Translations under genes and position numbers: made by a program | Shown here: piece by piece, positions 1 to 42,447 of the stretch | Layout of the letters: every line of letters begins with the position of its first letter | Position numbering within the stretch: the first letter of the stretch is position 1 | Assembly: GCA_031268995.1 (NCBI GenBank) | Contig: JAIRWK010000131.1 | Span: 1-42,447 of the forward strand | Source: Planctomycetaceae bacterium | Lineage (GTDB): Bacteria; Planctomycetota; Planctomycetia; Pirellulales; Thermoguttaceae | Length of the DNA stretch: 42,447 bases | Direction: 5' to 3' | Notes under the pieces: generated by a model | Seen by the model: only the letters and a program-made list of their open reading frames with translations | Told to the model about the DNA's origin: nothing | The model's database searches: none

Positions 1-546
1 AGTTTACCAGGCACATGTTTCGTTTTTTTATAGACAAAATCAAGACGATGAAGCAGAGCTTTCACGCCGCTGGGTTGGAATTCAACTCCAAAAGTTTTTT
101 TAATATAATGACGAATTTCGCGACTGCTCAAATAGACGTTAGCGTCAAGATGCCGCGAAAGTGCTATTTCTTGTTTGGCGGTCAACATCGGTTGACGACC
201 AACATAATTAAACTCAAGGTAGGTTCTAAAAACATCTCCTCAATGTCGGTAAGTCCTTATTTTTTCAATGGTAAAATCGTTGAATATTGGGGTTTTTAGA
301 AATTCCCTCAAGAAGTTCCTCATTAAACTCAAGAAGTTTCTCCTCGCCGCCTTGAACATATTTGTCAAAATAACTGCGAACCGTGTTTTCGTCAAGTACA
401 AGTATCTCAGCAACCGTTGAAACAGACCGACCGCTACCAAGCGACATGACAGCTTTCACGCGGTCGGCTTGTTTACGATCACGTAGCGTTCGGTGCAATA
501 CCTTCAATAGGGCAATCTGCTGCGATGATAATTGATAATTTTCCAC
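1..546 (-). pseudogene. IS630-family transposase, 5' part, disrupted and running off the left edge
   Basis: Minus ORF 265..546 (MENYQLSSQQIALLKVLHRTLRDRKQADRVKAVMSLGSGRSVSTVAEIL..GGEEKLLEFN) is an IS630-type HTH N-terminus. The next section (YVGRQPMLTAKQEIALSRHLDANVYLSSREIRHYIKKTFGVEFQPSGVKALLHRLDFVYKKTKHVPGK) is read in another frame at about 207..1. Confidence 0.8.
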
Positions 547-559
547 AAAATTATTCCCC

Positions 560-663
560 TACACTCAAGCTGTTTTGAAATTCCCGAAGCTGAACACGCA
601 AGCGCAACAACATGAAGCGGTTGCTCAAGAGCGAAGCCTATCGCCTTACCGGCTACAGTATAA
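560..663 (+). repeat. Family-1 palindromic intergenic repeat, short form
   Basis: ctcaagctgttttgaaattcccgaagctgaacacgcaagcgcaacaacatgaagcggttgctcaagagcgaagcctatcgccttaccggctacagtata. Confidence 0.9.
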
Positions 664-740
664 CAGGGTGATCTACGAAGTATAACAATTTTATAATTTC
701 AAAGCAAGGAAAGCAAGAGGAATTTCATAGTAGCCACAGA

Positions 741-866
741 TATACTCGGGCTGTTTTGAAATTCCTGAAGCTGCGGTAAACCTGCAACGCAGAGCGTTAG
801 GCAAACGCAACAACGTGAAGCGGTTGTTCAAGGGCGAAGCATATCACCCTACCGGCTACGGTAATA
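741..866 (+). repeat. Family-1 repeat, long form
   Basis: Same ends as 560..663 but with a cggtaaacctgcaacgcagagcgttaggcaaac insert. Confidence 0.9.
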
Positions 867-867
867 A

Positions 868-953
868 CGCAGATTCTTTGAAGATATTCGCAGATCAGAT
901 TTTATTTTCTGATCTTGCGAATATTTCTTTCAAATCTGCGTCGTCTGCGTGCT
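868..953. repeat. Family-4 palindrome (cgcaga..tctgcgtcgtctgcgtgct)
   Basis: Inverted arms around gatattcgcagatcagattttattttctgatcttgcgaatat. Confidence 0.85.
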
Positions 954-974
954 GAATTCGAATAAAACCAATTT

Positions 975-1808
975 TTAGAAATTCTCTAAATCTAAATTTC
1001 CTCTCCAACCTAATTTATTTCTCAATGTTTTGTAGTAATTATTTCCTGTATTTATGGTTTTGAAGGTGAAGGGTGTTTTTGTTATTTGGACGCAGTCATC
1101 AGGTTCAACTTTTGCGGTTTCAATGCCGTCGAGAATCAATATTCCCTTCTGATGCGGATGTATCTCAAAAATACGTTCCGGCGAATCGACAAGTGGACGA
1201 TTGCTAAGTGTATGCGGACTAATTGGTGAAATAACTATTGCGTCAATATCGTTGCGCAAAATCGGACCGCCCGCCGAAAGACTATGAGCGGTTGATCCGA
1301 CCGGCGTGCTCAAAATCAAACCATCACAACGATACGTCGTTACTAAATCACCGTCAATATGTAAACCAAGATTGATTATACGTGAAACCGTTTCGCCTTG
1401 AACTAGAATTTCGTTTAAAACTATCCCCGACGTTTCTGGCGTTGTTGCCCCGCTTCTGAACAACTTGCAATCAAGAAGCAAATGCTCAATAATCGGCAAT
1501 TGCAATAAATCAGGACGCGATAACAACGGCACAAGCTCATTTGCCCTAACAGCGGAAAGAAAACTAAGCGTGCCAAGATGAACAGCAATAACAGGTATTT
1601 GATTTTTTCCCATTTGGTTTACAGCGTGCAAAACAGACCCGTCGCCGCCAAACACAATCACAATATCCGCATGAAGTTGCGATATATCCTCTTGACCATA
1701 AAAATCCGCCGCAACAACCTCACAATACCGCTCTATCTCAGGACGCAACAACGCCGCCGCCGCCAACACACCTTCACGCCTGCCATTGCCAAGTAATATT
1801 ATTTTCAT
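975..1808 (-). CDS. nadK: NAD(+) kinase
   Basis: 277 aa; GGDGS motif (IVFGGDGSVLHAV) and LSTPVGSTAHSLSAGGPIL motif typical of NAD kinases. Confidence 0.93.
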   Translation of the reverse strand: MKIILLGNGRREGVLAAAALLRPEIERYCEVVAADFYGQEDISQLHADIVIVFGGDGSVLHAVNQMGKNQIPVIAVHLGTLSFLSAVRANELVPLLSRPDLLQLPIIEHLLLDCKLFRSGATTPETSGIVLNEILVQGETVSRIINLGLHIDGDLVTTYRCDGLILSTPVGSTAHSLSAGGPILRNDIDAIVISPISPHTLSNRPLVDSPERIFEIHPHQKGILILDGIETAKVEPDDCVQITKTPFTFKTINTGNNYYKTLRNKLGWRGNLDLENF

Positions 1809-1880
1809 CTTAAATTCAATTTATTTATAGGGAGGATCCAAAAATTCTTCCTAGACCTGTAAGGGCGTGATGTTTTCTCC

Positions 1881-2054
1881 GTCCCGTTAGGGAAGAAGTG
1901 TTGGTAGAAAACGAGGGATCAAAAAACGCCATCCCGTTGGGGACGGAATGTGATGACTTTTCAAACGGGTTAAATAGCAATCACATTGCGTCCAACGCGG
2001 GACGCGAAATATTTTTGACACTGTTTTCTACCAACATATTGTCCCTAACGGGAC
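1881..2054. repeat. Large nested inverted repeat, about 174 bp
   Basis: Outer arms gtcccgttagggaagaagtgttggtagaaaac / gttttctaccaacatattgtccctaacgggac; inner arms catcccgttggggacggaatgtgat / atcacattgcgtccaacgcgggacg. Confidence 0.88.
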
Positions 2055-2072
2055 AGGATCGCCAGCTACTTG

Positions 2073-2171
2073 TATACTGAAGCTAATTTAAAATTCCTGA
2101 AGCTGAACAACCACTCCACGTTGTTGCGCTTGCGTGTTCAGCTGCGGGAATTTTAAAACAGATTGAGTATA
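2073..2171. repeat. Family-1 head-to-head chimeric copy
   Basis: tatactgaagctaatttaaaattcctgaagctgaaca..tgttcagctgcgggaattttaaaacagattgagtata: the same end occurs on both sides, inverted. Confidence 0.88.
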
Positions 2172-2198
2172 AGATTTTATATCGGCTTTGGCGTACAT

Positions 2199-3467
2199 TT
2201 ACCATTTTTTGGCGATCCCCATTAAAATTTCATTGCCGGAGGTTTCGTTTGTTACGGTTCCGGTTAGTGAATTTGATGAGAAGTTACCGGTTGTTTTTCC
2301 TTTGAATCCGTGTGCGTATGTGATTGAAAATTCTAGGTTGCGGACGATTTCGTAGGTTGCGCCGACGCTGACTGTGTGTTGTATCGTCAACGGTGCGGCA
2401 ACATTTAGGAATGAACTGCGGCTTGGGATTGGGTTTTCATTCCAACAGTAACCGAATCTGACCGTCAATTTGTCACTCCATCTTTTTTGTACACCTATCG
2501 CAATTGACCAGATACTTTCCCAATCAAGACCACCAACAAACGGAACACCGCCTTTGAATATTACACCCTTATCGAATCCGGGTGTCGAACTGTAGTCAAA
2601 GTATCGGAAGTCAACGCCGATTATTGTATCTTTGAATCCGTCATAAGAAAGTCCCATCGATAACGTCAATGGCAGATCAAAATCAAACGAACCACTATGA
2701 GCTACAGACGGATTTGATGGTGCGCCGACGGTTTTTCCTTCGTATTGTAGGTTTTCGTACCAAACGGGAGATTTGAACATGAAGCCGATTTTGTAATGAT
2801 TTTTGAAGTCGTAAAATGTACCGATTTGGAATCCGCCGCCCCAAGCATATCGTGTGCCGTAGTTGTGTAATTCGCTGCCGGGTACCAGAGATTGACCGAG
2901 TTGCATTGGGTTTATTGACAATGACGCGAGGTTGATTAGCGGTGATACGCCGACGGACAATTGGTTTGTAACTTGGTATGAGAGGGTTGGTGTGAGTTGA
3001 AAGATGACGACTTGTGAAGATTTGGCGTAGTTTGCGAGGATTGGGTTTGTACCTGCGGCGTAAAGTGATGCGGCACCGCCAACAGCTGAAACACCCAGCC
3101 CAAATGTTACCGGAGATTTAGGACAACGCCGCCAAACAAATGCCATGTTCGGATTTGGAATAACGCCTGCTTCGCCTTTAGTTGAGCCGGAAATACCCGC
3201 AATTGACGAGCTGACTCGCGTATTGGGAATAACCAAACCCAACCCGAATGACAATTCGCTTTTTTTGAGTGCGGAAATTGACGCGGGATTCCAATTCAAC
3301 GCGCCGGCAGCGTCAAGCGGCGTACCGGTTGCAACTCCCGACATGGAAGTATTCACCGCGCCCGCTCCTCGCAACATCACACCTTGCGCCCGCAACGGCG
3401 CATTTGCCGAAAAATTTATCGACACAATCACAAAAATTATTACGAACGTTTTAATCGAATTTTTCAT
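2199..3467 (-). CDS. FadL/OmpP1-type outer membrane transport protein
   Basis: Signal peptide, RGAGAVNTSMSGVATGTPLDAAGALNWNPASIS N-terminal FadL-like motif, beta-rich body, C-terminal aromatic residue. The ORF extends to 3476; the Met at 3467 is the likelier start. Confidence 0.85.
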   Translation of the reverse strand: MKNSIKTFVIIFVIVSINFSANAPLRAQGVMLRGAGAVNTSMSGVATGTPLDAAGALNWNPASISALKKSELSFGLGLVIPNTRVSSSIAGISGSTKGEAGVIPNPNMAFVWRRCPKSPVTFGLGVSAVGGAASLYAAGTNPILANYAKSSQVVIFQLTPTLSYQVTNQLSVGVSPLINLASLSINPMQLGQSLVPGSELHNYGTRYAWGGGFQIGTFYDFKNHYKIGFMFKSPVWYENLQYEGKTVGAPSNPSVAHSGSFDFDLPLTLSMGLSYDGFKDTIIGVDFRYFDYSSTPGFDKGVIFKGGVPFVGGLDWESIWSIAIGVQKRWSDKLTVRFGYCWNENPIPSRSSFLNVAAPLTIQHTVSVGATYEIVRNLEFSITYAHGFKGKTTGNFSSNSLTGTVTNETSGNEILMGIAKKW

Positions 3468-3499
3468 AATCTCCAATCTCTATATTTCTAATTTGACAT

Positions 3500-3663
3500 G
3501 TAACTATTCGGTTGTTTTAAATAACCACAGAGGACACAAAGAACACAGAGGTGAATTTTTAAATACGAAAATAGACGAAAAGTTGAAAATGAAATTTTCG
3601 TCTATTTCGTATTCAAAAATTTTATCTCTGTGGTTGACAAAAATTCTGTCGTCTGAATAGTTC
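3500..3663. repeat. Family-2 palindrome (gtaactattc ... accacagag core)
   Basis: gtaactattcggttgttttaaataaccacagag ... ctctgtggttgacaaaaattctgtcgtctgaatag. Confidence 0.85.
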
Positions 3664-4184
3664 CTTTAATATTTATGCCAAACCGGTACACTGCGGCAGG
3701 CTTCGGTATGTTTTTTCGGCAAGACCACCAACAACTATTTTCACCGATTCGCCAATAAAACAATTACTCAAAAATCCCAACAACAAATTCAGAAAGATCG
3801 TGATATTCAGGATAACTCACGTTATACCGTAACCTCACCCAAAATATCACCGCATATTTTGAAAAAAAATTACCTGTGAGCTGTTATGGTTTTATAGATA
3901 ATTTTTGGGCGGTGTTGGGATAAACGGGAAAATTTTTGACAATAAGCGATACTTTCCGGTTGTGCAGTACGTTAAAATAGGCTACAATCGCGCCGTTTGA
4001 GGTCGAATGATAAACTTCAACGGTTACGCGGTTCATAACCGTAGAGGGAAACCTTTACGGTTATCCTTAAAAAATCGTCCCGATGATTTCATTGGTTGGA
4101 AGACGAATGAAATTTCGTGGGCGATTACCATTTTTGAAAACTAATTTTGGGATGCTGTCCCGAAAAAATGAAAGTGAGGATAAA

Positions 4185-5876
4185 ATGACAAATAACAAAT
4201 TACAAAAAATGATTCGTATAATTTCCTTGACAATTTTTGTTACAATAATTTGTCTTTGCCTTGTATCAGCAATTCAAGCACAGGGCAAAAGGGAAACATT
4301 TAAACGAAATCCTGCAAACCCGACCCGTCAAAGACCGCAACAATTGCCCCAACGAGCAACCCTGCAACAACCCAGACGTAATCCGCCGCAAGTTGCAACG
4401 CCGCGCCGAAACGAACCGACAAGATCAACATCAATGCCAACAACAAGATCAAGACCGGTACAAACGCAACAACAAACTCCAATTGCAACATTAACCTCAA
4501 CATCAGCTTCAACTCCAAGAACTTCAAAAATCATTACTTCAGAAGCAACCGTACCAAAGAAATCCAGTCGTGAGTCTGTTGTTACCGCGAGCAAAAAATC
4601 TGAAGCCAACACGGTTAGAACACCGAAGAGATCCGATGCACAGTTGCCGATATTTCGCCGAAGTAACCAATCAATAACTGCTGCGGGCAAAGTTACAACT
4701 AAACCTGCACCGCGTCGAGAATCTCCTGCAAACGCAGCAGCTTCAACAACTCCAACTCAAACCTCGACTCAAACAGCGGAAAAATCAACCGCAACAAATA
4801 CGCCCAAAGCCGCGCCGCCTGTTGCGGCGAAGGTTGAAAATCGAACGAGCCGTGTTTCGGACTTATTGCGGCAACCAAACGCTTATTTGCGAAATGCGAG
4901 ACAGAGAAGAGTTGATGGCAGGTTATCGAATTCGGGGCGGGCGGATGGTTCGCGTTTGCCGAAACGCAATGAGGAAATTGCCCGATCTGTAATGAGATCA
5001 AATCAGCAAAAATCGCAATCGTACCGACACCAACCTTCGCCCACAACAATTAAAAACGTCCGCAAAAATTTTCACGGCTACAATCATTATTGGACGAATG
5101 ACTGGTACAGACATCATCCGACATCTTGGCATCCGGCTACGATACCAGATCGCAAGTGGTGGTATCGTCCGTATTGGCGGGATACGTGTGATTGGTTTGA
5201 CGCGGCTTTTTTTGCTGGTTTTTTATGGCGCGGGGCGTTGAATACGTATAATTATCACCCGTACTACTACGGTAATAATATAATTTACAGCGGAGATATG
5301 GTTTATGTTAATGGTGTTCCGTATGTGAGTTCGGCGGAATATTATCGGCAAGCGTTGGAATTATCGAGAACAGCGGATGCGTTGGTGAAGGCGGAAAATG
5401 TTCCGCAAGTTATCGTCGTAAACCAACCCGCTAACGAACAACAAAATCAACCGCCGCAAATTGATGAGGCTTGGATGCCAATGGGTACGTTTGCGTTTCT
5501 TGAATTGGGGAATGAAAATGAGAACATAAACTTGATCGCAAATGAAAACAATAAACCAAACGTTTCACAAATGGTATTGCAAATCGCTACGAATAAAATG
5601 GGACAAATTCGCGGTAATTTTGTAGATGAAAAAAATAATTCCATCAGACAAATGATTGGTGCGGTTGACCCAAAAACGCAACGTGTTGCGCTGCGGTTTG
5701 TGGATAATGACAAGGAAGTTTGGGAATGTGGTTTGTGGAATTTAACGCAAGACACGTTGCCGGTTTTGATTCATCTTGACGAAACGAAAGTTGAGCAAAA
5801 AACGTTGGTTCGGCTTGTGAACGATGTCGAATCGGAAACCGATTTGAATGAAAACGAAATAGAACTCGCGCCTTGA
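4185..5876 (+). CDS. Secreted low-complexity hypothetical protein (planctomycete type)
   Basis: ORF 4083..5876. The internal ATG at 4185 follows gtgagga and begins a signal peptide (MTNNKLQKMIRIISLTIFVTIICLCLVSAIQAQG). Thr/Pro/Arg/Gln-rich middle, W/Y/H-rich segment, conserved-looking C-terminal domain (AWMPMGTFAFLELG..). Confidence 0.75.
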   Translation: MTNNKLQKMIRIISLTIFVTIICLCLVSAIQAQGKRETFKRNPANPTRQRPQQLPQRATLQQPRRNPPQVATPRRNEPTRSTSMPTTRSRPVQTQQQTPIATLTSTSASTPRTSKIITSEATVPKKSSRESVVTASKKSEANTVRTPKRSDAQLPIFRRSNQSITAAGKVTTKPAPRRESPANAAASTTPTQTSTQTAEKSTATNTPKAAPPVAAKVENRTSRVSDLLRQPNAYLRNARQRRVDGRLSNSGRADGSRLPKRNEEIARSVMRSNQQKSQSYRHQPSPTTIKNVRKNFHGYNHYWTNDWYRHHPTSWHPATIPDRKWWYRPYWRDTCDWFDAAFFAGFLWRGALNTYNYHPYYYGNNIIYSGDMVYVNGVPYVSSAEYYRQALELSRTADALVKAENVPQVIVVNQPANEQQNQPPQIDEAWMPMGTFAFLELGNENENINLIANENNKPNVSQMVLQIATNKMGQIRGNFVDEKNNSIRQMIGAVDPKTQRVALRFVDNDKEVWECGLWNLTQDTLPVLIHLDETKVEQKTLVRLVNDVESETDLNENEIELAP

Positions 5877-5905
5877 TAAATGTACGCATCCATAGAATAT
5901 AGAAT

Positions 5906-6050
5906 TATACCGGCTTCGGTATAGCAATTGTTTTTTAACGCGAAATACACGAAATTTCCGCGAAAGAACACGAAACTATTTTTCGCGAACTTTCGTGATC
6001 TTTCGCGTGTTTCGCGTTTAAAATCTGTTCTGTGAACGGTTACAAAAAAT
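5906..6050. repeat. Family-5 (cgcgaaa) palindrome with solo family-1 end
   Basis: tataccggcttcggtatagcaattgttttttaacgcgaaatacacgaaatttccgcg...gcgtttaaaatctgttctgtgaacggttacaaaaaat. Confidence 0.9.
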
Positions 6051-6071
6051 TTAATCTACTAGAATTTTATA

Positions 6072-7454
6072 ATGAAAAAGAGAGAGACAAAAATATTTAC
6101 ATTTGTGAGGAAGGTTACGGTTTCCTTGTTATTGATATTTTTAACGTTTGTTTTTATTGGTGGTTTATCTGTTCCGAAGCCGATTCCTAGAGCGGTTGAT
6201 GCGGAGGGGTTGGTCAATACGGTTGAGGTGGTTCCGATTGAGTTGCATTCGGCGGGGATAGATTTCAAGGTTGATGGTGAAGTTATTCCGTTTAGGGTGA
6301 TAGATATTGTAACGGAAATTCAGGGGCGCGTTGTTTACAAGTCGGAGAATTGCAGGCTTGGGCGTTCTGTGCGCAAGGATGAAATTTTATTGCAAGTTGA
6401 TTCTACGGACTATCAACTTGAAACAGATCAATTGACCGAAACCGTTAAACAAGCCGATGTCAGTATTAGAGAAAATGAAATCCAACTCGAAAACACAAAA
6501 AAAGACCTCGAACTTGCCAAACAACAATTCGAACTGAAAAAACGCGACTACGACCGGACTGAATCGCTGGTTAAAACTTCCGCGAAAACTTACGCCGACC
6601 TTGATTCGGATCTGTCTCTTTTGCTCAACGCCAAAGATACTATACAAAAACTCGAAAACCAAATCCGAATCTACGAAACACAAACCGATAAACTAAAAAT
6701 CGTTTTGCAAAAAGAAAAAATAAACTTGCAAACCGCCAAACTAAATCTCGAAAGAACAAAAGTTAAATCACCAATTGACGGCGTAATTACCTCTGATTCT
6801 TTTGAAGTAAACACGTTCATCCAACGCGGTACAAGTATTGCTAAAGTGCTTGATCCGGATCAATTTGAAATTCAATGCAGTTTGTATATGAAGCAGATAC
6901 AATGGATTTGGTTATCGCGTTCAAAGGAGTTGCGATCTGACGGTTATGTTTTTGCGCCGACGGACGTTACTATTTTGTATGAAGCGGATGGCGAGAGATG
7001 GAGTTGGGATGGAGTTTTGCAAACGCTTGACGGCGGCGGAGTGGATGCCGTAACACGGATGATTCCTTGCAGAGTGAAAGTCAATAATCCAAAGTCCGTC
7101 CGTTTGTTGAGCCAAAACGCAAACCCTGATCAAAAACCGCCGACATTATTTTTTGGGATGTATGTATCGATAGTTGTGCATTCGAAGCCGGATGTTAAGT
7201 TGTACCGAATACCGGAAAAAGCACTTTTACCCGGAAATAAAATCTGGACGGCAACCGGCGGCAAGTTGCAAAAATATGATATTCGTGTTGCGGCGGTTAC
7301 GCCGGATGGAATTTTATTTTATGCCGAATCGAGATCGCCTGATGCCACTGATTGGGTAGTAGTTTCGCCGCTAGCCTCGCCAATAGAAGGCAGCAACGTA
7401 AACGTAATCCAAACAAAAAACTCTCAAGATACATTGTTGTCAAAAAGACAATAA
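6072..7454 (+). CDS. HlyD-family / RND-type periplasmic adaptor (membrane fusion) protein
   Basis: N-terminal TM/signal, lipoyl-like halves flanking a long coiled coil (TETVKQADVSIRENEIQLENTKKDLELAKQQ...), KSPIDGVITSDSFEVNTFIQRGTSIAKV. Confidence 0.85.
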   Translation: MKKRETKIFTFVRKVTVSLLLIFLTFVFIGGLSVPKPIPRAVDAEGLVNTVEVVPIELHSAGIDFKVDGEVIPFRVIDIVTEIQGRVVYKSENCRLGRSVRKDEILLQVDSTDYQLETDQLTETVKQADVSIRENEIQLENTKKDLELAKQQFELKKRDYDRTESLVKTSAKTYADLDSDLSLLLNAKDTIQKLENQIRIYETQTDKLKIVLQKEKINLQTAKLNLERTKVKSPIDGVITSDSFEVNTFIQRGTSIAKVLDPDQFEIQCSLYMKQIQWIWLSRSKELRSDGYVFAPTDVTILYEADGERWSWDGVLQTLDGGGVDAVTRMIPCRVKVNNPKSVRLLSQNANPDQKPPTLFFGMYVSIVVHSKPDVKLYRIPEKALLPGNKIWTATGGKLQKYDIRVAAVTPDGILFYAESRSPDATDWVVVSPLASPIEGSNVNVIQTKNSQDTLLSKRQ

Positions 7455-7465
7455 AGAATCAAAAT

Positions 7466-7550
7466 CAGCGAGCAGATAACGCAGATTTAGGTAAAGACAT
7501 TCGCAAGATCAGAGAATATTTTTCCCCAATCTGCGTTATCTGCGTGCTAA
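7466..7550. repeat. Family-4 palindrome, GATAAC variant
   Basis: cagcgagcagataacgcagatt ... aatctgcgttatctgcgtgct. Confidence 0.85.
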
Positions 7551-7557
7551 TTCTCTA

Positions 7558-10500
7558 CTAGAAATCGAATTGGAAGCCGATTTGGAAAGTTCCGGTGATT
7601 GGTGTGTTTTTTCGGTCGGGGTAGAGGTTGCCGGTGTAGCTTGCGAAGATTGATCTTGTTTTCAATTCATTCATGAAATATTGTCCGCCGATGTCCATTA
7701 TGAGGCTTGATCTTCCGAGTTTAGTTCCTCTTAACGCCAATCGTTGTCCAAAGTTATTTGTTACGGTTGTTGAGAGTTTATCTGTGCCGTAGTTGAATGA
7801 GTAGTGGAAGCCGCCGCTCAACACCAGATTGCGAACCTCATAACGCCAATCACCGCCGAATCGTAACAATGTCTGTTTTAATGTTGCGAGGTCATACATT
7901 ACTGATGTATTGGTGTTGAAATTATCGTCTTCTGTTGTTCTGTTGATCATGTTGTAGTAGAGTTCGACGGCGAACAGTGGTCGGATTGTTAGTTGTCTGC
8001 CCCAAGCGTAAGTTCGTCCGACTTCAAGTATGCCTTCAACCGTATCGCCGTTGTAATTTGCTTTATTGTAACCTGCGGTGTTTTTGGCGTAGCGTGTCAA
8101 GTCGTAATCTTGGTGTCCGTAGTTGAGCATTGCCCGCAAGTCAACTCCTAATGCCAATCTTTTTGTGCCGTAAATACCGATGTAGGTATCATCGCCGTTG
8201 ACGGTATCGCGGTTCATTGTTGACGATTGACCTTCGTATCCGAACAGTAAACCGTATTGTGTTGTTTGGGTCGGGATCACGTTATACGCAACTTGGATAC
8301 CGTCTGCGCGTAATTTGAATTTCTGATTATCGAATGAGCTTTTATGTTCGCCGGTACGTCCGACATAATTGAACCACAAGGATTTATTGGCGTTGGCAAA
8401 ATACGGTGTTTGACCTAAAAAGTTATTTGCGGATTTTATGGAGTTGGGCAATGGTTGGTTTAATCGTTTTGAGATAGCGTTCCAAGCGGAGCGGTGATCG
8501 TGCAACAATAACGAACTCAAATACGATTCGCTCATGTATGCTTGCGAATTGGGTTCGGCGAAAATTGAATTTGCGCCGAGTCGCCACGTGATGAATTGAT
8601 CTGGTGTTTCGGTAAAGGCAATTCTGATTTTATTTCTATCGATACCGTCGCCGAATTTTATTGCAACTGTATTTGGTCGTGCGCTGCCGTGAACTAAGAT
8701 TGTTCCGTCGATGTTACCGATTGCGTTGATTTGTGATTCGCCTACGACGTTTAGATCGAGTGTAGTATTTTGGGCGAGAGAAAGTGTGCCGCCGACGACA
8801 ATTTGATTTAGTTGGATTTGACCTTCGGCGAGGTTGAGGTCGTTGGTGGTTTGGAGTTTATTGAAGGATTGCGAGCCGGTACCTTTTTTTGTTACGTTAT
8901 ATCCGATCAGGTTTCCGCTGAAAATGTGATCTTGGTTATCGGGGAAATATGTGTTGCCGTTAATTTCCGTACCTTCATTTTGTTTTGGAATGTATTCTGT
9001 TATGATTTTTTGTTGACCGTTTATGGTTTCGATTTTTTGAACTGCGGTGTATTTTTCAATTTCGCCGATAGTTATATTTTTCCCGGTAACTTGTCCGCCT
9101 TCTCCGTCCAACCCGCTCACAATCCTAATATCACCGCTGACAATAATGTCGCCTTTGTTTACTGTCAATGTGTTGGTTATTAATTGGGCGAGGTTTTGTT
9201 TACCTTGACCTTCTTTTGTGAAGTTGACGGAGCTGACGATTGCGTTTGAGAAGTGGTTTTCGTTTGTGGTTAATACAAAACTTCCGCCGCTTAATTTGCC
9301 GTAACCGCCTTCTATTCCGGTAAAATTCGCGTATTGGCGGGCAACCAATTCTCCGCCTTTGAGCAAATCCTTCGTGCCAATCAGCCCGTCAACATCTATC
9401 AATTCATCAGACGAATTAAATCGACTGCTATCTTCAAGCTCGCCGTCGTTTCCTTCGCCGAATGTGATTACGCCGGTGTCAATCGAGTCAAATCGTTGGA
9501 TACCTTTTCCCTTTTTCGTAATGCTTCCGGCGGTCAGATTTCCGGTGAATGAGTAATCGTGTTGTTTGTAATTATAGGAACGAATTTTAGTGCCGGACGA
9601 GATTTTAATGATTTCGTCAACAGGAACATCGATTGTCAAGTTACCGCCGACATAAAGATTTTTGCCCGCGTTCAAATCACTCTGGACTCCGGCAATCTTC
9701 GCCGAACCCGTAACCGCAATTTCGCCGTCTCTGATTTCCAACAAGTTGGACGTTATGAGTTCGCCGACGGTTTGTTTGCCGCCGCCCCATTTGACAATGT
9801 GATCCATTTGTAGCAAACCGCCGTAAACAAAATCTTCATCGTCGTCAACATCTATTTCAATTCTCGAACCCAATAATCCGGTTACTTTACCTGTAGTTAT
9901 TGGATTACCGTTTGTGTCGAGACTGCTTTTGAGACCGCCGATCCACGCGGAATCAATAATTTCCAACGTGCCGGTATTAACCGTGAGAGTGTTTGTATAA
10001 AGTTCGCCGATTTGTTGATAGCCGATAGAAACATGTGAACCAAGCGTATTTGGTAAAAGATGATTTTTATTTACCGTTACGTTTTCCGCGTAGAGTTGTC
10101 CGTTAAATGAGTAATTGTCCACGCCGATAAATTCAGCATTGCCCTCAACCAGAACTGTACCTTCGCCGCTGATTCCGCGAAAAACTTGATCGCCGTGAAA
10201 TGTTCCCACTCCGCCTGAACCTACGCTCAAATGTAAACCTTCAGTAAGCAATTCAATATCGCTGTCTTTGCTTAGTTTCCATTTCGAATCACTTGCGTCG
10301 AATACAAAATCACCGCCTTGAGACAATAAAAGTCCGGGCGTGTTAAATTTCAATGTAACGAGCTTTATGCTTTCATAATTACTATCGAGTCCGTTTTGAA
10401 ATTCGCCGACAAATCTGTTCGCCTCATATTCAATATCTTCTTTCGATATTAAAAACTCCCTATTCTTAAATTCCGAATCACCGAAATCGGCGACTGCGTT

Positions 10501-12501
10501 GTTTTCGATGATTATCTCTTTGGTCAAGGGTTCAAAATAGCCGCCATCGCCCAATGTCAAACCCCTACTAATAGTAACCTTCTCAATAGGCGGCGCGTCA
10601 ATTGATATTGTGATCAGTTTATCGTTTTTGTTTGACGTGTAGCTGGTCATTGTTCCGTTTACCGTAACAATTTTTTCAAAAAAAGAACCGTCCGCAAGAA
10701 TGCTATTACTGCCCAACGTGATTTCTTGTGCGCCAAATACGGTGAAAGGTTTGACGTTATTGGTGAAAGTAGCGTTGCCTAAGATTGAGAAGCTGTTATT
10801 GGCACCGCCAAGATATACGCTCGCGCCGAATTTATCGGGATTGTTTGTTTGACCGACTACTTGAATTCCGTCGTTGCCGAAAATTGTGATTGAGTTATTG
10901 CCGGAATATGAAAAGATACCGTAGGCGTTACCGTTTTGTGAGGTTGCGGTGAAACTTGATTCGATGGTAAAATTCCCAAGCGAAACATCTCTATGCGTTT
11001 CATTGCCAACTCGCAAACCATACGCATCACCGCTATCAGATTGGGCAACAACATTGCCATTAACACTGAACCCCGAACCAATATTTATCCCGCTCCTATC
11101 AATCCCAATTCCAATCGCGTTACCCGTAGAACCCGTACCAGCTGTAACATCGATGCCGCCGCTAATCGTGAGAGTATTTTCGTAGGGATAGTATGACGAC
11201 GACGATTCTATTTCAACCGGACCGCCTCTCATTGTTAATCCGGTAACATCACCGCTGCCGCCGTTTGATGTTGCTGTAATACTGTTGATAACAACCTCAC
11301 CTTGATAATACGAATACCCATAAGTGCTGTGAGCATCTTTAATATCTCCGTCAAGAATAAATCCGTAAACATTGCTATCGGTATTTGGGGCGGTAGCTGT
11401 AACGTGACCGACGGTAACGCTGCTGGCATGAACATTGCCAACCCGCATTCCTACCACTTCCCCAGTACCTGAAATAGTTCTAGCAATAACATCCCCGACG
11501 GTAACAGTCGATCCATTTGATGTAGAATATATACTATCTGAAGGGGTGCCAATATTATTTATCCATACACCCGTTGCAGAATTACCTGCAATAGAAGTTA
11601 CATCGTCAATATCAACCTCTGCATAGTTTCCAATATCATTTATCCGTATTCCCGTTGCAGAATTACCGGCAGCAGAAGTTACATTGCCAATATCAACATC
11701 CGCATATCTACCAATATCATGTATCTGCGCGCCTATTGCAGACTCACCGGCAAGGGAAGATATCTGTCCAATGGCAATACTTTTGTAGGTACCAATATCG
11801 TTTATTTCGATACCGGTTGCAGTGCCGAGAGCCGAAATTGCTTCTATGCGGCTTGCACTAATGCCGTTGTAATAGTAGTCTTCGGTCATGTTTTGCACAG
11901 ATATCCCCGTCGCGTAGCCATTGCCGGTTGCTTCGACTTTAATTTCGCCCGTATAAATACTGCCGGCTAAATTACCGCCGCCCAAGAAACCTACACCAAC
12001 CGCATCACCGGCACTCGTAACTTCAAAAGAAAAGGAATAGTAAGAGGAGGAATATCCAATTTGCTCACGATAATCACCCGTTGAATAATAAATCAACCCG
12101 CCTGCAAATCCGACATGCTCATTTTCTACTGTTATTTTTTCAGATAGATAAGTTTGCGGTGTTATTATCACATTGCTGTTATTTGTTAGTAATCCAATAA
12201 CATATTCTTGGCTATCAGTTATATCAATGGTAGGCAATTCCAGATAATTAGAATTGTTGGCAGGGGTAGCAGGGGTAAACGATGGAAGATAAGGGGGGGT
12301 AAACAAGCTGCTGTCATAACGAAGAGTTGCATTATTTAGTTCAACAGCTACGACGGCGGTTGGAACGTTGTATGGCGGTATTGTTGGCGTTACGCTTGTT
12401 TGTGCGGAAGTTACATTTGAAAATATGGCAAGGCAGAGCGTGAGCAGGCAGAAAAAGATTCCGGATTGCCCAAAGCTACTTTTGATAAATTTTCGTTGCA
12501 T
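7558..12501 (-). CDS. Autotransporter outer-membrane beta-barrel domain protein with repetitive passenger
   Basis: Signal peptide from MQRKFIKSS; long beta-helix-like passenger; C-terminal barrel (SLWFNYVGRTGEHKSSFDNQ..) ending GTFQIGFQFDF, a terminal Phe consistent with a BAM beta-signal. ORF extends to 12519. Confidence 0.87.
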   Translation of the reverse strand: MQRKFIKSSFGQSGIFFCLLTLCLAIFSNVTSAQTSVTPTIPPYNVPTAVVAVELNNATLRYDSSLFTPPYLPSFTPATPANNSNYLELPTIDITDSQEYVIGLLTNNSNVIITPQTYLSEKITVENEHVGFAGGLIYYSTGDYREQIGYSSSYYSFSFEVTSAGDAVGVGFLGGGNLAGSIYTGEIKVEATGNGYATGISVQNMTEDYYYNGISASRIEAISALGTATGIEINDIGTYKSIAIGQISSLAGESAIGAQIHDIGRYADVDIGNVTSAAGNSATGIRINDIGNYAEVDIDDVTSIAGNSATGVWINNIGTPSDSIYSTSNGSTVTVGDVIARTISGTGEVVGMRVGNVHASSVTVGHVTATAPNTDSNVYGFILDGDIKDAHSTYGYSYYQGEVVINSITATSNGGSGDVTGLTMRGGPVEIESSSSYYPYENTLTISGGIDVTAGTGSTGNAIGIGIDRSGINIGSGFSVNGNVVAQSDSGDAYGLRVGNETHRDVSLGNFTIESSFTATSQNGNAYGIFSYSGNNSITIFGNDGIQVVGQTNNPDKFGASVYLGGANNSFSILGNATFTNNVKPFTVFGAQEITLGSNSILADGSFFEKIVTVNGTMTSYTSNKNDKLITISIDAPPIEKVTISRGLTLGDGGYFEPLTKEIIIENNAVADFGDSEFKNREFLISKEDIEYEANRFVGEFQNGLDSNYESIKLVTLKFNTPGLLLSQGGDFVFDASDSKWKLSKDSDIELLTEGLHLSVGSGGVGTFHGDQVFRGISGEGTVLVEGNAEFIGVDNYSFNGQLYAENVTVNKNHLLPNTLGSHVSIGYQQIGELYTNTLTVNTGTLEIIDSAWIGGLKSSLDTNGNPITTGKVTGLLGSRIEIDVDDDEDFVYGGLLQMDHIVKWGGGKQTVGELITSNLLEIRDGEIAVTGSAKIAGVQSDLNAGKNLYVGGNLTIDVPVDEIIKISSGTKIRSYNYKQHDYSFTGNLTAGSITKKGKGIQRFDSIDTGVITFGEGNDGELEDSSRFNSSDELIDVDGLIGTKDLLKGGELVARQYANFTGIEGGYGKLSGGSFVLTTNENHFSNAIVSSVNFTKEGQGKQNLAQLITNTLTVNKGDIIVSGDIRIVSGLDGEGGQVTGKNITIGEIEKYTAVQKIETINGQQKIITEYIPKQNEGTEINGNTYFPDNQDHIFSGNLIGYNVTKKGTGSQSFNKLQTTNDLNLAEGQIQLNQIVVGGTLSLAQNTTLDLNVVGESQINAIGNIDGTILVHGSARPNTVAIKFGDGIDRNKIRIAFTETPDQFITWRLGANSIFAEPNSQAYMSESYLSSLLLHDHRSAWNAISKRLNQPLPNSIKSANNFLGQTPYFANANKSLWFNYVGRTGEHKSSFDNQKFKLRADGIQVAYNVIPTQTTQYGLLFGYEGQSSTMNRDTVNGDDTYIGIYGTKRLALGVDLRAMLNYGHQDYDLTRYAKNTAGYNKANYNGDTVEGILEVGRTYAWGRQLTIRPLFAVELYYNMINRTTEDDNFNTNTSVMYDLATLKQTLLRFGGDWRYEVRNLVLSGGFHYSFNYGTDKLSTTVTNNFGQRLALRGTKLGRSSLIMDIGGQYFMNELKTRSIFASYTGNLYPDRKNTPITGTFQIGFQFDF
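11520..11850 (-). repeat. Tandem 27-aa (81 bp) repeats in the autotransporter passenger
   Basis: SSLAGESAIGAQIHDIGRYADVDIGNV / TSAAGNSATGIRINDIGNYAEVDIDDV / TSIAGNSATGVWINNIG.. consecutive units in the 7558..12519 ORF. Confidence 0.8.
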
Positions 12502-12531
12502 CCCTGCTTCCATTGTCAAAATCTATTTGTT

Positions 12532-12657
12532 TATACCGAAGCCGACACGGGCGATATGTCTCGCCCTTGAACAACCGTTTCACGTTGTCGCGTTTGCCCA
12601 ACGCCTGCGTTGCAGGTTTACCGCAGCTTCAGGAATTTTAAAACAGCTTCAGTGTAA
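12532..12657 (-). repeat. Family-1 repeat, long form
   Basis: tataccgaagccgacacgggcgatatgtctcgcccttgaacaaccgtttcacgttgtcgcg...ggaattttaaaacagcttcagtgta. Confidence 0.9.
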
Positions 12658-12758
12658 TAATCATCTTGCGATGCCGTATTTGTGTGTCCGGCTCCATAAA
12701 ATTAAAAGCGGCTTGAGTATAATTGCTGGCAATGAGCAACTCATTACCGAAAATTAAA

Positions 12759-12863
12759 GTCTCGTAAGGGGAGACGAAGGTCTCGTAAGGGGAGACGAGG
12801 GTCTCGTAAGGGGAGACGAGGGACTCGTAAGGTGAGACGAAAGTCTCGTAAGGGGAGACGAAA
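12759..12863. repeat. 21-bp tandem repeat array, 5 units
   Basis: Five consecutive units of gtctcgtaaggggagacgaRR, each with an internal GTCTC..GAGAC inverted repeat (the fourth begins GACTC). Confidence 0.95.
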
Positions 12864-13193
12864 GCTCCGTTCTCAGGAACGGAAGCTCATTTTCGTTTTT
12901 TGGACAAAGGGATAAAAAGAACGATGTTATGAGGTTTATGAACTGTGATGAGCAATTGTTTTCTCCGTCCCTAACGGGACGAGGAATCACGTGTTACTGA
13001 ATCACTTACAATCACGTTCAATTAGGGGACTTTGTAGTAGTGATGGACAATGAACGGCAAATGTGAGTCACGAATTGCGAGAGACGAGTAATTTCGTGTC
13101 CCTTTTGTCCTCATTTTCTCTCACGTCCCTTATGTCCCTTTCACCCGAATCCTCAGGTGAAAATAATTTAAAAAAGAAAGGAAAATATCCAAA

Positions 13194-14351
13194 ATGCAAA
13201 ATCGCAGAGATTTTTTGAAATTAACCCTTTGGGGTGCTGCAGCGACCTTGCCGGTGAGTTTGGCAATTAGTCAAGAAAATACGGCTAAACCGGCTGATCC
13301 TTTGTTCACAATTCCGAACGGGAGTATTTTGAACAAAAAGCGAACTTCACGAAAAATCACAATTCCCAACGTTGGAAACTTCCGCGTTCTCAAGGGTGAT
13401 TTTCATATACACACGTTATTTTCGGACGGTTATGTGATGCCGAAAGACCGTGTTCATGAGGCTGTAGAGAATGGTTTGGATGTGATTGCGATTACTGATC
13501 ATATTGAGTATCGTCCGTTTTTTGGCGGGCAATCAACCCAGTTGAAAGAGCGCAATGACGATCACAATATTGCGTATGATATTGCCAAACCTGAAGCGGA
13601 GAAAAATAAATTGATTCTCATTCGCGGTACGGAGATTACGAAATCCAAGATGCCGCCCGGACATTTCAACGCGATTTTTTTGAAGGATGTCAATCCTGTT
13701 GCGGAGGCGGTGGATGATTGGAAGCGGATGCTTGAGGTTTCGGCGAATCAAGGAGCGTTTGTGTTTTGGAATCATCCGGGCTGGGTTGCGCCGAAGAGCG
13801 GCGGTCTTGCGAAGGGTGTTCCGATGTCGTTTACGCCGGAGCATGATGATGTTCGGCGCAAGGGATATTTGCATGGAATTGAGGTGTTTAATGGATCGTC
13901 GTATTATCCGGTTGTTGCGGATTGGTGCAACGAGATGGATTTAGGAATGATTGCAACGAGTGATATTCATCTTTCCGAATGGAACATGTACGGCAATCAA
14001 AATCTATTGCGACCGATGACGTTGATTTTGGCGGAAGAACGGACGGAGGCATCGATTCGAGAAGCGTTTTTTGCAAGACGAACTATCGGATGGGCAGCGG
14101 GAATGATTTTTGGGAGACCGCAATGGGTTGAAAAACTATTCAACTCGTGTGTTGAAATCACAAAGAAAAACAATTCCTTGCAATTAAAAAACCAAAGCGA
14201 CATTCCGTGTCAGATTAAAATCTCGGAGATCATGTACGAGTTGAAAGCTCAGAGCGAATTGGAATTAGCGATTGATTCAACGTTAAATAAACTAACGGTT
14301 GCCAACTGGCTGATCGGAACCGCCAAACCACTAGAAGTCCCGATCAGTTAA
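13194..14351 (+). CDS. PHP-domain phosphoesterase, Sb-PDE-like, Tat-type signal
   Basis: MQNRRDFLKLTLWGAAATLPVSLA (RR motif); FRVLKGDFHIHTLFSDGYVMPKDRVHEAVENGLDVIAITDHIEYRPFFGG. Confidence 0.85.
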   Translation: MQNRRDFLKLTLWGAAATLPVSLAISQENTAKPADPLFTIPNGSILNKKRTSRKITIPNVGNFRVLKGDFHIHTLFSDGYVMPKDRVHEAVENGLDVIAITDHIEYRPFFGGQSTQLKERNDDHNIAYDIAKPEAEKNKLILIRGTEITKSKMPPGHFNAIFLKDVNPVAEAVDDWKRMLEVSANQGAFVFWNHPGWVAPKSGGLAKGVPMSFTPEHDDVRRKGYLHGIEVFNGSSYYPVVADWCNEMDLGMIATSDIHLSEWNMYGNQNLLRPMTLILAEERTEASIREAFFARRTIGWAAGMIFGRPQWVEKLFNSCVEITKKNNSLQLKNQSDIPCQIKISEIMYELKAQSELELAIDSTLNKLTVANWLIGTAKPLEVPIS

Positions 14352-14414
14352 AACAAACGACAATAAAAAACGCCGTGTTATACCCATAGCACTATGAAAT
14401 TTAGTTTTTATTTT

Positions 14415-14574
14415 GTAACTATTCAGTCGTTTGATTTTTATTTTTTTATTTTACCGCGAAACACACGAAATTTACGTGAAAAGACGCGAAACTAAATTAT
14501 TCGCGACCTTTCGTGCTCTTTTAGCGTATTTCGCGGTTTAAAAAACAAATTAAATCATTCGACTGAATAGTTAC
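14415..14574. repeat. Palindromic element with perfect 15-bp terminal inverted repeats
   Basis: GTAACTATTCAGTCG (14415-14429) and CGACTGAATAGTTAC (14560-14574) flanking a family-5 cgcgaaa core. Confidence 0.93.
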
Positions 14575-14615
14575 AAAATTTTTTCAAGTGAAATTTGATG
14601 GCAAGGTAAAGTTGT

Positions 14616-14770
14616 TGTTATACTCATCGCACTATGAAATTCAGTTTTTATTTTTTTGACAGGATTGCGGGATAGCAGGATAGACAGGATTTTTTTATAT
14701 CCTGACAATCCTGTAATCATGTTATCCTGTCTTAAAAAGATAAATTTCACAGCAGCTGCGGTATATTTTG
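14616..14770. repeat. Family-3 palindrome (gacaggat.. / ..atcctgtc core)
   Basis: tatactcatcgcactatgaaattcagtttttatttttttgacaggattgcgggatag...tatcctgtcttaaaaagataaatttca. Confidence 0.85.
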
Positions 14771-14844
14771 CGTGTTTAGTTTAAGGAATTTTAAAACAGC
14801 TTGAGCATACGGCGTTGGTACGAATGATACCATATTTATAATTT

Positions 14845-16521
14845 TTATACACCGGCTAGTTTTCTTTCCAAGCATTGTAGGGTTTGTGTGATGTTAATAT
14901 TTTGATCTTGGAGTGGAGAAGAATTTTTTTGGTCGATCCATTCGTCAACTTTTTTTTGTGCTGTTACAACTGTGCTGTGCGAGCGAGAACCAAAATAACG
15001 ACCAATTTCAGAAAGAGCAAACCGCGTGTATTTTCTTGCAAGCCACATTGCCAACATTCGCGGAACATTTACTTGACGTGTTCTGTCGCGTGATTGCAAT
15101 ACGCCTTCCAGTAACCCGAATTCTTCGCTTACTATTTTGCCAATATCACTCAACCGCACATTTCGTTTAACATCTTGAAACATATCTTTGAGCAACTCTT
15201 CCGCCTTTTCAACTGTAATATTGTTGTCATCCGCACTAACCACAAATAACCTGTTCAACGCACCCGAAATCCGACGAGCATTCATCCCAATACGCGAACA
15301 AATAAATCTACAAACATCCTCGCCAATATTCATGCCGCGCCGTTTGACCATTCCGTAAATCACTTTCAACAACAACTCACGCTCCGGCAGTTCCACCTTG
15401 CAACTCATACCGGATTCCAAACGCGAAATTATCTCGCCGCGCAAACCAAGCTCACCCAATGAACGATCACCGGTAAGAACAATTTGAACACCTTGCGGCA
15501 ACAATAAATCCATTATGTGCAAAAATTCCGTTTGTGTTGCTTCTTTTCGGCTGAAGCATTGGATGTCGTCGAGCAATAGATATGAAATTCCTTTGAACCG
15601 TTCGCGGAATTTTTGAACGCCGCCGCGTAACGAACCGGATTGAATACTATCCAAAAACGCCGATACGAATTGTTCGGTTGTCATATATAACGGCGGCTTG
15701 CTGCCAACATTTGCCCGAACTTGCGACCACAATCCCTCCAACAAATGCGTCTTGCCAACGCCGCTTGCACCATAAATGTAAATCGGATTCACAACGCTGT
15801 AACTATTCAACGCAATATTAATTCCACGCCGCGCCAAACCATTCGACTGTCCATCGACAAACGTTTCGAGCGATGCAAATTGACGGCAAGTTGAACGCGG
15901 AATATTTGATATTGGCGATGCGGGTGACGAAGTTACGTAACGCGATTGAGTTTCGCTACGGGAATGAGATAAACCTGACAGAGATTTTTTTGTATTGTTG
16001 CGGTTGTTATTTTGCGTGTTGTGGACAATTGAATTCGTAGGGTTTATTGTTGGTATTGGGGCAATATCAACAACATCGCTTGTAATAATATTGCTCGAAA
16101 TTTTATTGGACGTAACTATTGGAAAATGAGGTTCCGGCGGGACTGCTGTTCCGGTTGATCCAAGATAAATTTCGTGTTTGTTTGGGTTGTTGTGTGGGAG
16201 TATTTGTTGATTAGGTTGTCCGATATTGTCCGCAACACAACAGACAGACAACTCCTCCGAAACAACAAATTCAATCAACGGTTTCCTAGTAAAAACCGAC
16301 TCACAAGCACGCTCAACCTCAAACCGCAAACTCGAACGCATCCAATCAATCACTTGACTTTGAACGCTGAACACTACTTTGTCATTTTCCACTTGAACGC
16401 CGGTCTTTTGACCAAACCAAAGATCAAAACGCTGCTTGCCGAGTACGGAAGCAATCGCGTTGAATATTTGTTTTTCTACAACTTCGCCTTGTGTTATCAC
16501 CTGTCCCTCAATGTACTCCAT
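14845..16521 (-). CDS. dnaA: Chromosomal replication initiator protein DnaA
   Basis: Walker A GASGVGKTHLL, Walker B LLLDDIQCFSRKEATQTEF, C-terminal DNA-binding domain RDRTRQVNVPRMLAMWLARKYTRFALSEIGRYFGSRSHSTVVTAQKKV. ORF extends to 16557. Confidence 0.93.
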   Translation of the reverse strand: MEYIEGQVITQGEVVEKQIFNAIASVLGKQRFDLWFGQKTGVQVENDKVVFSVQSQVIDWMRSSLRFEVERACESVFTRKPLIEFVVSEELSVCCVADNIGQPNQQILPHNNPNKHEIYLGSTGTAVPPEPHFPIVTSNKISSNIITSDVVDIAPIPTINPTNSIVHNTQNNNRNNTKKSLSGLSHSRSETQSRYVTSSPASPISNIPRSTCRQFASLETFVDGQSNGLARRGINIALNSYSVVNPIYIYGASGVGKTHLLEGLWSQVRANVGSKPPLYMTTEQFVSAFLDSIQSGSLRGGVQKFRERFKGISYLLLDDIQCFSRKEATQTEFLHIMDLLLPQGVQIVLTGDRSLGELGLRGEIISRLESGMSCKVELPERELLLKVIYGMVKRRGMNIGEDVCRFICSRIGMNARRISGALNRLFVVSADDNNITVEKAEELLKDMFQDVKRNVRLSDIGKIVSEEFGLLEGVLQSRDRTRQVNVPRMLAMWLARKYTRFALSEIGRYFGSRSHSTVVTAQKKVDEWIDQKNSSPLQDQNINITQTLQCLERKLAGV

Positions 16522-16569
16522 TACTAGAGTGTTAATTTTGAACCACACTGTTTTCACTAAAAATTTCGA

Positions 16570-16715
16570 CAGCTCAAGAATATATACCGCCCATACCGGC
16601 TTCGGTATACCTTAAATTTCCTGAAGCTGAACACGCAAGCGCAACAATGTGAAGCGGTTGTTCAGGGGCGAAGCCCACCGCCCATGCCGGATTCGGTATA
16701 CCGGCTTCGGTGTAC
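16570..16715 (+). repeat. Family-1 repeat with duplicated terminal hairpin
   Basis: ataccggcttcggtatac..cttaaatttcctgaagctgaacacgcaagcgcaacaatgtgaag..ccggcttcggtgtac. Confidence 0.85.
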
Positions 16716-17018
16716 AAAACGAAATCACATTGTTCCTCAGACGCATTTCAAACGACGCGAGACAAGATTTTATTCAGGACAACGCGGATGTCAAACAGGA
16801 CAACAACAACTTTGCGAACAATCCAAAAAATTTTGTTCCACAACATCAGAAAATACAGCATATTCGGTAGCTTTCTTTTTTTCGAGAGAGTCAATTTTTT
16901 TCGTCGCGGCTTCCGTCGCCAAAGGGGAAAACTTGTCGCTATTGCCCGATTACAACAACAAATTTACAGCATTTGCAAGCATTCCCGACAACGAAGGGGA
17001 AAATTTTAAATACGAAAA

Positions 17019-17125
17019 GCACGCAGACGACACAGATTTTGTAAAGATAATCGCAAGATCAGAAAATAAAAAAATCTGATCTTGCGAATATCTCTTCCAA
17101 ATCTGCGTCGTCTGCGTACTTATTT
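17019..17125. repeat. Family-4 palindrome
   Basis: gcacgcagacgacacagatt...aatctgcgtcgtctgcgtac. Confidence 0.85.
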
Positions 17126-17132
17126 GGTTTAA

Positions 17133-17150
17133 TATACCGAAGCCGGTATA
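17133..17150. repeat. Solo family-1 terminal hairpin TATACCGAAGCCGGTATA
   Basis: 18-mer with perfect 7-bp stem and AAGC loop; exact reverse complement of 5906-5923. Confidence 0.85.
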
Positions 17151-17299
17151 AGTGGGTTGTTGTATTTTGGAAAAGTTGGTTTTATACTCGTTGCGCAATG
17201 AAATTTGATTTTTATTTTTTTGACAGGATTTTATTGTACCGAATCTGTTATGTGAACGATTACAAAAAATAAGTGTAAACTGTTACCATTTTTTTAATT

Positions 17300-18019
17300 A
17301 TGATTGAGTTAGGGGTCAATATAGATCATGTTGCGACGTTGCGTCAAGTGCGGCGGACGGTTGAACCTGATCCGGTTTGGGGAGCGGTGTTATCGGAGCT
17401 TGGCGGGGCGGATGGTATTACGGTGCATTTGCGGGAAGACCGGCGGCATATAAATGATCGTGATGTTAAGATATTGCGGGAGACGGTTCGTTGTAAATTA
17501 AATTTGGAGATGGCGGCGGTTGACGAGATTGTTGGTATTGCTTGCGATGTCAAACCGGATCAGGCAACACTTGTCCCCGAACGCCGCGAGGAAATAACAA
17601 CAGAGGGCGGGCTTGATGTTGCGGGTCAATTCAATAACGTACAAAAAATCGTTAAACAACTTAAAGATGTTGGAATTGTTGTGAGTTTATTTCTTGATCC
17701 TGAAGTGCGGCAAATTGAGGCTGGGATACGGACGGGTTGTGATGCTATTGAGATTCATACGGGCAAATATGCAACATCAAAAAATCCTCAAGATATTTCT
17801 GATGAGCTTTCAAGAATTTCGGAAGTTGGAGTGATGGTTGTGGGGGCGGGTTTACGGCTTCATGCCGGTCATGGTTTGACTTACCACAACGTACTACCGA
17901 TTGCAAAAATCCCAAAGATGCTTGAATTAAACATCGGACACAGCATAATTTCCCGCGCAATAATGGTCGGTCTAAAAAATGCCGTACAAGAAATGAAACA
18001 ATTACTCAAAAATTTCTGA
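17300..18019 (+). CDS. pdxJ: Pyridoxine 5'-phosphate synthase
   Basis: [56 protein letters not shown], a PdxJ signature; full length. Confidence 0.97.
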
Positions 18020-18036
18020 ACACTTCGGGAAATTTT

Positions 18037-18152
18037 TATACCGTAGCCGGTAAGGCGATAGGCTTCGCCCTTGAACAACCGCTTCACGTTGTTACGCTTG
18101 CCTAACGCTCCGCGTTGTAGGTTTACCGTAGCTTTAAAACAGCTTCAGTATA
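18037..18152 (-). repeat. Family-1 repeat, long form
   Basis: tataccgtagccggtaaggcgataggcttcgcccttgaacaaccgcttcacgttg...aaaacagcttcagtata. Confidence 0.9.
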
Positions 18153-18255
18153 AACACGAAAAGCGCAAAAAATACTAAAGGATTTTTAAAAATTCCCCTT
18201 TCGCGTTTTTAGTGCATTTCGTGTTTTAAATCCCCCCTTTACCGAAAAAATTAAA

Positions 18256-19191
18256 ATGGAATCTTACAGACCTAAATATACGGTTGATTTACACTCGCAC
18301 ACAAATCGTTCGGACGGCAATGACGAGCCGGCGGAATTTTTGCGGAATGCGTCGGAGATTGGGATGTTGGTTGTTGCGATAACGGATCATGATGTGTTTC
18401 CGCCGGCAACCGTTTCTGTTGACAACAAAACAATTCCGACACAGGAATATGCCAAGTCGTTGGGCTTATCGGTGTTGTTGGGCATGGAGGTATCGTGTGA
18501 GACCAATGTTGATGATGTTCATATTGTTTGTTTTGGTTGTGATTGGGGCAAGTCGCCGCTTTCGCGTCTTCCTGCAATAGTAGAGGAATCAAAAATTGAA
18601 TCGTATCGTCAAGTTGTTGAGCGGTTGCGGTTGAATGGTATGAATATTTTGTGGTCGGAGTTGACGTGTGATGTTGGGCGTGTTGATGGCGGGGTTCAGA
18701 AGAAGCATATATTTGAGTTGTTGGCGGCTAAGGGTTATGCGGAGAGTTGGCAAGCGGCGAAAATTATGGTGCGGGACAATCCCGATTATGATATTAAACG
18801 ACAAAAACCAGACGCAATCGCAACAATTCAATCAATACACGACGCAGGCGGTATTGCAATTTTAGCGCATCCGTATTTGATTGACGAAGAGGTTACGAGT
18901 GAGGGCAAATTGGTTTCGCGTGATGTATTTATTAGGCGTTTAATTGATGCGGGGCTTGATGGTATTGAGGCAACTTACACTTATGATAAAACAAGCTACA
19001 AAGGCAAACAAAGTCCGGCGGAGATTGCGAATGAAGTTATTGAGCGTTATAGAGGGTTAGTTGCTATAATTTCGGGCGGTTCGGACTATCACGGCGACCA
19101 CAAAAAAGGAACAAAAAATCCGCGACGTATTGGAGATGCCGGAATTGAGGTAGAATATTTCCAAAATAATAAAATTTTGCGTGAACTATAA
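18256..19191 (+). CDS. PHP-domain phosphoesterase (YciV/Rnm-like)
   Basis: YTVDLHSHTNRSDGNDEPAEFLRNASEIGMLVVAITDHDVF..; AILAHPYLI; SGGSDYHGDHK. Confidence 0.85.
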   Translation: MESYRPKYTVDLHSHTNRSDGNDEPAEFLRNASEIGMLVVAITDHDVFPPATVSVDNKTIPTQEYAKSLGLSVLLGMEVSCETNVDDVHIVCFGCDWGKSPLSRLPAIVEESKIESYRQVVERLRLNGMNILWSELTCDVGRVDGGVQKKHIFELLAAKGYAESWQAAKIMVRDNPDYDIKRQKPDAIATIQSIHDAGGIAILAHPYLIDEEVTSEGKLVSRDVFIRRLIDAGLDGIEATYTYDKTSYKGKQSPAEIANEVIERYRGLVAIISGGSDYHGDHKKGTKNPRRIGDAGIEVEYFQNNKILREL

Positions 19192-19198
19192 AAAAATA

Positions 19199-19480
19199 GT
19201 AACCGTTCACACTTATTTTTTGTAATCGTTCACTGAACAGATTTTAAACGCGAAACACGCGAAAGATCACGAAAGTTCGCGAAAAATAGTTTCGTGTTGT
19301 TTCGCGGAAATTTCGTGCATTTTGCGTTAAAAAACAATTGCTATACCGAAGCCGGTATGGGCGGTAGGCTTCGCCCCTGAACAACCGCTTCACGTTGTTG
19401 CGCTTGCGTGTTCAGCTTCGGGAATTTCAAAACAGCTTTAGTATATCACCGCACAAACGCAAAACCGTGTGAACGGTTAC
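19199..19480. repeat. Composite element: family-5 core plus family-1 copy inside 12-bp perfect terminal inverted repeats
   Basis: GTAACCGTTCAC (19199-19210) ... GTGAACGGTTAC (19469-19480); contains the cgcgaaa palindrome and a short-form family-1 copy at 19342-19445. Confidence 0.88.
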
Positions 19481-19705
19481 GAAAAATATATCGTTAATAA
19501 CTCATGTTACGCATGAGCGATTAACAATCGAAGAAACAGTTTTTTTGCCCTGAAAGGGCGCGAGCATCAGCGTAGGGCAACGCCCTACGGAACATGCAGT
19601 TGGTTTTTAGAATTTCACCAATAATATTTTTGTGCAAATTCCTGTCCCTTTTGTCCCTCATGTCCCTTATGTCCCTCCAATAAAAATTTTAACAAAATTA
19701 ACAAA

Positions 19706-20011
19706 ATGCCAAAACTAGACATTACTGTTCAACACAATCTTGACAAAAACGAAGCGACAAAACGCCTCCAAGTCAAAGAAGCTGAAATTAAAGAAAAACA
19801 CGTTTATACGGTAACTGACCTGCAAGAAACTTGGGTGTCGCAGGATGCAATGGATTTTTCGTTCAAGATTTATGGATTTTCTTTGAAGGGGTCGGTTAAG
19901 TCGTTGGATGGTGCGGTGCAGATTATTATTGATCTTCCGTTTGCCGCGATGATGTTCAAAGGAACGATTGAGAGCGAGGTAAGAAAGGAGTTGACGCAAG
20001 TATTAAGATAG
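19706..20011 (+). CDS. Polyhydroxyalkanoic acid system family protein
   Basis: 101 aa MPKLDITVQHNLDKNEATKRLQ...FSFKIYGFSLKGSVKSLDGAVQIIIDLPFAAMMFKGTIESEVRKELTQVL resembles the small PHA granule/system family. Confidence 0.75.
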   Translation: MPKLDITVQHNLDKNEATKRLQVKEAEIKEKHVYTVTDLQETWVSQDAMDFSFKIYGFSLKGSVKSLDGAVQIIIDLPFAAMMFKGTIESEVRKELTQVLR

Positions 20012-20035
20012 CGAATTCCAAAAATCTCAGTATCT

Positions 20036-20216
20036 TGTTGATAAAAATTCCATCGACTGATTTTAAATAACCACAGAGAACACAGAGAACACAGAGGTTT
20101 TAAATACGAAAATATTGGAAAAAAATTCGTTTCTTTCGTAGTCAAAATATTTATCTCTGTGAACTCTGTGTTCTCTGTGGTTGATAAAAATGGTTGATAA
20201 AAATTCCATCGACTGA
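20036..20216. repeat. Family-2 palindrome with one end inverted
   Basis: gttgataaaaattccatcgactga occurs as a direct repeat on both sides of the accacagagaacacagag palindrome. Confidence 0.85.
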
Positions 20217-20464
20217 ATAATTATTGGGTTTTTTTGGTTTTTGGGGGAATATTTTTTGAAAATTATGATTTTGTACTGGAGTTTCTTCGGGCGTGCAAGT
20301 AGAATATTTCGTTGCGTGAGATAAGTGTACTTGAAAATGACAACTGTCTTACGTCCGTTTGTGTATGTTGGGCGTGCAATGAGTTTCGGCGATTCAAAAC
20401 ATAGAAGCCTGTTTTTCAAAGAACAAGCAGACAAAGGTTGCCGAAGAATAAAGCATGAACAACA

Positions 20465-20590
20465 TATACTCAAGCTGTTTTGTAATTCCTGAAGCTACGG
20501 TAAACCTGCAACGCAGAGCGTTAGGCAAATGCAACAACGTGAAGCGGTTGTTCAAGGGCGAAGCCTACCGCCCATACCGGCTTTGGTATA
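20465..20590 (+). repeat. Family-1 repeat, long form
   Basis: tatactcaagctgttttgtaattcctgaagctacggtaaacctgcaacgcagagcgttagg...ccggctttggtata. Confidence 0.9.
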
Positions 20591-20917
20591 AAACCTCCGG
20601 TTGACAATGTACCCCAAAAAGCGTTTTATGCGGTACAAGAAAAAATTACCCGCCATGAAATAAATTTGATATGGTTGGTTTTATTGTCGGAGGTTGGTTA
20701 GAGATTAACCATGCAAGTTTTGTAGGTCGTTGATCGGTTAGCGGTTGTTGCTATCGAAACGGCGAAATGTTAATATGCTGTTTGTACAATAAATTTCGGA
20801 CAACGCCAAAAGGCATGAAAAAACCGAATTTAATTATACGGTAAAAAAGCAAGGCGAAAGCGGACAGGATTGTAAGTATAAGCAGTTAAAACCTTAAATT
20901 TTAGAAGGAGATTTAAA

Positions 20918-21850
20918 ATGAAAAAAAATCAAGTTAAATTAGGTTTCACTTTGATTGAGCTTCTCGTAGTCATTTCGATTATCGGGATGTTGGCAGGGTT
21001 ACTATTGCCAGCTATTCAATCTGCTAGAGAGACTGGTCGTAGGGCTGTGTGTATCAGCAACCAACGGCAACTCGCGTACCAGTTAGTCGCTTCCGCGTCA
21101 AGCGCAACTGGTTTTCCAGCACTCATGAAAGGATATGTCGGTACTGGCAGATCGTATTCGTGGGTTATCCAGCTCATGCCCGTAATTGAGGAACAAGACC
21201 TCTATGCCAGTATAAGAGATACAACAACTAATCCTACCCTCACTGCCGATACGGGATTACTAGCTTATACGATTCCAGTGTTGAAATGTAAGAGTTCAAC
21301 GAATGTAGGTTCGACGGGAGCGAAGATCAGTTATGTTATAAACGGTGGAGTCAATGATTCCAATGCGGGTGCATTAAGCACACTTGACGTAAGATATTCG
21401 GCTGCCCCCACACGTAGTCGCATAGCTGGTGGTGATAGTGGTATCAATTGTCTCGGAGTCAAAATTGAAGAAATAAAGTCCACCACTAAAACAATTGTCA
21501 TATCCGAAAATCTGCAGGCAGGTTCTTGGAGTTTTGGAGCCTCTGGTGGCGGTACTGGTGGTGGTACATTCTCAGATGATGGTGATATAGAAGCAAATTT
21601 AGCTTTCACTTACGATGGTGCATACACTTCGGGAACACCGGCAATCAATGCTATCAATCAGGGTAGCAGCACTAATGATGAACCATCAAACGCGACAGCT
21701 CGTCCTTCGTCGAATCATCCTGGTGTTGTTAATGCCGGATTTGCCGATGGCGGAGCAAGGCAGTTAAATGAGAATATCAATTACGAAGTTTACATTAGAC
21801 TATGCCAACCAAATGAAGGAAGAATTGATTCGGCAGATCTTGGCTGGTAG
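20918..21850 (+). CDS. DUF1559 prepilin-type N-terminal cleavage protein
   Basis: [38 protein letters not shown]-terminal [13 protein letters not shown] (H-x9-DG); SD-like agaaggag upstream. Confidence 0.93.
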
Positions 21851-21879
21851 AGTATTTTGATTAGTTTTTACTATTTTTG

Positions 21880-21922
21880 AAATCGTCGTAGTCTTATGTG
21901 TTAGGACTGCGGCGATTTTTTT
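21880..21922 (+). terminator. Rho-independent-like terminator after the DUF1559 gene
   Basis: aaatcgtcgtagtc-ttatgtgtta-ggactgcggcgattttttt; about 14 bp stem with G:U pairs, then a T run. Confidence 0.8.
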
Positions 21923-21991
21923 GTGGTTCGTAACTATTCAGTCGATGGAATTTTTATCAACCACAGAGAACACAGAGATAAATATTTTGTA

Positions 21992-22102
21992 TAAGCACGC
22001 AGACGACGCAGATTCAGGAAGGATATTCGCAAGATCGGATTTTTTTATTTTCTGATCTTACGAAAATCTCTCCCAAAATCTGCGTCGTCTGCGTGCTTGT
22101 TT
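21992..22102. repeat. Family-4 palindrome fused to a half family-2 element (21931-21985)
   Basis: gtaactattcagtcgatggaatttttatcaaccacagagaacacagag then gcacgcagacgacgcagatt..aatctgcgtcgtctgcgtgc. Confidence 0.85.
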
Positions 22103-22128
22103 GGTTTATACCGCTTTAGGGCAATGTT

Positions 22129-24762
22129 TTAACTTACGCTGCTTGTAACTATTTCCGGTTCTTCGTTTTTTTCCGCGACTTTTTTTTCTAGGGTAATATA
22201 TTGCGTGTTAAGGTGTTCTTTGGCTGCGTCATCAACTTCGTCAAACATTCTTCCCTCGAAAAAGAGTTGCTTCTTGTCGCCGACAACCTTTACATTCACA
22301 GAAATTATATCCTTGCCGTCAAATTCACCACCCAACAACTCTTCCGATAACGGGTCTTCCACCATGCTCTCAATCGACCGCCGCAAAGGTCTTGCGCCAA
22401 AATCAAGATTGCTGCCTTTTTTGATCAACAAAGCCTTCGACTCATCCGACAACAATAATTTGAACCCCTTTTCCCAAAGCCTGTCCCTAACCTTGCGCAA
22501 CTCTAACTCCACGACCTCATTCAAATCATTCTCCGTCAAATGCCTAAACACAATAATATCATCACAACGCCCCACAAACTCCGGTCGGAAAATCCGATCA
22601 ATCTGCTCATGTACACGCTCTTTCATACTTTCGTAACTTGCGTCTTCTGTTGGTTTTTGGAATCCGAAAGCGGACTCGTTTTTGATCGCTTCCGCGCCGG
22701 CGTTGGTTGTCATGATTAGAATCGAATTTTTGAAGTCAACATGCCGCCCGAAACTGTCCGTCAAACGTCCCTCCTCCATTATCTGCAACATCATATTGAA
22801 CACATCGGGATGCGCCTTTTCGATTTCGTCAAGCAGGACAACAGAATACGGACGATGCCTAATTTTCTCGGTAAGTTGCCCGCCCTCCTCATGCCCAACA
22901 TATCCGGGCGGCGCGCCAATCAAACGGCTGACGTTGTGTTTTTCCATGTACTCGCTCATGTCAATCTGAATCAACGCATCAGAATTGCCAAACATAAATT
23001 CCGCTAACGCCTTCGCCAAAAGCGTTTTACCAACCCCCGTCGGTCCCGCAAAAATAAACGCACCAGTCGGTCGCTTCGGGTCTTTCAATCCGCTCCGACT
23101 CCGACGAACCGCTCGCGAAACCGCCTTAATCGCCTCATTTTGGCTAATCACACGTTTGTGCAATTCCGCTTCCATTTCCATCAAACGTTTCGTATCTTCT
23201 TTGCTCATACGGGTAAGGGGAATACCCGTCATTTTTGAAATCACATCAGCAACCACCACCTCATCAACCGTGCCAATGTTTTCCTTCATTTTATCTTGTG
23301 CTTCGCGGCGTTTGCGTGTAATTTTGTCAATCTCGTCGCGCAACACCAACGCCTTCTCGAAATTCTGTTCGCCCACCGCCGCTTCTTTTTCCTTGTTCAA
23401 ATTCACAAGCTGATTGTCAAGCTCTTTCATTGAAGCCGGTGTCGTCATTGATCGCAAATGAACTCTTGCCCCCGCTTCGTCAATTACATCTATCGCCTTG
23501 TCCGGCAAACACCTACCGCTAATATATCTGCTCGACAAATCCACCGCCGATTGCAAGGCATCATCCGTAATCGTAACGTGATGATGTTTTTCGTAACGGT
23601 CTCGCAACCCTTTCAGAATTTCTACCGTTTGCGATTGGCTTGGCGGCTCAACCATGACGATTTGGAATCGCCGATCAAGAGCAGAATCTTTTTCGATGTA
23701 TTTTCTGTACTCATCAAGAGTTGTCGCGCCGATGCACTGTATTTCGCCGCGAGCCAACGCGGGTTTGAGTACATTTGAAGCGTCGATTGCGCCCTCCGCA
23801 CCGCCCGCCCCAACAATCGTGTGCAACTCATCAACAAACAAAATCAATCGCCGTACCTTTTTTACCTCGCTCATTATTGCTTTGATTCGTTCCTCAAATT
23901 GACCGCGATACTTCGTACCCGCAACCATCATCGCAACATCAAGAGCAACAATCCGATAATTCCGCAACAACTCTGGAACATGACCGTCAACAATCAATTG
24001 CGCCAACCCCTCCGCAATCGCCGTTTTGCCAACTCCAGCTTCACCAAGCAACACAGGATTATTTTTTGTCCGGCGACAAAGAATTTGCATTGTGCGTTCG
24101 ATTTCCTTGTCTCGACCGATTACCGGATCGAGTTTGTGTTGACGGGCAAGATCGGTCAAATCGCGGGCAAAACTGTCGGTTGCGGGGGTTTTTTTATTGT
24201 TATTTCCGCCTCGTCGTTGCGAATCGTCGTCATCCGCTCCGCCGCCGCCAACCCCGACATATTCGTAATCGCGTTCAACCGGTCTGTTCGTGTTATTACT
24301 GTTGTTGTTATTATTGTCAACTCCATGCCCAAGCAAATTCAAAACCTCTTGACGGACATTTTCAAGTTTTAGCCCAAGATTCATAAGCACTTGCGCCGCA
24401 ACACCTTCCTGCTCGCGTAAAAGACCGAGCAAAATATGTTCCGTGCCGACGTAATTATGATTCAAATTACGGGCTTCTTCCATCGAAAATTCGATAACTT
24501 TTTTTGCACGTGGAGTTTGAGGCAAACGCCCCATTGTTACCAAATCAGGACCGCTGCGGACGAGTTTCTCTACTTCTTGTCTGATTTTGCGCAAATCAAT
24601 ATCGAGATTTTTAAGAACATTAGCAGCAACTCCGCTACCCTCTTTAAGGAGACCAAGAAGAATATGTTCTGTCCCGATGTATTCGTGATTGAACCGTTGT
24701 GCTTCTTGGTTTGCGAGTTGCATTACTTTTCTTGCTCTATCTGTAAATCTTTCGTATGGCAT
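22129..24762 (-). CDS. clpC: ATP-dependent Clp protease ATP-binding subunit ClpC
   Basis: 877 aa; two Clp_N repeats, [16 protein letters not shown] and [20 protein letters not shown] Walker motifs, UVR-like linker. Confidence 0.95.
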
Positions 24763-25009
24763 GGTTTTTTGTGCTGAGTTTGAGGAATCGCTATTGCAAT
24801 ATCCGAACTCAAAAAAATTATTTTCGATTTTAAGTTTACGCTAAACCCGATGTTAGCAAAATATTTCGCCCCCGAACAACAGCTTCAGCATAACAACATT
24901 GTGCACACTTCGCGGATGATCAATCGGATTTTAAAACAACTCCAGTATTGTACACCCAAATAGTTGTTTAGCAAGGTGCGGGTAAAATCATACCATAGCC
25001 ATTAGGACG

Positions 25010-25135
25010 ATATACTCATCGCACTATGAAATTCAGTTTTTATTTTTTTTGACAGGATTTGCAGGATGGCAAGATAAACAGGATTTCATTATATCCTGGC
25101 AATCCTAATATCCTGGCAATCCTACTATCCTGTTG
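25010..25135. repeat. Family-3 element abutting a family-1 copy
   Basis: tatactcatcgcactatgaaattcagttttta..gacaggatttgcagg...atcctgttg. Confidence 0.8.
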
Positions 25136-25246
25136 TACTCAAGCTGTTTTAAAATTCCTGAAGCTGCGGTAAACCTACGACGCTGAGCGTTGGGTAAGCG
25201 TAACAACGTGAAGCGGAAGCCTATCGCCTTACCGGCTACGGCATAA
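25135..25246 (+). repeat. Family-1 repeat, long form with a small internal deletion
   Basis: tgtactcaagctgttttaaaattcctgaag...gtgaagcggaagcctatcgccttaccggctacggcata; the gttgttcaagggc block is missing. Confidence 0.88.
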
Positions 25247-25450
25247 TCTTATGAATTACCACGCAAACCGTATTGATTGTAGAGGTTGTCATTTATAATC
25301 TGGTTGTATTGTTCTATTCATTTGCTATGAATTGTTTATTGCGGTAATGACGATCAAATGATCCGAGTGTTTGTCTGTACGATACCAAAGCCGGTGTCGT
25401 TTGGTATGTTTTGGGGTGAAAGAAATTTTGGGCTGGTGGTGGAGTGATTT

Positions 25451-26557
25451 ATGAGAGTTGTTTTAATCGATGTTTTGTGGGCTGTTACAAAACCAGTTTT
25501 TTTGCGGCAGTATTTTTGTTGTTTTCTTTTATTATTTTTTTCGGGTTGTGTGGCTTTGACGGCGTGGTTTGATCCGAAGCCGATAGGTACACCGAATTTC
25601 CGTGATATACCTACGGAGGCATCAAAAACGATTTTGCCCGAATATTGGCTTGAGCCGCCTGATATAATTTCTGTTGAGGCATTACATCTTGTTCCGAAAG
25701 ACCCTTACGTTTTGCGGGTTTTTGATATTGTTTTTGTCGATGTTCTTGGCACTCTTGATGACGAGCCAATATCGGACAATTACGCAATAGAACCCGGCGG
25801 CACAATTCAACTTGGCGGCTCTTATGGTTCTGTCAAAATTGACGGATTGTCTTTGCGCAAGGCGGAAGAGCGAATCAAAGATCATTTGACGGCAAGTCTT
25901 GGTGCACCTGTTGTTTCGATACATCTTGTCAAGATGTCGGATATTGAGCAAATTGCGGGAACGCATCTTGTTGGTCCTGATGGATATATTACGCTTGGTT
26001 CTTATGGGCGTGTTTTAGTTGCGGGTTTAACTATTCCCGAATGCCGTGAGGCGATAGAGTTGTATCTGTCGAGGGCACTCGAACATCCGCAAGTAGCGAT
26101 TGACGTATTTTCGTATAACAGCAAGGATTATTTTGTAATATTTCAATCAGCTACAGCCGGCGAACAAGTTTTGAGATTTCCGTATACGGGCAACGAAGAT
26201 GTGTTGCGGGCAATTGCCAATTGCAACGGTCTAACTCCCAATGCGTCAAAACGGATTTGGGTTGCCCGACCGATAGGCAATTCGCACAAGCCAATAATTT
26301 TACCGGTTGACTGGGTTGATATTACGGCTTATGGGGGTACGCACACGAATTATCAATTGTTACCTGGTGATCGCGTATTTGTTGTTGAGGATCGTTGGGT
26401 TACGACTGATGGAGTTCTTGCGAGGATAATTGCGCCGATGGAGCGGGTTATGGGCTTTTCGTTGCTTACAGCGTCGGTACTTACACGTTACTACGGACAC
26501 GTAATGACCGGCGGCGGCGAAAGAGGTTTATACAACAACGCCGGTGCTTACAGATAA
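25451..26557 (+). CDS. Polysaccharide biosynthesis/export (Wza-like) lipoprotein
   Basis: N-terminal hydrophobic stretch with lipobox-like FFSGC; YWLEPPDIISVEAL.., two SLBB/Poly_export-like segments (YAIEPGGTIQLGGSYGSVKIDGLS; LVGPDGYITLGSYGRVLVAGLT). Confidence 0.83.
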   Translation: MRVVLIDVLWAVTKPVFLRQYFCCFLLLFFSGCVALTAWFDPKPIGTPNFRDIPTEASKTILPEYWLEPPDIISVEALHLVPKDPYVLRVFDIVFVDVLGTLDDEPISDNYAIEPGGTIQLGGSYGSVKIDGLSLRKAEERIKDHLTASLGAPVVSIHLVKMSDIEQIAGTHLVGPDGYITLGSYGRVLVAGLTIPECREAIELYLSRALEHPQVAIDVFSYNSKDYFVIFQSATAGEQVLRFPYTGNEDVLRAIANCNGLTPNASKRIWVARPIGNSHKPIILPVDWVDITAYGGTHTNYQLLPGDRVFVVEDRWVTTDGVLARIIAPMERVMGFSLLTASVLTRYYGHVMTGGGERGLYNNAGAYR

Positions 26558-26582
26558 CGTTTTGGCGGTTAGTTTAAACATT

Positions 26583-26682
26583 AGCACGCAGATGACACAG
26601 GTTGTTAAAGATAGCCGCAGATCAAATTCTATTTTTTGATCTTGCGAATATCTCCCCAAAATCTGCGTTATCTGCGTGCTGT
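26583..26682. repeat. Family-4 palindrome
   Basis: agcacgcagatgacacagg...aatctgcgttatctgcgtgct. Confidence 0.8.
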
Positions 26683-26958
26683 CTTTTTAAATGGACATTT
26701 TTCTGACAAATTCGGAATAATCTGAAAAGTCAGCTAATCCATATTGTCATTAAAGTCGATATAACCAGATGAAACCGGTTTCGTTTTTTGGTTTCGTGTA
26801 ATTGGCTATTGTATCCCCCCTTATTTTACCGGATTAACAATCATTTCGTTTATTCGTGTTGACATTTGTCTAGTTGGGTCAACTGGGATTTATGTTGAGG
26901 CGATTTTTGGCTACGGTATAAAAAATTATGGGGGTTGTAAAAGGTGGTTATTGCAATT

Positions 26959-27062
26959 TATACTCAAAGTGTTTTAAAATTCCCGAAGAAGGACACGCAA
27001 ACGCGACAACATAAAGCGGTTGCTGAAGGGCGAAACTTACTGCCCGCACCGGCTTCGGTAAA
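26959..27062 (+). repeat. Family-1 repeat, short form
   Basis: tatactcaaagtgttttaaaattcccgaagaaggacacgcaaacgcgacaac...ccggcttcggta. Confidence 0.88.
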
Positions 27063-27133
27063 TTTGTGCGTATCGTTTGGGTACGGCTTTTTCCGAATTT
27101 AGTTTCCTGTGTTAAAGTGAGGGCTATCAGAAT

Positions 27134-29779
27134 ATGAAACGTTACTTGGCTAAATTGATTTCTGTCAACTTTGTCGCGGTTTTTTTTGCGGTTCTTTTCG
27201 GATTTTTGGGATCCGACTTGTTAGTATTTGCGCAAAAATCGGAACCGTTATCGATTCATGTTCTGTCTTCTGAGTCATCAAATGAGTCGTCAAAAGACAT
27301 TTCGCCTGATGTTTTATCTAATTGGGGCGGCGACAATTTTTTTGTTATTTTGGGTCAACAGCGGGCGGCAACGGCGAAAAAGCCCGGATTGTTTGAAAGG
27401 ATTCGCAACACGATTTGGGGCGAAGGTTTTGAAGAGGAAGAGGAAACCGATCCGTCGAATATGAATGCGTCTGAAAATTCTGCGGGGCGTGCCGGTAATA
27501 GACCGCGTCAAATTACGCCCGCTCAACCGATTGTTCCGCCCAAGCCGGTTACCGTGTCGAAAGAGCCGCAACACCCGGAAGCTCCAACAACCAGAGACTC
27601 GTCCAACGAATCGCAAAACCGGACAAATATTTCAGGCTCATCAATTCTAACAACAAGATCAAATTCGTTGCCGCGTGGTGCTTATTCTAATCTTAATGAC
27701 GACATGGAAGCATCTGAAAATGAGAGTAAAAGTTCTTACGAGAGGTTGCGCGGATTGCGGCGGGAAATATTTAGCAGAGATGGGACGTTGAACGATGCGT
27801 CTTCTTATCCAAGCAATCCGATGCCAAGCGATCCGTATGTTGCCCCGCAACCAAGTAGAAGACATTCGCCGACGTATCCTGATGAATTTGTGCAAGATGA
27901 TAATTATCCAAACAGAGGTTCTGCGGGCGGTCGATTGCAAGACAGTACGAATCCTTTTGCACGGCATGATCCTTGGGGTTACGGCGATCCCAATGGTCAG
28001 CCGTATCCGAACGCACAGCCGCAACCGGAACAGTATTCGGATTTACCTTACGAGGTTACCACGAGGCGTTTGTACGGAAACGGCGGAAGCCGTCAAGGGA
28101 CTACGGCAACTAATAATAATTCGGCTAATAATTCGGCGGACAAAAATTGGAATCGTCCGGCAGTTCAGCCCGACCCGATTGCATCGAATCATTCGCCTCA
28201 TGTAGCGCAAAATTTATCAAACAACACGCCGACAGAAACAAGATTAGCGTCCACCATCGAAAGACAACTTACCGTCAGTCCGTTGATTCAAGTTGTTACG
28301 GATGGAGATTCGCGTGCTATTGTTGGGCGTGAAACTAAATACCGTGTTAGGGTGAGCAATCAAGGAGGGGCAACTGCGGAGCGGGTTGTGTTGACGATTG
28401 AGATTCCTGATTGGATAACGTTCAATTTGTCGGAATTTAGTTCGGGCAGGACGGAGATTAAGAAGGAAAATTCAAAATCGGGTTCGCGTGATTTCGTTTG
28501 GAATATTGGGCAAATAGAGCCGAACAAGGAGGAGTTGTTGGAGTTATTGCTTAAACCTCAAGAGCGGCGGATGATTGATTTGAAGATTCAATATGATTTT
28601 TACAGACCGCCTATTACGCCGAAGATTGTTGTTGAGGAAGCTGTGTTGGACATGGAGTTGCAGGGACCTGATGAGATTTTGTGGGGTACGAAGGTTGCTT
28701 ACAAACTTGTTGTGCGTAATACCGGCAGTGGTGATGCGGAGAAGGTGAAATTGGAGTTGATGGAGACGGGTTCGGAGTTGAAGGAATTTACTTTTCCGTT
28801 GATTGAAGCCGGCAAGGAAAAATCGATAATGGTTGATGTTTATGCGGGGAAGTTGCAGCGGGCGGTTGATATTAACATTCGGGCGAGCAGTGCTTATGAG
28901 GTGAATGCGAAGGTTGAGAAGAAGGTTAAGATATTGCGTCCGGAGGTTACGATGTCGGTTGAAACGAGGGAAATGCAATTTGTCGGCACGCCGGCGGAGT
29001 TTACTGTTAAGATAAAAAATTCAGGTGATGCGGAGGCGAAGAATCTTGAGTTAACGGTAACTATTCCGATTGGGGCAAAATATATTTCCAGTACGAATGG
29101 CGGCGAGTTGACACCGCAGAATCAAGTCAGGTGGAGTATTGATTCGTTGCCGATCAACGGTGATTTTGTAGCATCGATTGTGTGTACGCCGCATCGTGAG
29201 GGCGTGTGCAAGATTGACACCATTTTAAAGGACAAGGAAGACTCGGTGGCGCAATGTACAACTGTGATTACGGCGGAGGCGATTGCGGATTTGAGGATGA
29301 CGGTTGAGCCGCCTAATGGACCGATTGAGGTTGGTCAGGAGGCGGTGTTTGTGATCAATGTTACGAATCGCGGGACGAAGTTAGCGGGCAATGTTGCGTT
29401 GTTTGTTTTTTGCAGTTCGGGGTTGAAGCCGATTTCGACGCTTGGGGACAAGAACAGGATAGGCAATGGTGTTGTTGAATTTGATGTGATTCCGGCGATT
29501 AGTGCGGGTCAAACGGTTGTGATGAAGGTTATTACCAAAGCGGAGCAGGGCGGCAATCATAGGATTCGTGCGGAATTGATGAGTCCGTACACGGCGGATG
29601 TTGCGGCGGGCAAGGTTGAGCCGCTGACGAAATTATTATCCGAGCAGACGTTGAGTTTTTATCAAGGAAGGGGCGTTGTTTCAACAAGACAGACCCAAAA
29701 CACGCCGGATTTACAACCCGCACCGCCGGAACCAATAAACACACCGGAACCGCCAATAACCGACCCCTTCCCACAATAA
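27134..29779 (+). CDS. Large secreted protein with DUF11/CARDB-like repeat domains
   Basis: Signal peptide; Asn/Pro/Ser-rich linker; repeated YRVRVSNQGGATAERVVLTIEIP / YKLVVRNTGSGDAEKVKLELME / FTVKIKNSGDAEAKNLELTVTIP / FVINVTNRGTKLAGNVALFV. Confidence 0.8.
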   Translation: MKRYLAKLISVNFVAVFFAVLFGFLGSDLLVFAQKSEPLSIHVLSSESSNESSKDISPDVLSNWGGDNFFVILGQQRAATAKKPGLFERIRNTIWGEGFEEEEETDPSNMNASENSAGRAGNRPRQITPAQPIVPPKPVTVSKEPQHPEAPTTRDSSNESQNRTNISGSSILTTRSNSLPRGAYSNLNDDMEASENESKSSYERLRGLRREIFSRDGTLNDASSYPSNPMPSDPYVAPQPSRRHSPTYPDEFVQDDNYPNRGSAGGRLQDSTNPFARHDPWGYGDPNGQPYPNAQPQPEQYSDLPYEVTTRRLYGNGGSRQGTTATNNNSANNSADKNWNRPAVQPDPIASNHSPHVAQNLSNNTPTETRLASTIERQLTVSPLIQVVTDGDSRAIVGRETKYRVRVSNQGGATAERVVLTIEIPDWITFNLSEFSSGRTEIKKENSKSGSRDFVWNIGQIEPNKEELLELLLKPQERRMIDLKIQYDFYRPPITPKIVVEEAVLDMELQGPDEILWGTKVAYKLVVRNTGSGDAEKVKLELMETGSELKEFTFPLIEAGKEKSIMVDVYAGKLQRAVDINIRASSAYEVNAKVEKKVKILRPEVTMSVETREMQFVGTPAEFTVKIKNSGDAEAKNLELTVTIPIGAKYISSTNGGELTPQNQVRWSIDSLPINGDFVASIVCTPHREGVCKIDTILKDKEDSVAQCTTVITAEAIADLRMTVEPPNGPIEVGQEAVFVINVTNRGTKLAGNVALFVFCSSGLKPISTLGDKNRIGNGVVEFDVIPAISAGQTVVMKVITKAEQGGNHRIRAELMSPYTADVAAGKVEPLTKLLSEQTLSFYQGRGVVSTRQTQNTPDLQPAPPEPINTPEPPITDPFPQ

Positions 29780-29850
29780 AAAAGCGGCAAGCGGTGAGTG
29801 GTGAGTGCCTGGTAGAAACCGCCCAATACCGACGTGTAACTAACTCATGT

Positions 29851-29900
29851 TATACCGTAGGCGGTAGTGAGATAGGCTTCGCAATACCGGTTGCGGTATA
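29851..29900 (-). repeat. Truncated family-1 repeat immediately upstream of xseA
   Basis: tataccgtaggcggtagtgagataggcttcgcaataccggttgcggtata. Confidence 0.75.
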
Positions 29901-29905
29901 AATTC

Positions 29906-31243
29906 ATGAGTCGATCATTATTTGATTTTGAAGCAGAGGAAAAGTTACCGGTTGGGAAGTCGTTGGCGAAGGAGTCGTTGGCGAAGAAGCCGCCGGTGGA
30001 GGAGTTGCCGGCGGAGGAGTTGCCTGAATCTGTTACTGAATTAACGTTGCGGGTGAAGGGGATTTTGGAGGCGGGATTTGGTGATGTTTGGGTGGTTGGC
30101 GAGGTATCGAATTTTTCGCGTCCGAAGTCGGGTCATGTTTATTTTACGCTGAAGGACAAAAACGCAAGTATTTCGGCGATTATTTGGCAATCATCTTATT
30201 CAAGGTTACGGTTTAAGATTGAGGAGGGGATGGAGTTAGTTTGTCGTGGGCGTGTTGAGGTTTATCCGCCGCATGGCAGGTATCAATTGATATTGAAGAA
30301 GGTTGAGCCGCGTGGTGTAGGCGGTCTTGAGTTAGCGTTTCGGCAGTTGCGGGACAAGTTGGGGCGTGAGGGTTTATTTGATTTATCGCGCAAACGTTCA
30401 ATTCCGCCGTTTGTCAAAAATATCGCGTTGATTACGAGTTTGACGGGTGCGGCGGTGCGTGATTTTTTGCAAGTGTTACGTCGTCGGACGTTATTGGTTG
30501 ACGTGTTGCTTGTGCCGGTGCAAGTTCAAGGCGAAGGTTCGGCGGCGGAGATTGTTTCGGCGATTGGGGCGGTGCATGAGGTTTCGAGGTATCGGCGGGT
30601 TGACTGTATAGTTATTGTGCGAGGCGGCGGTAGTGCTGAAGACCTTTGGACTTTCAACGAGGAAATTTTGGTGCGGGCGGTTGCGGGTTCGGAGATACCG
30701 GTTATTTCGGGGATTGGGCATGAGGTTGACGTTACGCTTTGTGATTTAGTTGCGGATGTGCGGGCGTTGACACCTAGTGAGGCGGCGGAGCGTGTTGCGA
30801 GGGAGGATGCGGAGTTGGGCAACAGGATTTTGCAATTGGGAAACATTATCGAACGCAACATTGACAAAAAAATCAGAGACTACAAAAACTTGCTCAACCA
30901 TTACGGAAAACATCCGATAATCATAAAACCGCAACGCATTATCGAAAACAAAAATAAGTTAGTAACTCGATTGGACACGACAATAAATGATTTGTTAGAC
31001 CGCAATTTAGAAAGATTACGCCAACGCATGACCAAAAATGTAACGGCATTGGAAGCGTTAAGCCCGCTTGCAACATTGACTAGGGGATACAGCATCACGG
31101 AATCAAAAACAGGAAAAATCCTCCGAAGCATAAAAGAAATTAACCCAAAAGACACAATCAAAACAAGATTAAAAGACGGACAATTCAAAAGCAATGTAAC
31201 AGAAATAATTAGTGGTGAAGGATTAGACATCGCCCCAAAATAA
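29906..31243 (+). CDS. xseA: Exodeoxyribonuclease VII large subunit
   Basis: VWVVGEVSNFSRPKSGHVYFTLKDKNASISAIIWQSSYSRLRFKIEEGMELVCRGRVEVYPPHGRYQL; VIVRGGGSAEDLWTFNEE; GIGHEVDVTLCDLVADVRALTPSEAAERV. ORF extends to a TTG at 29891. Confidence 0.94.
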   Translation: MSRSLFDFEAEEKLPVGKSLAKESLAKKPPVEELPAEELPESVTELTLRVKGILEAGFGDVWVVGEVSNFSRPKSGHVYFTLKDKNASISAIIWQSSYSRLRFKIEEGMELVCRGRVEVYPPHGRYQLILKKVEPRGVGGLELAFRQLRDKLGREGLFDLSRKRSIPPFVKNIALITSLTGAAVRDFLQVLRRRTLLVDVLLVPVQVQGEGSAAEIVSAIGAVHEVSRYRRVDCIVIVRGGGSAEDLWTFNEEILVRAVAGSEIPVISGIGHEVDVTLCDLVADVRALTPSEAAERVAREDAELGNRILQLGNIIERNIDKKIRDYKNLLNHYGKHPIIIKPQRIIENKNKLVTRLDTTINDLLDRNLERLRQRMTKNVTALEALSPLATLTRGYSITESKTGKILRSIKEINPKDTIKTRLKDGQFKSNVTEIISGEGLDIAPK

Positions 31244-31373
31244 ATTACCGTTAGTTCCCTAAAGGTAACTATTCAGTCGATTGTCACAAAATGATTTTTT
31301 ATTTTCATGATCAATGCCCCGTTAGGGACGGGACGGAGAAAAACAATTGCTCATCACGGTTCATAAACCTCAT

Positions 31374-31505
31374 ATACTGTAGCTGATATGAAATTCATTT
31401 TTTTAAGACAGGATTACAGGATAGTCAGGATATAATAAAATCCTGTATATCCTGCTATCCTGTTATCCTGTCAAAAAAAATAAAAACTGAATTTCATAGT
31501 GTTAT
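31374..31505. repeat. Family-3 palindrome inserted within the copy-2 unit of the 21-bp-array element
   Basis: atgaaattcatttttttaagacaggattacagg...tatcctgtcaaaaaaaataaaaactgaatttcatag. Confidence 0.88.
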
Positions 31506-31555
31506 GATTATAACCCAGTCCCTTTTATCCCTTTATCCAAAAAACAAGAACGAGG

Positions 31556-31695
31556 CTTTCGCCGCCCCTTACGAGACTTTCGCCGCCCCTTACGAGACCT
31601 TCGTCTCCCCTTACGAGACTTTCGTCTCCCCTTACGAGACCTTCGTCTCCCCTTACGAGACCTTCGTCTCCCCTTACAAGACCTTCATCTCCCCG
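31556..31695. repeat. 21-bp tandem repeat array, 6 units plus a partial unit (inverse complement of the 12759 array)
   Basis: Six units of cYttcgtctccccttacgaga (the first two have gccgc for gtctc) plus a degraded unit. Confidence 0.95.
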
Positions 31696-31759
31696 TATAC
31701 AGAAGCCGGTATGGGCAATAGGCTTCGGCATACGGATTAAAAAAGCAAAGGAGCTAAAC

Positions 31760-33499
31760 ATGACAACAACATCAAAACAACCCAAGAAGTGGTACAAACG
31801 TAAACGTATTTGGTTAGCCGTGGTTGCGGTTTTATTGTTTTATTTTTGTTTCGTGCCGTCGCGCACGCGGTTTTCTTACGAGACAACCGGAGTTGTCGGA
31901 CATATTCCGTTGACATCTAGCGGTGAAGTTGATTATTTTGCCCTGTACGAAAAGACGTATATCGACAAGTTGTCCCCGCCGGAAGAAAACGGTCAACGAC
32001 TGATGATCGCCGCATTAGGACCGCGTGTTTTGGAACAAGGCGATCTTGCCGATTTGGTTGCTTGGGAGGATATGCCGACCAATGAAATAAGCAAAAAATG
32101 GTTCAACGAGCGATGGATTCCGCTTTGCGAACATCTTTATATTGACCCGTATCGCAAACCGATGTTTTACGAAAAACGCGGCTATTCTTCGTACATGAGC
32201 CAATACTTCAAAGAGCAAGAAAAAAATCGCGATGAAAATTCGGCACCCAATCCGAATTACGTGCGTGATGAAAGTAATGCACTTCGCAAGAAACTCACTG
32301 CTGCGTCTTGGAAAAGAGAGGATGTTCCGGAAGTTGGGAAGTGGTTGGATGAGTATTCTGAAGTGTTGGATTATTTTGGAATGAGTGTGCGTAAACCAAA
32401 ATTTGCGAGTTTGCGGTGGAGTGTTGGGAAAGAAAGGTTTCTGTTTGGGCTTCTGCTTCCCGACGTTCAGGCAAACCGTGATTTTGCCAATAGTCTTTCT
32501 GTGCGGATTTCCGAACGTGTTGGGCGCGGTGATATTGAAGGTGCGTGGTATGATGTCATGAGTTTAAAATATCTTGCACGACATTGCATGAATGATTCGG
32601 TTCTCACTGCCAATATGGTCGGAATAGGTATTGATGGTGTTGCTAACGCTTCGGTGAAATTGATTCTCGCAAATTGTAAACCAACAGAAGAACAGCTTGC
32701 GAAATTTATTCGCGATTTGGATAGTTTACCGCCGACAGATGCCTTTGCGGCAGGTCTTGTATTTGAACAATTACTTTTGTTCCAATTATTACAGACATGC
32801 CATAGTAAATCGTTTACTGAAATGTTTAGGAATTTAAAAGAACACCCTAAAAATCTATTAGAAGAATGTTTAGTGGTTGCGAAATTACCGTTTGACATGA
32901 ATATTGCGGGGAGGCGGCTGAAAAAAATATTTGACGAGATCGGATTGGAAAATTTTGAAAAAGACAAATTTCTTGCCTCCCATAATCCGGTACTGCATCG
33001 GCAATTTGCCGAACGATTGGAAAAAGTAGTAACACAAATAAAAGACAAAAACAAAAACCATTTAATTTTTTTCCACCTACCGTTAATGCACACCCGTTCC
33101 GAGTTGGTTGCGGAAGTTATATTTTTGCTCGGCTTTCCGGCAACAGGCAATTCTTTTGAACGCAACGAGGCGCAGAACGCAATGTTACGGATTGCGATTA
33201 TGTCAGAGCGTTATAATTTGGCAAACGGCAAGTATCCTGACAAACTCGAAGACCTTGTACCAAAATATCTTGACATGGTGCCGATTGACCCAAGTACAGG
33301 ATGCACAACGTTCGTTTACAAACTACGCGACGCAACAAAAGAACCCGAACCTGACACCAAACAATCAACAGAACCAACAACAAACAAATCACCCGAACCG
33401 CCAAAATTGCCGTACATTTTGTACTCACTAGGTCCCAACGGCAAAGACGACAACGGAACAGCAGAATTCAGTAATAGAGAATTCGATTTTGTTTTTTAA
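31760..33499 (+). CDS. Membrane-anchored planctomycete hypothetical protein
   Basis: N-terminal TM (KRKRIWLAVVAVLLFYFCFVP); C-terminus NGKYPDKLEDLVPKYLDMVPIDPSTG..YILYSLGPNGKDDNG, a pattern recurrent in planctomycete proteins; SD-like aaaggag upstream. Confidence 0.7.
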   Translation: MTTTSKQPKKWYKRKRIWLAVVAVLLFYFCFVPSRTRFSYETTGVVGHIPLTSSGEVDYFALYEKTYIDKLSPPEENGQRLMIAALGPRVLEQGDLADLVAWEDMPTNEISKKWFNERWIPLCEHLYIDPYRKPMFYEKRGYSSYMSQYFKEQEKNRDENSAPNPNYVRDESNALRKKLTAASWKREDVPEVGKWLDEYSEVLDYFGMSVRKPKFASLRWSVGKERFLFGLLLPDVQANRDFANSLSVRISERVGRGDIEGAWYDVMSLKYLARHCMNDSVLTANMVGIGIDGVANASVKLILANCKPTEEQLAKFIRDLDSLPPTDAFAAGLVFEQLLLFQLLQTCHSKSFTEMFRNLKEHPKNLLEECLVVAKLPFDMNIAGRRLKKIFDEIGLENFEKDKFLASHNPVLHRQFAERLEKVVTQIKDKNKNHLIFFHLPLMHTRSELVAEVIFLLGFPATGNSFERNEAQNAMLRIAIMSERYNLANGKYPDKLEDLVPKYLDMVPIDPSTGCTTFVYKLRDATKEPEPDTKQSTEPTTNKSPEPPKLPYILYSLGPNGKDDNGTAEFSNREFDFVF

Positions 33500-33513
33500 A
33501 AAATCAAGGTTAC

Positions 33514-33617
33514 TATACTCAAGCTGTTTTGAAATTCCCGAAGCTGAACACGCAAGCGCAACAACGTGAGGCGGTTGTTCAAGGGCGAAGCCTATCGCCT
33601 TACCGGCTACGGTGTAT
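33514..33617 (+). repeat. Family-1 repeat, short form
   Basis: tatactcaagctgttttgaaattcccgaagctgaacacgcaagcgcaacaacgtgagg...ccggctacggtgta. Confidence 0.92.
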
Positions 33618-33639
33618 ACCGAAGCTGGCATACCGCTGT

Positions 33640-33744
33640 TATACTCAAGCTACTTTAAAATTCATGGAGCTGGACACGCAAGCGTAACAACGTGAAGCGG
33701 TTGTTCAGGGGCGAAGCCTATTGCCTTACCGGCTACGGTATAAT
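33640..33744 (+). repeat. Family-1 repeat, short form, ending 6 nt before the methyltransferase ATG
   Basis: tatactcaagctactttaaaattcatggagctggacacgcaagcgtaacaacgtgaag...ccggctacggtata. Confidence 0.92.
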
Positions 33745-33750
33745 TTAAAC

Positions 33751-35793
33751 ATGACTCATAAAAAAAGCTCTAATCGTAAATTATTGCGTGGCGGTTTGAA
33801 GTCGGCTCTTGTACACAATAAATCAACTCAACCAAATAGTGAATTACTCCAAACTCTGAAGTTTGCCGTTCCGCAATTTTTTGAAAAAGATGTTTACGAC
33901 GAAAACGGGAATCTTGTTAAAGCCGGTGATTTTAAGGTTGATAAATTTCTTGACGAATTGAAATCAAATGACATAACCGAATCATACGACGGTTATAAAC
34001 TTGGTTTCATCGGCAAAAATTATGCGCGATTGCAAACCGGTCGTTTGCCCGAAACTATGATCGTACCCGACATAAAACATAACTCACAAAACGAAAATAA
34101 AAATAGTAAAAACATCTTTATTACCGGAGATAACCTTGAAGTATTGCGGCATTTGCAGAACGCTTACGCAGGGAAAATTAAATTGATCTATATTGACCCG
34201 CCGTACAATACGGGCAAAGAATTTATCTATAACGATAAATTTGAATTCGATGATGAAAAATTAAAAACCGCACTGGGCTACGACAAAAATGAAATCACAA
34301 GACTTAAATCTCTGCAAGGAAAAAGTTCTCATTCGGCTTGGTTGATGTTTATGTATCCGCGATTAAAATTCGCGCAAAAATTGTTGAACGACGACGGCGT
34401 AATTTTCGTTTCGATTGATGACAATGAATTAGCGAATTTGAGATTGTTGATGGATGATATTTTTGGCGAGGGAAATTTTGTAAGCAATTCGGTTGTCATA
34501 ACAAATAGAAGCGGTAGAGATTACGGAGGAATTGCACAAACGCACGACTATCTTGTAATTTACACAAAAAATTTCGGTACGGAATTGAACATGGTTGAAG
34601 AACAGGGCAAAGAATATGATTTCTACGACGAAAAAGGCGGTTTTAATTTAATGGAATTGCGAAATAGAAATGTAATTTTCAATGATAAAAATCGACCAAA
34701 TTTATGTTATCCGTTTTTCGTGAATCCAAATAGTAATGATGAAAATAATTTATTAGAGATTTCATTGGAACCGAAAAAAGATTTTGTTGAAGTGATGCCT
34801 CTGAAATCACAAGGAATACAAACGGTTTGGCGATGGGGAAAAGAAAAATCATCGGAACATTTGAACAAAGAAATCAAAGGAAAATCTAAACAAGACGGCA
34901 ATTTTATGATTGTCCAGAAATCAAGAATTAACGCAAAAAGACAACGCAGTTTATGGGACGAAAAAGAATTTGTAAACGAAAGAGGAACCGAAAGTTTAAA
35001 GGAATTATTCGGCAATACATCGGCTTCGATATATTTTTCTTATCCTAAATCGCCGCATTTGTTGAAGAGAATTATTCAACTTGCGACCTTGCCCGATTCA
35101 AACGACATTATCCTAGACTTCTTCTCCGGCAGCGGCACAACCGCACACGCCACAATGCAACTCAACGCCGAAGATAATGGAAATCGTAAATTCATTCTCG
35201 TACAATTAAACGAACCCATAAACCAAAACAACAAAACACAAAGCGTAACTCATAAAACAATCGACGAAATCGCAAAAGAACGAATTAAACTCGCCGCAAA
35301 AAAAATTAAATCCGAAAAAAAATCAACATTGCCTGAACATTTTGACGGCGGTTTCAAGCATTACCGTTTGATTTCGCCCAATGTTAAAACATTGGACAAA
35401 ATTATTAAATTCGACCCGAAAAGTAATATATTATTCGGCACAAATATAATCGAACAATTTTCGTACAAAAAATCAAAAACCAAAGGACAAGATACATTGT
35501 TTACAACATGGCTTATTGACGATGGCTATTCGTTTGATACAAATATTGACGATAAAGTGTTCGGTGATTATACTGCCCGTTATGTTGCGGATGCCCGGAC
35601 CCTTTACCTGATAAATCCTAACTGGAATACCAAAGCCTTGACTGAACTGCTAGACCAAATCAGTAAAAATGAATTGGCAGTAAATACAATTATCGTTTAC
35701 GCATATTCATTCGATTTCGAATCCATACGCGAACTAAAAACTAATATTAAATCAAACCTCCGTAATAAGCCGGATGTTATTGAAAGATATTAG
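33751..35793 (+). CDS. Type III-type (Mod-like) site-specific DNA methyltransferase
   Basis: ITGDNLEVLRHLQNAYAGKIKLIYIDPPYNTGKEFIYNDKFEFDD; WLMFMYPRLKFAQKLLNDDGVIFVSIDDNE; IILDFFSGSGTTAHATMQLN. ORF extends to a TTG at 33721 inside a repeat. Confidence 0.92.
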   Translation: MTHKKSSNRKLLRGGLKSALVHNKSTQPNSELLQTLKFAVPQFFEKDVYDENGNLVKAGDFKVDKFLDELKSNDITESYDGYKLGFIGKNYARLQTGRLPETMIVPDIKHNSQNENKNSKNIFITGDNLEVLRHLQNAYAGKIKLIYIDPPYNTGKEFIYNDKFEFDDEKLKTALGYDKNEITRLKSLQGKSSHSAWLMFMYPRLKFAQKLLNDDGVIFVSIDDNELANLRLLMDDIFGEGNFVSNSVVITNRSGRDYGGIAQTHDYLVIYTKNFGTELNMVEEQGKEYDFYDEKGGFNLMELRNRNVIFNDKNRPNLCYPFFVNPNSNDENNLLEISLEPKKDFVEVMPLKSQGIQTVWRWGKEKSSEHLNKEIKGKSKQDGNFMIVQKSRINAKRQRSLWDEKEFVNERGTESLKELFGNTSASIYFSYPKSPHLLKRIIQLATLPDSNDIILDFFSGSGTTAHATMQLNAEDNGNRKFILVQLNEPINQNNKTQSVTHKTIDEIAKERIKLAAKKIKSEKKSTLPEHFDGGFKHYRLISPNVKTLDKIIKFDPKSNILFGTNIIEQFSYKKSKTKGQDTLFTTWLIDDGYSFDTNIDDKVFGDYTARYVADARTLYLINPNWNTKALTELLDQISKNELAVNTIIVYAYSFDFESIRELKTNIKSNLRNKPDVIERY

Positions 35794-35866
35794 AGAGAGG
35801 ATTTTTTTAAGGGACGTTGGGGACAATGATCATCGTCTCGAATGTAAATAATTCCATTAAACCAGA

Positions 35867-35968
35867 TATACCGTAGCCGGTAGGGCGATAGGCTTCGCCC
35901 ATGAACAACCGCTTCACGTTGTTGTGCTTGCGTGTTCAGCTTCAGGAATTTAAAGTAACTTGAGTATA
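35867..35968 (-). repeat. Family-1 repeat, short form, just upstream of the metallophosphoesterase gene
   Basis: tataccgtagccggtagggcgataggcttcgcccatgaacaacc...aggaatttaaagtaacttgagtata. Confidence 0.92.
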
Positions 35969-35982
35969 GAAGGGAAATTAAA

Positions 35983-37302
35983 ATGAAAAAACGATTGACG
36001 ATTATTTTATTTGTGTTGTTTACGGTTTTGCAGATTCCAGCAATATTGTTGGGGCAAGTATCTGAGCTTCCGAGATTTGCGGTTATTTCGGATACGCATT
36101 TTGAAAATCGACGCGGAGAAGGGGCAAAAGTCAAAGTCCCAAAAGCTCTGAAAAATTTGTTGAACCACAAACCAACGGTGGACGCAATTTTTGTAATCGG
36201 CGATTTGACCGATCACGGAAATCAAAACGAATACGATCAGATGGTCGCGGTATTCAACGATAAAAATTCAATACCGGAAAATGTTGACGTTTATTTGATG
36301 ATGGGGTTCAATCACGATAAATCATCGCCAAGTGCAACAGATGAAGTGAAAAATATTTTGGGTTACTCTGCAACAAACGCACAAAAGAATTTTTTGGAAA
36401 AAGTCAAAAAACCGCTCCATCAATACATAGAAATAAAAGGCTATCCGTTTATCACGTTGAGCGAAGGCGGCAGCCGTCCGAGTCCGTACAACAACGAAGT
36501 GAAAAAGTTTTTGGAAGAGAAACTTGCCGATGCCGCGCAAAAATATCCAGACAAACCGATTTTTGTATTTACGCATGTTCCGTCGGTGAATACGTGTTAT
36601 GGTTCGTGGAAACATGAAGGTTGGGGGACGGAAGTTTTCACGCCGATATTGAATCGTTATCCTCAAGCGGTTGTGTTTTCGGGACATTCTCATTTTCCGA
36701 TTGGCGATCCGCGTTCGATTCATCAGGAAAAATTCACTTCGGTAAACGACGGCAGCACAACTTACAGCGAAGTTGAACCAAACATTCTCGACATCGGGAT
36801 TCACCCCGAAAATTGCGATAAAGTTACCGAAGGCTTGATTGTCAATGTTCAGAAAAACGGTAATGTTGAAATTGAACGGTGGGACACTTACCGCAACGAA
36901 GAAATTTTACCATGTTGGGTTATTGATGCTCCGCACGACGGAAGCAAATTTCGTTACACTAACGCACGCAACAAATTACTTGCACCGATTTTTGCCGAAG
37001 GAATCCAACCGGATGTAAACAATATAACGGACAATTCTTGCACAATAATATTTCCGCAGGCAACAGACGATGATGTTGTTCATCGGTATCTTGTCGAAAT
37101 TTTGGACGGCGACAAGGTGATTTCTTCGTTCCGCAAATTCTCGCAATTTTATTTGAACAGCGAAATGCCGAAAGAATTGCGTGTAACTTTCAACAATTTA
37201 CCGTACAATAAAACCTTGTCCGCCCGCGTTACCGCAATAGATTCCTACAACAACTCCTCAAAACCAATCCAAAGTAAAACATTCCACATAGACAAAAATT
37301 AA
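35983..37302 (+). CDS. Secreted calcineurin-like metallophosphoesterase
   Basis: Signal peptide; FAVISDTHFENRRG, VIGDLTDHGNQNEY, NHD, FVFTHVPS, VFSGHSHFP metallophosphoesterase motifs; Fn3-like C-terminus. Confidence 0.83.
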   Translation: MKKRLTIILFVLFTVLQIPAILLGQVSELPRFAVISDTHFENRRGEGAKVKVPKALKNLLNHKPTVDAIFVIGDLTDHGNQNEYDQMVAVFNDKNSIPENVDVYLMMGFNHDKSSPSATDEVKNILGYSATNAQKNFLEKVKKPLHQYIEIKGYPFITLSEGGSRPSPYNNEVKKFLEEKLADAAQKYPDKPIFVFTHVPSVNTCYGSWKHEGWGTEVFTPILNRYPQAVVFSGHSHFPIGDPRSIHQEKFTSVNDGSTTYSEVEPNILDIGIHPENCDKVTEGLIVNVQKNGNVEIERWDTYRNEEILPCWVIDAPHDGSKFRYTNARNKLLAPIFAEGIQPDVNNITDNSCTIIFPQATDDDVVHRYLVEILDGDKVISSFRKFSQFYLNSEMPKELRVTFNNLPYNKTLSARVTAIDSYNNSSKPIQSKTFHIDKN

Positions 37303-37333
37303 GAAAGTCAATTTGCGTTATACATTAAAAAAA

Positions 37334-37406
37334 TGGAGAATAACGGACTTGAACCGATGACCTTCTGGCTGCCAGCCAGACGCTCTCCCAACTGAGCTAA
37401 TTCCCC
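37334..37406 (-). tRNA. tRNA-Ala (GGC)
   Basis: Minus strand GGGGAATTAGCTCAGTTGGGAGAGCGTCTGGCTGGCAGCCAGAAGGTCATCGGTTCAAGTCCGTTATTCTCCA; full cloverleaf, anticodon loop CTGGCAG, 3' CCA not encoded. Confidence 0.95.
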
Positions 37407-37466
37407 GAAACTTTCGAAGCATTCTAACACACCAAAAAATAACGTCAACCGCCCCACCACATGTTG

Positions 37467-37639
37467 ATACCGAAGCTGGTATGGGCTTGAACAATCGCTT
37501 CACGTTGTTGTCCGTGTTTCTACTCAATTCCTGAAGCTGGACACGCAAGCGTAACAACGTGAAGCGGTTGTTCAAGGGCGAAGCCTATCGCCTTACCGGC
37601 TACGGTATAGCTTCGAGAATTTTAAAACAGCCTGAGTAG
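37467..37639. repeat. Composite of truncated inverted, direct and end-only family-1 pieces
   Basis: gataccgaagctggtatgggcttgaacaatcgcttcacg | ctcaattcctgaagctggacacgcaagcg..ggctacggtata | gcttcgagaattttaaaacagcctgagta. Confidence 0.85.
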
Positions 37640-37871
37640 AATTGGATTTCTTGCAAAAATTTTTTGGCGGATTGTTGTTGGTTTTGGTCAGCAACTTGAC
37701 GCTCAAATTTCAATCGATACAATTGTGCGGTCGATAAACTTGCTTGATGACGGGCTGAGCAGGTAATGTACAAATCAGAACGTTTACAAAAAAAGGGCAA
37801 CGCCCGTCCCCTTTGCGAAATTCCAGTGCAGTAAACGAAAATCAAAATTGCATCTACCCCCAAAATACACA

Positions 37872-39020
37872 ATGTCAGATGATATTACTTCACTTGCGGA
37901 ACGGTTTGTCAAGAAGAAGAGAGAGTACGAGATTGATAAATTATTTGCTGCGTTGGTCAAGTTGAGCGGTAGTGATTTACATCTCAAAGTTGACCGACCG
38001 CCAACTGTTCGCATCAAAGGCGAATTGCAAAACCTTAAACGCAACCCAATTGATGACGAGGAGATGACTCGTTTGATTTTGCCGATAATGGATGAGCGGA
38101 ATCGCAAAATATTGAATGATACCGGCGGTGCGGATTTTTCGCATTCGTGTGATGTTGAGGGCGTGAGTTGGCGGTTCCGCGTCAACGTGTTGCAACAAAT
38201 GGGGCATCTTGGAATGGTTGCGAGGCGGATAAATAATTTTATTCCTGATCTTGAAAAGTTGCATCTTCCGCCGTCTCTTTATGATCTTTGCAAATATTCG
38301 CAAGGCATGGTTTTGCTTGCGGGAGTTACGGGGTCGGGCAAAAGTACAACTATTGCGTCAATGTTGAACTGGGTCAATAGGCATTATCGGAAGCATATTC
38401 TTACGTTGGAAGACCCGATAGAGTTTTTGTTCACGGAGGAAAAATGCTTGATTAACCAACGCGAAATCGGTCAAGATGTAGTTGATTTTGGTATTGGCAT
38501 GAAACATGCGGTTCGGGAGGATCCTGACGTTATGCTTGTTGGTGAGATGCGTGATCGTGAGACGTTTGAGACGGCGATTCATGCGGCGGAGACGGGGCAC
38601 CTTGTGTTCGGAACGATTCACGCAAGCTCCGCACCAAGCACTATTGGTCGTATTCTTGACTTATTTCCTTCGTCAATGCACAAGGCGATACGCAGTGCGC
38701 TTGCTTTTAATATGAAGGGTATTGTTGCGCAAAAATTATTGCCGTCGTGTATGGAGGGAGTTTCGCGTGTGCCGACTGTCGAGGTCATGTTTTTCAACTC
38801 CACTGTCCGAAAACTAATTTTGGAGGAAAAAGATTCGAAACTCTCGGACGCAATAAGGATTGGCGAATCGGAAGGCATGATGGATTTCACTATGAGTTTG
38901 AAGGGATTGGTGAATGCGAAGAAGATTGACAGGGCAACGGCTTTTGAGGTCGCTCCGAATATTGAGGCTTTGAAGATGGCACTCAAAGGAATCGAGGTCA
39001 AAGAGCCGGGTATTTTGTGA
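37872..39020 (+). CDS. pilT: Type IV pilus twitching motility ATPase PilT
   Basis: GVTGSGKSTTIASMLNWVN (Walker A), LEDPIEF, VREDPDVMLVGEMRDRETFETAIHAAETGHLVFGTIHASSA. ORF extends to 37848. Confidence 0.9.
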   Translation: MSDDITSLAERFVKKKREYEIDKLFAALVKLSGSDLHLKVDRPPTVRIKGELQNLKRNPIDDEEMTRLILPIMDERNRKILNDTGGADFSHSCDVEGVSWRFRVNVLQQMGHLGMVARRINNFIPDLEKLHLPPSLYDLCKYSQGMVLLAGVTGSGKSTTIASMLNWVNRHYRKHILTLEDPIEFLFTEEKCLINQREIGQDVVDFGIGMKHAVREDPDVMLVGEMRDRETFETAIHAAETGHLVFGTIHASSAPSTIGRILDLFPSSMHKAIRSALAFNMKGIVAQKLLPSCMEGVSRVPTVEVMFFNSTVRKLILEEKDSKLSDAIRIGESEGMMDFTMSLKGLVNAKKIDRATAFEVAPNIEALKMALKGIEVKEPGIL

Positions 39021-39206
39021 GTATTGAAGCTGGTGTGGGCGGTAGGCTTCGCCCCCGAACAACCCTTCGCGATGCTACGCTTGCGTGTTCAGCTTCGGGA
39101 ATTTTATACCGTAGCCGGTAGGGCGATAGGCTTCACCCTTGAACAACCGCTTCACGTTGTTGTGCTTGCGTGTTCAGCTTAAGGAATTTTAAAACAGCTT
39201 CAGTAT
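39019..39206 (-). repeat. Two tandem family-1 repeats
   Basis: Two successive short-form minus-oriented copies, junction at about 39105. Confidence 0.9.
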
Positions 39207-39311
39207 GAGACAGCTGAGTATATGTGGCAACATAGGCACAAAAGGCAAAACTGTTTTTTGTGTCTTTGTTGTTTATATTGTACCCTTAATCGGGTGAACA
39301 AATTGAATATT

Positions 39312-39848
39312 ATGTCAACAAATACAGTTTCAGAGATAAAGGGATTAGTTGTAAATTCCCTTATTGTGAATTCGACGATAACATCGGTCGAGAATTGTTT
39401 GCAGATGTGCAATCTTAAAATGCGAGTTGTTGGGATAACGCAGGTACCGATTCAGTATCCGAACACGTATATTACGGGATTGATTGGTTTGAGCGGCAAG
39501 TGTACGGGGTTTATTTCAATTTCGATGCCGGAGCGGGTTGCGCTTGCGATGGTGTCGGGGCTGTCAATGGAATCGTACAAGACGATCAATACCCAAATAA
39601 TTGACGGTGTTGGCGAGATAACAAATATTATTGCCGGAGGAATAAAAACGAAACTCTACAGCACGCAATGGACTGTCAACAACATCACAATTCCCTCCGT
39701 AATTCTAGGAAGCAATTACCAAATCTCGTATTCAAAAGGAATCGAATATTGTAGTATTTCGTTTGAGATTGATGATGAGGAGTCGTTGACGGTGCAGGAT
39801 CGTGTGTTTATGGTTACGTCTTCGTTGATACAGACGACAAACGGTTAG
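39312..39848 (+). CDS. CheX-like chemotaxis protein
   Basis: ITGLIGLSGKCTGFISISMPERVALAMVSGLSME...IIDGVGEITNIIAGGIKTKL resembles the CheX family (E-x2-N motif EITN). ATG 39312 chosen over the ORF start at 39222. Confidence 0.75.
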   Translation: MSTNTVSEIKGLVVNSLIVNSTITSVENCLQMCNLKMRVVGITQVPIQYPNTYITGLIGLSGKCTGFISISMPERVALAMVSGLSMESYKTINTQIIDGVGEITNIIAGGIKTKLYSTQWTVNNITIPSVILGSNYQISYSKGIEYCSISFEIDDEESLTVQDRVFMVTSSLIQTTNG

Positions 39849-39916
39849 GTTTTCTTGCGGCAACGAATGTAGGGGCGACACTTGCGGTCGTCCTCGATCT
39901 CAAGATCGTCTTCAAT

Positions 39917-40020
39917 TATACCGAAGCCGGTATGGGCGATAGGCTTCGCCCCTGAACAACCGCTTCACGTTGTTGCGCTTGCGTGTTCAGCTCCGTGAAT
40001 TTTAAAGTAGCTTGAGTATA
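39917..40020 (-). repeat. Family-1 repeat, short form
   Basis: tataccgaagccggtatgggcgataggcttcgcccctgaacaaccgcttcacg...gtgaattttaaagtagcttgagtata. Confidence 0.92.
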
Positions 40021-40024
40021 CAAG

Positions 40025-40064
40025 GAAAAAAAGCCCGACAACAATAAAATATCGTTGTCGAGCT
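40025..40064 (-). terminator. Rho-independent-like terminator downstream of gap
   Basis: Minus strand AGCTCGACAACGAT-attttt-like loop-ATTGTTGTCGGGCTttttttcc; stem with two G:U pairs, then a T run. Confidence 0.85.
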
Positions 40065-40107
40065 GTGTGTTGAAGTGTGTGTTTTCTTTTTGCAAGTTTT
40101 GTTGAAA

Positions 40108-41124
40108 CTAGAATTTTGACAACTTCTCAATCAAATCAACTGACCGGCAACTGTACCCCCATTCGTTGTCATACCAAGACAAAATTTTGACGAGGTTATT
40201 TCCGATAACGTTTGTCCAGTCGGGGACGAATATCGAGCTGTGTGAATCGCCGATTACGTCTGTTGAGACGATTGGGTCTTCGTTGTAGGCGAGGATACCT
40301 TTCATTTTTCCGTTGGCGGCTTCCTTTATGGCGGCGTTTACGGCATCGATTGTAACATTTTTATCTGTTTGGACAACCAAATCGACGCAACTTCCCGTCG
40401 GCGACGGAACCCGCAACGAATAACCCGTCAACTTCCCGTTCAAATCCGGCAGAACTTCGCCAACTGCTGCCGCTGCTCCGGTGGTTGTTGGGATGATGTT
40501 CAATGCCGCGGCGCGTCCGCGATAGATGTTTTTGTAAGGAATATCAAGCACAACCTGATCATTTGTGTATGAGTGGATGGTTGTCATAAAACCTTTGACG
40601 ATTCCGAACGATTCGTGTAGTACTTTTGCGACGGGGGCAAGACAGTTTGTCGTGCAGCTTGCGTTTGATACTGTTTTCAGCGATGCGTTCAATTTATCAT
40701 CATTAACACCGCAAACGCAGGTCAAATCGGAACCTTTTGCGGGTGCGCTGATTACGACTTTTTTTGCACCGGCATCGAGATGGGAGTCGAACCCTGCTTT
40801 TTCGCCGTCCTTTTTGGCGGTGAAGCGTCCGGTGCTTTCAAGCACGATACCAGCACCGATTTCACCCCAAGGTAATTTTGCCGGCTCTTTTTCCGCGTAG
40901 ATGCGGATTTTTTTGCCGTTGACGATGATATTTTGGTCGTCGAAGCTGACATCTGCTTTGATTTTGCGGTGGGTGCTGTCGTATTTCAGCAGTGTCGCAA
41001 GCGTTTTTGTGTCGGTGAGGTCATTTATTCCGACAACATCGAATTTATCGGGTGTTTCCAGCATACGGCGGAAAACCAATCGACCGATTCGACCAAAACC
41101 ATTTATTCCAACTTTAATTGCCAT
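40108..41124 (-). CDS. gap: Type I glyceraldehyde-3-phosphate dehydrogenase
   Basis: MAIKVGINGFGRIGRLVFRRML; NASCTTNCLAPVAKVLHE; SWYDNEWGYSCRSVDLIEKL; SD aaggag upstream. Confidence 0.97.
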   Translation of the reverse strand: MAIKVGINGFGRIGRLVFRRMLETPDKFDVVGINDLTDTKTLATLLKYDSTHRKIKADVSFDDQNIIVNGKKIRIYAEKEPAKLPWGEIGAGIVLESTGRFTAKKDGEKAGFDSHLDAGAKKVVISAPAKGSDLTCVCGVNDDKLNASLKTVSNASCTTNCLAPVAKVLHESFGIVKGFMTTIHSYTNDQVVLDIPYKNIYRGRAAALNIIPTTTGAAAAVGEVLPDLNGKLTGYSLRVPSPTGSCVDLVVQTDKNVTIDAVNAAIKEAANGKMKGILAYNEDPIVSTDVIGDSHSSIFVPDWTNVIGNNLVKILSWYDNEWGYSCRSVDLIEKLSKF

Positions 41125-41667
41125 TAGGAATCTCCTTTTTGTTAGTGGCTTATTAACTGACGTTTGTTTTCGCAGGTCAATATAAATTCAATCATAATTC
41201 AATTTCAATTTCGATTCAATCTTAAATTTCCAAATTGAGCCTCGAAAACCTTTATCCAAACTAGACAACGAAATAAAACTATAATTCGCCGCCCGAAACC
41301 AACCGATTTCGATTTGCCGCCGAAGCGGATATGTTTTTGTAACCTCCGCTCTTCAGCACAACAAACTTCCGAATGATTCTATACGCCAAAACATAACTTT
41401 CAAGCGGGGGGAATCACCAAACCCTAAAAAATACACTTTGGAAAAAGAATCAGCACGCCGACAACGCAGATTTGGAAGAGATATACCAAAGTTACTTTGA
41501 AATTCCGGTCATGTCCTAAATTTATTGTTACGTTTTGCTAACCCCGCTGTTTTTTAGGGGTACAATATCAAGAACAATAAATTTCGCACACTACCGATAA
41601 AAAGCTGAAATTTGGGCAGGACTTTTTTTTAGCGGTTTCGGTACTTTCTGGGGTTGCGGCGGTTGTT

Positions 41668-42303
41668 TTGTTGTTGAGCTTAGTTCTGGGACGGAGTGAA
41701 GGTTTTCGTGGTTTGGTGTCGACACAACCCGTTGTCGATGTTGGCGAAGTTCGGCAGGGCATAGCAAAGGGTGAGTTTGAAGTTATCAACACCTCTGACA
41801 AAAAGGTTACGATACTTACCGTTGTCAAGACGTGTCGTTGTACGGATATTGCTCTTTCGAATAGTGATGTTTTACCCAACCAAAAAACCAAAATTTCGTT
41901 GCATTGGGATACGAGAGCAATGCGGGGGAAGCAATCGAATATGGTTACGTTGATCTATTCGATTGCTGGTGATGACAGAAAATATTCGTTAGAGTTGTTT
42001 GTACGGGGTGATGTTATGCCGTCGTATTATGTTATTCCGGATGTTCTCGAATTTTCACGAAAAAAAGATGTTGTTAAGAATGTAAGGTTAGTTTCCCACG
42101 ATGTAAAGTTACCGATTAAGATCAATTGCGTGACTTGTTCGTTTCAGGGGTTTGATGTTGAAAAATTGAGTGACCACGAGGTGTCGATTTCGTTCGCGTA
42201 CGAAAAATGGAAGGACGATACTGGAATTGTACCTTTTTTTGGGATCGAGACAGATTGTGAAACTGAAAAGCATATTAATGTCCCGATTATTTTACTGGAT
42301 TGA
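41668..42303 (+). CDS. DUF1573 domain protein (true start probably further upstream)
   Basis: VVDVGEVRQGIAKGEFEVINTSDKKVTILTVVKTCRCTD..LPNQKTKISLHWDTRAMRGKQSNMVTL matches the DUF1573 pattern with a CxC motif. Confidence 0.85.
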   Translation: MLLSLVLGRSEGFRGLVSTQPVVDVGEVRQGIAKGEFEVINTSDKKVTILTVVKTCRCTDIALSNSDVLPNQKTKISLHWDTRAMRGKQSNMVTLIYSIAGDDRKYSLELFVRGDVMPSYYVIPDVLEFSRKKDVVKNVRLVSHDVKLPIKINCVTCSFQGFDVEKLSDHEVSISFAYEKWKDDTGIVPFFGIETDCETEKHINVPIILLD

Positions 42304-42358
42304 AGTGATGGATGCGTTATCCATTACGATTGTTTAAAAGTTTAGAAGGAGAAAGATT

Positions 42359-42447
42359 ATGATTTCGAAAATGACGAGAGTGTTATTTGTTTGCTTATTT
42401 GCCATTTCGGTACACTGTTTAGCAAGCCTATCTATGGGTGCAGCGTG
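42359..42447 (+). CDS. Secreted protein, 3' truncated by the window edge
   Basis: Strong SD (agaaggagaaag) then ATG; MISKMTRVLFVCLFAISVHCLASLSMGAA.. looks like a signal peptide. Confidence 0.6.
   Translation, partial: MISKMTRVLFVCLFAISVHCLASLSMGAA

Follow-up and report, generated by a model that had tools for sequence, protein, structure and literature searches.

Two near-identical segments that lie in opposite orientation in a 42,447-nucleotide stretch of DNA from a Planctomycetaceae bacterium (contig JAIRWK010000131.1; hereafter the window) are probably independent insertions of one short non-autonomous element, here called family A. The best reading, held with fairly good confidence, begins with the insertion of A, continues with the insertion of a second short element, family-1, into A, and ends at one of the two sites with a deletion bounded by the terminal hairpin of family-1. 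The site so reads as a record of how mobile DNA of familiar kinds, apparently a RUP-like IS630 MITE and an IS66-type MITE, inserted and then decayed.

The inverted pair and the state of its two loci

A repeat search of the window identifies 5907-6050 and 19215-19358 as its longest inverted pair, with arms of 144 nt that are 97% complementary. These arms bear out the original prediction of near-identical inverted segments of about 145 bp, together with its observation that a full family-1 copy is present at 19342 and only the terminal 18-mer at 5906; the full copy is 104 nt long (19342-19445), and the 18-mer, TATACCGGCTTCGGTATA, occupies 5906-5923. The earlier count of about six differences conveys the near-identity correctly, but direct comparison gives five, at positions 5942, 5947, 5966, 6031 and 6039. 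The framing of the pair as a two-copy inverted duplication was wrong: the 127-bp body (5924-6050) has about 40 dispersed matches across the genome, which constitute family A, in a source assembly of 438 contigs, 4.19 Mb and 85.7% completeness. At five other loci (C323, C187, C137, C22 and C276) the bit score against 5924-6050 is at least that of 19215-19341, and the pair is therefore not a private or special duplication.

The 19.2-kb copy is a complete family A element on the plus strand (19199-19480), with the outer inverted ends GTAACCGTTCACAC (19199-19212) and GTGTGAACGGTTAC (19467-19480) and an inner, second terminus-like sequence, GTAATCGTTCACTG, at 19222-19235 on the same strand. Family-1 interrupts it on the plus strand at 19342-19445, reading TA, TACCGAAGCC...AGCTTTAGTA, TA, and lies between CTA and TCACC of A with a duplicated TA; about 14 other A copies have this site empty, as CTATCACC or with slight variation. 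Beyond family-1 the element continues to its own second terminus at 19480 and is flanked by 8-bp repeats, AAAAAATA at 19191-19198 and GAAAAATA at 19481-19488, which agree at 7 of 8 positions. The 5.9-kb copy, recognized by family-A homology, is a truncated element on the minus strand (5922-6043) that consists of the body and the inner-type terminus GTGAACGGTTAC (6032-6043). It stops at the TA equivalent to the 19342 insertion site, and the outer ~35 bp of A past the hairpin are gone. Only the solo end of family-1 is found there, a 14-bp palindrome (5908-5921) with TA on each side; 5906-5923 is an exact TATACCGAAGCCGGTATA on the minus strand and forms a stem of 7 bp and a 4-nt loop. The flanks of the two copies are unrelated to each other.

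About 25 A copies keep this side of the element, and 11 of them have an IS630-type end at the same TA (CTATCACC). The TA is uninterrupted in about 14 copies, carries family-1 or its hairpin in seven and carries other IS630-type ends (TATACTGTAGC, TATACTCATAG and similar) in four, and it is a hotspot for IS630-type insertions. Where a full family-1 copy is present, the far side of A is restored at L001, L002 and L004 and is not restored at L003. In all three hairpin-only cases (window 5906, L006 and L009) the far side is missing and unrelated sequence follows directly after the TA. The three differ at the centre of the hairpin (A, C or T), which suggests that each arose separately. One hairpin-free A copy, L038, is also truncated just past CTAT. 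The approximately 14 uninterrupted copies bear no excision footprint at the hotspot.

A third family with IS630-type ends (TATACTCATCGCACTATGAAATTCAG...) occurs in the window at 14605-14666, 17169-17230 and 24997-25058, and two of its relatives, L025 and L036, occupy the same TA hotspot of A.

The gene pair that flanks 5906-6050, a 597-aa gene and an HlyD-type gene separated by window positions 5877-6071, is also adjacent in the related genomes G015 and G012. The intergenic distance there is about 120 and 85 bp and includes neither an A-type insertion nor a hairpin, so A probably arrived after the split from these relatives. Neither is a strain-level relative, and alternative full, solo-end and empty states of this one locus are not seen. 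At the 5.9-kb locus 57 bp of non-element intergene are kept in the present genome, a length that would fit a loss of flank, the intergenes being too diverged for proof. For the 19.2-kb copy, the relatives have the downstream gene on different contigs, and the intergene shows no conservation.

The hairpin boundary and its origin

On the preferred reading, family-1, which is of the IS630 type, targets TA and is far more abundant, entered A after A itself had inserted, at the hotspot TA CTATCACC. At 19.2 kb the nested pair is complete. At 5.9 kb the same TA would have been hit by family-1, and a deletion would then have removed the family-1 body, the outer ~35 bp of A and adjoining flank. This deletion would have stopped at the inner edge of the left end of family-1, leaving TA-hairpin-TA. 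The left end is a palindrome, and its inner edge (..CGGTA) therefore mirrors the true terminus. Repeated stopping at this edge could arise if an IS630 transposase, now decayed in the assembly, took the inner edge as an end, or if a break was repaired through short GTA/TA homology. The data establish membership in the two families, the two kinds of target duplication, the nesting, the recurrence of the boundary and the missing end of A; the order of events at 5.9 kb and the agent of the deletion are what we infer.

The boundary recurs throughout the genome. There are 32 exact matches to TATACCGNAGCCGGTATA and none to its reversed control; the pattern TATACCG-N(4-34)-CGGTATA occurs 93 times in the whole genome (G000), and its reversed controls are likewise absent. 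Among the 50 listed of these 93 micro-palindromes, lengths of 18 bp (28 cases), 36/37 bp (17) and 27 bp (two) together make up 47, and a class of ~50-bp palindromes is also present. An internal CGGTA, the mirror of family-1's own terminus, marks the stop in the 18- and 27-bp forms. Some 18-mers merely start full family-1 copies, so that isolated hairpins number about 25 in the sampled DNA. A sample of 347 kb, picked without regard to hairpins, contains 243 matches to the left end. Family-1 sequence fails to follow in 50 of them; 11 of the 50 stop exactly at GGTATA, and ragged ends exist as well. The original prediction had proposed a defined boundary of excision or insertion. Insertion does occur exactly at TA with a TA duplication, and breakpoints recur at the hairpin end, but clean excision is unseen. 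As for precise loss down to a terminal hairpin, one of its two routes, the loss at 5906 took the end of A as well and so amounts to more than a shortening of family-1 within an A element that stayed whole.

The strongest alternative keeps the deletion and changes its agent. An ordinary microhomology-mediated or slippage deletion would join GTA(T) at the inner edge of the hairpin to GTA/TA elsewhere, without a transposase, which we regard as a serious possibility though not the favoured one. Family-1 offers a ready direct repeat, with CCGGTAT in its interior and GAGTATA at the right end, and ragged truncations and internal deletions also occur. However, the closer and equally available product, a stop at AAAGTA/TA, is found 0 times in the 347-kb sample against 40 intact AAAGTAGCTTnnGTATA ends, and loss of the outside flank would require a second homology every time.

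A more specific version of the deletion reading, which we put forward tentatively and hold to be rather doubtful, is that the palindromic left end of family-1 works both ways, such that an IS630-type transposase can use the inner edge (CGGTA) as a terminus. At three different sites (L118, L119 and L120) one junction is shared, in which family-1 is followed by the 3' part of an IS630 gene and its right end; there a longer unit apparently took over the left end of family-1 as its own. These composite units favour the view that an inserted copy can provide ends fit for use, and their shared junction is the strongest indirect support for a bidirectional end. A text search of the literature on adjacent deletions by IS630 elements returned no direct precedent. 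If the left end does act in both directions, an inserted element could launch either its own transposition or the precise deletion of the DNA beyond it, 14-bp hairpin scars would be left at TA and, in other cases, composites of the L118-L120 type would gain a left end. A family of 1,000 copies would then be an engine of hairpin-bounded deletions.

It is unlikely that the hairpin of 18 bp (14 bp plus TA) moves on its own, as a minimal element inserting at TA independently of family-1. In favour of this stand the palindrome itself, with TACCG at either end and TA on each side, the roughly 25 isolated copies, the discrete 27-, 36/37- and ~50-bp palindromic forms, and a small number of exact 18-mers in other members of the genus. 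The empty sites tell against it. A hairpin-only site formed by insertion, or by internal deletion with intact flanks, should have an empty counterpart at a rate of about 15%, since paralogous single-TA empty sites are recovered for 17 of 115 full family-1 copies (15%). None is restored for the hairpin-only copies (0/25; p=0.04) or for all micro-palindromic forms taken together (0/55; p=0.0016), a comparison that may be weakened if the micro-forms are older and their flanks have diverged. The counts derive from targeted loci and from sampled DNA equal to roughly one tenth of the assembly, with self-matches filtered out. The target's far side is also missing in all three A cases, and for ISY100, the studied IS630-family element, the 24-bp ends are probably required (PMC2170065). 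On the empty-site counts a hairpin that moves by itself is accordingly judged unlikely, and the second route in the original prediction, in which a solo end grows into a full element, finds no support in the same 0/25. The lack of restored sites in either set, the probable 24-bp requirement of ISY100 and the clean hotspot of the uninterrupted A copies make an outward deletion from the inner edge of the hairpin the best reading. Ragged ends, the hairpin-free truncation at L038 and the unrestored far side at L003 count against it.

Other palindromic forms are present in the window. A 27-bp micro-palindrome at 16583-16609, TATACCGCCCATACCGGCTTCGGTATA, comprises the first 25 nt of family-1 up to the second internal CGGTA and sits at the end of a rearranged family-1 copy. 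A second hairpin-only copy, TATACCGAAGCCGGTATA, at 17133-17150 adjoins a AATCTGCGTCGTCTGCGTGCT repeat, and a 50-bp imperfect palindrome at 29851-29900, with family-1 left ends on both sides, is a member of the ~50-bp class.

Identity of the two element families

Aligned family-1 copies start with TATACCG and end with GTATA, spanning 103-104 bp including the TA on each side. A 35-nt core has 1,004 matches with up to three mismatches in this genome; at the same threshold there are 15 in G008, one in G015 and none in the other 18 genus members. Relatives at ~85-90% identity occur in G003, G005, G008 and G015, and the exact matches in named genomes are all in Planctomycetaceae bacterium bins. The duplicated target is TA. 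One copy has entered the IS630 gene of L117, where the sequence reads CGTACTT-TA[TACCG..CAGTA]TA-CTAAC and the empty counterpart at L121 reads CGTACTCTACTAAC; at L052 a family-1 copy is inserted into another. The two ends form an imperfect inverted repeat, TATACYSAAGC, and are alike over about 11 bp. The right end, AAAACAGCTTGAGTATA, is the end that adjoins the IS630 genes of the genome, and the left end, TATACCGTAGC, matches theirs; these genes have TATACYG(T)AGCTAC at their start and AAAACAGCTTGAGTATA at their end. The partner-type gene is assigned to IS630 by NF033545 (109.8 bits; cut-off 100). All matches to IS630-family genes in this genome are fragmentary or broken, and a search for an intact transposase with these ends, of either the IS630 or the IS66 type, found none here; across the genus the IS630 transposases found have other ends. 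Judged by its ends and target, family-1 is a putative IS630/Tc1-mariner-type MITE, separate from and unrelated to A.

It is very improbable that family-1 is instead a single-strand element of the REP or IS200/IS605 type. Its hairpin lies at the very end, it folds more than its shuffles do (z -2.65), and a TA duplication alone is indistinguishable from insertion 3' of TA. However, the flanks of 30 copies contain neither a preference beyond TA on either side nor the specific 4-5 nt target beside the left end that marks IS200/IS605/REP elements, the ends form an inverted repeat, if an imperfect one, and both of them match DDE-type IS630 genes of the same genome. An Rfam search of the window reports tRNA only, so no known structured RNA explains the repeats.

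Family A is non-coding, ~157-181 bp long and present in about 40 copies. Its inverted ends start with GTAA and read GTAACCGTTCACA followed by C or G. In oriented alignments a complete copy runs from GTAACCGTTCACAC to GTGTGAACGGTTAC through a body that is built of GCGAAA/TTTCGC words and rich in hairpins. A second terminus-like sequence, GTAAYCGTTCACAG, lies ~23 bp inside one end, and this inner sequence is the actual end at L015 and L024, with its own 8-bp duplication. Flanking repeats of 8 bp (at least 7 of 8 positions) occur in 19 of 50 A rows, where 2.4 are expected from shuffled partners, and there is no comparable excess at 4-7 or 9-11 bp. Because the 50 rows include copies counted from both orientations or at overlapping loci, the excess is a strong trend and not the outcome of 50 independent trials. 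Perfect duplications are present at L007 (AAAGTTTT), L039 (AAATCCTG), L024 (AATAATCC, where the inner terminus is used) and L157:3502.

GTAA ends with 8-bp direct repeats are the pattern of IS66 (PMC11946415; PMC3281130). The genome also contains decayed IS66 transposase loci with ends of the form GTAACCGTTCACGG..; their first 12 bp are identical to those of A at L112 and L115, and almost identical at L114, before the sequences diverge (GTAACCGTTCACGGTTATTT vs GTAACCGTTCACACGG). A is thus a candidate IS66-type MITE whose identity to resident IS66 ends extends over 12 bp only. That one segment was duplicated in inverted orientation in an ancestor, with one end diverging later, is hardly credible despite the 97% identity, the orientation and a CAATTGC junction common to both copies, given the five loci that match at least equally, the unrelated flanks and the 8-bp duplication of the 19.2-kb copy's own. 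A two-copy segmental duplication is rejected as contradicted by the family-wide similarity.

The window also holds inverted tandem arrays of a 21-bp unit (GTCTCGTAAGGGGAGACGAAG) at 12738-12884 and 31529-31696, ~90% complementary and belonging to another repeat family. A 1653-aa open reading frame at 7558-12519 has an autotransporter beta-domain and in-frame 81-bp repeats (11537-11779), and a DUF1559-type protein is encoded as well.

Relation to known systems and significance

The closest parallel is RUP, the repeat unit of pneumococcus, a non-coding element of ~100 bp with terminal inverted repeats like those of a resident IS630-family element, a TA target and insertions in transposase genes, for which mobilisation by IS630-Spn1 has been proposed (PMC2229807). 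Family-1 resembles it in its length of ~100 bp, lack of coding capacity, IS630-shared ends, TA target and presence inside a transposase gene (L117). It differs in its ~1,000 copies, roughly nine times the 108-110 of RUP, in a left end that is a short palindrome with hairpin-only, 27-, 29-, 36/37- and ~50-bp palindromic forms, and in that the partner transposases found are all decayed. ISY100, an IS630/Tc1/mariner element of Synechocystis, duplicates TA as family-1 does and is modelled as moving by cut-and-paste with an HTH and DDE transposase (PMC2170065); it is autonomous with 24-bp terminal inverted repeats, whereas the ends of family-1 are alike over only ~11 bp. REP sequences with RAYT/TnpA-REP (IS200/IS605-like) are likewise short, high-copy intergenic palindromes, but the palindrome here is the terminus of a DDE/TA-type MITE. 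The GTAG or CGTC tag of the published REP super-families (PMC3733652) is not seen in family-1. Family A shares with IS66 elements and MITEs the GTAA.. inverted ends, the 8-bp repeats and the first 12 bp of the resident IS66 loci, and differs in being ~157-181 bp, non-coding and equipped with two nested alternative termini; a literature text search returned no published IS66 MITE of this kind.

The element kinds are already known, and what stands out is the copy number of family-1, the shared insertion hotspot and the recurrent hairpin boundary. At ~1,000 copies of ~104 bp, family-1 makes up ~2.5% of the 4.19-Mb assembly; for all MITEs of a bacterium a published statement gives up to 2% (PMC3281130). 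The family is nearly confined to this species among 21 genus genomes at the stringency used, and so looks like a recent burst within one planctomycete lineage. Nested insertions supply empty sites within one genome, which makes the target duplication and decay of MITEs measurable without close strains. The recurrent hairpin boundary offers a testable idea of how small intergenic palindromes may arise from larger mobile elements.
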